From contig JAHWDD010000002.1 of NCBI GenBank assembly GCA_023897205.1, forward strand, positions 1,550,001 through 1,614,000: a stretch of DNA of 64,000 nt, written 5' to 3'. This document shows, piece after piece, positions 1 through 64,000 of the stretch. Position numbers and translations under genes: made by a program. The DNA is from Exophiala sp. HKRS030 (lineage: Eukaryota > Ascomycota > Eurotiomycetes > Chaetothyriales > Herpotrichiellaceae). The first letter of the stretch is position 1, and every line of letters starts with the position of its first letter. The notes beneath the pieces are model-generated. The model had not been told where the DNA came from. It made no database searches and worked only from the letters and a program-made list of their open reading frames with translations.

Positions 1-288
1 TACCAATACTTGCTGGACGATGTTGCAGGAAAATCACCGAACACGCAAATCCCACCTAATACGGCAGGTTCTGTCAAGAGCCAGATTCGGCCCAGAGGGA
101 AGAAACCTGCACTGTTTCGGACCCGATCGACACCCCGGACAACCCAGGCGTCTCACGAGCCGAGAATGGTGATCAAACATGAATCCTGGGAGGACGTAAT
201 GGTAGAGCCTCCAACCCGTTCTAAGCCAGCGGCTTCGATACAGTCGGTGTTTTTGGAATCTCGAGACAGTCGGCGGTTGACGATGTAA
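1..288 (+). CDS. 3' end of an unidentified protein-coding gene (partial)
   Basis: The frame is open from the first base of the window to a TAA at 286-288, giving about 95 residues with no need for an internal start. The peptide is rich in Arg, Lys, Pro, Ser and Thr. It has an acidic/aromatic patch (HESWEDVMVE) near residue 60 and ends in SRRLTM, which suggests the disordered C-terminal tail of a larger nuclear or cytoplasmic protein. I recognise no domain. The rest of the gene would lie to the left of the window. It could also be a chance open frame, since 95 codons is not decisive. Confidence 0.4.
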   Translation, partial: YQYLLDDVAGKSPNTQIPPNTAGSVKSQIRPRGKKPALFRTRSTPRTTQASHEPRMVIKHESWEDVMVEPPTRSKPAASIQSVFLESRDSRRLTM

Positions 289-2391
289 GTGCGAACAGGA
301 AAGGCGATTTGAAGGATCTCATGTCGATCACCTCTGAACCTGATGTGGCGGAAAGCGCATTTTACTTTCTTTTCCAAGCGATCTCATTATCATATCTGTT
401 TCTTTAATGTGCTGACGGTCATCTTACCCACGATATCAATGAATGCGGCCATCAAGGGTACGCATTAGTGTACCATAGTTGGAGGAGATGTTAATATAAT
501 GATCCAATAGTGTATAGTCCAAGCTAGTCATGTAGATTGAAAAGGCAAACTATCTTATGGTAATCGTCCTCATTTCACCTTTCTTACTGCGATTGATTTG
601 TGCTAGGCAATTTGGCTCAAAGATGTATACATGATGGATGAATGCGTCACCCACGGCGTGTAATACTGTTTGTAATAAACTCTAGCCGGATGCACACGTT
701 GAACAAAGAGACGTCCAGAGTTTCACCCACGTGCGAATTTGACAAGAGTGTGGGATGGGAATCCTTGCCTAGGATGGATATTTCGGCCCGGTAAATCCCC
801 TAAATTACATTGTTGTATCGCTATTGTGTGGTCGATTTTCATCATAGCCATACCCATGCAAACTTGTGCAGTCAATGGGCAAAAGTCGATCATGGATGAT
901 GTGATGATGTGTACTCTGTAAGGACAGCACCTAGGCATGGAATGTCGAAGCGTCAGCGGGACGAAAATTGACGTTGAGCATGTGACCATCACCATCACCA
1001 CTACTGTACGAGTTCTCGTTGTCCTTGGAAAGAGTGCGGGAAACCCTAGAGGCAATAAATGCCTTTCGAAAGATCGACTGAAGATCACAATTATTCAGCC
1101 TGATGATCATTACAAAATGTTGTTATGGCTTCTACGAGTACGAGTATGAGCACAGCACAGTGTACGTACAATACCTATCGTCCAGTATTACGCATCCCAC
1201 TCACTTGCTCAAGGGCTCCTAATCGGTCCCTCGTGGTCGACAAAGTGTGCCAGACGCAGACGTCTCCGCAAATGCCCGCGATAGACAACGGGCAGCTACT
1301 CCGTACCATTAGAGATGGGAATTGCGGGTGGCGCGCGCCTTTTTCGTTATCAATTGTGGGTTGGGAACTCCGACTTGATAGTTTACTGTCAAGGACGAAA
1401 TAGCGAACAAGGCTTGACTGGTTTCTCCGAGATAAGAAACACGTAGAATTGAATTCAAGCCCTGTGCGCAGAGTTTTACTCAAGTACGGAGCGAGGAAGA
1501 CGAGAAACCCCTAGTGTTGTCGCGACCAAGACTTCATTATCGAACCTCGTAATGTGCCATCTCGAGTGAGGGTGATGAACAATGCCATGTGTTGGCGTGG
1601 GAAGTCGACTATTGGAGGGAATTCCAAGGTCCGGGTGGATTTTCGAGGCCAGGACAGACTGCATGAACTGTGGGAGAAACGCGTAATAAAAGGGAGGGAG
1701 TCACCAAAGAGCGGCGCAGAAACCACCACACTTTATGACTGTTCTGCCTTGTGGACCTTCCGATGCTCCGGGGGCCTTTGCTCTTTGCCCTGATGACCTG
1801 CCCGGTTTATGGGCCTCCATTGGCCTTAGCTCCCCGATACTGCCCGGACTCACCAAGAGTGGCTTGTGGGTTGTGGGCTTCCCTCCTCCTTACTACTCGT
1901 ACTTTAGGCTACCCTAAGGTAAGACGGCACCTACGGAGTACAGGCTTGCACAGTCCTCGTAGTGACACTCTCACACCTTCATTCATGTACAATCGCCAAT
2001 CATTCCACCCACCTGCACCCATCGACTTGTATATGTGAACCATCCATCGTTCATGCCTACTTGATTGACTTACCGTTCCCAACCATAAACCCACCAAACA
2101 GCAGCTGCACCCCCCCGCTTCCTGTTTATCAAGAACGTCCATTCTCTCTTCTTCTCTTTCTTCTTCCTTTCCACATCTTCCTGATATCAAGGGAAGATAT
2201 CCACTGCCCAAGAGACCACCGTCCAGGTCGTCTCTGATCGCCACAATTCGCCTCTGACTCAACCCTCCTGCGTCGCAACATCACCACTCTGGGTTACTCG
2301 ACCTTCGCGCCACTTCCAATCGCACTTTGCCATCCAGCCCAACTCTACGCAAAGCGCTATCGTTGCTTCTTCTGTTGAAGAATATCGTGTG
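289..2391. other. Intergenic region with STB3-like 5' leader
   Basis: No convincing coding sequence is seen in this 2.1-kb stretch. The short open frames lack ATG-initiated, conserved-looking peptides. Two copies of the dispersed 9-mer TACTCCGTA/TACGGAGTA occur at 1297-1306 and 1932-1941. From about 2100 the + strand becomes pyrimidine-rich (long CT tracts), which is typical of a fungal core promoter and leader ahead of the gene that follows. Confidence 0.5.
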
Positions 2392-2523
2392 GTGAGTCAC
2401 CCCTTCATGAGATATCACAATCTCACCTGGTACACTACATCTACCCATCTACGCCGCGTCGCGCACCTATGCTCGATCGATTCAATTCAATTCGAGCGCT
2501 GACTCATACTCTGCCATGAGCAG
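2392..2523 (+). other. Probable 5' UTR intron of the STB3-like gene
   Basis: GTGAGT donor at 2392-2397, GCTGAC branch-like site near 2499 and a CAG end at 2521-2523, 132 nt in total. Removing it deletes the ATG at 2516 and leaves the ATG at 2561 as the first start codon of the conserved frame. Confidence 0.5.
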
Positions 2524-2560
2524 ACTTCTTTCACACGATCCTCCCAACACAACATCAACT

Positions 2561-3742
2561 ATGGCCCCAGCAACCGTGTCGGCCCTCGGTATGGCCCTCA
2601 ATGGCAAGTCCGCATCTGTCGACATTCCAAAGCCTCGCGATGCCCTCGGCCGGGACAACTTCACTGTTGCACCGGCAGGCTCCCAAAACCACTCGGGCAT
2701 GTTGCCTACTCCTCCCAATTCCATCTCGCCGAACCTCCCTCCGCGCAACCACGGTCGCCGCGACAGCCGTCACCATGGCCCCGTGTCGCCAAAGAGCGCC
2801 GCTGTCGATTCAGACGTCGATTTCCACGATGTCGACGATACCAATCAACCGACTGCACTGAGTGCTGAGGCTCTAGACAGCTTGGGTGATCTGGACAGTG
2901 CTGGCGCTATCACCCCCGGCATGTTGGCCAAGCATCACTTGCCTGACATTTTACTCTCCCATGGTCCCCTGGCCATCAGACACATCATGGGCTATTTGAC
3001 CACCACGGTGCCAGGCTTCTCGCGCATCACCTCGGCCAAAGCACGTCGTCTTGTCGTGGCTGCGCTCGAGGGCAAGGGTGGCAATATCGAAAGAGAAGGC
3101 GATGTCATTTTCGATAAAGTGGGCTGGGGAAGATGGGATGCTCGCATCAAGGGCCAGCCGCCACGAGAGCGTCAGGGCACTGCCATGACACCTCCCGGGA
3201 GCCTACCCTCATCCTACTCTCAGCCTGGTTTACAGGTTCCCGGTCAGAGATCCTGGCGCACGGGTTCCCAAGACCTCGGCACCAGCTACACCGGTAACTC
3301 GGCCGTCTTTTCTCACTCGGAGATGGAATATGAGGACCAAGACATGCTGGAGCATGAAGCTGATAAGATGTCATTGGACGGCGATGAAGGCGGTTATGTA
3401 TCGTCTATCGCCGAGGAACCTCTCGACGAAGATCTCGGAGAAGGTGACGCTACGGACGAGGAAGACTGGGCCAGTATTGGCGCCGAAGCACTTCGTGCGA
3501 GGTCTTTGCCGAACAATGCGAGATCGGTTTCTGGCCCTGGTCGGCTCTATCAACCTATCGCGACCTACTCTTATCGGCCCAGGCAGCGATCAAAGACTCC
3601 AGCTGAGATTGCTCGTACCGCCCCGACGAAGCCTGTTGCGATAAACCCTACACCTCCCTATTCATTTCCAAACGGCGCCGGCGTTAACAACTCCCAAGAA
3701 CAAGCTGCGATTGAAGCTCTTTTGAGTCTTGGTTCTGTGTAA
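2561..3742 (+). CDS. STB3: Sin3-binding protein STB3-like transcriptional regulator
   Basis: Single coding exon of 393 aa. The conserved STB3 (Sin3-binding) domain lies at about residues 120-175 and is recognised by LPDILLSHGPLAIRHIM, followed by GFSRITSAKARRLVVAALEG. In yeast, Stb3 binds ribosomal RNA-processing promoter elements and recruits the Sin3/Rpd3 deacetylase under TOR control; transfer of that role here is inference. The N terminus is Pro/Ser-rich with a TPPNS motif, and a long acidic stretch sits at about 265-320. An in-frame ATG exists at 2516. It lies inside what looks like a 5' UTR intron (donor GTGAGT at 2392, branch GCTGAC near 2499, AG at 2522-2523), so I place the start at 2561. 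The gene converges on the sugar transporter downstream. Confidence 0.85.
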   Translation: MAPATVSALGMALNGKSASVDIPKPRDALGRDNFTVAPAGSQNHSGMLPTPPNSISPNLPPRNHGRRDSRHHGPVSPKSAAVDSDVDFHDVDDTNQPTALSAEALDSLGDLDSAGAITPGMLAKHHLPDILLSHGPLAIRHIMGYLTTTVPGFSRITSAKARRLVVAALEGKGGNIEREGDVIFDKVGWGRWDARIKGQPPRERQGTAMTPPGSLPSSYSQPGLQVPGQRSWRTGSQDLGTSYTGNSAVFSHSEMEYEDQDMLEHEADKMSLDGDEGGYVSSIAEEPLDEDLGEGDATDEEDWASIGAEALRARSLPNNARSVSGPGRLYQPIATYSYRPRQRSKTPAEIARTAPTKPVAINPTPPYSFPNGAGVNNSQEQAAIEALLSLGSV

Positions 3743-5327
3743 TATTATAATGATTAAAGGTTCGACGTTTGAACATGTCGTCGAACCTGGGTCGGATTGG
3801 GCATGCATGTGCCGGCATTCCAGCTTCGACACTTTTCTCGAGGATGCACGGCACTCATACCACTCCTTGAAACCCTTTCTGGCGTTCTTGGGATCCTTTT
3901 TTACGACGACACCCCTCTCCACTGATTATGACTTATGACCTTGAGCCGCATGGGCGACGCTGGCTCGGTTTCGGTGGACTCTTACTGTTTTCTTCTTTTC
4001 AACCATCGGTCGAAGTTGTCAACCAATTCAACTTCAACTTCGATCTGGGGCCTTACAATGGGCACGGCTGGCTCCAACGCCTGTCATCCCAGGAGACCAT
4101 CTTTATGACAATATTTCTTTTGTAATGCATGTTTTTTCCGGGGGAAGATTATTGCTACAGCAGCAAACCAATTTGTTCAGATGAGAGGAATGAATGGGCT
4201 GAGGCTCATTGCGCAGAGCCTTGTTGACTGGTCATCTTCATTGATCGTACTAGAGATCTCGATCTGCAACTCTGTCATGTTTACTCATTGCACGGAGTGA
4301 TGAGCTTTATGCTTAGGAAAAAGGCATTCTTTGTCTGACACAAATGATAATAGCCCAAGTGGTGGGATTGGGCGGAGACAATGGCGCAAAGCATACTGAA
4401 TACCAGTATAAGGCGTATTTTACGCTACTACACCTTTCATTTGTCATATGGTGAAGGGGGATGGAGAGCCGCAAGGTAAAGGTGGTTGATTAGGGACGTT
4501 GTCCTGATCAAGGCGAGACATTGTCGCGAGGAGGAAGCAAGACATCAAGCAATCAAGGACAAATGAGGGCAAAAGATTATGCAAGGAAGAAAACACCTTG
4601 GAGAGACAAGGAGGTGAACCTGAGATGGCACTGAGGACAAGTGCTTTACCAAGAGGCGTTTCTCTTGTATATGTATTCATTTGAAATTGTATTGGTTGAT
4701 TGAGTAACTTTTCTTGATGTCAATAGTGATATGTTCGAGGGGAGAATGATGATGGTGTTGGTGGTGATTTTGGCCCTGTGATAAGTGGTAGTAGGGTGTG
4801 AAGGAAGATCTGATTGACACTCTCTCTATTATACGAGTATTTTAGATTGACAATCAATTTTCATCCTTTGATTCGTGATCATTATCATTCTTCGAGGTGC
4901 TGTGTTTGACACGCCACCGCGGTTTTGTTTTAACAGTTTTATATATTGTACGGGGGACGAGTACAGAATATTTATACAGATAATAATTTTCACGTCGATC
5001 ATGTTTGTACCGTCACAGATACTACCAAAAGGAAAACACATGGTAACGGTTCGGTAACTCTTCGAGCTCTGCCATCTCACTCGTGCCTTTAAAAGATGGA
5101 AAAAGAGAAAAAAAAAGATCCAGATTCCAGACAATCTTCTCTTCCACCACACAACTGACTTGTTTTAAGAATCAACATGACACCACATCTTCATTTTCTT
5201 CTCCTCCTGTCCATGAACCCATAAAAATGGTCACCACGTTTTTCACTTTCTGATGCTGTTACAGATATCATCTCGAACACCCCCCGCGCCCACTTCCCCC
5301 ATTTCCTTGCCTATCACTTAAAACTCA
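3743..5327. other. Convergent 3' spacer, no gene seen
   Basis: A 1.6-kb stretch between the 3' ends of the STB3-like gene and the sugar transporter. It is AT-rich around 4650-5050, with poly-purine and poly-pyrimidine runs. The only open frames are under 110 codons with no recognisable peptide. It probably holds the two 3' UTRs. Confidence 0.5.
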
Positions 5328-7314
5328 TCAAGACTTCTCGACGTCTCCATCTGCGGTATACAATTCCTCTTCCCTGATTTGATACCTGGCCGACTTACGA
5401 GCAGGGACATTGTTTTGAAACTATGTGTATTTTTGAGTTTTGGACAACATACACAGAATGGGAGGGCATGACGTTCACTCACCATGAAATCCAGCTCACC
5501 AAAAGTCCTATCTTTTGTTTCGAAAAGTCGGAAATAACCCCAGATCAACGTCAAGGTAGCGAGTCCCGCCCAGAAGAATGCCTGTTGAATTCCGAGGAAA
5601 AGAAAAAGGGATCAGTCATTCGGCCACCAAAGAAACGACCGATCTAGAGTGCAACATACAGTTTTGCCCTTTGCATTCCAAGCCCCCGGGGATATCAATT
5701 TTGGTTGCAGCAGACCTCCGCATATGATGTTGCCGACGTAGTAGGTGCTCCGGGCGAGCACGACGGTCTGGGTGCGGAGACGGGTGGACCCTATTTCCGA
5801 CACGAGGGTGTAGATGATGGGGCCGACGCTCATGGAGTAGGCGCCCAGCCAGACGATGCAGAGGAGGGACTGCCCCCACGCCAGAGCCTTTGTCTGGCGA
5901 GGCAGGGCGAGGAAACCGATGGTCCAGAGGATGACGACGAGGGAGCTGAAACCGACGAGCCAGATGGTCCTTCGACCCCACCGGTAGAGGTAGAGCCAGG
6001 AGATGACGGTCCCCACGAACGCGATGCCGGTGCCGCCGAGGGAGATGGCGTACGAGGCACTGGCGCCGATGCCGGTCTGTTGGAAAAAGAAGGACCCCGA
6101 GTAGCACAGGGCCCCCCCGTTTGTGATCTGGGACAGGAACCCCACGCACGCTATCTCGGTGCGGCGCCGGTTGGTGCCCCTGAACGCGTCCCAGAGCCTC
6201 ACGCCCGCCCGCTCCGCCATCTCGAGTTTGTTCGTGTGGACCATCATGGCGACGGTGGGGTCGATGTCGCCGTGGTGTTCGGGTTCCGTCAACCTCTCGA
6301 GTGACTTGCGGGCCGATTCGATCCGGTCGGTGCGGACAAAGTACCACGGGGATTCGGGTGCAAAGTACGCCGCGACGAAGAGAGGGACGGGCCATACCCC
6401 TGTTTCGTCATTCGTCATCGGAAGGTGTCAGTCGGTGATTGAGGAGTTTAAGGACAACCATGGATACAAAATACCACGTCCGGAAAAAGCCGGGAGACTC
6501 ACATTGTACAGCGAAAGGAACCCTATAACTCCAAGCCGTGTCGTTGTTCACGAGACCCTTGAGAACTCCCGCGGCGATGAACTGGCCTATGCACCAACAG
6601 AGATTGACGTACGCGGTCAGATACCCTCGGATCGCGAGGGGGGTGACCTCGGCGGCGTAAGAGGGCCCCGTCGTGGCAAAGACGCCCCAGGGGATGCCGC
6701 AGAAGAAGGACCCCACGAGCAGGACCTCGATCGTGGGCGCGAAGAAGACGATGAAGATGAAGCCGGTCAGCCAGAAGAGTGAGAACATGAGGACCCTGCG
6801 GTGTCCCCAGCGAGCCGTGGCCCACCCGTTGAACAGGGCGCCGATGATGTTGGCCAGAGCCCCGAGACAGTTGAAGCGTTGTTGCCACGTCGCGGAGATC
6901 TGGTAGCCGTTTTCTTCGTCGAGGTAGGCACCGTACTTTCGACGGAAAGAAGGATAACCATAGAAAGAACCTATCAGTGTCACGTCGTACCCTTCCATGA
7001 CGATGGTCGTGGAGAGGACTGTCCATGCCATGGAGAATGCACTGTTAGTAACAAAAACAAACACACCAAACAATCAAATAGATGGGTAGATGCCGTAAAG
7101 ATTCGGCAACAAACGTACGGATCGACCAGAACGCCGCCCGCTTGTACGTCCTCAAGGCCTGGAAGACTCCCATGCTGTGTTCCTGAGCCGTCCCTTCGAG
7201 GGCACCGCTGGCGAGGGTGGCATCGTGTAGGCCGACGTCCTTGAGGTGTCCGAGGCCAGTGTCTGAGGCTTCTACATGCATTCTGTCACTGCCATCCTTG
7301 ATGACGGTCGCCAT
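5328..7314 (-). CDS. MFS sugar (alpha-glucoside/hexose-type) transporter
   Basis: Five exons: 7314-7119, 7018-6503, 6399-5660, 5581-5483 and 5420-5328, giving 547 aa, the normal length for fungal sugar porters. Joining them restores family motifs across each junction: FWSILLSTTIVMEGYD (exons 1-2), YRVPFAVQWVWPVPLF (2-3), a GKT/AFFWAGL junction (3-4) and FQNNVPARKSARYQIR (4-5). Twelve membrane helices are expected, with the loop-2 RWGHRR motif, the PESPWYFVR motif after helix 6 and a C-terminal VPARK tail. These fit the maltose/alpha-glucoside permease branch of the sugar porter family (plasma-membrane proton symport); the substrate cannot be read from sequence. An in-frame upstream ATG at 7350 is possible. 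The exon 1-2 acceptor at 7019 was chosen because a nearer AG shifts the conserved helix. Confidence 0.88.
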
Positions 7315-9036
7315 AGTTGAAAAAGGAAAAGCAGAAGACTTCGTCAACACGCAATCCCAAATCTTTAGGACGTCTGGGTGACTCTTTGAAAAGGCAGAGG
7401 GGGTTACGACCGACCTAGGGGTCGGAGACGTCGTAAGGGGGGAGGATGGTCATTTACATACAAACCACAGAATGGTCCTTACCGATTTGTGAAAGGTCCG
7501 GTCGTCTTCTGCACGGGGAGCGTGAGCGTGGCTCTAGACCCTTCGTGATGTCTTCAGAGTCATTGGCTCGGCCAATCATTGAAAAGATGAGCTTCAAGTG
7601 TGTTAGACTTTGCGGGATTGAGCCTGATTTCACTGGGCTCGATAGAAACTCGCAGCGCCCCTCGAGAAGACATGTTTTCGTAGCTGCTGTACGATGTACA
7701 GCGAGCGTACGTTCTGAGGAGATAACCCTGATCGTATTGGCCCAGGAGGGCGGACTTGCATCAAACTCGCATAGACGGAGAGGACCTCGTCAACTTCCCC
7801 CCCGCCGGGATTTTGTCAAGAACAGACGTGGAACAGAGCGAGAAGAGGGAATCGATGCAACCTTTCTTTTCTCCCTTTAGGCTGTATCTCGGTTCAATCC
7901 CACCTCACCCCTAGTGGTGTCTGGGGAAATAGGCATTCGCGGCGGCTTTCGATGTAGGCGATTGGGTGTGTGATGAAACCGTGGGGCCCCGCCTTGGATG
8001 TTAAATGCCTGAGGTGTTGAGTTTCTTTAGTGGCTTGTCCATGAATCTGTCAAACCGATCGAAAAGTCGTCTGGTACGGATACTCGGTAGGGCGTCCATG
8101 GACATGGTCGCTTGTTGGCGACGACGACCTCTCTGATAAAGGAAGATCTCCGGAGGGAAACGTATCTCATCGGCTGAACGTCGGTTCCCACAGTCCGATA
8201 CACATACATACCCGTGAGTTGGACGGCATCTCGATCTCTTCCATCCAACTCAATGCGAGCATGGCATCTCACATCCAGGGCACATGCGACCCTTCGTTCA
8301 GGTCAACATTGCTTCTGGGATGGACTTGTAAAGCGTTCGTCGGGGTGCTGGCACGGTGACATACGTGAGACCACGAGACCCCTACCTAACTTACCTGAGG
8401 ATTTCGAGCCGAGCAACAATACAAAGCACAAATGGAGAACTAAAAATCAACATCGGGACTATGTTTTTCGTCATCGACTAATTCTGTAAGCAACATAGCT
8501 CTTCTTAGACTCGTACTTGTTTGCACCAACTGGGCCTGTTAGAAGAGGCACAACAGGTTTCTGATCTTCTAGAACAACGCCCTAGATGGTCTTTGTCGTC
8601 TCCAGACCCGCCACTGGCAGTGGTCACCTAGCTTGACCCGGACCTTTCTCTTTAGCCATTACGCTTCGACAGTCTCATCTATGGCTCTTCTAAGCGTCTG
8701 CATCACCACACTTGAGAAAGAATGCAGACGCAGACAATGTCGAGTGGGGCTGGAATGGAGAGGCGCAGGAGGTCGACCACTGCCTCCCTCATCGTCATCT
8801 TCCTCGTCGTCTTCATCCGCTTCGGCGTCCTCATCTCCGACTAGGACGCCACCGCGGCGTTTCTTGGCACCTTTACCCGTGCTTTTCAGACACGAGGCCA
8901 CGGCGCTGGTGGAAGTCGTGGACTCGTGATTCTTTTGGTCGTGATTCATGCCATCGTGACGTCGATCTTTCTCATGTCGATCATGTCGATGATCGTTATT
9001 ATGCTTGTGGATGTCCTTCGCGAATTAACAAAAATT
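7315..9036. other. Spacer between sugar transporter and RLI1, no supported gene
   Basis: 1.7 kb with only weak open frames. Positions 8659-9015 on the - strand hold a low-complexity open frame (His/Asp-rich, then an acidic EDDEEDDDEGG stretch), which I do not treat as a gene. The remainder is expected to carry the transporter promoter and the RLI1 3' UTR. Confidence 0.5.
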
Positions 9037-11122
9037 TCAACTCTCATCCTCCAGGAAAAAGTAATTGCCTGCAAGCTTCTGTTCCTGGTCCATTTGAGAT
9101 TGATATTTGTTGATGCGTGGTCTGTAGGAGTTGGGATCACGGCGGAAAGTGACGTCAAGGTTCCTCAGAAACTTGTTACATCCAGTAAGCAGACTCTCGG
9201 GAGTATTGGCCCGGGCGTCGACGGATGGCTGGCCGTCAAAGACGATGACACGATCCGCCAGATAGGTAGCCATGATGAAATCGTGCTCGACAATGAAGGC
9301 AGTCTTCTTGCTGTGCATGATGAATCGCTTGATCACTCGGGCAGCAATGATACGCTGTTCGGAGTCGAGATAAGCCGATGGCTCGTCAATGAGATAGATG
9401 TCGGCAGGAAGACCAAGGGCAAGCACAATGGCGACACGTTGCAGTTCACCACCGGAGAGATTCTGGACCTCTTGGTCGATGAAGTCGTCGATCTTGAGCG
9501 GCTTGTAGACATCGGTCTGGAATTGAGGGTTGAGGAACGAAGCCTTGATACGCTTGAAGAAGAGCTGGCGGACAGTACCCTGGAATTTAGGGGTGATCTT
9601 CTGGGGCTTCATGGAGATGTTCATGGCCGGGACCTTCTGGGTGCCATCTGGTTTTTCGACACCAGCAAGCATCTTGCAGAAAGTGGTCTTTCCGGTACCG
9701 TTCTCCCCCATCATGACAATGATTTCCGAGTCTGTAAACGTGCCTTTTTCGATCTTGAGGTGGAAACTTCCCAGCGTCTTTTCCATAGCAGGGTACTCGA
9801 AGCCACGTGCCCTGTCGGCCATGTAGTCTTCACCAGCTTCGGCAATACGGAAGGTCAAGCTTTCCTCACGGAAACGCAAGTTCTCGGTAGGGATGTGGCC
9901 GTCAAGGAAGATATTGATACCTTCACGGACAGAGGCCGGAAGAGTGACGACACCGTAGACGGCAGGTCTTCCGTAGAGGACGCAGATGAAGTCAGAAAGG
10001 TAGTCCAGGACTGACAGATCGTGTTCGACAACAATGACATAGTCATCAGGTCGAAGGAGTTCTCTAATGGTCTTAGCGGCACTCAAACGTTGCTTGACAT
10101 CGAGGTAGGAGGATGGCTCGTCGAACATGTAGACATCCGCCTTTTGCACGCAGACAAGAGCGATAGCAAATCTTTGAAGTTCACCGCCTGAAAGAAGGCC
10201 GATTTCTCGCTCCTTGACAGCGTTGAGCTCTGGTAGGCTGTTAGTGTCAACTATTCATGTCCCCAGATAAGCAGTCTTACCTAGCACGTCCATGACATGG
10301 TCCATGTTCCCCAAGTCTGCCTTGGCTTCAATAAGAGGCTTCACGGTTTTGACGGGGCCCTTGATGGCACGAGGGAGTTGGTCCACATATTGTGGCTTGA
10401 CGATGGCTTTGAGGTCATCTTCCAACACCTTGGTGAAGTAGTCTGTTGTCGTCAGAAGCCGGGACATGGAAGTTCGCAGCGGAGCAACTCACTTTGCAAT
10501 TCCGAGCCACGGAAATACTTCAAGATCTCTTCCCAGTCCGGTGGGTTGTCATAGCGCCCCAAGTTGGGCTTCAATTTACCACTGAGAATCTTCAAGGCAG
10601 TACTCTTTCCAATACCGTTTGTTCCAACCAGACCTAGCACTTGTCCCGGCCGGGGCATAGGAAGCCTGTGCAGCTTGAAACTGTTTGCCGAGTATCGGTG
10701 CGTAACTTGAGTCTCGAGGTTTGTGGGCAAGTTGATAATGTGAATGGCACCAAACGGGCATTTCTTTGGACAGATACCACAACCAATACACAAACGCTCA
10801 GAAATGTAGGCAATCTTGGACTCGGGCGTAACTTCTATGCAAAGTTTGCCAGTTCGGACGACAGGGCAGGATTTCTTGCATTCTTGACGGCATTTCTGTT
10901 CGGGTCAGAATGGTTTCTTTGTTTGGTCTCAATCGCACACACCTTTGGTTTGCACTGCGGGGCAGAAAATTGAAGTGTTAACAATCTACAATATGAAATT
11001 CCAAATTGTGTGTGAAGGACCAACCTTGTCGCTATTGACAATAGCAATTCTAGAATGAAAGTCAGTTACTGTCCATGCTCTTCAGTACCAAAGAATGTAT
11101 ACCTTGTCAACTTGTCAGACAT
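9037..11122 (-). CDS. RLI1: ABCE1/RLI1 ribosome-recycling iron-sulfur ATPase
   Basis: Six exons: 11122-11103, 11049-11025, 10954-10943 (only 12 nt), 10895-10493, 10442-10281 and 10229-9037, giving 604 aa, as expected for ABCE1. The N-terminal domain has two 4Fe-4S cysteine sets ([10 protein letters not shown] and [15 protein letters not shown]). The first ATPase domain has Walker [10 protein letters not shown], signature [11 protein letters not shown] and Walker [11 protein letters not shown]. The second has [23 protein letters not shown] and [17 protein letters not shown]1 splits post-termination ribosomes with eRF1/Dom34 and aids initiation and 40S export; it is essential in yeast. All splice phases agree. 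The micro-exon encodes CKPK, which is needed to join the first cysteine motif. The gene shares a 1-kb divergent promoter with CHD1, and co-regulation is possible but not shown. Confidence 0.96.
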
Positions 11123-12140
11123 CTTGACTGTCTCTCGAGTCGTGAAGCCGGCGGCGAAGAAATGACTGTGCGGTGTTCGGTAGCAAACAGCTGGTTCAAA
11201 CCAAAGGAGAACGGCAGAAAGTCTTCGTCTATTGCTCCTCTCGCACAAGATTGTCCCGTGACTCACAGCCAACGACGAGACAGTTAAATAAGGTGCGAAG
11301 TTCAACAGAGTGCAGGCATAGAAATAAAGGCTTCGAGGCAGTGAAGTGGGATACACACAAAAATCCCAAATGCTGATATTGTGATTGGGCGCCGCGGGGC
11401 ATGACAGTGCCTGAAGAGTCACCCAGAAGTGAAAGTGTAGGCTTTGTCTTGGCATTTACCTGCGCTCTCAATACCCCCTATTAATATTGTCGCTTATTGT
11501 TTGAACCGCGGGTCGGCCAACCTTCCATTTCAGATTTTGGTGCCAGGGCTCACAGGGCCAGTCACTCCAGCTCGCCATAGCAGCCTCGTCTCGTGTGCCC
11601 CGGGCCTTCGTCTCTTCCGCTTTGCAATTCCTCTCTCCCACTTTCACGACATCACGCTTTTACACCACCATTACCTGAATGCAACATATTTGAGAACCCT
11701 CAGGGGCTCTATCTGAATATGATGGAGTGTGAGTGATCCCTTCTGATGCGATTCGTCGACTTTGCCTGCCAAAATTTTATCACGCTCTGGTCGGCGGCTG
11801 CTCGGCCTGGTATTCAAGACTCGTCGCGATCCAGTTCGAGATCATACATTTGTCGCTGCGGATCTCTCTGAGAAGGTGGCCAGGCTATCTACTGGATTTT
11901 TGAGCGCTTGAATGTCACTTTTGTGCAGAAATCGCATCGGGTTGGCCTGCCACGGTCATCCGAGCTTCTCGCCTCATCCCCATCTCGTCGCCCGTTCAGT
12001 CCATCGACCACGTCTTATATCACCTGTTATTCATCTCGGAAAACCCTTTCTTGCTGGAATTTGGTGTTTTCTGAGTCGCCAGGTGTCAAATTATAGGACC
12101 GCAGCGTCGATTTGCTGCCGGAGCTTTTTGGTAGCACACC
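11123..12140. promoter_or_regulatory. Divergent promoter region between RLI1 and CHD1
   Basis: About 1 kb separates the two start codons. The CHD1 side is CT-rich from 11570 to 11660. It contains a possible first CHD1 exon (ATGATGGAGT at 11719-11728) followed by GTGAGT; see the CHD1 entry. No clear TATA box is visible. No coding sequence other than that possible exon is supported. Confidence 0.5.
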
Positions 12141-15100
12141 ATGCTGACGCTCTCTTCTACAGCCTCCGGCGTTTTGACGCAACCATTCCCACCCTCAATA
12201 CCTGATCCTTCAAGGTCACCAGAAAACACCGATGAACGTTCCGAGCCTATAACGCAGAATGGAGCGAATTACTCCGACAGTGAAAGTGAGCTGTCCGAAC
12301 CCGCAGAACCTATCGTTGCCGCCAGCTCGCTGCCACAAGTCAAGGTCGACGATGAGGACGAAAACATGAAAGATGTAAATGAACCTAGCTCTGACGAACA
12401 AGACGCTGAGGGTGATGCGGATTATGAGATGGACACTTCTATGCAAGTAAACAGCGTGAAATCCGAAGAAAACGACTCTTCCTCGGATGAGTCCATCAGA
12501 CCGGCTAAGAGAAAGGCACCTCCGGTCGATGGAGATGATGACATCCGAAACAACCCAGAACTGTACGGTCTGAGACGCAGCGGAAGAGCTCGTCATGTTC
12601 CTAACATGGCCGAATCGGACGCTGAGCAGGACTCGGACTCGGACATTGCTCCTCGCCCGCGAAAGCGTTTGCGACAAGTCTCTCAGCGGTCCTCGAAACA
12701 GCATACACCCATGATCGATTCGCCCTCTATGTCTGACGATGACTCCGATGCGTATGGCGGCAAACGTGCGAGGCTCACCAAGAAGCAGCGCCGACGAATC
12801 TTGCAGTCCGCCGATAGCCTCACACCTGCTCACGCCGAAATCCGCTTCTCCACCCGTCGCGCTGCAAAAGTTTCTTCTTATAATGAAGATGAGGATGATG
12901 GCATGTTTGAAGAGGATGATGTTGATACGATGACGCCGAACTACTGGGCCAACGAACAAGACAACTCTCCTGCTATTGACGCAGTATTAAATCACCGTCT
13001 CAAAGTCGATATAACAACTCCGACGCGCACGAAGGACGACTACGAGTTTCTCATCAAGTGGCAGCAGAAATCACATTATCATGCCACCTGGGAGACTATA
13101 GAGTCTTTAAAGGATGTCAGAAGTCTAAAACGATTGGATAATTACATCAAGAAATACTTGATGGAAGATATTAGAATCGTCAACGACCCCGACATTGCAC
13201 CTGAGGACAAGGAGAAGTGGCTCTTGTACCGAGAGGAGGTCGCTGAAGCTCTGGAAGAGCACAAGAAAGTTGAAAGAGTGATTGGCGACCGTGAAGGTGA
13301 AGAAGGCACGGAGTATTTCGTAAAGTGGAAGGGTCTTCTGTACAATGACGCCAGCTGGGAATCGTCAAGTCTGGTAAGCGAGATCGCTCAAACCGAGATT
13401 GATCGATACTTGGCACGCAGACGAGAAGATTTCAGATCGAACGCTACCGAGAGCAATCCTGGAACCCGACGAGCCTTCCTTCCCATGAGAGAACAGCCAT
13501 CATACATCCAGAACGGAACTCTTAAGGATTTTCAACTTCAAGGGTTGAACTTCCTTGCTTTCAATTGGTCACGTTCGAAGAATGTTGTCCTTGCCGATGA
13601 AATGGGTCTAGGAAAGACCGTTCAGACCGTCGCTTTCATGAGCTGGCTGAGGCACGATCGTGGTCAACAAGGTCCCTTTATCGTCGCTGTTCCTCTCTCA
13701 ACCATGCCTGCTTGGGCCGACACCTTTGACCATTGGGCTCCTGACATAAATTACGTGGTCTATAACGGACCTCAAGCCGCCCGCAATATCATCAAGGAGT
13801 ACGAGTTATTTCCTGATGGCAACGTGCGTCATCCACGGTTCCACGTCCTTCTCACAACTTATGAGTTCGTTCTGCAAGATGCCCCGTTCTTGAGCCAGAT
13901 CAAGTGGCAATTCATGGCTATCGATGAAGCCCATCGTTTGAAGAACAGGGAGTCTCAATTGTACGATCGCTTACGGGAGTTCAGAGCACCAGCACGACTT
14001 CTTATCACTGGTACACCTGTGCAAAATAACCTTGGCGAGTTGTCAGCGCTTTTCGACTTCCTAAATCCTGGTGTCATTAACATTGACGAGAGTATGGATT
14101 TAACTACGGAAGAAGCAAGTGCAAAGATTGCCAAGCTCACCGAGGACATCAAACCGTACATGTTACGCCGTACAAAGAACAAGGTTGAAAAGGACTTGCC
14201 ACCTAAGACTGAAAAGATCATTCGAGTCGAATTGTCAGATATTCAGCTCGAGTACTACAAGAATATTTTGACCAAAAACTATGCCGCTCTCAATCAAGGC
14301 GCGAAAGGACAGAAACAGTCGCTGCTCAATATCATGATGGAACTGAAGAAGGCAAGCAATCATCCCTTCATGTTTCCCAGTGCAGAAGAACGACTGGTAC
14401 CCGATGGCGCTAGAAAGGACGAAGTCCTCCGAGCGTTGGTCACCAGTAGTGGTAAGATGATGTTGCTTGATCAACTCCTTACCAAGCTCAAGCGTGACGG
14501 TCATCGCGTCTTGATCTTCAGTCAAATGGTGAGAATGCTCGATATTCTCGGGGATTACATGGACTACAGAGGTCATGCTTATCAGCGGCTCGATGGTACT
14601 ATCGCGGCAGCCCCTCGTCGAATCGCCATTGATCATTTCAATGCACCAGAGAGCACCGATTTCTGTTTTCTCCTGTCAACAAGAGCTGGTGGTCTGGGTA
14701 TTAACCTCATGACTGCCGATACAGTCATCATCTTCGACTCAGATTGGAACCCCCAGGCTGATTTGCAAGCTATGGCTCGCGCCCACAGAATCGGTCAAGT
14801 CAGGCCTGTGAGCGTCTACCGCTTGGTATCAAAGGAGACAGTTGAGGAAGAAATCTTGGAACGTGCCAGAAACAAGCTGATGCTAGAGTTTTTGACCATC
14901 CAGCGTGGCGTTACCGATAAAGAAACCCAAGCCCGACGTACCGCCCTGGTTGGGGAGCCTGGAAGCTCAAGTGAAATTTCAAGAATTCTCAAGAAACGTG
15001 GTCAAAAGATGTTTGAACAGACAGACAACCAGAAAAAGCTTGAAGAACTTGATCTGGATGCTGTACTCAACAATGCCGAAGATTACAAAGTGGAACAGCC

Positions 15101-16826
15101 AGATGGCACAGATGCTGATGGTGGCGAAGAATTCCTACGCAGTTTCGACTTTGTTGATGTTAAAGTCGATGAAATGTCTTGGGATGATATCATTCCTAAA
15201 GAGCAACTCGAGGAGCTCAAAGCAGAGGAACAGAAGAAGGCCGATGAGAAATATCTTGCTGAAGTCATCGAACAGAACAAACCTCGAGTGCGAAATCGCG
15301 ATGTTGAGGATCGTGAGGCTCGGAAGGCACGAAGACAAGAACAGCGCCAGAAGGAGATTGACTCGGACAGCGAGTCCGAGGAAGGTCCTAAGGCCGACCC
15401 TGCACGGCCATTAAGTGAACGAGAGTACCGTTATCTGATCAAAGGTCACCTTCGCTATGGCTCAATCGATGATCGACAAGAAGAATTTTTGGCTGAAGCC
15501 CGTCTTCGTGGGAGAGATATTGGCGTTGTTAAAGCTGCGATGAAGGAAGTTTGGGACAAATCGACTGAGCTCTTCAACGCAGAACAGGAACGCATGGCAG
15601 AATTGGAGCGAACTGCGAATCGTCCGATCACTAAAAAGGACCGCAAAGCTATCCTTTTTGAGCTCCATGGCGTCAAGCGAATCAATGCGGAGACCATCCT
15701 TGAGCGCCCTAACGAGATGAGACTGCTGCAAGATGTGACCTCAAAGGATCCTGACTTCAAGTCGTTCCGCATTCCCGAAGCCACGAAGAGTGCAGGATAC
15801 ACATGTCCATGGGGAGCACGCGAAGATGGTATGCTTTGTGTTGGCATTTCTCGTCATGGCTATGGTGCCTGGGAAAAGATTCGGGATGACCCCGACCTTG
15901 GTTTGAACGACAAATTCTTCCTTGAAGAACATCGTGTCGACAAGAAAGCCGAACGCGAGAGGCTCGATGATAAGAATGCCAAGTCACCAGGTGCGGTTCA
16001 TCTCGTCAGACGTGCGGACTATCTTATCTCTGTTCTGAAGAGTAAGTACGGTGACGACCCTGCCGCTAAAAGAGCCGTGGAGAACCATCATCGAAACAAC
16101 AAGAAGCTACAAGCTGAACGCTCTGCCAACATCGGCTCACCCGTTCCCGGGTCCCATCGCAAGGTACATCGAGACTCTGAAAAGCCACGACACCGCCCTA
16201 GCCAGGCTCATCGTGATAGCTCTGAAAGATATGGTACTCCACGAGCTGACAGCCGTCATGGTCACGGTCGACATGATAGCGAGCGCCGAGATGAGAGAGA
16301 TCGCAGATATCGTGATGACCATGGCCATGGTTCCCATCACAATCGGCACGGCAGCGAGCACCGTCGTAGCGAAAACCCCGCTGGTGGTTCCTCGTCCGAC
16401 GTCGATCCACTCATGCAGGTGCTTTTCAAGCCTGTTAGAGAGAGCTTGAAGAAGATCAAGGCGACAACAAAGAGCGCCATTCCTGATTCTCAACAGCGAG
16501 CGAATGAATTAAGAGTCCTGCTGAAGCAAATTGGTAATTTCATTACTGAGCAGATAGCGGATCTTGATGACAACCATGAATCCGTTGAGAAACGTTTTTG
16601 GTAGGTCACCAACCGCTTGTTTACGAAGTACTTGCTAACGTTGACTAGGGATTACGCCGCCACTTATTGGCCTAACAAAGGTATCAAGGGTCAAGAACTT
16701 CAGACCATCCACGGAAAGATCGTGGCTTCGGACAATAAACTTGCTGGCGAGGCATCACCAAATGACGATTCAAGCAATGTTGAAGGTCGGGCCAATGGTT
16801 CTTACCGTACTTCGCCGCCTCATTGA
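12141..16826 (+). CDS. CHD1: CHD1 chromodomain ATP-dependent chromatin remodeller
   Basis: Main exon 12141-16600, intron 16601-16648 (GTAGGT, branch GCTAAC, TAG), last exon 16649-16826; 1545 aa. Domain order: acidic, disordered N terminus; tandem chromodomains (about 280-340 and 376-430, with FLIKWQQKSHYHATWE and YFVKWKGLLYNDASWE); SNF2 ATPase lobe with DEMGLGKT (about 486) and DEAH (about 594); helicase C lobe ending in ARAHRIGQ (about 885); SANT/SLIDE-type DNA-binding region (about 1090-1310); His/Arg-rich linker; and a C-terminal helical CHD1 domain (FKPVRESLKKIK). CHD1 spaces nucleosomes in transcribed genes. The start may be wrong: CTGAC plus TTCTACAG at 12144-12162 looks like an intron end. 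Joining it to ATGATGGAGT at 11719 (GTGAGT at 11729) keeps the frame and would begin MMESSGVLTQ. Confidence 0.95.
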
Positions 16827-17850
16827 GCGTCAGTAGATCTTGTGATCCCTCAGAAGCCTCAACTATTCAGACTTCACGGCTACATGATGACATGTCCTGA
16901 ACGACGACCTGGAGTCACAGTGCATGGTTGGTCAAAGAATCATTCACATTACATCTTACTACGACAACTTCATTAGCCCTCAGGTATTCGTAACATCGAT
17001 AATTAGCGACAGCATTCAAGACTAGATATAACGACCACATCTGCTATTCAACTATTGTTTGATGCGGATTGCAACGACTAGGCATGCGAGACGGCGTACG
17101 GGTAGCTACACTTCCGTTTCAGTCGTGTGACGGTTGAGTTGGAGCAACACCATCATGAAGGGGACTTCATGGAGTTTTGATGAACTTTCTTGTCCGGCGG
17201 AGAAGGGGTTTTACCGTAGGTGAGGGACAATGATGAAAAGTATGCGCGCATGGACATGCCGAACGTCGATGCATCTATACAGGGAATCATTGTCGACGGC
17301 TGTATACCAAAAGGATCTGAGCGTGGGGTTACGTGACAGTGTCCAACAAAAGCAATCAGGGCCAGAGATGGCTGGAGAGCATGCGGAAAGTAAGGCGTCT
17401 CTTGTCGACTTGAGCTTGACACGAGAATGGAAAAAAAGTCGTCACCAGTATGCTTGAATCGCTGAACCTAGCAAAAGTGTCTTTCGTCTTCTGCGAGGAA
17501 GAATTGATCGGAGATATCAATGTTTATCACATAAAGATGATATGATCCGCAACTTAATTCTTGTGGTCGATCGCTTTTCACTCCCGAAGAAGTATCTCAT
17601 CGTAGACTGTCTTGCGTGATATGGACGAATATCGTCTTCTGGTCATTCCCATCTCCAACGCTGCATGCCGAACGTTGAATGCATCTATCTGTATACCTAG
17701 GCATATAACATGTTCTTCTTCGGTATCGACCATCTTCGTGAAACCCATATCCATTCACATACTAACAGATACAGCAATTCCGGGCAAAATGGAAATCCCC
17801 CCTGAAAAGGACAACATAGCTAGCCCATGGAAAACCATCGTTGTCCAGCT
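16827..17850. other. 3' spacer, no gene seen
   Basis: A 1-kb stretch downstream of CHD1 and downstream of the GPI protein gene (tail to tail). Short open frames only, none with a recognisable peptide. Expected content is the two 3' UTRs. Confidence 0.5.
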
Positions 17851-18318
17851 TCACAGTAGACCACCGATTATGAGGGCAAGCATCGCCGCCACGACCGCCA
17901 CGCACGTGGCACCCGCTTTGGCCGACGCGGCCGCGTTCACCTTGAACTGCAACACGATCCCGCTCGTGAAGTTCGACTCTGCCCCGTCAAACGCGACCGT
18001 GGTGAGGTTCCCGCACTCCCTGTTCAGGGTGGCGTTGAATTGGAGGCCGGGGAGTTTGAGCATGGCTTGGTCTAGGGGGGCCCGGGCCGGGTCGCTGCCC
18101 TGAGGCGACGCGGCGAGGTAGGCGGCGCGGTAGGTGGCGTTGGTGCCGACGACCGAGAAATTGGCTATCCTGCTGTAGGATTCGCAGTCCGGGGAAGAGG
18201 AAAGGGAGGAGGACTGACGGGCGTCGAGCAGGTGGAGTGGCAAGGAGAGGGCGGTGGTCAGGGATATGAAGGAGACGAGGAGGACCAAGAAGCTGGAGGA
18301 TTGCGTGGTTGATTTCAT
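17851..18318 (-). CDS. Small GPI-anchored cell-surface protein
   Basis: 155 aa, single exon. Residues 1-24 form a signal peptide (a polar start, then SSFLVLLVSFISLTTALS). The last 20 residues form a hydrophobic GPI-attachment tail (VAVVAAMLALIIGGLL) preceded by small residues (NAAASAKAGA), where the anchor is probably added. In between lie three Cys and several N-glycosylation sequons (NFS, NAT, NLT, NFT). This layout is typical of small fungal cell-wall or plasma-membrane GPI proteins; the function is unknown. The longer upstream extension to 18471 is unlikely, because it would bury the signal peptide. The proposed start ATG at 18318 immediately precedes the signal sequence. Confidence 0.75.
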   Translation of the reverse strand: MKSTTQSSSFLVLLVSFISLTTALSLPLHLLDARQSSSLSSSPDCESYSRIANFSVVGTNATYRAAYLAASPQGSDPARAPLDQAMLKLPGLQFNATLNRECGNLTTVAFDGAESNFTSGIVLQFKVNAAASAKAGATCVAVVAAMLALIIGGLL

Positions 18319-19209
18319 GATGATAGTCGAGGGTCGGATGTGGGTGTGTATGGCCTTGAATGAGGGTATTTGTTCGGAATGTGGTATCGTGATAGATCTG
18401 CCCTTGTAGGCGTCGATAGAAGTGTGGCCGGCCACGTGGAAGAGAACGAATTGCAAACCTGAAAAAGACAACGAGAAATTCAGTAGCAGGAATGAAGAAA
18501 AAAAAAGTAGAGCAGAGCAACCAGGCTGAAGAAAGGAAGAAAGGGGAAGAGAGAGAAGAGAGATAGAAGATCACTGTGGGCTGGGTAGAAGAGTGAGGAA
18601 AGAGGGGGAACAGATACTCCCTTAATAAGGACAGCCATCTCGAGGCAGCGCTTGAAACTATGAGACGTTCGAGCGTTCCCATGGTGCCGCCGTCAAAGGT
18701 GCGTGATGAGGAAGATCTGAAACCGATAAGGTGTCGAAACGAAACCGGAGACGAGATCTCTCCTCTGCTCCCCCTTACGGAGTCTGATCAGTGCCTTGTC
18801 CCTTGAGACGAGATATCATGAGATGAAGCTTGTGATTGTTATCATTTAGAGGAGCTTGCAGCATTAGGAGCACCACCCGAGTCCAATCTTGTGTCGATAC
18901 GGTGTATGGTACGTCTTTTTTTCTTTCAGAAATCTCAGGAGGTGTTGCAAAACACACAGCCTCGTGAGTTCATGACGAGGCCGCGGGAATCGGCTATATA
19001 TCGGCACCACCGTCATTTCTCGGGATCCCAATCCAAACTTCCTACTTCTTTTCACAATCGTGATAACTTCAAGAATGAAAGGTAGCTGATTTCACAGGGA
19101 GCGACAACTTGATGTACCAGCAACTCGTCAATGGTCTTGATGTTACATCTCTGTCGAGGCGCTTCATCGTTCTCCTGAAACGCACTGCTCGCATCACTGA
19201 CCAAGACAT

Positions 19210-20178
19210 CTAGTTCTTGTAGTCGCTACCGTGGAGGTATTCCTCGTATCTGATATGGGGCTGCATCTCAAAGTACAACGTCTCGGGGTCACTGTTCATC
19301 TTAAAGTTGTATGCCGCCTCTTCATCGCCAATGAGCTGCTTTTGCACTCTTCCACCGGCCACGGCGGCTTCGATGAGTAACTGGGCTTTGCAACTCCTCT
19401 CGAGGACCATGTACAGGAATGCGGCTTCGTCCACAGTATTACCAACGGTCAACAAGCCGTGGTTGACGAGGATGCAAGCTTTGCCGCCTCCAAGGGCTTC
19501 GGCAATATTCTCGCCTTCCTCGCCGGAGAGAGCCACGCCACCATACGTCTCGTACACGGAGTGGGCATCGTAAAAGTTGCAGACGTCCTGGTTGAGCATC
19601 TCCAGTGGTTTCCCGAATGCCGAGTACGCACGGCCGTAGATCGAGTGTGCGTGGCAGACTGCGTGAACGTCAGGTCGGCGCTTGTGTGCAGCACTGTGAA
19701 TCGAGACACCAGCGGCATTGGCTGGGATTTCCTGCATTGCATTGTTGATAAGCCAAGAGTTCAATCACGCATAATGCGTGACAGTGTGACTAACTGTATT
19801 TCCTCCAACAACCTCGCCGGTCATGTAGTTGATGCAGACCATGTCGCTTGCTTTCATCATGCCGTAATGAACGCCAAGGGGGTTAATCCATAGGCGGTCT
19901 TCGAATTCTGGATCCCGCACGCTGATGTGTCCGCTGATACCTTCCGCATAGCCCTCTCGAGCCCAGACCCTGAACGCAGCGGCCATGTGTTCGAGTTGCC
20001 ATTGTCGTTTCTCTTCGTGCGTGTTGAAGGTGGGAATCTTGGGGAGAGGTTTGCTATTCGCCTGATGGGCAAGCGACTCTAGCGGGGTGAGTTCCTTCTT
20101 CGTAGAGGCTGCTGCTGCTGCAACTTTGCAAGTCTGGACGACCGAAACAGCCTCGTCGTGTAATGCGATTGGCGCCAT
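19210..20178 (-). CDS. Class II aldolase/adducin-domain protein
   Basis: Two exons, 20178-19795 and 19731-19210, separated by a 63-nt intron (GTTAGT...GCAG); 301 aa. The aldolase II fold is recognisable by EGYAEGISGHISVRDP (about residue 80), the zinc-site histidines in DVHAVCHAHSIYGRAYSAFG, and ACILVNHGLLTVGNTVDEA. Joining the exons gives VVGGNT-EIPANAAG, as in homologues. The family covers fuculose/ribulose-phosphate aldolases and adducin. Fungal members of this type are mostly uncharacterised (the Mug14 group in fission yeast), so no substrate is assigned. The protein is probably cytosolic, since no signal peptide is visible. Confidence 0.88.
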
Positions 20179-21396
20179 TTGTGTACTGGTACCTTACGTT
20201 TTGAAGAACTTTTCAATGCAAATTCGCTTGGAAAGTCTTGCTTCTCTCGTTATAGATACAAGGCATCAATGGGTCGACGTTCTCACCAGACGGAGATGAG
20301 AGTTAGGCCTTCTGATAACAACGAATTCGACGGGATAGGAATTGCGGATAAGACCGCGCGATAGTAAGACTTCAGTAGCCCACACAGTCTGAAAGGGAAG
20401 TGCGGTCCGATGAGCAGCGAAGTGGTACAAGCCATACGATTGGCAGGACATATGAGAAGGGCAAGAAAATGTTGCTGATCACAGCCTGGTATCTCTGACA
20501 CATCACTTGCCTTGATTTCTTCACGACTGGGCGAAAGAACCTAGTCCGCTTTATTGATCGCAGACTCCTTTCGACACACGCAGATTAGCACTCAGCTGCC
20601 ACATGCCAGAGAAATGGCCTCCTTGATGACTGAATACTGAAGTGCCTATCGTGAGAAAGATCTCTGCTTCGTCAAGCAAGCGCATTTCGTTCTTTGCAGT
20701 GGTGGTCGTACTAAGCTTCACAATGCCGTATGTAAGGTCGTCTATCCTGTTGCTTGTCCGAGTCCACTGCAAGGGTGGGAGCCACAGACCTGCCGATCAT
20801 GGAGAACATCAAGGGTCGTGCTCAGGGTTATGAAGCAGGCTACACCGAGAGCAGGTTGTTGAAGAGTCGTTCTCGTCCCTACAGCGCTAAGACGTAAGAG
20901 GTTAGATCTTATCCTGGTTTGACCTTGTCAAATCAATTTGTCGAAGGCCACGCTTCATCGTCCTCTCGACCTCAATCAACCCCAGATGTAACGGGTGGAG
21001 AAGTCCCTCTCGGAATGTACAGGATGGCGGGAGACGGATGCGCTATCTTCTCTCTTGGAAGTCGAAGGCCACTATCTTTTGACGTCGATAAGCGATCGTT
21101 ACGGCCACTAGGAGTTCAGGTAGGGAAATTGAAACCCAATATGGAAGAGGATCATGTGGAGGCTTTACGGACGACTCTGGACAGTCCTGGTCTATCACAC
21201 TTGGACGCTGTGATCATCGCATGGCAGAAGATACTGCCCAAGGGCGTGTATTGTGACTCCCAAAAGATTTCGCACTCCCTCCCTTTCCAGTGGTTGCTCC
21301 TCACACTTCGCTGCTGAAACTACACAAGTGGCTGTATCCTAGGTTTGTCTTTGATCTCTTCTCCCTGACTGCTCTTTATTGCTCTATCCTGGCGAA
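20179..21396. other. Spacer with an unassigned open frame
   Basis: 1.2 kb between the divergent aldolase and dioxygenase genes. A 132-codon + strand frame at 20919-21317 lacks an ATG at its start and has no family I recognise. A - strand frame at 20551-20772 contains EAEIFLTIGTS, loosely like a Rossmann-fold strand, but is too short to call. Either could be a relic; otherwise the region serves as promoter. Confidence 0.35.
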
Positions 21397-22915
21397 ATGA
21401 TCTCCCGACTACAGGAAGAGCCGGAGGATGTCTTTGATCCCAAGGTTGTCACCATGGCCCCTTCGCATGCTTCCTCTCTGACTAACAATATGTCCAGATA
21501 CACCTGGCATGCGAGCTTCCAACAAAATCATTCACTTTCGAAGATCTAAACCTACAACCGTCCGCTACAAGTACAAAGATTGCAGCTACTCTGCCATTTC
21601 CGATCCTTTCAGCAGAGGGAGTCCGGGCCTACAGACGCTCTCTATTCACAACAAAAGTTCTTCACAACTGTGCCGGAAGACCGGGCCCTGCCACCCTGAC
21701 TCTTCGCAATGCCGCAGAATACTCGACCTTTATTAAACAATTCTGGACGCACCCCGAGACAACCCGACTGTTGTCAGAGGCAGCCGGAGTTCCCCTCCGG
21801 ATCGTGATGCAAACTGAGATAGGCCACACAAACATCCAGACCAAGGGCGGTACCATTGAAGAAATGGTCTCTGAGCTCAGCGTCGAGCCACAAACCACAA
21901 AGGTGCCGTTAACGGACGAAGATCGTGCTTACGACCCTCTTCAAGCTTCTACCATCATTCCCTGGCAGTTGGTTTCCCCTATTTTTCTACTCTACACGCA
22001 CACTCCTGACAACTAACACTTGGAATTTTTCAAGTTATGACTCCTATCCCTATGTCTGTGTCATTATGCTCAGCGACACGGAAGGCATGCTCGGCGGTGA
22101 AACATACATCAAGACTGGCGACGGTGTACCCATGAAGGTGATGCTCACTCACACACACTCTCTCTTACACTTAAATACCTATCCCCATCCAGTGCTCGTC
22201 CGTCCTGATATACTTACTTTCCAAACAGGTCGAAGGCCCAACTCTAGGCTACGGCGTGATCCTGCAGGGCGGCCAAGTCGAACACCTCGCCGCTCGTTGC
22301 ATCGGTGTCACCGAACGCATCTCGACCATCACGTCCTTTTGCGCCGACGTCCCCCAGGTCTACGATTCGAGCCACATCACCAACGTTCGGTTCTACAGCG
22401 ACCGGCCCGTGCTGTACAAGCAGTGGACGCAGTTCCGCCTCGAGAAGATGAAACGTGAGATCGAAACACTTCTGGACGAGGTCTCGACCAGCCCGACGCT
22501 CCACGACGTCCGGCGCGTCCACGACTTCGCGGCCGACCAGGTGGCGTACATCAAGCGGACGGCGCACCAGCTGATCCCCCACGAGGACATCGCCAACGTG
22601 TTTGAGACCTTTGGAGGGCCCGCCATCCGTGACGCGAGGAACATGTGGGCGCGAGCCGAGACGCGACCGGACTTCCGGGAGCGGGTCGCCTCGGTGACGC
22701 CGAGGACCTGGATGCCCGGGAGTGACCTGTGGATCGACCTCGTCGACACCAAGATGGCCATCGAAGCGGGAAAGACTATCGAGTCGCAGCGCGGACGGTT
22801 CAAGTGGACCAGGGACCGACCGTTCCTCATGGGCGACGAACTCTTGCGGCAAGGGTTGCCCGAGGTGTTTTTGTCCTGGCTTCACGCGACGGGTTTGCCT
22901 GTCACGGTCGAATGA
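21397..22915 (+). CDS. Fungal Fe(II)/2-oxoglutarate-dependent oxygenase-like protein
   Basis: Four exons: 21397-21444, 21498-21967, 22035-22137 and 22229-22915; 435 aa. Joining exons 2 and 3 creates WHYDSYPYVCVIMLSD. This supplies the HxD of the iron site (H173, D175), with the distal histidine in GGQVEHLAAR (H226) and the 2OG-binding Arg in TERIST (R237). The N-terminal half carries FPILSAEGVRAYRRSLF and EIGHTNIQ, typical of this fungal family. Residues from about 265 form a helical C-terminal extension of unknown role. Substrates for the family are largely unknown; secondary or lipid metabolism is possible. Every junction is in phase and introns 1 and 2 have good CTAAC sites. The start is the first ATG of the conserved frame, ahead of EDVFDPKIHLACELP. 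Confidence 0.82.
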
Positions 22916-23317
22916 ATCATGTCTCTTTTCTTGACGAGTCTACTTGCTCAGGGACTCATTGATTGACTGTTCTTCGGATTCTTCGAAGGGTTGGGGATCA
23001 TTCCGAGTTCTTTCAGTTTCGAATCGCGGAGGAAGAGCGTTCTTGACTTTAGGTAACATTTGACGACTTTATGTCTATGATAGATTTGTGACCTGGTAGA
23101 TTGAGATTTTTTGGTCGACATGGTCAATTTTTCACGAAATATCTGTTAAAACCTCATTACATTCCATTTCATTCTTGGACCCCACAAGTGCTGTAACAGA
23201 CAAGAATGGCTTCAATGCGGTAGAGATCTATCAAGCAGAACAAAACCCATGTGACAGCGATTGTTTTACATAGAGGGAATGATAAATACTGGTACAGGCT
23301 TCTTCCTATCTACCACT

Positions 23318-24635
23318 TCAAGCATGACCTCTCCGCCGCTTTCCTTGGTTCCGAGGCCGTGGTGTGACAACCATGTGGTTGATCTTCTTTCTAGGTCGAG
23401 TTTTGAATCCAGATTTGGCCTTTTGGTGACGAGAGGAGTTAGTAGTGAACATCAACAAGCGGAACGTGTAGTTCAGGTAGGATCATCAAACATACCGGAA
23501 TACCCCAAGGACTGACGGGGATACGATTACCCTTGGACTTTCCTCGGCCACCTCCGTGGGCGTGATCAGCCGCGTTCATGGCCACACCTCGAACGGTCGG
23601 ACGGATACCCAGCCACCGAGACCGCCCTGCTTTTCCTAACTGTCTGTACTTGAAGTTGACGTTGCTCGCGACACCGATCGTGGCGACGGCTTCCTTGTCA
23701 ATGAGGCGAACCTCACCGCTGGCAAGGCGGACGGTCACGTAGTTGGCCACTTTTTCGAACCTCTTCAACTGCGCCGGAGTCAAAGAGTCCATGAGTTGGT
23801 CGGGCGTCAAGGAGGTCATGTCCATGCTGCTGGTTTCACCGATGAGCTTGATCATTTCCTTTTGCACGCTGTCTTCGCCCTTGCCGATGATGACTCCGTG
23901 TGTGCCGGCACTGCGACAAATTTTTGCGACCGAGTCCTTCGACGGGCAAATGTTGAAGATGGGCGTTCCCACTGGGATCATTCCAAGCTTCAAGCAATTG
24001 CCTTTCCACGCCGTTTTCGAAGCAACCACACCCAGATCTGTCGTGCCACCCATCTCTTTGATCAATTCTTCTGGGAGACCGCTTCGATAACTCTCGACGA
24101 TATCGCCGGCCCGTAGACCCTCGGCCGCCAGGATGTATGTCCGTTCGTTCGACTTCAGATTTCTCACTAGAGCGATATGGGCCGTGCGGTTTGGATCGTG
24201 TTCGATACGCTCGACAAGGTGTTTCCCGCCCTGCTGTCGCATGAAATCCACGGTTCTGATCCTTCGCTTGTGACCACCGCCACGGTGCCGGACCACGACG
24301 TGACCGGTGTTGTTTCTCCCTCCTCGTGCATGGCCCTTTTTCGGGGCTGTAAGTGAAAACCAAGGACGGCCTCTCCACAGGTGATCATTCAAGGGTCTGA
24401 CCAAGTGACGAATACCTGGGGTTCGAGGAGTGTATCGTCGGAGCTTGACTTCCTCCTTTGCGGAGCCAATACGGTCATCGGGCTCGGCTAGTGAGGAGCT
24501 CGTAAAGGCGCCGTCTAGATCTGATGTACTCGGGTGCACTGGGTCGACAACTTGCGCGTATGATCTGCGCAGAGCAGGCTTCGCAAAGCTACATGCCCTG
24601 CACAGAGTGCGAATTGGCACCCGGGGTTGGAGCAT
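23318..24635 (-). CDS. RML2: Mitochondrial large-subunit ribosomal protein uL2m
   Basis: Exons 24635-23496 and 23419-23318; 413 aa. The N terminus (MLQPRVPIRTLCRACSFAKP) is basic and hydrophobic, fitting a mitochondrial transit peptide. The uL2 N-terminal fold has HARGGRNNTGHVVVRHRGGG and the C-terminal domain has AGRSRWLGIRPTVRG. The signature NAADHAHGGGRGKSKGN contains the peptidyl-transferase-centre histidine region. Exon 2 completes the tail after VSPWGIP with AKSGFKTRPRKK and ends GKRRRGHA. Compared with bacterial L2, there is an insertion at about 285-310 (MTSLTPDQLMDSLTPAQ). The start at 24635 is the first ATG; the open frame upstream of it has none. The protein acts in mitochondrial translation. 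Confidence 0.94.
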
Positions 24636-25017
24636 TGTCTTCTGAGGGTAACACCCCAAACGGAGGGTGGGAAAGTTGCAAAACAACAGCTCAATTCAAG
24701 TTCAGGTTCATTGGACCCCGATGCCACCTCATCCCCTGCTGTAGAAGCAGAGCAAAGTTCAATGGTGTAGAAGATGGCTTCTCCCACTGCGAAGCTCCAA
24801 ATTTCGCAGTTTACATCTGAGAACAGAATAAACCAATCGGCTAACTTGCTCTCTGAGAGAGATGAGATGCATCCAAGGGCTGGTGAATGACTAAGCTGTT
24901 GACCGCGACTCCAGTTCACTTCATGATCAATATTTCTACTAATTGAGGCACGTCTCATCTTCCTGCTCACTCTGTTGTTCTTAATGATTCAACCTTGATC
25001 ATAGATTGGTAGTTGCC

Positions 25018-26158
25018 ATGGCCTCATCAGCGCAGACGTGGATGAAAGGATCTCAAGGTCCGTAGTGCTGACCAATTTGACATGACCGATCTAACCCTCT
25101 CAGATGGGTGTGACTATAGCAATTCAGCACAGATGAACCCTGTCCCAGAGCATGATGTCGAAGGACATTCAACAATGTATTCAAAGAGCTGTCAATTGCA
25201 TATGGAATCATCCTATCAAGATATTGCCCACCCCTACCAAGAACCCTCCACCTCTCTTGCAGCATTCAACCGGGCATCAAAGGCCGTCATGCAGACCCTT
25301 TCCTGGCCGGAGAGCAAATTTCTCAAATGGGCCAAAAGTGATGTTGACAAGGCAGTAGCTGCAGCAGAAGAAGACCTTGCCTTTCTCGACCATGTCTCAC
25401 AACAATCAGTGACGTCAAACGGCGCTCAAGATACCTTCGAAGCGAGTATGGAAAATGGTTTGTCAATCCATCCAAAGTCATCGAGCACTCTCAAGTCTTC
25501 ACAGGTCGTGTATCAGAACAGAATTCGGAAACGTTGGACGAGTTTGAGACAGACGACAACGACGTCTTGTGTCAGCGATACACCTCTACCGGTAATAGAC
25601 TCACCATTGCAAAGCTGGCTGACGCAATTAGCGCATTTGATGCTGACATATTCAGGCTCATGCCCTTTCGGAAGCAAATGCCGTTTCGGCCGTCATGATG
25701 CTAACAAGATTGCAATTTGCCCTTCTGTCCTTCGTGGTATTGAGTGTGTTGCTAGTGATAAGTGTGGATTGAGTCACAATGCTTCGCCAGAACGGACACC
25801 CTACTGCGTCTTCCATCTGAAGTCCAGCTGCAGTCGCGAAGGATGTCCGTATATCCATTCTGCTGTTGATCCGGACGCGTTTGTATGCACTGATTTTGCG
25901 CTGATGGGCTATTGCCAAAATGGCTCAGCCTGCAAATTCCTCCACCTTCGACATTGTCCGGATTATTCTAACTCTGGTCACTGCACAAAGGCACGATGCT
26001 ATCTACCCCATGTTGACATGAACAGTCAGAGGGTTAAGCAAGCCTCAACTTCTGACTCGCTCGATGCAATGACACCAACATGGCATGAGAAGTTGGTTCG
26101 AGGTAGTGTGAGTGGTCAAGGCGGGTTCATCCAACAGAAGGACTTCATCCCCTTGTAG
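25018..26158 (+). CDS. Five-finger CCCH zinc-finger protein (ZC3H3/Red5 type)
   Basis: Four exons by splice logic: 25018-25057, 25104-25457, 25505-25591 and 25656-26158; 327 aa. The finger array spans about residues 154-290. Finger 1 (CQRYTSTGSCPFGSKCRFGRH) is complete only after intron 25592-25655 is removed. Then come CPSVLRGIECVASDKCGLSH, CVFHLKSSCSREGCPYIH, CTDFALMGYCQNGSACKFLH and CPDYSNSGHCTKARCYLPH. The run of five fingers with this spacing matches human ZC3H3 and fission yeast Red5, which act in nuclear poly(A) RNA surveillance and export; function here is inferred. The unspliced frame stays open through introns 2 and 3 (47 and 64 nt, total divisible by 3), so a naive call would be a 358-aa protein with a broken first finger. 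Exon 1 encodes MASSAQTWMKGSQ. Confidence 0.85.
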
Positions 26159-28488
26159 GTCAGTCACCTTCAGTAAGCGTGACAAAGTTCTGTTTCTGCT
26201 CCCTCCTGCATATGAGGCACTTTGGCAAATGGACGGGGCCTTTTGTGTAATGGATGTGAAGGTGTATCGGATGAAGGCTCGGAGTATCAGGAGAGGGAAG
26301 GATGCGTCGCCATCATTGCAGGTGCCGGAACGTAGTTGGTGCGTATATGCGCCCTGCTTCGCTTAGAACTAGATTCAATGCCGATATTGCATTTTGCAAA
26401 GTCTGAGGCTTCTGATCGTTATAGCCGATGCTTCTAACCTTTTCGATCTGAATGAGAGCGTGATACGGAATAGGCCTATCAAGTTGTTAGTTGTCATGGT
26501 CAGCCTCACCTTTTGGGCAGCAAGGGGCTTGCAGTGTTTCAGGGGTGGAGGCCTATCCCAAGTTTCTCGTACGGAACCAGCCACCAGCAAGCCACAGCCA
26601 TGGACAGAAGGTACCGGCAAGGTCCAGGATGGTATGACTGGAGGCCCCATCGTAACTACGTCGCTTTGAAGGAAATTCTCATGATTGTTCAAGTCAGAGT
26701 TCGAAATAAGCCATCACATTGGACTAACCGTGCTGCGTCGACTCGAGCCATTGTATTTCCAGTGATTAGCCGGCCGTGTATTCTGGGAATTGGCTTAGAT
26801 CAGACGATGGTATCACCGGATGTGGTATGAAGCTACGGGCAGTTCTTGATTGGGAAAACTCGCTAGGCAGGAGGTGTCATCAGCCTAGAGAACCTGGTGC
26901 GGATCGCCTGATACATCTCCCAGTCTTTTCACGCCCAAGCAATGAACGAGGACGTCAGACAGTACTCGCACGTAGTCGAATTGTCATATGGAGTCGGCGA
27001 TCATGATCCACGGGTCGACGGATACATATTTTGGTCGAAAAGTTGGGGACAAGCTGTAGGCGAGGATGTTTAGCTACAAACAGAGTGTGAAGTGCAAAGA
27101 AAACAGTCCTTAGGCACGGGGTGAGAGGCCCGAGCCGTGCGGCGAGGACCGGTAATCGCAGCCTAAGAAGTCGCCTAGACTACTTACCCAGTTACTGAAT
27201 GCAGTGGTTCTCCGTAGGCAAAGTAATGTTTACAAAGGAACAACACTTGGGAGCTACTCCGTACTCCATAATACTGTTGTTTTTCTCCTACATTTCATGG
27301 TCGCGTTTTCGCCCGCGACAAGCTGCTTGTTCAGTAACCATGAATGCGACCCAGCTTGTTTTACCTGGTGCCTACAGAGTACTGATTTCAAGGCAAATGA
27401 CTCCGTTGGGCCTCTTGTGCAGGTGCCAGACCCCGTGGCCCCAAGACCCCCTGAGCTCGCCCTGTTTCTGTGCCTAAAGGAGACTACCTACGGAGTACTA
27501 GGAACGATGATGGCCACATGAGACTTTTGAGAGTCCCCGGGCCACCGCCAAAGTCGTTTCCGATCCCTCTCGATCGCGAAGCGCAGTTTGTGGATGAGCA
27601 GGAAGCTGCAGGCCACTAGAGGAGGTCGCATACTGGGCGACCGCTGGGAGGAGTCGATGACAGCCAGTGTCGTCGCTTGACAGCTGCAGAGTTTGCGCAG
27701 CTCTGAATCCACAGCTGCAAACCTGCCCAAGCACTCACTACAGGCCATTGTAGAGCATCCAATGCCATCCTGGTCCAGTGACTGTCCCGCCAACCACCGC
27801 CTGTTGGCTCTCACTCTCCCGCTGCTTTTTGATCCCAGGCCTCCATTGCGGTCGCAGCTACGGCCATGGGCAGGGTAAGGGAGGGAGAGAGGCACGCACA
27901 GAGAGACAGAGACAAGACACAGAGGAGGAGCAGGTCTCACGACCGCTCACTCAATCACACTCTTCTCAAGTCTCGCGCCTCTCCACACCCAGCCAAAAAA
28001 AAAGAAGTGCCCCTCAGCCAAACCTCTTCCCACTCGTCTTCCTCATCTACTCGTATCCTCTCCCTCCTCTCCTCCTCTCACCTGCCTCCGCCGACCGGGA
28101 CGCGGGCCTTGGGTCTTTTTCTTGTCTGAGGCTCCCTTAATCCTTCCGTACGCGAGCGCCTCGGCCTGTACGGTATTGTATCGAAACCACCTACGCGCTT
28201 TCTCCTCGATACCCAGTACTAAAGACCCGGTCCATCTCCCTCTTCTCCCCTACCGTCTTATATCATCTACTTCTATCGTCCGGATCCTTTACCTTTCACT
28301 TTGAAATCATTATGCTCACCCCTTCTTCTACTTCTGCCTTTACAACTACTTGAGAAATCCACCATTTCCCCTCCAAAGGGTTGACACCACCACTACCATT
28401 GTTCTTCCCCACCTTCTCTCACCGCCACTTGCCCAGTTCTCCGATACACTACGCACAGCAATTGCTTTCTCGACAAAATTCTCATTCC
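26159..28488. other. Spacer and long leader of the bZIP gene
   Basis: 2.3 kb without a supported gene. Two copies of TACTCCGTA/TACGGAGTA lie at 27255-27264 and 27489-27498. From about 27940 to 28480 the + strand is strongly pyrimidine-rich, which suggests a long 5' leader for the bZIP gene. No in-frame ATG precedes 28489. Confidence 0.5.
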
Positions 28489-30458
28489 ATGGCCATGCAA
28501 TATTCACAGCAGGGCTTCTATGACTTTGGCCCTCACTGGCCCGAGGACGTGAAGCCCGCCTTGACCGAAGACAATTCTTCTGTCCTGGACGACAGAGTCC
28601 TCGACTCCTCTACCCCGGCCGACATGACAGCGGCTGCTCCCATTGACACTGGACATCTCGCCATGACTAAAGTGGAGGACGACTACGCAGGATCTACGCA
28701 AGTCTGGCAGGAAAGGCCTCAAGCTGTCGTGCATGCCGCCCGACACTACTCACAGCCTTCGATGTCCTTAGCCAACGTCAACACCTCGTTCTTTGCTCAA
28801 CCGCCTTCTACTAACTGTGGTTCCGGATTCGCGCAGACCCCTTCCTGGCCACTCTCGGCACGTTCGGAGGCTAGCACTCCTACGCCATTTTTCTCAGCAC
28901 AGGACCAGTTCAGCCAGCAAGTCCAATATAACGGCGGCCCAGTCACGTTGTCTGGGTTCTCTCAACAGGATCCCTTGTCGGCAGTTTCCATGTCCCCGCA
29001 GTCGAGTCAAGGAGGATGGGCCTCGGCCACCTCCTCAAATGCCACGGTGCGCAGTCGCCGTCTGCGGCATCACAGGTACCGGGCTCCCTCGCCTGGACTG
29101 GTGGTCAGGTCAGATGGTATCAGGAAGAAGAACGCCAAGTTTGATATTCCCGCCGAACGGAATCTCGCCAACATCGACCTCCTTATTGCGTCGTGTGTGA
29201 ATGACGAGGATAAGAAAGAACTCAAGCAACAGAAACGTCTTCTCCGCAACCGTCAAGCTGCGTAAGTGCTCCCACTGTTGTTAGCGTCTGTCGACATACT
29301 GACCCATATTGGTGTAGGCTTGATTCCCGTCAACGCAAGAAGACTCATACTGAGAAGCTGGAGCAAGAGAAGAAGATCTTCACGGACCAAAAGAATGAGA
29401 TGGAAAATACAATCGCTCACCTCGAAGCATCTCTCCACCAAGAGAGAGAACAGTGGGCACGTCAACGCCAACAATGTGAACAATATATCCAGCGACTGCA
29501 GTATGAACGGGACGAGGCGATTAGGACCAAGACTCTCGATACCGCCGACCTTCGACGCCAGAACAACATTCTCAAGGATACTGTCAGAGAATTGGAAAGG
29601 CAACAGCATGTCAAAACCTTTTCGAACAGTGCTGCCGATGCCTTCACCAATGACTTTACCAACTTCCGAAGTTTGGACCTCGAAGACACATGGGAAAATG
29701 AATTCAGTCTGATCAACACAGAGGACCTGAAGATGGAAGAGAATGAGACACTTCAGCGGCAAGCGACCCCACGTCCCCACACATCGACTCAGCCCTTGGA
29801 AGGCGATAGTCTCGACGTCAAGGTCGATACTGGCTTCAGCTGGAATACTTTCTACATGTGCCTGCTTGCCGGTGCCTTCATCGTCTCTCAGACCGGCTCG
29901 CAAACGACCAATGCAGCCTCAGCTGCTGTCATCACCCCTATCATGCCAGCCCTTGCTGACGACTATCGTGCCGAAGCTGGCAACGTTCTCAACGCAGTAC
30001 TTGCTTCCGCTCCGGCCGGTGCACATGAAGCACTTCCATCTCGTCCAGCATCGACCATAGAACACAGCGACTATCAACAGGCAAGAGAGGCACAGTCCGA
30101 CATGATGTCTTCCACCGGACATGCTGCTGAGACTTCTTTGGACAGCTTGCACGCAACACTCACAACGCCATCACGTCATCAGCAGACCAGTGCCGCGTTC
30201 TCTCTATCGGCCTCCTCCTACAACCATATCACCAACGGGGGCAGTGTCTTTGACGATGATGACAGTGACGATGTTGAGATTGTTGAAGTCAAACCTACTC
30301 GTCTTCAGCAATTGTTTGCCAACATGCGAGCTGAACAAGATGGTATTGACAGGATGGCGGGTATGAGCAGCAAAGCCTCCGAAAGGAGTGTCCTCCTTGA
30401 CCGTGTCCCCGAGAAGGTCCTCCGGGACTTTCGGGAGATGATTGCTCGCGTGGAGTAA
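28489..30458 (+). CDS. bZIP transcription factor
   Basis: Exons 28489-29261 and 29318-30458, split by a 56-nt intron (GTAAGT...GTGTAG); 637 aa. The intron falls inside the DNA-binding basic region. After splicing it reads KQQKRLLRNRQAALDSRQRKK, with the N-x4-R spacing replaced by the RNRQAALDSR variant. A long coiled coil follows at about 275-350 (Leu zipper heptads, Gln/Glu/Arg-rich). The N-terminal 240 residues are Ser/Gln-rich and disordered. At about 430-445 there is a hydrophobic stretch (FYMCLLAGAFIVSQ) that is unusual for a soluble factor. An acidic patch (DDDDSDDVEIVEV) and a C-terminal helical segment end the protein. I cannot assign it to a named factor. Start MAMQYSQQG is the first ATG of the frame. 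Confidence 0.88.
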
Positions 30459-32984
30459 GCTTAGGACTGAGTCTGGGCTTGACGCCAACCACAAATTGCA
30501 CTTGTTCCCTATGTCTCCTTTTTTCGCGCTTCTTCAGCTCTGGACACCTGTCTTGAACAAGAATGATACTCGACCACCACAACAGAAACAACTACAAGAT
30601 CATCGGCTCCAAGGCACAATTTCTTTACTCCTACCATAGTGGTTTTGTCTTTATTCGGTATTGGTTTGGGGATTTGTTTTTTCTATATGAATTGAATGAC
30701 CACTACAAACGAATGGAATGGAAACTCTGGAATTTTTTTGGACTATCATAACGACCGTTACGAAACAGATGGAAATTGGGAACTCAGAACAGCACAGAAT
30801 GGGGCAACAGGGCAATTCGGGACTGGCTAGGGCACAGTATGAACGACCAAGTATTGTTAAACAAGTTGTTTTGGATGATTTGAACAGAACTTGAAAATGA
30901 ATTGGGGACCAGTCCGAAAGTATCTTTGCCATTTTTTTTGTTTTCCATTTGAGCTAGCCTTGACGAACAAGAGCAATCTTTTCTGTCTTCATCACTGATA
31001 TACAGAGATCTTTTCTTGTTGTCTTTTCAAAGTTGTGTGTGACTGAGTGTGGGTGTGCTCCTGAACAAAATGGGGCGAGGATGATAAGGTGGTGGGTGGG
31101 TTGGGCTTTGTTGCAAAGGTTACAGATTCCACGAGTTACAAGGGAGAAGAAGTTGCAACACAACTTGGGCTAGCCAGATTCACGATATCGACGATGTTTA
31201 CCTGACTTATGATCCATATGATATAGCATGACTACCTATGAATGACCTGAATGAATGAAATGGGATATATCGTTCTTGTCATCATCATCATCATCATCAT
31301 CATCCTTAGCAGTATCATCTGTACTCCCTCACGCCCTCGTCCTGTCAATCGATCATGACGGTGGACGCGCAAAATACAGAGGACGCCTGACTCCACCGTG
31401 CTTCCTTGGGTGCGGGCGGGTGTGAAGATCAGGGGGGCGACTTGATGGGGGACGAGTGGCGATCCGACCGGCGCCCGCCAGGAATGAGACGCATGGTCAA
31501 GACCGGCGGGAGGAAGGAGAAGGCAAACATGGTCGGCACTCAGCACCGGGGACTGGATCCGCTACATGGAGACGCTCAACACTCAAAAATGCCTGGGGGG
31601 AGGGCGGGTGCCTGGCTCCAGCAAATCCGACTGGAGAGAAGCAGTATATTGGCCGTCAACAGGCCGTAAACATGGACGGGGAAAAAAGGTAGAGACAGAA
31701 CCACTTGATGTTCGCATTCAAACGACTATCCGGGAATGAGGAGTCGGCATTAGCAGACGGGAAACGTCAAAGCGACCAATATCCAAGTAGATGCTTATCC
31801 CGTGTTGTGATGATCGTGCGATGATCAAGCGTGCAAAGAAGCCCATTTCTCATACTCCGTATTGTGACCAGCATTCTTACTCGTAGAGAAAGGAGCGGCA
31901 AAGACACAGACCACGACAACGACGGCCACTTGGAGGAAACCCACCCAGAAGAAGACAACTCCACTCCAAAATAATGACGCCCTATCCCCCAAGGACTCCA
32001 AAGCTCGAGGAAAGCAATCGAAATGTTGCTCCTGTAAGAGAAATGATGGGCATGGCATGAGCGGCTTGTCCCTGCGTCATGCATGTGGATTCGCAGAAGG
32101 GAGACTGACCAAGACTGCGGCCGTTATCATCACCAGACCGGACAGACAGGATGGGTCAAGTTGTCCGCCTCCCTGAGGTCGCGTCGAGACTGACCATCGA
32201 TCAAGCTCATTTGATGTGTACGCCAAGACTCGTCAATGTAAATCTCATGAGCTCATGAGCCAGGAGCAAGAAAACAATGTATGCCCAACTTAAGGCTGGA
32301 AATGAGTCAAAGATTCGTCCCAGGCCTGCTTGACCGCCTCGTTCAACGCGCGTATCCTTGTTGCCTGGACACATCGATTCGTATCCCGCAAAGGCTTTCG
32401 AAGCCGACCTGAGAGTAGCCAATACGATATGTGGTGGAGGGCTTGTGTAGACCACGGGCCGGGCTCAATGAGACATGGCGGGCGACCAGTAGCGATCACC
32501 AAGCAAGACTCGCTTAAAGAGACATTTCTGCTGGAGGATTTTCCGGCCTCACTTGGGCGGGTCGTACTTTTCCTTCCAAATCCTGTTGACCAAGAGGCGT
32601 CAGCAAAGATCCCACACCAAGACTTGGGAGTCGGGCAAAAGCCTTCAAACATGGAATCAACGCCCAATTTTGCGGTCCCAAGTGCCCCGTCAACCCAACC
32701 ACCTCGATTTAGGCAGTTGAACCTTTCAGAGTCCGTCGACTCAGAAACAAATCGCAGGCCGTAGACATGGTGGCCCTGGCCGCATGTGCGGTCGCATAAG
32801 TCGGTGTCCAAGTTTACCGACGAATCAGGTGAGTCTTGGCGTTGACATTCACGACACCGCCATATTTTCGACCCGATTCGGCCAAAAAACCAGACAGGCC
32901 AGGAACAGGTGACGATGCACGATTGGGGCCGCGGATGGAGCGTGTGCGCGAGAGAGGGTGGGAGGAGATGTCAAACGACACCAC
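30459..32984. other. 2.5-kb spacer, no supported gene
   Basis: Contains the bZIP 3' UTR, a CAT trinucleotide run near 31279-31304 and one TACTCCGTA at 31853-31862. A - strand frame at 32290-32811 (173 codons, no ATG start) has eight Cys but no recognised domain. I leave it uncalled. Confidence 0.45.
31279..31304. repeat. CAT trinucleotide microsatellite
   Basis: About eight tandem copies of CAT in a non-coding stretch. Confidence 0.9.
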
Positions 32985-34475
32985 TTACCAGGTATTCCCT
33001 AGTGTTTTTGCACCGTTCTTCTCCGCCAATCTGAGAAGCTGTGCCGCTTTAAACTAGATCGCAAGGTGCATGCGTCAGTGCGCCTGTATTTCTCCGAGGC
33101 AAGGGTGCAATGTGATTCGCAGCAGGAACACCACGGGGGACTAATGCAAGGTACAGCAGCGAGATGCCAGTGAGACGGCCTTTGTGTGGCTGTGGGACTT
33201 ATGCATTGCTGCCCAAAGTGAAGCAGCGACTGAGAGCGACCTGTATTTGGCTGGTATGTGTATTTGGGGGCCGTGTTTGGTCAGAGCCGGATTCATGGGA
33301 TGATTAGTGCTGAATCACACAGGGAACACAAGCACACCCGCTGTGCGATGGCTGAGGTCGCTCACGTTCGCATGGATCGTTGAGCCTCAACTGGCTCGCT
33401 GCTGGCACTTGTCACGTGTGGGGATTGGGATCATAGGGGCTTCTCGAGCACAGTAGCACATAGTGAAAGCAGGTAGACGGATGCACGAAGAATTACTCAC
33501 CTTGTCCTTCTTGCCCCCAAATCCTTCCAGATAACACCAGGCCGCCTCATTCATTGCGTCAGTGTCTCCCAGGTTGGCGGCTGTCTCGTAGTATTGTCTC
33601 GCTGCGACTTTATCGACTGGAATGCCCCAACCATGTCGGAAGCAGTTTGCCAGTTCAAAAATGGCAAGCACAAGTTCTCCTTTGGCCGCGCCTCCCTTTT
33701 TCATGCCGGCTTTCAGCGCATCTGATTCGATAGTGGCTGAGTTGCTTGCAGCCGCTGACAGATAGGTTACCGCCCGCGCAGGATCGGGCTGGCACCCCCA
33801 ACCGTGGCGAAGGGAGAGTCCATACAGAACTTGGGACAAGACATTGCCGGACTCAGCCAGTTGGCGAAACATTTCTGTTGCCTCTGACAGGTCACCAGAC
33901 TCATGAAGTTGGATGGCCTTCTGAATGTCAATGTCGCCCTTCGGGTCGTTCACACTCCGTGCTCGCTGTCTCGTGCCTAGGCTCAGACTCTCCAGTTCGT
34001 TCGTCGGTGATTTGGCTGGGAGTATAGGACTTTTGCCTGCTAGTTTGGTGGCCCGTTCTTCCCATTGAGCTTCTCTGTCCTGACGATCACCAGACTCATT
34101 ATATGTATCTCGAATGTCCGGCAGGTCAGGGGGTAGATTGACCGAGCTGGTACTACCCGACCGGTCTTTATTCAAATGTAGGCGCTCCGATAGTCGCCTG
34201 CGGTCTTTTTTCTCCTTCTCTGGGGACGACATGTCAGATCCGCTGGGGCTGACACTCTTGCGAAATCGACTGAACGATCGTCTCGAGGCGGAAGTGGCCC
34301 TTGGACTAGCAGGAGACGGATCTCTCACATCGTCAAAGGTCGGGGGATTGATGTACTCTTCGGTGTGCGTGTCTGTACGAACAAAGGTGAACTCATTCGC
34401 CTGCGGTAAGGGTGGCGGTAGGATTCCCTCGTCATCAATCTTCTCCTTCTTCTTGAGTAAATCTCTCAGAGGCAT
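32985..34475 (-). CDS. Sel1-repeat (TPR-like) protein, Skt5/Dsf2-like
   Basis: Exons 34475-33501 and 33053-32985; 347 aa. The N-terminal 180 residues are disordered, Ser/Pro/Arg-rich and potentially phosphorylated (SPSGSDMSSPEKEKKDRRR). Sel1 repeats begin near 190: AIQLHESGDLSEATEMFRQLAESGN, LYGLSLRHGWGCQPDPARAV, LANCFRHGWGIPVDKVAA and NEAAWCYLEGFGGKKDK. Exon 2 completes the last repeat with FKAAQLLRLAEKNGAKTLG. The intron is unusually long (447 nt; GTGAGT donor, CTAG acceptor). Related fungal Sel1 proteins such as Skt5 activate chitin synthase or act at the septum; that role is inference here. The TAA used as stop sits in TGGTAAGTGG, which also resembles a donor, so a further 3' exon is possible, though I found no matching acceptor. 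Confidence 0.8.
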
Positions 34476-35002
34476 GTTACCGGCGAGTTCTTTGGAAGGT
34501 TACAAGCTGCGAAGAGTCTCTTTGTGAGGGTTGGGAGATGGGCAGTTAGACAAGACGAAAGCAAGATTAGGAAATGCTTCGATACTGGCAATATCTCTTG
34601 ATATTGAGGCAGGAGCAAGACATATCAGGCATGCGCAGGCTTTGGAATGCGTTGCGGCTGTGCCAGCGGTTATTGGGTGAGATTGCATCAATGGATAGCA
34701 TTGGGAAGAGGAACCCTTGGCCACATTTCGCGACGAGGTGGGGGCTGTTGTACGGTCCTTGGGCTAATCTACATACCACGGTATCCTAGGTGGTAAGTAT
34801 ATAGAGACGGACTGCAAGAATTGTCAATGGACATTCCGTATGTTTGTCTGTATATACGTTGGCTGATCTGGTTACTATCTGACTTTTGCGAGTTGGTGAG
34901 TATGCAAAGTACAAGATTCCCTAAAAAGATCCCCCAAGGTGAGGCTGGTGAGGCTGCCCAGGTACCTTACTCCGCGAACTACTCCGTACTATGAGGGGCA
35001 GG

Positions 35003-35098
35003 CATTACTTACTATCACCTCCTCCAGGGGATAGACATCACTTATTATCACTTCCTCCAGGGGATAGACATCACTTATTATCACCTCCTCCAGGGGAT
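35003..35098. repeat. 33-bp direct tandem repeat, about 2.9 copies
   Basis: Three successive units at 35003, 35036 and 35069, each containing ATCACcTCCTCCAGGGGAT with few mismatches; the CCTCCAG anchors lie exactly 33 bp apart (35021, 35054, 35087). The array lies about 200 bp upstream of the F-box gene start, in a non-coding region flanked by TACTCCGTA copies at 34980 and 35143. Confidence 0.93.
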
Positions 35099-35305
35099 GA
35101 CGGGGCGCTCGTCTAGGCACCTGGCCGGAGTCGGGACTGAGTTACTCCGTACATCAATCACGAGCCTGTCATATATATATTGTGTCGTCTTCATCATCAT
35201 CATCATCAAGTGCGAAGTCCTCTCATCATTACGCTCAATCGATCTGCCCTTTACCTACCTACCTACTCACTTTCATTCTTGGTGTAAACTGAACCATCCC
35301 CAGCC

Positions 35306-36718
35306 ATGAAAATCCTCGAAATCCCACAGGAACTCCTGGCCCATATTCTATCCTTCCTACAGCCGCAAGACATCATACGCTTCAGTCAAACCAACAAGCG
35401 AGCTCAAAGGTTCGCCAGCCCCCAGAACCAGACCCTCTGGCGTTCAGCTTTTCTGCACTTATTTGATGATCCCAAAGATGCCTGGTCTCTAATGCCCAAC
35501 TCAGCCTCCCTCCTCAAGGACTCCCAGTTCAACTGGTACCTTGAACTCGTGAACCGCTTATCAGCACTCCGAGCCATCCGTTCCAAATGGTGCGTCGCCG
35601 ACGAAACGCGGCGTGCCAAAGACCACATCGACTCGTTGCTCAGCATCCTCGACACGGCCAAATTCGGTCCCAACGCGCGTGACTTCGCCCCTGGGGTCCT
35701 CTACTACGTGGACGGCAGGGATCTGTCGCTCAACCTGCGAGCCCTGTCAGACACGGACTCATTCCGTGAGGGTCTCGAGAGCCTGATCCACGACACCGGC
35801 ACCGTCCTCAACTCGCCGCACCGACCCGTGACGAGGTCCATGGCCTGGATCGAGAACGAAGTCTCCCGCCCCGAATGCGCGTCCAGACTGCACGTCCTGT
35901 TCGGTTTGACGGTGCGGGAACGCCTCGAGCACAGGGCCCGCGGCGCCGCACGACGCAAGGTCTACGACTGGTCCCTCAGCGGGCCCGACAACGACTACGG
36001 CCCTTTCAAGCGCGACGGCAGCGGCACCGTGGACTGGAGTCTCCTCGAGGGCATCCACAGCGTCGTCGCGCGCAACTTTTCCATGTGCGTCGGGGACCCC
36101 ATCTTCATGCCCCAGGGGTTCTCCTTTTCGATCCCACACCGGACGTTCCGCCGCCCGGAAGTGCCGCACGACTGGGCCAGGGTCACGGGGCCGTGGCTGG
36201 GCACGTACGCCTTCCTCGACTACTCGGACCTGTTTGCCTACAATGCGTGGGAGATGCGGGCCGGCCCCCGTCCGACGCTGGACGACGAACCCGAGGCGTG
36301 CGGCGACCTCATGAGGCTGGACCTCGAGCTCGACGCCTCCCTCGCCGAGGATTCGTCTTTGCACACTGCCCTACCGGTATCGCACGATCTTCCACCGTTG
36401 TACTTCCGCGGCCTGTCCCGCGGCCAGTCCCGCGGCCAGGCCGGCACGCACATGCCCGTCATCTCCGTACGCGGGTGCGCGTGGCTCGTGCCGGGGAACA
36501 GGGAGGTGCGGTGGCGGTTCATCATCAGCTACAGCGGTCGGGATCAGTGGCAGCTCGAGGGCGTCCAACCGGGGGGGATCAAGTCCGGAGGCGTGTTTGG
36601 ACTGTGGACGCAGTCTGACCACGAAATGGACGGGCCCGTCGGACCGTTCTGTTATTTCCCCGAGGAACTGTGCAGGCCGAAGAGTGTCGTGCTGGTCTTC
36701 CCCGACTCGAATACCTAG
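35306..36718 (+). CDS. F-box protein
   Basis: 470 aa, single exon. The N-terminal F-box (ILEIPQELLAHILSFLQPQDIIRFSQTNK-type, residues 3-50) would bind Skp1 and make this an SCF ubiquitin-ligase substrate receptor. The rest has a C-terminal beta-rich region (ARVTGPWLGTYAFLDYSDLFAYNAW at about 290-315; VISVRGCAWLVPGNREVRWRFI; VFGLWTQSDHEMDGPVGPFCYFP) resembling the substrate domain of Fbxo31-like proteins and of many fungal F-box proteins. The target is unknown. GC content rises sharply after about 35600, consistent with codon-biased coding sequence. The ATG at 35306 gives the F-box its usual position at the extreme N terminus. Confidence 0.87.
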   Translation: MKILEIPQELLAHILSFLQPQDIIRFSQTNKRAQRFASPQNQTLWRSAFLHLFDDPKDAWSLMPNSASLLKDSQFNWYLELVNRLSALRAIRSKWCVADETRRAKDHIDSLLSILDTAKFGPNARDFAPGVLYYVDGRDLSLNLRALSDTDSFREGLESLIHDTGTVLNSPHRPVTRSMAWIENEVSRPECASRLHVLFGLTVRERLEHRARGAARRKVYDWSLSGPDNDYGPFKRDGSGTVDWSLLEGIHSVVARNFSMCVGDPIFMPQGFSFSIPHRTFRRPEVPHDWARVTGPWLGTYAFLDYSDLFAYNAWEMRAGPRPTLDDEPEACGDLMRLDLELDASLAEDSSLHTALPVSHDLPPLYFRGLSRGQSRGQAGTHMPVISVRGCAWLVPGNREVRWRFIISYSGRDQWQLEGVQPGGIKSGGVFGLWTQSDHEMDGPVGPFCYFPEELCRPKSVVLVFPDSNT

Positions 36719-38168
36719 TCTACGAGGGGAGGCCGTCCAGTGATCGGTCACACAATGTCGAAATTGACATGTACGCCGACACGGTGTCGTGGTTATCAGC
36801 ACACCAGGTTTCCCTCATAGAAACAAGATGGCAGAAAGAAAAAAGTTCGACTCAAAGGACTCCCTGACGTACCGGCGCGAGCCGAGCACACAACATTGTT
36901 CAACGTATGACGAGTATGGTAACGACCGTGGTGATGGTTGTACTGCCAGGAAGTGGAAATGAACCGAGTTTGGCCTGTTTTCCCCATACAAGGTACAAGT
37001 TCTGGCGTCGAGCACGGCGGAGGATCATCAAGCGAGTTAATATTTGGGAAGGGCTTTAGGTAAGAAGCAAGGAAAATCAATCATGCTTGGGTCCCTATTT
37101 AGATAGGCGGTTTAATTGTCCAAATCAGTTAAGTTAGATTGCCATTTCTATATTCTAGGCTAAAAAAGCCATCCATTTCCCCGAAGCTTTCATCAAAATG
37201 TGGTCATGAACTTCGTAATCGGTCGTAATAATAATGATTATACGGAGTGAACAGCAACTGTAACTCGGCATCTTCATCGTCGTGCCTCTGGAAGAGTGAC
37301 GGAGAGGTCTGGCCGAAAGATGGGTACCGTTGTTCAAAGCCTCCCAAGAAATTTATTGCGTCGTTTGATTTCAGCCCTCAGAGGTGACTTTTGAAATTCT
37401 GTCTGGATTGCGTTTGCGTTCAGACACAATTCGTCGAGGGCATTGTAGATGTTCGCGGTGTCTCATTTGCCTGTCAACTCGGATATCGGCAGGATGGGAG
37501 ATCTCCTTGGGTCCTTGGAACGTTCATCACGGAGAATTGAATCTCGCTCGTTTTTGAGCAGTGTGCCTTTTGGACTGCATCTGCGCATTTCATACGGGCA
37601 ATTGCATGAGTACGCGTCACTCTCTTTCTCTCATGGGCAGTTGCAGCCCCCGGAAATAGACCCAAAAAATGGATACGCGGGCTGACGTTGGTGGTTACGT
37701 GTACTCTCGTACCGTCCCAGGGATTATAGGCGGCTTTGCAAGATTTGGCGGCACGTCAAACGAGGGCGATCGACAACGCCAATACCCCGTGGAAAGTCTT
37801 CCGTGATAATTGTTGTACGCTTCAGCGGCAATTTTTGGGGAAGCTTCATGCCGAGTAATTGACCGGAGACGAGTGTTCGCCTTCGGACCATTCGATGATG
37901 CTCGTGAGTTTCTTGAGTGGGACACGTTGCAAGCCAAAGTTTCATCCTCATGGTACGGAGTCCCCGAATCACCTCGGTTCCCGGAGCTGAGTCAAATTGT
38001 CTCGACAGACGGTCCCCGTTTTGTGCTGGAAGGGAGTCCGAGGGCTCAAAAACATGGCGTTGTCAGAGAGCCATTGTAGGATTTCGGAGCCATTCAACAC
38101 GCTTTTTTGGAGAGGGAGAAAGGACCGGATTGAAATCAATCGGCCTTTCTGTGGGGTGCAAAGACCTT
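36719..38168. other. Spacer, nothing recognisable
   Basis: 1.45 kb. Partial copies of the TACGGAGT motif at 37241 and 37954. No supported coding sequence. Confidence 0.45.
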
Positions 38169-38575
38169 TCACGCGCTTGAAGCTGCATAGTGAACTTTGG
38201 CACCAGGGAGACCTTTCGCGATGACCTGGTAAGTGGTTGCGGACGGTGTGGTCGAAAGTGATGACGACATGATGGTGGTGCCGGTGTTGGAGCTGGAACC
38301 GTCGCTCGAGTTGCTATTCTTAGCCGCCGCAGCAGTCATCTGCGGCCTCATCGTCGAGGGTTCATTGAAGAAGTCGTCATCGGAAGCTTGTGAGGATGAA
38401 AGACCGGTACTGAAGAATAAATGCATCAGTTGCTTGATCATCTTTTGCACAGAAAAAAAAGAACAAGTCCGCAGCGAGTTGGAAAATAGGTGGGAACCAA
38501 AAGAAGAAGATGGTCTGGTGCAGCGTCTGAGAATGTCAAAACTCACAAGACCATGCCGAGGAGGTATGCGGCCAT
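38169..38575 (-). CDS. Possible small membrane or secreted Ser/Thr-rich protein
   Basis: Two exons, 38575-38547 and 38409-38169, in phase across a 137-nt intron (GTGAGT donor, TTCTTCAG end); 89 aa. The N terminus MAAYLLGMVLFTGLSSS is a short hydrophobic segment that could be a signal peptide or anchor. The rest is Ser/Thr/Asn-rich (SNSSDGSSSNTGTT) and ends with VIAKGLPGAKVHYAASSA. I recognise no family. Support rests only on clean splice signals and a biased, non-random composition, so this may be spurious. Confidence 0.3.
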
Positions 38576-40196
38576 GAGGAACCCAAGGTTATTATACCTT
38601 GGTAGTTACACCTTTTTCGTAGCGTTGGACAGGGAAAAGAGGGACCACTGGGCTGGTGCTGGTGGTGCTGTCGTTGACGTCGACGTCAATGGTAGACGTA
38701 GTCGTAGTCTGATGGTGGAGATGGTTCGAGACGCTGTCGCAATTCGTTTCGTCTTCCTAGCTCGCTGAGGTATGGAGCGGTAACGTCAACGAATTTAGGC
38801 GCAGCAGAAGCTTGGAGACGTCATCAACTGATCAGCGCAACCGAGCACTTATTAGTCGACGGCGTCTCGGTTCGCAAGTAAAAATAAAAAATCACAAGGC
38901 TGGTTGGATGGTGGTGCAGTCGTTCGAGTGCGGGGGTTCGACGATATGCCCAAGTTTTGACTTCTCGTTGCCTGGGCTCGGGGACTCAGTGGCCAGACTC
39001 TCAGGCTCAAGGTTCTATTTTATTTCTTTCCCCACTATCCATAAAGGTGAACAAACCCGACCAAAACAAAAGAGGCTGGAGTACGAAACTGACGATGAAG
39101 AGTGATGGTATGAAACGTTTCGTAGTTTGGAATTTTTGAGGAGGGTGTCGTACGGAGTCCGTTAAGAATATATTCGATCAGCGTACTCGGTTCTGTCCCT
39201 TTTAAAGGGAGGGGTTCAGAAGGAATATGTTAGCAGTAAGGACACCCCGGGGCTTGTGCTCATGTCAGAAAGCCAATCTCTTCCCTTGGCTTGGGAGTTG
39301 TGGGAACTATTGGAAATGTTCAAAGATCCTCCAGGATTTCCATCAACATGGAATTGTGGACACGAGAAAGTCGGGAAGTCGGGAGTTTGAAATAAGGCTG
39401 GCTGAACTATTGAGGTGCTTTATGAATATCACTACCGTAAGCACGCCATTCTGGTCGAGAGGCTCGCAATAAAAGACCGACGGAGAACATCCGTATCACG
39501 CAGACCTCGACAATATTATTATTGTCCCCATTCTGATCACCCTCTGTGACACCAGAACCCAGGGCCCTCCTACGGTACGAAGTATACTCTGAGACAACGT
39601 TTGCAAAAACACACTCCTAAAGGTCTAGACAAGGCGCCCAGCCTCGATAGTACGAGTACAGGCTGTAGGTTTTGACGTCGGAGACAAACAAACTCCATCT
39701 GGAAGACAATAAAGGCGTTATTAGGCGAACCTCCCCCTTCCCCCCCCAGAGCGAATCTGAGCCCCATTTATGATGCAAGCCAACATGCCGTTACGCAGCT
39801 CGTTTGGGCTATGATAGCTACGCCTAGGTAGGCCTAAAGACGCCGGGAAGGCCTTGGCGGTACTTCATACCAAGACTTCTAGGCTACACCACCGCTCTTT
39901 TTCAAAGGTGTAACCACGCCTAGTGAGAACCAAACATGACGCTTAGAGCCTGGGTTTTTAAGTTTCCCGGGCTTGCCCACTTAGTTCTGTTCTATATCAG
40001 GACCTGGAAACTTCCTCCATTCGGCCTCGTTTAAAAGGTACTTTCGGGACGCCCCAGGCGAGTGCCATGTGGCCCGAACAAACAACAATGTCATTTCTCA
40101 CCCAAACTTTTGGATCACGGCCGGTGCAGTTTATTGTGAGGCTCGTTCCAACTTCGACGTCGGATAAATTTGACGATTCATGAACAGCAGCCGCTT
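38576..40196. other. Spacer with short hairpins, no gene
   Basis: 1.6 kb without a supported gene. 39790-39930 is rich in GCCTAGG/GGCCT-type short inverted motifs (for example CGCCTAGGTAGGCC), possibly a decayed repeat. One TACGGAGT copy lies at 39151. Confidence 0.35.
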
Positions 40197-42358
40197 TCAG
40201 ATCTTAACCCACACACCATCCCGAGGTGCCATGGTGATTCCAATACCAAACGTCGTAGCTCCATCCTCCATATCGTATCGAGTCTCCTCACTGGGCCAGT
40301 TGCTCGTGTTGGTCACCTTCGTACGGACTGTTGACTCGGGAGCCTCGGCCGGGCCTAGCCGTTCGAGACTTTGCAATAGTCGCACAACTAAGTAAGACAC
40401 TGTCATCATGGCCATGTTTTCTAAGTTTTTTTTTCCAGCCACTGTCAGCCCATACTTCCAGTTATTCAGTTGGTGGAGTCAGTAAACAGAAGCAACCAAA
40501 AAAAGAAAACTCACTACCCAAACAGACCCGAGGGCCGAGAATGAAGGGAGCAAAAGCACCTTCAAAGTCTCCCGACGCACCATCACTCTCCCATCGCTCG
40601 GGTCGGAAGTCATCCGCATCTTCGCCAAAGATGTCCCGGCGGTGCTGCAGGGCGTAAATGTTGAACCCTATCTTCGTCCCCTCGGGGACCGACAGTGGGC
40701 TCTGACCGTCCTCGCCGCCTCCCTCGGGGAGCACGGTGTCGACGCGGGCGGTCCTCCCGTTCAAGGGCACTACCGGGAAGATTCTCATGGTCTCGTTCAG
40801 GACGTGGCGTAGATAAGTCAAGGCTGAGATGTCGGCCGCACCGGGCACCGTGCCATGTGGGAGACGAGTCTGGATGGCGCCACGAAGCTTGGCGATCACC
40901 CGGGGATGCTTGACCAGTGCGTACACGACCCAGCTGGCAAACGACGCCGTCGTGTCTCTACTCGCCAGGAGCAACGAGAGGAGCTGGTCTCGCATCACCC
41001 CCGTCGGGACAGTCTCCTTGGCGACGAGAGAGTGCATGAATGAAATTGCGCCCTGGGAGCTTGTTGTTACTTGGCCCTCCTCTTCTTCTGATTTTTTGGC
41101 TTGGTTCGAAGCCCCGGACCGCCGCCCCGACATTGCTTCCGTCAGGTATCTACCGACAAACGCCCGACAGGTTCGACACGATCTCCGGAACCGCGGCGAA
41201 TCGCGAAGCCAGTAGAAATTGAGCAGTTGACCTCGTTGGCCCAGCATGTGCAAAGCGTGGCCCAGGGCCGTCGAGAACTCGCCCGCACTCCCTTTGTCCT
41301 GTTCCCCGGACCAGTGCTTCATGTCAAACACCAAAGTGTCGGTCGAGTGACCGAATACCGTCTGCGTCGCGAAATCAGTGCTCAGCTTGAGCAGTAAGTC
41401 TGCAATGTCAATCGCCCGGCCGTGATCGTTCGCCTTCAATCTACCCAGCAATCTTTGCACGTGAACTTCGAGTCGAACAAAGTCCTGCTCGATGCTGCGA
41501 TTGAAATGAGGTCTATCAAATATATCACCTCGTCAGACACATGCACGAAGCCAAAAGAGAGGTACTTGGAAGTGATGTCAAGGAGTTCCTTTCACCTTAG
41601 CATGGCTCGAGACCTCGTCCATTCCCTTCCATCCAGGGAAAGGATCCCGTGTCCAATCAACGGTCGAAAGTTACCTGCACGGTCGGCACCCAGCTCGTAA
41701 TCTATCCCAGTCACTCTTGATCAGCTTGAAAAAACCCCCTTCGCAAACCAGACGAATAAAAGAAAGGAACAAGACATGGTCGTACCTTTGAACCGGTACT
41801 TGCAAATGGTATGGACATTGGCCGGTGACCTAGTCAGCACCACCAATTGCCCATTGACGCGTTGAGTGTAAGTGTGTCCATGTTTCTCGAACTCTTGGAG
41901 CATGAAAGGAGGCAAACGACCAGCCCGATCTGCTTTGATTGTGGGAAGTGCTCTGACAAGTAGGTGAGTACGGATTATAACATTTCAAGAAGTTTGGACG
42001 TTTCCTCTTGCCCACTTCACTTACTTGTCAAGTCCCAACGGTGGCCACCAGGGATTAGATAGGTGCTTTTGTGCCGGTCGGCATCCATGCGCAGCAGCAA
42101 ATGCCGCGAGGTCCTATTTGATTTCAAGGAAATGTTTCAGCAGCAAGCACATCTGCATCATGTGGGATCAAGGCCACAGATGGAACAAGAAATAGCAATT
42201 TGATACCGTGCAGTAGGTAAGAAAAGCTCATCCTCTCGTACCTTGACCCTTTTTCGTCGCCGTGTCCAGAATGTCGCAAGGAGCAAGATCAGACATGGTA
42301 GCGCGGTGTAAACGACTCCCGTTGTGAGATATGATGCCTCGGAAGTGATTTTGTCCAT
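40197..42358 (-). CDS. Cytochrome P450, CYP52-like (fatty-acid/alkane hydroxylase type)
   Basis: Six exons: 42358-42207, 42113-42021, 41952-41786, 41701-41596, 41512-40515 and 40420-40197; 579 aa, all in phase. There is an N-terminal ER anchor (VVYTALPCLILLLATFW) followed by basic residues. Rejoined motifs read LPTIKADRAG and GHGILSLDG, then AMLRPHFNRSIEQDFVRLE. The I-helix is LLASRDTTAS (the usual AGRDTT Gly is Ser), the K-helix ETMR, then FRPERW. The heme loop FILGPRVCLG (Cys about 503) runs into KNMAMMTVSYLVVRLLQ. The AMLRPHFNR and GRDTT-like regions fit the CYP52 clan that omega-hydroxylates fatty acids and alkanes; the actual substrate is unknown. The protein is somewhat long because of a Ser/Glu-rich loop around residue 310. 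Confidence 0.88.
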
Positions 42359-42545
42359 AGCGTATCTTCGGTATCATTTCAGCATTGGCGGGTGACACCC
42401 TTTTTCATCAGGTTATTTTGTATTGATATCACAACTGTCAAACGTAGTCTTTCGTTTTCTCTCGACTTTTCGGCTTGCGCAACGTTTCTTGCTTTTCTCA
42501 ACGACTCTCCGGTGTCACGCAACATTTCCAGAAAAGAATAGCTAT

Positions 42546-42574
42546 TTCTTCTTCTTCTTCTTCTTCTTCTTCTT
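42546..42574. repeat. CTT/TTC trinucleotide microsatellite
   Basis: About nine tandem copies of TTC in the spacer between the P450 and amylase genes. Confidence 0.9.
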
Positions 42575-43015
42575 TCCTCCGAACTCTCTCACCAATCCAG
42601 TTTTGACTAACTTACTTAGCCTGCGAGGCTTAGACGAGGGAAACGCAAAACTGTGACATCAATCGGGTGAATTGGTGGTTTGGAGGGGTGGACGTGGGTT
42701 GTTTCGAGGCGGTGAGATTGTTAGTGATTGGTCCAAACCTCTTGAGCCCCTATGAAAGAAAGCCCTTGGAGAGTCGCGGTCGCATCTTCCAAACGGGGGG
42801 CCGAGGTTCGCTTGGAGCTCTATGAAATTCGAACAGCAGCCACATGTCAATGAATAACGAGCACTCATACGAAGCATTGAACTAGAAAGAGCACGCATTT
42901 CGGTTTTCAAACCTTTGATCAGTAATTGAGAGACAGACATGGCCTTGCCGAGAGTGATAATTCAGTATACATGCAATAACTGTTTCGCTTTAAAACCACC
43001 CCTTTACCTCTCCTC

Positions 43016-44566
43016 TCAAAAACACAATCCACCAGCAAGTTCTCTTGATGCCCAAATCTCTGGGGAGCTCGTGTTGTGTAAAACAGTGAATGATCCATCG
43101 ACGCCTGCCCTTGTGGTGGCTTCACAGCTGATCAGGTCGATCAGTTGAGTTCCCTCGTTGAAAGCGGACCGAGGAAGCTGAAGCCCCGTGCTGTTACTGC
43201 TGCTGTTGTTGTCGTCGTCCAGTTGAGCTTTGCTGACGGCTGTCACGAGTGGTCCACGTTGAAAAGCCAATGTCGTATCTGAAATTGCCAAAACCTGTCC
43301 CAGGTCTTCATCGAAGAGAGACATAATATCACTCGACCTGGCGATATGCTTGATGGCTTGAAGCTTGGCGATCAGCTTATAAAGGGGTGCGTCGGTATTA
43401 TATCCTACACTCCAAAGGGGCGCTCTGTTTTCGGGATCTTTGTCTCCGTGAAGTCGTTGCTCAAATCCGTAGTAGACGATTGGAATCCCAGGGGCGAGTA
43501 TAATGAATGTCAAAGCGTTCATGTCTTGGGCGATGTTGTTGCCTGTCTTGCTCGCAAATCGAGCTTGGTCATGATTATCCAGGAAGTTGCCGAGAACTGT
43601 GGTATCCAAGAACGAGGCTCTTTCGCGATTGATGACATCTTGTAGAGTACTGAATGTGGCATTTCCAGCAAACACTCCGTTGATGGCAAAATATAAAGGG
43701 TAATTGAGGACACTGTCCATCGACCTTTGATATTGTGCAACATATTCGACTTCTCCGTCCAGGACTTCGCCAGTCACAAAGACGTTGACGGCTTCTTGGA
43801 ATCGTTCAAGATGGCGTTGTGGTACGTGTCTTGCAGTGTCAAGTCGAATGCCATCGATGGAGTAGCGCTGGACGAGATCGACCACGCTTCTGACTATTGC
43901 CTCCAAAACATCAGGATTTTCGGTGTTGACATCGGCCAGTAGTGGAGGCTGCGCGTCGACCAACCAGCAGTCTTCCACTGATTTCTGGTTGTTGTAATTG
44001 ATGGGGCTGTTCGGGTGGAAGGCGTCGGGGCTGTTGAACGGCTCGGGAAAGTGCAAATAATCGAGCTGATCCGGAGGTTGATTTATCCCAAGATGATTGA
44101 TAACAACATCCACCATCAAGGCCATGTTTCGGGCGTGTAGTGCATCCGAGAGACTTCGTAGGTCTTCCGCCGTGCCAAAATGGTCGTTGAGTCTGAAAGG
44201 GTCATCTGCCCAATATCCGTGATAACCATAGCCCCAAGTTGTATTCTCTTCAAGATTGTGTACGACTGGACTGATCCAAAGAGCATCGAATCCCATTCCA
44301 GCGATATAGTCCAAGCGGTTCTCAATACCCTTCCAAGTTCCCCCGCAGTGTTCTCTAAGCCCACGTTCGGGAGTCGTCCCATCTGGTAAGGCAAACCTGT
44401 CCGTGACAATCTGATATATGCTTCGTTGGCGCCATTCTGAGGCACGCATCTGTGTACATGATTCTGGTGTAGTAGTTTTGATCGGAAACAGGGGGAAGGC
44501 TATTGCGAGGGGAGCCAGGAAAGAAAGATACCACATCATGGTTGATCTCACAGTTGTTCTTGCCAT
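43016..44566 (-). CDS. Secreted alpha-amylase, GH13
   Basis: 516 aa, single exon. A signal peptide (MARTTVRSTMMWYLSFLAPLAIA) starts at 44566. The frame continues upstream to an ATG at 44857, but that would bury the signal. The GH13 conserved regions are DVVINHLG, GIRLDTARH (nucleophile D243), FVTGEVLDG (acid/base E267) and FLDNHDQARF (D333), as in TAKA-amylase. WGYGYHGYWADD and GIPIVYYGFEQ also match. There is no starch-binding CBM20 after the catalytic barrel and C domain. The enzyme would cut internal alpha-1,4 bonds of starch outside the cell. It is unusual that the gene has no intron, since many Aspergillus amylase genes have several. Sequons include NNS, NST and NTS near the C terminus. 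Confidence 0.93.
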   Translation of the reverse strand: MARTTVRSTMMWYLSFLAPLAIAFPLFPIKTTTPESCTQMRASEWRQRSIYQIVTDRFALPDGTTPERGLREHCGGTWKGIENRLDYIAGMGFDALWISPVVHNLEENTTWGYGYHGYWADDPFRLNDHFGTAEDLRSLSDALHARNMALMVDVVINHLGINQPPDQLDYLHFPEPFNSPDAFHPNSPINYNNQKSVEDCWLVDAQPPLLADVNTENPDVLEAIVRSVVDLVQRYSIDGIRLDTARHVPQRHLERFQEAVNVFVTGEVLDGEVEYVAQYQRSMDSVLNYPLYFAINGVFAGNATFSTLQDVINRERASFLDTTVLGNFLDNHDQARFASKTGNNIAQDMNALTFIILAPGIPIVYYGFEQRLHGDKDPENRAPLWSVGYNTDAPLYKLIAKLQAIKHIARSSDIMSLFDEDLGQVLAISDTTLAFQRGPLVTAVSKAQLDDDNNSSSNSTGLQLPRSAFNEGTQLIDLISCEATTRAGVDGSFTVLHNTSSPEIWASRELAGGLCF

Positions 44567-45297
44567 GTCGTCTATGGAAGTCGGAGGTGGCTTTGCCATC
44601 GATGGGTAGGTCAAGCAAGGTAGGGTTGCTGTGCTGTGAAATGACAACGACACAATCAAGGACTTACGCGGTTGAAAGGGTGGGAGCCTACCGTTGATTT
44701 TTATATGTGCGACAGGATCTTCTCGAGGGTCTATCCTGCGCTTTGGTGTCCACCGAACCAACGAGGGGAGAAGTTTGAGCTCTAATAACTTTGCGGCACT
44801 CCATGAAACTTGTGGCACATGGCGATAAGTTTTTACCCTTGAGCGAGCTTCATACATTAACGATCATGTCTTTGAGCAGCCCTTTAGCTGTTGTTCAGTC
44901 ATCAGTCATCGAGTGCTAGTCCTTCCAAGTGGCTCACGTCGGAGCAACTCGTCCATAAACTCTGGGCTTTCGTTGAACTCGTTCATCGAGCGAAGTGGCG
45001 GGTCACGAATGGATGCATGATTAGAATCAGAGGATGCCAACAAAATGGTATCATCAAGCATAGCTCGAGTCATGCGCAAAGTGGTGAGACACAATACCTG
45101 ATAAATATTCAATAGAAAGGTCGATGTTGGCAGATTTGAGCGCCAAGCCCAGTCAAGATCTCAAATATAAAAGAATCACCAACCTGAAACGCCACAGCGC
45201 CTCGAACTCTGGTCCTTCTCGTGTCCTGTCCGTCTTATATCCTGTCAAACTTGTCATCGTCAACGTTGCCATTATATCGTCATCGCATCGAGGCCTC
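44567..45297. promoter_or_regulatory. Amylase promoter region
   Basis: 730 bp upstream of the amylase start and downstream of the membrane-protein gene. No supported coding sequence. I could not identify a convincing AmyR site by eye. Confidence 0.4.
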
Positions 45298-47120
45298 TCA
45301 TATATGAGGAACCCATTTGCCCCAGTCTACTTGCTGGTATGTCGACACTGGCATCGACCGGAGAGCTACAAATGATTCCACAAGTACATATATGCGACTC
45401 AGGCCGTAGACGGTGGCCACCAAGATGGACGCTGGTATCCTCCACCAAGGGACGATCGAATCTCGATCAACTATCCCTTCCCTCTCTTTCTTGTTGATTC
45501 GATATTCTTGGAAATGGTCCATGCCGAACCACGCCACGCAACAACCAAGCATAACGATTGATGAGATGCGCCAGAGTAACTGTTCGATATTCGTTGGAAG
45601 GGGGATGTTCCAGGCAGCAGCGTGGAGACCTGCGTAGGCGAATGTGATGACCGCCTTGATCACGTCGGTTAGCATAGACTGGAGGAAGGACCAAATACTG
45701 CAACAAAACTCACAATAATAAAAGTCACTCGGTGCTCCATTATCGGGAGACGGTCGTTTCGGATTCTGTTCGGATTGCCGACTTGACCACCCCAATACTT
45801 TCGATATTTGTCGGTGAAGGTGCCGGTAAAGGTAGGTTCCCCATCGTCGATGATGTCGAGCTTGGTATATGGTGCAACAAGTTGTCCACGCTCATTGAGA
45901 ATCTTGCATTCATTCGAAGGATGCTCGGATTGGTATTCCTCCAACAGATTTCGGTGTTTTGCGTCTTTCTGGTCCGTGAAGGTCAGGTCGATATCGTTGA
46001 CAGTATACCCATGTTTCATTGAAAGCAAGACATATGTCTGAACATCATAAGGCTTTCGGTACCAGGCAATGAAACTGCCCATGGTACAAACGACGAAAGA
46101 GAGGGTCGTAATTTCGAGCAGTGTTGTTTCCAACTTCTGGATCGCTCTGGCTATAACCTGGACGGCAAGCCAACCGACTTGCATGATGGCCAGAAATTTA
46201 GCTAGGCTGTCGGATTTGGAGTGGTCGTTGATTTCGAGGGTAGTGATTGTGGGAAGATCTATGTACCCTTTGCGCACAAGATAATTGATGTGTTTCGCAT
46301 TGATGAGGTAAGGTGCTGGGTTTCCCTGCTCCTTGAGCCGGAAGCCACCCATATTGGCAAAGAAAGCTGGCCCTCCATCAGCATAAACCTCAAAGTCACA
46401 TACAAGACTGACCGTGACGCAAGGTCCATCGTTCATCGTCTTCTCTCTCCTCCCTTTCCGCGAAGGTCTCGGAGCGTTGCATCTTTGGTCGGCTCATCTC
46501 TACCATCTGAATTTCGTCGCCATCGATCGCTGGGGGTGAAGGTGGAGTGGCGGTCACGCTGACGACAGGATCGGTGACCGTCTTCACGACGGGCATATCA
46601 CCTCTCTCCATGATCACTTGCGAGTCTTGTTCGGCAAGAATGTCTCTCATTTCGCGCCAGCAAGAACGAGCAAACGACCATTGGCCAGCGGCCAGCATCA
46701 TAACGATTTCCGGTACAATGCAACAGTTACCGACTTGGACATGATTAGTTTTGGTGCAGAGAAGATTGTGCCCGAAAGTGTACTGACCCCATTTGATCCT
46801 TCTCAGCCACAAATCAATGGCACTATCAGTACCAGGTGGTGCAGGAACGTTCAGATGAACAGCAGTCCACACGCAAATGAACACGGTGAACTACGACATG
46901 TTAACGGGACTTCTCGGGCATTAAGTACCTATGCCGTTTGTAGGATGAACGGCTAAACGCCTGCAAAGATACTCACAAGACAAGTCCAGATAATATCCAT
47001 TGTACCCCTAACATTCGGGGACTCCTGCCATCCGACGAATTCTTGTGTGTGGTTGGTTTGCTGGGCATAGCTAGGTGCGAGCAGTAAAGTGCTGCCAAAA
47101 ACAAGATGGAAGACTCTCAT
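45298..47120 (-). CDS. Fungal multi-pass membrane protein of unknown function
   Basis: Four exons: 47120-46977, 46890-46413, 46366-45714 and 45654-45298; 543 aa. There is a signal peptide (MRVFHLVFGSTLLLAPSYAQ), then helices around FTVFICVWTAVHLNV, AIMQVGWLAVQVIAR, ITTLSFVVCTMGSFIAW and further C-terminal helices. Signature segments of this large, uncharacterised ascomycete family are present: WSFARS, RHAFFANMGGF (formed only by splicing the 46-nt intron 46367-46412), SLAKFLAIMQVGWL and the end VDWGKWVPHI. The last intron is taken as 45655-45713 because of its GCTAAC branch and AAG end; a 35-nt alternative ending at 45679 is also in phase. Function is unknown. Confidence 0.78.
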
Positions 47121-49574
47121 GATGCTTTGTGCACCAAGCAGAAATGAAGCTGATCGTCGACACGGGTCAGAGAGGGCGACTGCTGTTATAAGACCTTTGG
47201 AGTCCTCAAGTGACCTGGCAGCCAGTGTCGGTGCTGCTAGGTTCTATCCCAACCCCTCCTCATACACGCGGTCGCTGAAATACGAGTTGATACAAGAGAC
47301 TCCGTATTTTGGGGCTCAAAGAGCCAAGGACCAAATTCCGGCTGAGCAAAGTGGACCTTTCATCTCATCATCAGCCCTCTAGCTTGATGAACATACCCTG
47401 AGGCGATGATTCATCACATGCCCCAAAGTACAAGCATGCCTCAGTGTGGGAAATGCCTTCGAATAAATGAATACCCCATGGATGCTGAACAATGAAACAA
47501 AGCCCAAAAAAGAAGTAAGGGGGGTTAGGAAAACTCGAAACTGCAACACAGTCTCGCTAGTCGCCATAGTCTAATTCCCCCAAAATATACAAGGCTTGCA
47601 CTTGGTACAACCGTGGAGGGCCTTATCGCTAAAATGGTCGGGAAATCCCGATTATGAGCCCATCAATACCAACGACGAACAGTAATACCTTGCAGCCGCC
47701 ACGACAGATGCAGATCAAGGTGTGGATAGTTGTGGATGCAATGTACTGCATAGTACATTTGCGTGGTTCACCGTCACGAAATTGTTACTCAGGGCCCTCC
47801 AGATCTTGACTGTGAAATCTATGGATCTTCACATTTCAGCCCCCAGGACGCAGTCGTGGCTTGCAACGCCTCTGAAACAATTTAAGGAAAGCTGGCGACC
47901 CTATGCAGCCAAAGGCCCGGTTCGTCCCAATGATCGGGCTTCGGAAACTTCATTCGACAATGATAAGTGTTTGAAGCCCGGAAAGGGGCCGCCGAGGAAC
48001 TATCCGTGAGGCTCTCTGCATCGCCCAGCTCTAGGGGCAACTTGGCGAAATCTTCCTAACAATGGCATCGTAACACTCTCAACGCAGCCGAAACCCAGAA
48101 CATTTGCATACATTACGAAAACGGCATTTGATCGGGTCTGTTGCATGCAAGGTGTACTGAGATGTTCAGTCTATATTCAGCCCCATCCGGCCACTACCCT
48201 GTCAGAATCGAGGTCAAGAGACATACGCGTACTCCTTTCGAAGTACTACGTTTATCCAAAAGATTCCGCAGAGCCGCAATAACAATCCCAATTTCGCCCC
48301 TCGTCGACGGCCAAGGACCTTTAGTCACTCCGCGATCGGATTCACCGATGGGCTCGAGGCCAGAATTAACAGCGAAGTCATCGAAGAGACCTTAGTACGG
48401 AGTACTCCCACTTGGAGTTCCTCGACCACGCTTCTAGTGCAGACTATCTTCAATCCTGAATTATTTTTCAAAATGATTGTTCACAGGCGTTCATATCCTA
48501 GTCCATCAAGGTAGCGATGATCGTCAGCAAGTTGCACACCACACGTGACAGTATTGTGAGCTGTCCCTGATTTTCTCTCAGGGCTCTAAGTACCATTCAC
48601 AACATCAGATTGGGCGACGTGCATTTCCCGGTGGAATTATAGACCTTCCGAAGAGATTCTGTTACATGCTCAGCAATGTTACCACTGGAAAAATTCAATA
48701 CCCTCCCATACACTGGCCCTGTCCAAAGTTGGACATTTGTTACGCGAACGAACAGAACCTGCCGTCTTTGGGGTTGAAACTCCTTTTCACGGTCCTACAT
48801 TCCTACTCCAACCACGGGGAGGTTTCGATCCCGGGAAAGCTACTATCCGATGGTTCTCGACCCCAAGGTTTCCCAATGGTATGGCAAGTGTTTGATGTTG
48901 CCAGATGCAAATGGAGACATTTTTGGGTTCATGTTGTGTCTAGAGAAAACACCTTTGTTGTGCGAACTCGTGCCCACCATGGCTTTGACATTTTGTATAT
49001 CGAAGCATACATTCATTCAGCTCTCAACTTTCCCAAAAGTCAAGCCGGTCCGACCAAGCAGTCTTCTAACGTATCATACGTATACTTCGATGTGCAAAAT
49101 GCACCTGCAATCTGTTCATGCAGGTGTAACAACGCTTCCGTGGGGAAAGTGAGCAATGGTTTGTGTATTGCAACTCCTTCTATGCATCGACTTTTGGATT
49201 CTCCCTCGTATCAGTCTTATCGACCATTGCATCCCTTCGGCATCTGCCCACTTTAGTATCTTACGAATCATGACACGCAGTTCTAGGATGCCGTTGTCAT
49301 GGACTGCTTCCGAATCCCATTGGTCTTGTCGATGCGCAATTGTCGAGCTCCAATGAAGACGATGCCGATGAACAAGAGTTCGGCCAAGGCCCTCATGAGA
49401 TTTGTGAGGTGATATGAGGCTGAGCTTGCCTTGCACTATACTCTCAGGGAGCAGTCGTTGCAATTTTGGTTTGGTTTGACATGGTCGAAAAAGTGTTGAT
49501 CTGCAGCTTATGGTTCAAGCTTCGACACAGCTGACTGGATAGGATCGGAATGGAATATTATTTGGTATCGTTTT
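47121..49574. other. 2.5-kb spacer, no confident gene
   Basis: A + strand ATG frame at 48666-49256 (196 codons) has no recognisable domain, and its composition looks non-coding. TACGGAGTAC occurs at 48396-48405. No RNA gene was recognised; a GGTTTCGATCCC string near 48823 resembles a tRNA B box but has no matching stems. Confidence 0.4.
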
Positions 49575-49910
49575 TCACTCATCTTCACTGGTGGCTTCGG
49601 TGCTCGGGTAGAAGTAACGCCACAACGCTTTTGCCCAAAAAATTGTCTCTAAGGTGCCCAGGACTCCGAGAGCAGCCAGGACGGTAACCCTAACTGTCCG
49701 AGAGGCGCCCAGACCAGCGAAACTGAATGAAGGATATGATGGATCGTTCTTGGGCCCGGGCCTCCTTCCTCGAAGGTTGGGTTCCTGCTGGCTCACGGTG
49801 CGAATTTGCGGCTTGAACGATACACAGATGGGCATTGGTTGTCGCTGAAGTTGCCCATTGAATTCATTGGCGAGGAACAATCGCCTTGAGGGAGATTTTA
49901 GGAAAGACAT
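49575..49910 (-). CDS. Small single-pass (probably mitochondrial) membrane protein
   Basis: 111 aa, single exon from the ATG at 49910. The N-terminal third is basic and polar (MSFLKSPSRRLFLANEFNG), compatible with a mitochondrial presequence. A linker GRRPGPKNDPSYPSF is followed by one transmembrane helix (RVTVLAALGVLGTLETIFWAKALWRYF region) and an acidic tail (STEATSEDE). I do not recognise the family by name, but the helix with ETIFWAKALWRYFYP looks conserved rather than random. The frame extends upstream to 50096 without a better start. Confidence 0.6.
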   Translation of the reverse strand: MSFLKSPSRRLFLANEFNGQLQRQPMPICVSFKPQIRTVSQQEPNLRGRRPGPKNDPSYPSFSFAGLGASRTVRVTVLAALGVLGTLETIFWAKALWRYFYPSTEATSEDE

Positions 49911-50447
49911 AGTGGCTTTTGTGATGTGAGAGGAAGATCCTGAGTACTTGGTTGTCAATGTCTCTAGGTTAGGTAGGAGTAAGAGAAAAGTGAAGAAACC
50001 GATGTTACAGTTCTCGAGCCTCATATACACTTGGCCTACCAAGCTCATATTTGCGGCACTATACTTGATACCAGGCTCAAGTTGCACAAGAACCATCAGC
50101 TACAAGGAAGAACTATCCATCCTGACAATGAGCGATGCTCCTTGAGATACGAGTACGGAGTAAATGACTCTCCTTCGTCTTCCCCTTTGGGGCCTTAGCG
50201 GGAAAACTAGCCTTGCCACTAGCGGGAAGAAAGCGCCATTTTCGTACTCGTATTCGTGTTCGTGCTCGTAAGCCGTCGAGAACGATTTATGATCTCTCCC
50301 TCTCCTCTGAATGTTTCTTACTTCCTCGATCAATGCTCATAGATAATGAAGCACTTGTGGCACTTTCGTTGATGTTTAGTCTCAAAGTGACCAAGAAGCC
50401 GCGACTAGAACAACTCCGTCCTACGCGCAAAATTTCTTACACCTGCA

Positions 50448-51710
50448 ATGGCCCCACGACGCTCCCACACAAAGTCGCGTCAAGGTTGCGTTACTTGCAA
50501 ACAACGACATGTTCGTTGTTCAGAGGATGGCCCGCCTTGCAAACCCTGTCGAATCCGAGGGACTCCGTGCGTATACGCTGCCGCTACAACAGTGACTCAA
50601 TCTCCTGTTCAACGCGATAGCAAGAAACCCCCAAAGCCGATCACCGCTCCCATACAAGCACAGAGATCAACCCGGTCACCCGAACACGATTCTCGCCCCT
50701 CAGAGGATGAACCGCCACTGTTCCCGGGCCAGCTTGATAAGCGGTTCTTCGAGCTTCAGCTCATGAACAGATATTCGACCACCACGTACAAGAGCATGTG
50801 CACCCCGGTCGCCGAGGATGACTATTTCTGGCGCACGAAAGTACCGGCAATGGCTCTACACTTTGACTTCTTACTAGATGGGATTTTCGCGGTGACTGCC
50901 TTCGAGATTGCCGCCACATACGACAACGACAGTTATGTCGATGCTGCGTTCGAATTTCAGACGCGATCGATCAGCGCCTTCAGGCGTCACCTAGACCATG
51001 CCCCTCCCGGGACCATCGAGCCAATGCTTTGCTTCTCCCTAATGATCATGATTCTCGCGCTGGCTTCGGCTCAGACCCAACCGGACGCGGCCTCCAGTCT
51101 GAACCTGGGCGGTAACGACATTCTTCAAAGCACCATCACACACTTTGAGCTGCTAGAAGGGGTTTGGGCTATTGTCGGGCGGAACGCCGATTACCTGGCA
51201 AACTCACCATACATCAGTCGATTGAAGCTTTTTGAGGAGCTGCCGTTGACGACGCTCGACCCAGAAATCGAAAGCGCCTTTTCGAAATTGAGTGACTATA
51301 ACGAAGCTAGGATTGGGTCAACGGTCAATGAAGCGTACGAACACCGAGTCAATCAGATTTCCTTGTGGGAGACCTGTAAGAAGGCTCTGTCGATGCTTCG
51401 AGAGTGTTTCGCCAAATGTGCGGATGAAACCTACAGCGGATATACTTTGGGTTGGCTCAACATGGCCGGAGATAACTATATCAAAGCCATCAAATCAGGG
51501 GATACCACCTCCCTTTTGTTGTTGATGTACTGGGGAGTTCTCTGCCAAAAATCCGGCCATCAGGCTTGGTGGGCGCGGAGCTACGGAGGTCTCCTTGTAG
51601 ACGAGCTTGTGAGGACCAAATTGGCCAATCTCACAGACCCCGAAATGAAAGCTCTAGTTACACTGGCGCAAGAAAGAGTCCGACAGTATAGGTCTAAAGC
51701 TGCATCCTGA
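50448..51710 (+). CDS. Zn2Cys6 transcription factor (Upc2-like)
   Basis: 420 aa, single exon. The N-terminal binuclear zinc cluster at 14-41 has CX2CX6CX6CX2CX6C spacing (GCVTCKQRHVRCSED, then CKPCRIRGTPC), preceded by basic KSRQ. A disordered linker follows, then a helical C-terminal domain with LLDGIFAVTAFEIA and LMIMILALASAQ. This short layout (about 400 aa, zinc cluster then an all-helical ligand-type domain) matches the Upc2/Ecm22-like and related fungal regulators, where the C-terminal domain senses sterols. Whether this one does so is inference. It lies 360 bp upstream of, and co-oriented with, the PrsW-like gene. Start MAPRRSHTK is the first ATG. Confidence 0.88.
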   Translation: MAPRRSHTKSRQGCVTCKQRHVRCSEDGPPCKPCRIRGTPCVYAAATTVTQSPVQRDSKKPPKPITAPIQAQRSTRSPEHDSRPSEDEPPLFPGQLDKRFFELQLMNRYSTTTYKSMCTPVAEDDYFWRTKVPAMALHFDFLLDGIFAVTAFEIAATYDNDSYVDAAFEFQTRSISAFRRHLDHAPPGTIEPMLCFSLMIMILALASAQTQPDAASSLNLGGNDILQSTITHFELLEGVWAIVGRNADYLANSPYISRLKLFEELPLTTLDPEIESAFSKLSDYNEARIGSTVNEAYEHRVNQISLWETCKKALSMLRECFAKCADETYSGYTLGWLNMAGDNYIKAIKSGDTTSLLLLMYWGVLCQKSGHQAWWARSYGGLLVDELVRTKLANLTDPEMKALVTLAQERVRQYRSKAAS

Positions 51711-52067
51711 TGCGTCAAGTGCACATGGGACACATCATTCCAGTTGAAGGGGATATCAAAACTAGTAGGGATGCTGTCACTTCAAGGGTGGGTCCTTTAC
51801 GACCACGAATACGATCACGAACACGGCTACGAAGAGGAAAGCGTTCGCAGAACCCAAAGTGGAACCACGGACAGATCGGGTCGAAGCCATTCCTTCTCGA
51901 TACATATGATGGATTGTCCTCGACTTGTATCTTGAATTCAAAGACTTTTACTTGTACAACACCCAAAGTCCTGTCTCTGCTCGTACAAGCGCATTCCAAC
52001 TTCTTTGCAGACCCAATCTTCGAATTGCTTGATCGTTGCACACCATCTTTGCTCCTCATACAATACC

Positions 52068-52937
52068 ATGGCGTCGACCAGGCTCTCGACAGACTCCCTC
52101 ATCTTTCCAGTCATGACATGCATACTCCTTTTGCCGACTGCGCTGCTCTGGAGCTGGGAAAGCCAGACGACAACCCATAAGACCGATTTCAGCACTCTCA
52201 TTGGGGCCTACCTCATCACTGGCACGATAGGGATGGCCATGGCCATGACCGCCCAAGGCATCCTCTCATATCTCGTGGCATTCATCATATTTCGCGAAAA
52301 TGCAAAAGAATACATCAAGGAATTCACCATGCCGGAAGACAAGATCAAAGATGCGGCCCACCGTGCTAAGCGGCGAGAAATGTCCTCGCGGTGGTCGTAC
52401 AGATTCTTTCTGGTCATCTTCTGTTTCGTAATGGCCGGCGTGATCGAAGAGGGTCTCAAATACCTGGCATTGATGTGCGCCTCCAGATACGGCACCGTCA
52501 CCCACGACCGAGATTACCTGGTCATTCCTGCCGCGGCCGGCGTCGGCTTCGCGACGATCGAGAACATCGCATACGTGTACGGTTCATACGAGAACAACGA
52601 ATCACCTCTCAAACTTGCCATCACCATTCTGGAAAGAACGCTCGTTGGAATCCCTGGGCACTCCATGACGGCAGCTCTCATCGGCGTCAACGTGTTGGCG
52701 AGGGACGTGCGAGGAATACCGATGTCACTGCCACAAATTCTGGGAGTGCTGGTTCTGTTTCATGGTTGCTCTGACCTTGTGTTGTTCCTTGCGAGTGCGT
52801 ACGAAGGGAACGTAGGGTGGGTTCATCCACGTAAAACCTCCACCATATGTGTCGGGCTTGGTTTGGTGATTGGCATTCAAGCGGTACTTGCTGGGCTGTT
52901 GAGGAGTAGGATGCTTGAACTTCAGGTAGCCTACTGA
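52068..52937 (+). CDS. PrsW-family intramembrane metalloprotease
   Basis: 289 aa, single exon, seven to eight predicted membrane helices. The PrsW/CPBP-like active-site set is visible: EEGLKYLAL (EExxK, about residue 127), TIENIAYVYG (ExxxN, about 164), GIPGHSMTAALIGV (His, about 199) and VLFHGCSDLVLF (HxxxD, about 232). Bacterial PrsW cleaves an anti-sigma factor within the membrane; fungal members are uncharacterised and may handle prenylated or membrane proteins. The frame is open upstream to 52005, but the first ATG is 52068 (ACCATGGCG context). Its position next to the Zn2Cys6 gene is noted, but no functional link is shown. Confidence 0.85.
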   Translation: MASTRLSTDSLIFPVMTCILLLPTALLWSWESQTTTHKTDFSTLIGAYLITGTIGMAMAMTAQGILSYLVAFIIFRENAKEYIKEFTMPEDKIKDAAHRAKRREMSSRWSYRFFLVIFCFVMAGVIEEGLKYLALMCASRYGTVTHDRDYLVIPAAAGVGFATIENIAYVYGSYENNESPLKLAITILERTLVGIPGHSMTAALIGVNVLARDVRGIPMSLPQILGVLVLFHGCSDLVLFLASAYEGNVGWVHPRKTSTICVGLGLVIGIQAVLAGLLRSRMLELQVAY

Positions 52938-53424
52938 TTGAGATCACTGTCTTTTGTCAACACTGGCTGAACGGACGTGACTGTTCAGTTGCCATGTACT
53001 CTGCGAGCATGTTTTCAATGGAAGACTATAACGGTACCATGTGTTGTAGTAGGAGAAATTCCATGTCATTAGGTTCTGATGGACTCAGGTGATGCTATTC
53101 ATGCTGCTTTTGTGTCGACTCACACTGACGTCGACGTGACATCAAAAGCGGCGACTGTATTGCAAAATGACTTCACTTGTATCCCCCCCTTCGAATGTCG
53201 TGTAACCTATGGCTGTAACAACCTCTGAAGAATAAACCTCTTGTAGAACAATAATGATTCATGGTTGACAGACAGATAAGGAATCTGCAATCTTCTATGC
53301 ACATGTTCACCCAATCCCTAAGATACCCAGAACACCTCTACCATCGCTGAACCATGCTAGAACATTCAGGTTGTAACAAATATCAAGATTGCATTTGAAA
53401 GAGAATCCAAAGAAAAACGAGACA
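52938..53424. other. Short spacer
   Basis: 490 bp between PrsW-like and PITH genes, same orientation. It contains the PrsW 3' UTR and the PITH promoter. No coding or RNA gene seen. Confidence 0.5.
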
Positions 53425-54096
53425 ATGTCTTCTCACGATCACCATCATCATGGCCATGGTCACGACCACGGACACGGTCATGGCGATGGACACGACCACT
53501 CACACGATCTAGAACCGGCTCTTCAATCTAACCTCTACAAACAAATCAACTTTGAAGGTATCATCACATTCAACGAGGCCGAACCTCGCTCGGGTGCCTC
53601 CATCGTCCAAAAGACCTGGGACGAGCGGATGAACGAAACCCCCATCCTAGAAAGTGACGCCGACGAGCAACTCCTCATGCACGTCCCGTTTTCCGGTTCA
53701 TGTAAACTCTACTCCATCCTCATCAGAACCTCAGACTCCGACTCGGCGCCCATGACGCTCAAACTCTTTCGCAACCGCGACGACATGGATTTCGGCATGG
53801 CCTCCGATCTGGCCCCGACTCAGATGCTGACACTTCCCAAAACCAACGACGTGGCCGAGATCCCCTTGAACCGAGCTCTCTGGAGCGGCACGACTTCCGT
53901 CAATCTCTTTTTCGAGGACAACCACTCCGGCGGCGACGAGGATGTCACCAGGATAGCCTACCTCGGCTTCAAGGGCGATTTCATGGCTCTCAACCGCGAA
54001 CCCGTCAGCGTCTTGTACGAGGCTGCGGCGAACCCACAAGACCACAAGTTGATTCAGGGATTGACTAATGTCAATCGATCCATGCCGGGACAGTAG
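53425..54096 (+). CDS. PITH-domain protein with His-rich N terminus
   Basis: 223 aa, single exon. Residues 4-28 are almost entirely His, Asp and Gly (alternating HDHGHGHG-type repeats), likely able to bind metal ions or simply low-complexity. The PITH domain (proteasome-interacting thioredoxin, C-terminal) follows: LYKQINFEGIITFNE, LLMHVPFSGSCKLYSILIR, PMTLKLFRNRDDMDFG, SVNLFFEDNHSG and RIAYLGFKGDF. In TXNL1 this domain docks on the 26S proteasome; here there is no thioredoxin domain, as in the human PITHD1 type. The start is the first ATG (53425). The gene converges with Vps20, 240 bp between stops. Confidence 0.9.
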   Translation: MSSHDHHHHGHGHDHGHGHGDGHDHSHDLEPALQSNLYKQINFEGIITFNEAEPRSGASIVQKTWDERMNETPILESDADEQLLMHVPFSGSCKLYSILIRTSDSDSAPMTLKLFRNRDDMDFGMASDLAPTQMLTLPKTNDVAEIPLNRALWSGTTSVNLFFEDNHSGGDEDVTRIAYLGFKGDFMALNREPVSVLYEAAANPQDHKLIQGLTNVNRSMPGQ

Positions 54097-54335
54097 TAGC
54101 CCTTTTGCCTCTGGTTGTATGCTTGCCCTGGTATGAAAGTGCTGATCGTGCCTTGCGAAGGGAACGATGGCACTCTTCGACGACGATCGATGATGCGAAA
54201 TCCGGTGGTGGCGGGTATCCATGGGCATACTTTAAGAATCCTCTTCTTCTCCTTGTTGCTTCCATAGCCCCATAGAGAGTCAATAGAACAAAAGGGAGTG
54301 ACTCTGTGATCATTCTCCGCCATGATGCATGCATT

Positions 54336-55122
54336 TCATGCTGCCTCCAAAGCGATGCGTCTCTGTTTGGCCCGTTCCTTTTGTTTCTGTGATCTCTCCA
54401 GCTCCGTCTGCGGCACATCAGGTAGTGTTGCCTCTCCCAAGACGGTCTTGTTGGGTGCGTCGGGCAATGCACTTGCCACGCCCGCAAGTTCCCTTTCCAT
54501 GGCCTCGAGTTCATCCTCGACCTCGTCTTCGTCTTCGTTCGACATCTGGCCCGCCAAGGCCTCGCTGATCTCCTCTTGATAGCGTCGCGCGTCTTCCGTG
54601 TCGGCCATCATCTTTTCCACCCCTTCGAGCCCGCCCATTTCTTTGTGGATCATGTTCAACACCTGGGTGCCCTGTTGCAGCCCGAAAAGCACATCTTTCT
54701 GGACCAGCGCGAATTCGACGCTGCTCGTCAGCTGCTCGAGCTGCTCGAGTTGTGCGTCCGTCTTGGACAGGAGGGATTCTTGGTATTTCTTACGGCGCAG
54801 CGCCAGGAGGGCTTTGGGTTTGTCGCCCTTGGCCAGGCATTCGCGGGCAATTTCGGTCTCGCGGGTCGTTATCACCGTTATTCGTTTCTGGTATTGACGT
54901 AGTTTGTCGCGTTGGTTTTTCATGTCTAGAATCGCCCTGCTCCCAAAGAGAGGCTTAGTATTGTGTCATACAACGCAGTTATTAAGGAGAGTGCAGTGCG
55001 GTGCGGTGCGAATGGGAATCAACTCCTCATCCAAAGTAAACAGGTCGAGTTTAGCGGGAAGTGTAGGTAGGTACTTACTTGTCCTGCGCTGAGATCTTGT
55101 GCGCGCTCTGAGAATTTCCCAT
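54336..55122 (-). CDS. VPS20: ESCRT-III subunit Vps20/CHMP6
   Basis: Exons 55122-55079 and 54936-54336 around a 142-nt intron (GTAAGT...GAGCAG); 214 aa. The first residues MGNSQSAHKIS give an N-myristoylation signal (Gly2), the hallmark of Vps20/CHMP6, which nucleates Snf7 on endosomal membranes. The SNF7 core has AILDMKNQRDKLRQYQKR, ALLALRRKKYQE and the acidic NEDEDEVEDELEAMERELAG, followed by a basic C-terminal helix (QKQKERAKQRRIALEA). The first exon is only 44 nt and is easily missed; without it the myristoylation site is lost. Acts in multivesicular body sorting and pH signalling (Rim/Pal). Confidence 0.93.
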
Positions 55123-56158
55123 TTTTGCTGCATATTCTTGTATGCTTTGGTGGTTCGAGAGCAATCCAATCTTCTAGTGAGTAAAGGTCGGTTTTTGGGA
55201 CATGGAAATTGTCTTATCGCGTGCCTCGGAGAGTGACGTTACCGGTGCCTAGAGCCGCTGCGCCTCCAATTTGGTAGTTTGGTCACCCGTGGGATTTCAT
55301 TCGACCCTTGACAGTTGACGACCTCCCCCTTCTTCTTGACTTTCAATCTCATCAAACTGATAATACGAGCAGTGTCCTAGGGCATTTCACATCTGCCATT
55401 GGGGCCCCCTCCGAATCTATTACAGAAGGCTATTGGCAATCTCTGACTTCTCCAACCACCAGCCTCAAGTTAATCTCAGAGTTTGACTCGTTCGTCCCTG
55501 AAAGTACTTGAAGCAATGCCTGGGGACACAGGTGACCCTTGGTGTAACCAGAACACTGGGCAAATATGAAAATGCCCATCAAGCAAACAATCTCATTAGG
55601 CTGCTGTAATACTTTGACATCAGGCAAAAATGCAGATAGAGGGTATTTTGACCTCAGGTAGGTAAACGTTCGCGAAGGACAAAGGGACAATTAGGATGGA
55701 ACATTTGCCTCCCGTGCCAGCCCCGATTCCATCTCTGCTCACATCCCGAGAAGGAAATGTTACAGTCTTGGAAAGGCTGTTTTGCTGAACGGCCAGTGCG
55801 TGTTGAGTGGTTGTTCATCTGCTTCCCACATACGCGTGGTCGACCGAGGACAACTACACCAATACCACCCAAGTGTTTGTTTTGTTTTTTCATTCATCAT
55901 TTGTCTCCTCCTCGTACACGAATGCGATCTCAACCGTTATCCAACTTGTGATCTTGTTTGTCTACAAACCACAGTCTGATTACAATCGACACCCCAAACG
56001 AAGCAACCCTGTCGCCGGGTTGGGCTTATAAGAACATCCATTCACTCCCGGGTACATCCAGGTATCAACATCTGCCACAACTGCTGTCCAGCTACACCAG
56101 AGTACAAGTGCGCTAGGAACAATCTTCCCCACGATACCAAGATCTGGGAAGTTGGACC
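55123..56158. other. Spacer, no gene seen
   Basis: 1 kb, AT-rich around 55850-55990, with a TATAAG element at 56027-56032 preceding the small frame at 56159. No supported coding sequence. Confidence 0.45.
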
Positions 56159-56401
56159 ATGGACATCTTTGATCAATTCTTCAGAGGTCGCCCCGTCACC
56201 ATAGCACGAAATGGACACTTGGACCCGGCCACCATGATTTATGGCCCTCGGGTCCGTCTCGCTGCACTCGCCATCCCAGAACGACGCAGACGTCCTCCCC
56301 CTCCTCCGCCTCCGCCTCGACGGCCCATCATCTATGATGACTATGGTGATGATTACGTGTCAGAGTCTGATTATGAGCAAGTCTTGATCGTCTGCATCTG
56401 A
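56159..56401 (+). CDS. Possible small proline/arginine-rich protein
   Basis: 80-codon frame with an ATG in good context, 130 bp after a TATAAG element. It starts MDIFDQFFRGRP, has a run of basic residues then eight Pro (ERRRRPPPPPPPPRRP) and an acidic Tyr/Asp end (YDDYGDDYVSESDYEQ). A second frame at 56401-56589 continues the same style (NYDSDLGSDYDYRRPRGG, then CRCCRP). This suggests a two-exon gene or a frameshift, but I could not find a GT-AG pair that joins them in phase. Function unknown. Confidence 0.35.
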   Translation: MDIFDQFFRGRPVTIARNGHLDPATMIYGPRVRLAALAIPERRRRPPPPPPPPRRPIIYDDYGDDYVSESDYEQVLIVCI

Positions 56402-56918
56402 TGGGGGGTTTCCCAAGGGCTGACAGGAATCACAGCTTTTCCAACTACGATTCTGACCTCGGCTCCGACTATGACTATCGTCGTCCACGAGGCGGTCCGC
56501 GACGCTCACGCACATGTCGGTGCTGCCGCCCATTGCGAACTTACTATCGTCCTCGAGTCACAATGAACAATTTCATTTCCATTTTGTGAGAGACAGAGTT
56601 GTGTTCAAGCGGATTAGGGCAGAGATTGATGGTCAATGGTCGTCGACGTACACGTTCTCCATGGAACATGTGAAGAAGAGAAGGAAGTCTTACCCTCTGA
56701 AAGGACAGTGGGAGGGGGGTAGTTGTCGTTGTTTTTCTGAATACTGGAAGGTGTTGTTGAATGAGTTGAGTTATTTTCGGGTTCAAAAATACGGGTTTAC
56801 CATTTGGGAAGTGGAAAAGTAGGAAATGGGGAATATGGGGAAAATGCCCGAGTTCTATGAGACAGAGTCATCCATGATACCATGGACAATGAAAGCATTC
56901 GTTTGTTTATCCAGCAAC

Positions 56919-58154
56919 TCATATCTCTACTGAAAGAATCACTTTATTTTCATCAGGCACTCCTTCCTCGTCCCCTTTCACGGTCCTCTTTCTCTCCAAC
57001 ATCCACCGGTACACCTCTGGGTTATTGTACGCCTCGGTCCAGCTGTCATGCATCAAGTCCGGGTACCTCGTAAACTCGACCTCTTTGGCGCCGACCTTTT
57101 CAAGTGCCTCGACCATTCGAGTCGACGCGTTGACAGGGATAATGTCGCCAAGATCGCCATGGTGAATCCTAGAAATATTACGGTCCATCAACCAGGGGAG
57201 TCTAGTGCTTGTGTCCATACCTACATTTCCGCCGAGTGGGACCTTCTGAAAGTCACATGTAACTCGATTGTACGAGGAACAAACTCACCAGTGAGGAATA
57301 TGCTTGATATGGACGACTCTGAGATCATCCCCTCCTCCACAAATCGGCACGACGGTGGCGAAGCGACGGGGTGTGTGCATCGCGAGTTCCCACGTGCCGT
57401 ACCCTCCCATGCTGAAGCCAGTGACGTGGATCCTGTCGAGGTCGACGCGGTGCCGGTGTACAATCTCGTCCAGCAAAGCCGTCAAGATCGACGCGTTCCA
57501 TCCGTACCCGTAGTCCATGTTGAGCGAGGGCGTCACCGTGATGAAACTCTCCGCGACCAAAGTGCACACTTGTTTTGGTACTGGTTCGGACGACTTGTCG
57601 CCTTGTGTGGTTTGTTTGCTTTTGCGCAGCCTTTCAGCTCGAGGGATGTTGATTGCCGGGGTATCCTCGTCGTCGTCCGGTGCAGACTTGAGTTTGTCAT
57701 AACATAAAATCACCTTCGGTATGCCGTGTCTGATCGACACAAAGGACTCGTTGCCGCCACGTTGAGATTCGCCCGCCCCGTGCAAAAACAGAATGAGCGG
57801 CCATTGGGTTTCCTTCAGCTCGTCGTAATTCGGCGGCAAGGAGACGAACTGCTCGTATCCAAACGGCGCATTGGACACCTTTTGGTCGTAAAAGTCGAAT
57901 CTGATATTGTCCGTCCGGGCGTAGGAATGCCCGGGATTCTTTGCCGTTCTTTGTCTCTCTGGCTCGAGACGTGCCATCACAATCTCTGGGACATTTTGCG
58001 GACCGCGTTTGGCAATGTGGTACTCGTGTAGCGAGTTGGAGTTTACCTTGGGGTCGTCGCGAGTTATGGTCTTTGGATGCGTCATTTTGACGTCCTGGTT
58101 GTATATTTGTTTCGGTTTGAGAAACAGATGGTGATCACTGATCACATCCTGCAT
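56919..58154 (-). CDS. Alpha/beta-hydrolase, feruloyl/PHB-esterase-like
   Basis: Exons 58154-57289 and 57168-56919 around a 120-nt intron; 371 aa. The nucleophile elbow GFSMGGYGTWE and oxyanion segment LILFLHGAGESQRGG are clear. Exon 2 supplies WIHHGDLGDIIPV, with the catalytic Asp in that loop, and the His in YPDLMHDSWTEAYNNPEVYRWML. This matches prolyl-oligopeptidase-like esterases of the PHB-depolymerase/feruloyl esterase type. There is no signal peptide, so the protein is probably intracellular. A Pro/Arg/Lys insertion (AINIPRAERLRKSKQTTQ) lies at about 185-205. The start could also be the Met at 58085. Substrate unknown. Confidence 0.83.
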
Positions 58155-58648
58155 CCACCGGCATTTATCAGTACTGAGGGAGGATGCAAGATTGTCAGAC
58201 CATAAGGGAATCAGTAGAGGTACGAGTAGACAATATTTCCTTCAAGTGCATCGTCACTAAGTTGAGTAAGGCAGATCGTAAAGGAGCGGATTCAAAAGAA
58301 GGCCGTTTACTGTACGAGTAGATGCTCTGCCTCATTTACAAGGCAGTTTTCTGGGGGACATGAAATTCCATATGACCTGCCTGTCAGTCGTAGCTGGCCC
58401 CTTTGGTCAAAACAACAATTTCGATTCCCCGTTCAACCAGCCATAACTTCATCTTCAGTACTCGGAGATTCTACGATGCCAAGGTCTTAAATACCTGTGG
58501 GCAAAGTGAGCCGACACCTAGCGTGCCCGGAACGACTGGGCAAAGTAGCCGAGAACAAAGTTTTTGGCCCCACAGATTCGATACTAGTATATAAGTCTTG
58601 ACTAGACAAAATTGTCTCAACAATGGCGTCTGATGGGCGTCATTTGTA
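58155..58648. other. Spacer upstream of tRNA
   Basis: 490 bp. TACGAGTA-type strings near 58214 and 58315. No gene seen. Confidence 0.5.
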
Positions 58649-58655
58649 GACACTA

Positions 58656-58666
58656 TGGCCGAGTGG
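58656..58666 (+). promoter_or_regulatory. Pol III A box of tRNA-Ser
   Basis: TGGCCGAGTGG, matching the A-box consensus; it lies wholly in exon 1, just before the first intron. Confidence 0.85.
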
Positions 58667-58672
58667 TTAAGG

Positions 58673-58724
58673 GTAAGCAGTTGCAGCCGTAATTACGTCG
58701 ATCCGTGTTCTAACGACATTTCAG
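58673..58724 (+). other. Spliceosomal-type intron in the tRNA D-arm
   Basis: 52 nt. Donor GTAAGC, branch TTCTAAC (branch A at 58713), end TTTCAG. It interrupts the 3' strand of the D stem; removal restores GGC to pair with GCC. The position is not one used by the eukaryotic tRNA endonuclease. Confidence 0.8.
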
Positions 58725-58737
58725 CGTGTGACTAGAA

Positions 58738-58770
58738 CCATTTGCATCGCAAAGTGCAATCAGTTTCGAT
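58738..58770 (+). other. Canonical-position tRNA intron
   Basis: 33 nt directly after position 37, the standard site cleaved by the tRNA splicing endonuclease. It contains an internal hairpin (TTTGC, ATC, GCAAA). The exact ends could shift by a base; those given restore a 7-nt loop and a 5-bp anticodon stem. Confidence 0.75.
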
Positions 58771-58778
58771 ATCACATG

Positions 58779-58829
58779 GTAAGCCAGTTCTACTATGTCT
58801 GTTCAAACATTCCACTAACAAACTCCAAG
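58779..58829 (+). other. Spliceosomal-type intron in the tRNA variable arm
   Basis: 51 nt. Donor GTAAGC, branch CACTAAC (branch A at 58818), end CCAAG. Removal joins TG to GGTTCGCCC and creates the GGG-TTCG-CCC variable-arm hairpin. Confidence 0.8.
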
Positions 58830-58843
58830 GGTTCGCCCGCACA

Positions 58844-58854
58844 GGTTCAAGTCC
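58844..58854 (+). promoter_or_regulatory. Pol III B box of tRNA-Ser
   Basis: GGTTCAAGTCC, a perfect B box in the T arm. The three introns push the A-B distance to about 178 bp, long but within the range tolerated by TFIIIC. Confidence 0.88.
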
Positions 58855-58875
58855 TGTTGGTGTCGTGTTCTTTCC

Positions 58876-58884
58876 TTTTTTTTT
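58876..58884 (+). terminator. Pol III oligo-T terminator
   Basis: Nine T residues starting 11 nt after the discriminator base, preceded by TTTCC. A strong Pol III terminator. Confidence 0.85.
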
Positions 58885-59149
58885 CTTTCTGGAAAACGAG
58901 CACCCGGAGCATATTCTATCGGAGCTCGGATGGCCAATGAAAATGCGGAACCGTGTTCAAACTCTCTTGACAAAAAGTCACAGTGTTCACTCTGGTATTT
59001 GGTCAACGGCCTGTTTCTCTGCCACTACCCACCAAAAGAACAATGTACGGAGTATTTACATGAACGAATAGAAGGTGTCCTCTCTACATTCAATGATCAA
59101 AAGGAAAGACGATATTATATTGCTGAGTAGTGAAAACTCAGCCCTCAAT

Positions 59150-59300
59150 TAAGAGGTTTTAGCTAAGGAGAGTGCCTATAAAGGAGTAAATTATAGTCAA
59201 AGAGTATGCCTGTAAGTGGTAGATCTCAGGCGAACAGGGCGCCTATAAGGCGCACCTTCTTGGGCGGAGGTGAATGCCTAGAGGGGTTTTTGTCTAGGTA
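59150..59300. repeat. Cluster of short hairpins and GCCTATAA-like units
   Basis: Several short inverted repeats lie close together: CCTC/GAGG around 59141-59154, GCGCC-TATAA-GGCGC near 59240-59254 and CCTAGA/TCTAGG near 59277-59298. A loosely repeated GCCTATAA/GCCTGTAA string occurs four times. It could be the relic of a transposon end near the tRNA; I cannot identify an element. Confidence 0.35.
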
Positions 59301-59687
59301 AATGGAGAGCCTATAACAGCATGGGTTCCAGTTGAGAGAAGTAGTACTAGCCAGGTGTACCGCCTTAGCGGCGACCATTTGTCTGTAGCCGAGTTGATTC
59401 CAGAGCGTGCAGAGGGAGCTCCCCGTTCACGGAGAATGGATTCGTCTCCTCTCTCCTTCACGCCATGTGAAATTCAGATGTAAGTGCAGACGTGACGTGA
59501 GAAGGTTCCCACCCGAGTGACTTTCTGCCTACCAGACAGGAGTCCGTCTAGATGCTGAAGTGACAACAGTGCGCACGAGGCTACTCATACTTCGTATCGC
59601 TCTATAGACACTATATGATGACTAGATCCCGCAAATGTCTATACAATTCTATGTTCAAGGTCGACATGAACTCGCTCGCAGCTGCCA
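59301..59687. other. Spacer 3' of the urea permease gene
   Basis: About 390 bp with no supported gene; probably the DUR3 3' UTR. Confidence 0.4.
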
Positions 59688-61929
59688 TTAGCCATCTAAC
59701 TTCTCCATACTATTTTGCAGTGGAGTAGTGTTTTCCGACACACCCTTCGTATCTTTCCCTGTGACAACTTCGTTGATAGCCTCGGCGGTATATACCTCGT
59801 CCTTCTTGAGCCACCGCCTGACGATAAGCGCCATGACCTTCCTTGCGTCCCAGATCGGCAGGAGAATAATGGCTCCGGACGCGAGGAAGGCGACAATGAA
59901 AAGAACCGCCACCCAGGCCCGGAAAAACGGCTTGCTAAAGATATAGTCGGTTGCGTACATTGGTATAGGCCAAAGGAGCGTAAGGACCAGCGTGAGCACA
60001 ATGCTGACTATGATGGACCGATTTCGGGCTCCGAGCAATATTCTTTCATTCTCGTCTTCGTGACGTTTGCGCTCATCTAGGGCCGCTTGAGCCTCGGCGT
60101 CGTGCGTCGTGACTACGTGGCCGTCAACCGTCACATGCTCGTCGTCACCACGCTTGATTTGGTCCTTGAACACCTGCCAGTCAAAGTTGTCTGGCCTGAT
60201 ATAGGTAAGGAGCGGCGTGAGAACAATGGGTCCCGTGAGCGCCATCATGTTGCCAGCCACAAGGGGCAGGTTCTCGTTGAGAGTGGCAATGGAGATTTCG
60301 CCGTAGTGGGTGTGCGCGGTCAAAAACCATGCCAAAATAGCGGCGGCAGAGCTGGCCAAAGGCGACGCGATCACGGCGAGTTTCGACTGCTTTCTCCACA
60401 TGATGGTACAAGCCATGGGCACAATTGCGCTGTCGACGAAGATACCAATAGCAGTAATCAAGAAGCTGACGCTGAAGCCACCGTGGTTGAAGGCGATAGC
60501 GACCGCCGCAGCCACAATCGCGAAACCGACAGTCACGCAATGAGAAAAGTACAGGAGCTGCTTCCCAGTGGCCTTGGGGTTGATGTAAGCTTGGTAGACG
60601 TTGTACGTCAGGAGGGCTGTGGTGGCGACGGTCTCGGACGACATGGCACTCGTCACAGCCATGAACACCATGAGAAGAATTGCGATGACGCCACCTTTGC
60701 CGTTGACTGCTAGTGCTCCGTAAGGCATCGCCATACCTGAAGAGATTTCGTATGCGTTCATGCGGTGGGGATAGATGGGGAAACTGGGCAGGTGTTCTGT
60801 CGCTGCGGCGGTGAGACCATAAGTACTAGCCAGGACAAATGGAATTGTGAACCACGACAGGCCACCAATGATGTAGCCTTTGGAGGTACTGCGTGGATCG
60901 GCAGCGATAGCCTTTTGGAAAAGTTGACTGTCGACAGCGGCAGCGAAGCCGGCTCCAATGAATACGAGACCGATATAACCACCACCGTCGGAAGCCATGG
61001 TCAAATACTCGCCATGAGCATTTCCTTCGACAGGGTGTAATCTCGCTGCTTCTTTGAGAAGTTCCCACATTTTGTCGGGTGAGCCGATCACTTCGGCGGT
61101 AACGTAGATCCGAAAGAGGGAGTATAACATGATCAAATAGATAATGACGGTATGGACCTATTGATTCAGGTTAGGAATTCTTATCGTTCGATTGGATTGC
61201 TATGAGATGGACATGGCTTGCGGTCATTGTCACCTTGTTTCGACACAATGGATCAGTAGACTTACCCAGTCAGTGATGAAAGTTGCTTTAATACCACCAG
61301 CGAGCGTATAGATCACTGTCAAGTGTCAGCGACGACATCTTACAACACGTACAGCCCATCACTACCGAGCCAAACTTACCGACACCGATGGGAAACAGAA
61401 AGCAGGACGCATCACGGTTGACACCAGTCATGGCAGAGTATGCAGCGGAGCCTCCGACCAACAAGTTGACAGTAGTTATGAGCTGATAGACCTGGGAGTA
61501 GGCGCAAAAGACAATATGAGCAGCAGTGCCATATCGCACTTTGACGACTTGCAGGAATGTTTGTGCGTTCGGTGCCCTCCTCTTGAGTTCAATGGCTGCG
61601 ACTGAGAATAGCAGGATCTGTACAGATGCACCTGCAGCATACCAGTATGGACCAGAGATCCCGTAGGAATACCCGTAGGTTGTACTTCCGAGAAGTGTGG
61701 TCGCGATTGTCCAAGAAGACACAACAGCTGAGGCGATAAGACCGGTTTGGACGGAGTGTTTTGCTGTCATGAACATTTCCGAGTCCTGAATCTCATTCAT
61801 ATAACGACTGAGGAACCATGAGAGTGTTGACATGCCAATTGCAAAGGCGGAACCAATGCCGACAAGAAGTCCATATCCAAGCCCTGACGACAAAGGTGCA
61901 GCGATCTGAAATCCGCTGCTGTCGGACAT
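59688..61929 (-). CDS. DUR3: Urea active transporter DUR3 (sodium:solute symporter family)
   Basis: Exons 61929-61380, 61315-61266 and 61157-59688; 689 aa, the usual DUR3 length. Joining exons gives [37 protein letters not shown], all in phase. About 15 membrane helices. Typical segments are LVGIGSAFAIGMSTLSWFLS, GYSYGISGPYWYAAGA, GGYIGLVFIGAGFAAAVDSQLFQKAIAA-like and MVFMAVTSAMSSETVATTALL. The large cytoplasmic loop with DEHVTVDGHVVTTHDAEAQ is characteristic of fungal DUR3. It imports urea (and polyamines in yeast) at the plasma membrane and is normally induced under nitrogen limitation by GATA factors. It is divergent from the urea carboxylase gene, which uses its substrate. Confidence 0.95.
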
Positions 61930-63031
61930 ATTTACTCAGAAGCAGAAGATGGTTCTTGCATACAATAAGCGTTGAGAACTGAGTCTCTGAGGGCAAAATA
62001 CAGGAAGAGAAACCCGCCGACTTTTGTACATAGCGCTGTTTGCCACCAGTACTGTCAGCACCAGCAGACGACAAGAACCTGACGTTCCCTCATGCTGCTG
62101 ATAAGCGCGCTATAGCTGTAGGTATCATTCCCACACGCAGTCAGGGATCATTGACACACATGTATCGCTTGCTTATCGTGCCTGACATCGTGGAAAACAT
62201 ACTTGTAGACCTGGGAAGAAGCCATGCTTTGCATAGCCGAAGCAACGGATGGCAGTCTAGGATTGACCATCTTGATCGTCCCCACTAAATCCAATAAGTC
62301 GTCGTGTTGCTGACGCTTCTCCAAGGAATGATGTGAAAGGATATGGAAGAGATGGACGAGGTGGACTCAGCGTTGCGAGGAATGAAGTCGAGCGTCTTGG
62401 GCTAGACTATATGAGGAAGGAAAAGTATCGAGAAAGAGATGAACAAACGCGTATGTCCGACTGGGTCGCCGGGTCCGAGGATAAACATCGCCGACATTCT
62501 CCACCGTACTCGTACAAATGGCCTTTGGTACGGTGACTCTTCATTGGACATCACCATATCAGACTTCACTTGGTACGCGTATTGGCCTTCAAGATCTGCA
62601 ACCAGTCGAGTCACGGGCAAGAGATAATCTGTGCTAAGTCAGAAAGGATGGCCAGGATTGGACCCTTTCAGTCGGAGGAGATGCACGCAGCGCCGCTTCA
62701 CCAAGGCTTTATGCGAACCTGTGCATTGCATGATCAACAGGAACAGTTCTCCAACGCTCGTCAATCCTCGGGACCGAAACATTTCCCTTCACGCAGATGA
62801 GTACCAAGACAAGTGACCGACTTCCATGAGGCGGATCCAGCTGCTAGATAGGCAGAGGGAAACACTTCTGACAACCTGTGGTCGCCCCGGTTTCGCAATC
62901 TACATGAACCACCCCCATGTTCGAAAGAGGTTCCTGCAAGGTGCCAGAATCGAGACCTTGTTCTTGAAAGAGTCCAGTCCACAGGAGGTCTATATTCAGG
63001 CACCACGCACACCACCACCACCACCACCACC
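61930..63031. promoter_or_regulatory. Divergent promoter of the urea module with GATA sites
   Basis: 1.1 kb between the DUR3 and urea carboxylase start codons. GATAAG/CTTATC or GATAA-type sites occur at 62100-62105, 62172-62177 and 62480-62485, plus GATAAT at 62623, as expected for AreA/Gln3-type nitrogen control. Regulation itself is inference. A CAC/ACC trinucleotide run (63007-63030) ends directly at the carboxylase ATG. Confidence 0.6.
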
Positions 63032-64000
63032 ATGCAGTCGCTCAAGGTGCTGTTGATCGCCAACAGAGGCGAGATCGCTTGCCGACTGATCAAATCTGCA
63101 AAGTACTCTAGAACCACGTTTTGAGGGCCACCAAATGACTAATCGTGACCAGACAACTGGGTATCCGAACTATCGCTATCTATTCCGAGTCTGATGGTGC
63201 CTCCCAGCACGTGTTACTGGCCGATAAAGCATGCTTGCTTGCGGGTGAAGCGAGGTCGGCATATATTGATGGGTATGTCAACGTCATACTCGGTTTATTC
63301 TTCCTGCGTCTAGGATCAGACTGATGACCTTAATCTCAGAGACCAGATCATTAGGCTCGCCGTTGAGAACGAAGCCCAAGGAATCATCCCTGGGTACGGC
63401 TTCCTCTCAGAAAATGCAGACTTTTGTAGGAGCGTCAATGCTTCTGGAATGGTCTTTGTTGGGCCCTCTCCGGAAGCCATTGAAGCCTTCGGACTGAAGC
63501 ATACGGCTAGAGATTTGGCCGTCCAGGCCGGAGTCCCCGTTGTTCCCGGCTCCAAAGGGTTACTGGAGACTGAAAATGCAGCTGTGAATCAAGCTCAAGC
63601 TATAGGCTACCCTATCATGCTGAAAGCCACCGCAGGTGGAGGCGGTATGGGATTGATGGTTTGCATGAATGAAGACGAGCTACGAAAGAACTTTCAAACG
63701 GTCAAATCACGTGGTGGAGCTCTGTTCAAGAACTCTGGTGTCTTTCTCGAGCGGTATTACAATGTCAGTCATCACATTGAAGTGCAGGTATTTGGTAACG
63801 GGCTCGGCAAAGCAATTAGTGTCGGGGAGAGAGAATGTTCGATTCAGAGACGGCATCAGAAAGTCGTCGAGGAATGCCCAAGCCCGTATATCAGCCAAGC
63901 GCACCCAGAACTACGAAAGACACTCACCGAATGTGCCGTTCGGTTGGCCGAGAGCATCAAATACGCATCTGCTGGCACCATCGAGTACCTGGTCGATCAC
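63032..64000 (+). CDS. DUR1,2: Urea carboxylase / urea amidolyase, N-terminal part (cut by window edge)
   Basis: Exons 63032-63102, 63153-63272 and 63340 to the window end; 283 codons visible. The start MQSLKVLLIANRGEIACRL is a biotin-carboxylase N-terminal domain. It is followed by GYGFLSENADFC, the ATP-grasp glycine loop KATAGGGGMGL, and HIEVQVFG and GERECSIQRRHQKVVEE. The segment EAFGLKHTARDLAVQAGVPVVPGS is typical of urea carboxylase rather than pyruvate, acetyl-CoA or methylcrotonyl-CoA carboxylases, and the divergent DUR3 gene supports this. Urea carboxylase makes allophanate from urea, bicarbonate and ATP. Whether the protein also contains allophanate hydrolase, as in yeast Dur1,2, cannot be seen; the carboxylase domain is at the very N terminus, unlike yeast, where the hydrolase comes first. 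Confidence 0.87.

Follow-up and report, generated by a model that had tools for sequence, protein, structure and literature searches.

Two segments that split a tRNA-Ser(AGA) gene in the window, by which we mean the whole 64-kb stretch of DNA that was analysed, are with a probability of about 0.92 U2-type spliceosomal introns, judged from the sequence, and this nuclear tRNA gene would exemplify a spread of such introns, across the genome, into genes transcribed by RNA polymerase III (Pol III). At least 25 other genes in the same genome have the same architecture; altogether at least 26 tRNA genes for 15 amino acids hold at least 33 mRNA-type introns besides those at position 37/38. According to textbooks, tRNA introns either splice themselves or are excised by the SEN endonuclease, and among other structural RNAs the nuclear rRNA of ascomycetes is a host of spliceosomal introns. 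Processing of nuclear tRNA by the spliceosome is, to our knowledge, not known, and what is reported here is a known class of introns in a class of host genes in which, as far as we know, it is undescribed.

An interrupted tRNA-Ser(AGA) gene

The original prediction held that a class II tRNA-Ser is rebuilt once positions 58673-58724 and 58779-58829 are removed, and the ARAGORN cloverleaf agreed: with both segments out, the fold was that of a complete class II tRNA-Ser(AGA) whose 37/38 intron measures 33 nt, and in this spliced fold the insertions fell into the D stem and the variable arm, as proposed. The unspliced locus was called Val or Cys, both nonsense, and was missed by default ARAGORN and Rfam gathering-score scans of the window. 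The GTAAGC start, the CTAAC motif and the AG end predicted for both insertions were found base for base, and the A box, B box and T9 terminator, described as intact, are present in the sequence at their positions (Table 1). With a class II cloverleaf, the anticodon AGA, both boxes and a T terminator, the locus is a tRNA-Ser(AGA) gene. The exons of 24, 13, 8 and 36 nt add up to 81 nt, and exon 4 shares 95 % identity over 37 nt with a tRNA-Ser(CGA) gene on contig C9. Intron 1 is preceded by AAGG and spans GTAAGC...TTCTAACGACATTTCAG; intron 2 is preceded by ACATG and spans GTAAGC...CACTAACAAACTCCAAG. The branch-type motifs of the two introns read TTCTAAC or CACTAAC, the 3' ends TTTCAG or CCAAG.

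Table 1 Features of the tRNA-Ser(AGA) locus (positions in the window) and coordinates of further loci named in the text (contig:position)
Feature	Position	Strand	Basis
tRNA-Ser(AGA) gene: four exons, two GT-AG introns, one 37/38 intron	58649-58865	+	
Exon 1: 5' strand of the acceptor, D loop and some of the D stem	58649-58672	+	sequence; cloverleaf
Pol III A box, TGGCCGAGTGG	58656-58666	+	sequence
mRNA-type intron 1, 52 nt, GTAAGC..CTAAC..CAG, D stem	58673-58724	+	cloverleaf, deletion scan, genome-wide pattern match
Exon 2: positions 25 to 37, anticodon AGA	58725-58737	+	ARAGORN
Ordinary 37/38 tRNA intron, 33 nt	58738-58770	+	ARAGORN, spliced form
Exon 3: from position 38 to the beginning of the variable arm	58771-58778	+	ARAGORN
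mRNA-type intron 2, 51 nt, GTAAGC..CTAAC..AAG, variable arm	58779-58829	+	spliced cloverleaf, splice signals
Exon 4: remainder of variable arm, T arm, 3' strand of the acceptor, discriminator	58830-58865	+	sequence
Pol III B box, GGTTCAAGTCC	58844-58854	+	sequence
Pol III terminator, nine T (T9)	58876-58884	+	sequence
tRNA-Ile(AAT), L119	C5:53730-53980	-	
tRNA-Thr(TGT), L113	C7:2240660-2240842		
tRNA-Arg(TCG), L110	C4:2955529-2955714		
Decayed tRNA-Asp copy, L103	C2:904.9-905.2 kb	-	
U6 gene with 53-nt intron, L130	C5:2143930-2143982	-	
Tandem tRNA-like cluster, L079/L122	C6:3268700-3272500		
Two T arms, L091	C7:1489850-1490420		

Upon intron removal the cloverleaf score, an in-house measure, rose from 13.3 to 18.9 and thus into the range of intact genes. 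When all single deletions of 40-75 nt were ranked purely by structure, that of the D-stem intron shared the top (18.9, two products), and removal of the variable-arm intron gave 18.9 against a top value of 19.4. The latter is not top-scoring because the in-house score leaves the length of the variable arm free; the predicted boundary is set by the splice signals and by the variable arm GGGTTCGCCC, common to Ser(CGA) genes. To the question raised with the prediction, whether other intact tRNA-Ser(AGA) genes exist, the genome gave one, L098 on contig C10, with a 37/38 intron only. Given this second source, the window locus by itself cannot be taken as essential. The claim that this tRNA needs the spliceosome to mature is favoured by the splice signals and their genome-wide recurrence.

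Interrupted tRNA genes in the assembly

The genome surveyed was the assembly of the window itself (59.8 Mb, 50 contigs), in which the window occupies C2:1550001-1614000. A genome covariance search, in which 63 of 1707 candidates were scored, yielded 42 tRNAs above the cut-off and surfaced two of the 26 interrupted genes, both Arg-TCT, which is a warning for annotation. A pattern of CTAAC, AG and B box matched six places, four of them tRNA genes, and nine when reversed. An intron-independent listing of tRNA genes was based on B box and terminator patterns with 100, 38 and 28 matches (controls 12, 12 and 6), some genes being repeated; matches resembling tRNA ends were retrieved and parsed, partly by eye. 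Fifty of 72 candidates with T arm and acceptor reached a cloverleaf score of at least 15.6, the line for intact genes, with just the 37/38 intron removed; the tRNA-Arg(TCT) gene L007, which has a GTAAGC..CTAAC..TAG segment in the variable loop, was excluded by hand from this intact set. The remaining 22 comprise 19 catalogued genes, a decayed Asp copy, a tRNA-like sequence of 308 nt (L079) and a Glu-like one scoring 13.2 (L101). At least five more uninterrupted tRNA genes lie beyond the 72 candidates, and the interrupted share amounts to 26 of roughly 80 tRNA genes. Taken in by the census are T arms that have G-C, A-T or T-A at 52/62 and, downstream within range, five T; the parsed set is without tRNA-Trp, Tyr, Lys-CTT, Pro-TGG and Ala-CGC, and all totals are lower bounds. 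A locus apart from the catalogue, L091, presents two perfect T arms, one of them shortly downstream of TTTCAG, with no findable acceptor partner and may be a tRNA gene that is interrupted still more heavily.

The catalogue consists of one gene each for Ser-AGA (two introns), Ser-GCT, Arg-TCG, Pro-CGG, Pro-AGG, Ala-AGC, Leu-CAA, Leu-TAA, Gly-TCC, Gly-GCC, His-GTG, Lys-TTT, Met-CAT, Thr-TGT, Asn-GTT and Cys-GCA, two for Arg-TCT, three for Asp-GTC, two for Ile-AAT (1 and 3 introns) and three for Phe-GAA (2, 3 and 2 introns). These genes are spread over eleven contigs, and the further loci ruled out a single freak gene. Nearly all introns (32 of 33) have GT-AG ends, the exception being GC-AG (GCAAGT); their length is 47-65 nt with a median of 53 nt. 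CTRAY was present in 30 of 33, located 10-14 nt before the 3' end in 29, and was missing in the Pro-CGG and Thr-TGT introns and in one Ile intron. Introner-like copies were considered, as the first five introns shared the GTAAGC start, and were rejected: across the full set the starts vary, with GTAAGC in 9 of 33 and 14 kinds of start overall. An all-against-all BLAST among the 33 introns gave one pair, of 13 nt, at E below 0.001.

Assigned by eye, 19 intron sites are in the D arm, nine of these right after positions 14-15 (AG), three at 25/26 or 26/27, five in the anticodon arm, five in the variable arm or loop and one in the T loop. The last belongs to the tRNA-Ile(AAT) gene L119, which has three mRNA-type introns and a 37/38 intron, and it splits the B box; introns placed after positions 14-18 interrupt the A box. 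Split A boxes and the one split B box should hurt Pol III transcription. In one Phe gene the internal exons measure 8 and 5 nt. A terminator, four or more consecutive T that begin at most 14 nt past the end, follows each of the 26 genes. ARAGORN assigned the expected anticodon to the spliced forms of 19 genes, misplaced it in five and made no call for two.

Ordinary 37/38 introns were present in 45 of the 50 intact genes, a high share for an ascomycete, with lengths of 7-289 nt; the longest, of 289 nt, sits in the Gly-CCC gene L093, and the His-GTG gene L128 has one of 96 nt. The tandem tRNA-like cluster L079/L122 contains three members that parse as Glu-TTC, Glu-TTC and TTT with 37/38 inserts of 136, 142 and 114 nt, while the fourth, of 308 nt, gave no clean parse.

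Intron class and state of the interrupted genes

The extra segments match the architecture of the mRNA introns of this genome, as far as the three window introns compared are representative of it. These three, placed by reading frame in what we take by homology to be RLI1/ABCE1 (two introns) and a bZIP gene (one intron), are 50, 51 and 56 nt long, start with GTGAGT, GTAAGA and GTAAGT and have CTRAY at distances of 9, 11 and 15 nt from the 3' splice site. Seven stretches of window genes were inspected, and the five gene ends besides these two genes gave none or ambiguous intron candidates. Of the protein genes in the window, two neighbours at 51936-54096 encode proteins about 99 % or more identical to records of both Knufia peltigerae and Exophiala oligosperma; as these species belong to different families, one public record is probably mislabelled. 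The window amylase is 83 % identical to that of Rhinocladiella similis, and these protein matches assign the genome to the Chaetothyriales. A GT-AG/CTRAY candidate was found in 23 of 26 interrupted genes versus 2 of 50 intact genes, which are mostly shorter, and 500 of 5200 shuffles. Plain pattern counts showed no enrichment: GT..CTRAY..AG and GT..CTAAC..AG occurred 1268 and 226 times in the retrieved DNA versus 1895 and 559 times reversed, and the genome-wide intron pattern had 473 matches versus 1004; the reversed control was larger each time, hence these counts are no enrichment test.

Ectopic tRNA introns with a bulge-helix-bulge, cut by the tRNA splicing endonuclease, are known from archaea, Cyanidioschyzon merolae and cryptophyte nucleomorphs, and the segments found here could belong to this class. 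Ectopic and multiple introns are credited there to the splicing endonuclease, or to an unknown route in nucleomorphs (PMC4090602, PMC3978253), and archaea likewise have introns at sites such as 25/26, 45/46 and 59/60 (PMC4090602). However, a bulge-helix-bulge was detected at the junctions of 1 of 33 introns, the same as the background of 3.0 % in shuffled sequences (195 of 6600). The near-invariant GT/GC-AG ends, the branch motif and the narrow range of lengths are not required by the bulge-helix-bulge class, and the 37/38 introns of the same genome have neither GT..AG ends (0 of 45 in intact genes) nor CTRAY at a distance of 10-14 nt (0 of 45). Removal of the extra segments by the endonuclease is thus very improbable, and the spliceosomal reading is preferred.

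As a second alternative, the interrupted genes could be pseudogenes, spare copies that were inactivated while intact genes supply the tRNA. Yoshihisa noted that eukaryotic copies with an insertion in the D or T arm, one among many, are supposed to be pseudogenes (PMC4090602). The intact gene L098 may render the window gene dispensable, and two catalogued copies are broken even without their clean intron: Thr-TGT has an extra 23-nt insert in the D loop, Arg-TCG one of 50 nt that ends with CTAATGTTCTTGCAG, both off the GT rule at their start. With this insert deleted as well, the Arg copy reads as tRNA-Arg(TCG), and ARAGORN still misreads the Thr copy. Possibly the extra inserts are decayed introns in dying copies; insertion can therefore also kill a gene. 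Stem decay, which the original prediction had named as the mark of a pseudogene, was checked in the paralogues and may affect these two copies, whose scores stay low because of the further D-loop insert; with the catalogued introns out, 23 of 26 genes score at least 15.6 and His-GTG, just under the line, 15.3, a full cloverleaf in 24 of 26. The terminators are retained throughout.

A further argument against inactivated copies comes from tRNA-Asp and tRNA-Phe. Three complete tRNA-Asp genes yield an identical mature tRNA of 72 nt (72/72), each with an intron in the D arm, two at one site and the third at another. Their exons are 100 % identical and the introns have diverged: one pair of introns is 58.5 % alike (shuffles: mean 51.7, highest 60.9) and another 62.7 % (mean 48.4, highest 56.7), in comparison to shuffles that do not preserve the splice signals. 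A BLAST search with the mature Asp tRNA found just these three loci, with the 5' half never contiguous, and, not being exhaustive, missed a decayed fourth copy. This copy, L103, adjoins a complete gene, lacks the 5' exon and has a GTATGT..CTAAT..ATAG insert in the anticodon stem; its decay is in line with inactivation. All three tRNA-Phe genes found were interrupted. In a pattern search of the genome that tolerated as many as three mismatches, an unbroken Phe 5' half occurred at one place, in one of these interrupted Phe genes, where the intron end TATCAG replaces GCTCAG; the corresponding BLAST returned the source gene alone and missed two known Phe genes, which makes the mismatch pattern the better test. 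The genome searches turned up no intact Asp or Phe gene, and therefore intron removal would be needed to read Asp and Phe codons. Barring an assembly gap or a missed gene, it is very probably essential for both tRNAs; the argument for essentiality is drawn from these two rather than from Ser(AGA). Inactivated spare copies fit a few genes but are hence a very unlikely explanation for the set, and functional genes with removable introns remain the preferred one.

The boundaries were examined by a deletion scan, in which every single deletion of 40-75 nt was ranked by cloverleaf score only, with the other catalogued introns removed; 32 of 33 introns were taken in, the T-loop intron being outside the scanned stretch. 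For 22 of 32 introns no deletion scored higher than the catalogued product, although in the D loop it often shared the top with several others. Seven stood alone on top: Asp.1, Asp.2, Ala-AGC, His-GTG, Ile.2 at 25/26, Gly-GCC and Phe.2 intron 2. Ten were beaten. Five of these are in the variable region (Ser-AGA intron 2, Arg-TCT.1, Arg-TCT.2, Ser-GCT, Phe.3 intron 2), for which the in-house score accepts any long arm; the others are Lys-TTT, Met-CAT, Phe.1 intron 2 and, each with another insert, Thr-TGT and Arg-TCG. That the D- and variable-arm segments reflect mis-assembly, or sequence of other unrecognised RNAs that parses as GT-AG by chance, draws on these ten and on a parsing partly by eye, in which boundaries were set with an eye to the splice ends, particularly in loops, but is extremely unlikely in view of the shuffle and intact-gene controls, the occurrence of 26 genes on eleven contigs, and the uninterrupted paralogues that fix the insertion by eye in Pro-CGG (L043/L104), Leu-TAA (L074/L099), Asn-GTT (L024/L121) and Pro-AGG (L094/L077).

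Proposed splicing route and its significance

Two U6 genes were observed in the assembly. One, L130, is split between ACAGAGAAG and ATTAGC by an intron of 53 nt (GTTCGT..CTAAC..CAACAG), and the other, L129, is uninterrupted. Because of the GT-AG/CTRAY signals, a U6 intron of like kind and the lack of a bulge-helix-bulge excess, we infer the spliceosome to be by far the likeliest agent for removal of the tRNA-gene introns. The cell thus probably needs the machine for mRNA splicing to make some of its tRNAs. For yeast it is established that the tRNA splicing endonuclease requires the mature domain in place to process the 37/38 intron. As suggested by the boxes and the terminator, Pol III would transcribe the precursor up to the T run; the U1 and U2 snRNPs would recognise GTAAGC and CTAAC, and the spliceosome would excise the introns of the D stem and variable arm. 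The rebuilt tRNA body would fold, and the tRNA splicing endonuclease would then cut out the 37/38 intron, the order of spliceosome before SEN being the presumed one. The introns may have originated from lariats that were reverse-spliced into Pol III transcripts and subsequently returned to the DNA.

Among the closest known systems is the U6 snRNA intron, e.g., of Schizosaccharomyces pombe, likewise a short mRNA-type intron in a Pol III transcript, which is thought to stem from reverse splicing (PMC10484740). In contrast to S. pombe U6, many tRNA genes are hosts here, with up to three introns per gene, and the introns fall within the Pol III promoter boxes and accompany an ordinary 37/38 intron. 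The nuclear rRNA genes of ascomycetes likewise have mRNA-type introns in a structural RNA (PMC11782384), but these are Pol I transcripts and not tRNA. Several introns outside 37/38, in D and T arms, also occur in C. merolae and in the nucleomorph of Guillardia theta; according to PMC4090602 and PMC3978253, those of C. merolae obey the bulge-helix-bulge motif, of which no excess was detected here, and those of G. theta measure 3-24 nt, whereas the introns described here have 47-65 nt, GT-AG ends and a branch motif. Ectopic introns in eukaryotic tRNA genes are supposed to be rare and known from nucleomorphs and C. merolae (PMC4090602), a publication in which the word-start 'spliceosom' is absent. 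At the level of titles and abstracts, no earlier report of spliceosomal introns in nuclear tRNA genes appeared among the matches listed; the literature consulted also included PMC6726248, PMC5844311 and PMC10484061.

If confirmed, the spliceosome would be a third route of tRNA intron removal, and the introns themselves a third class of tRNA intron, with up to three spliceosomal introns per tRNA, an internal exon of 5 nt and split A and B boxes. Intron gain would target Pol III transcripts in general, something already hinted at by the U6 intron, and the genome would offer a natural system for following intron gain at known target sites. We regard it as highly likely that in this chaetothyrialean lineage introns have repeatedly entered Pol III genes and the spliceosome has become obligatory for tRNA maturation, such that no tRNA for Asp or Phe is made without pre-mRNA splicing. 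The supply of tRNA would then be coupled to pre-mRNA splicing, and translation would depend directly on the spliceosome.
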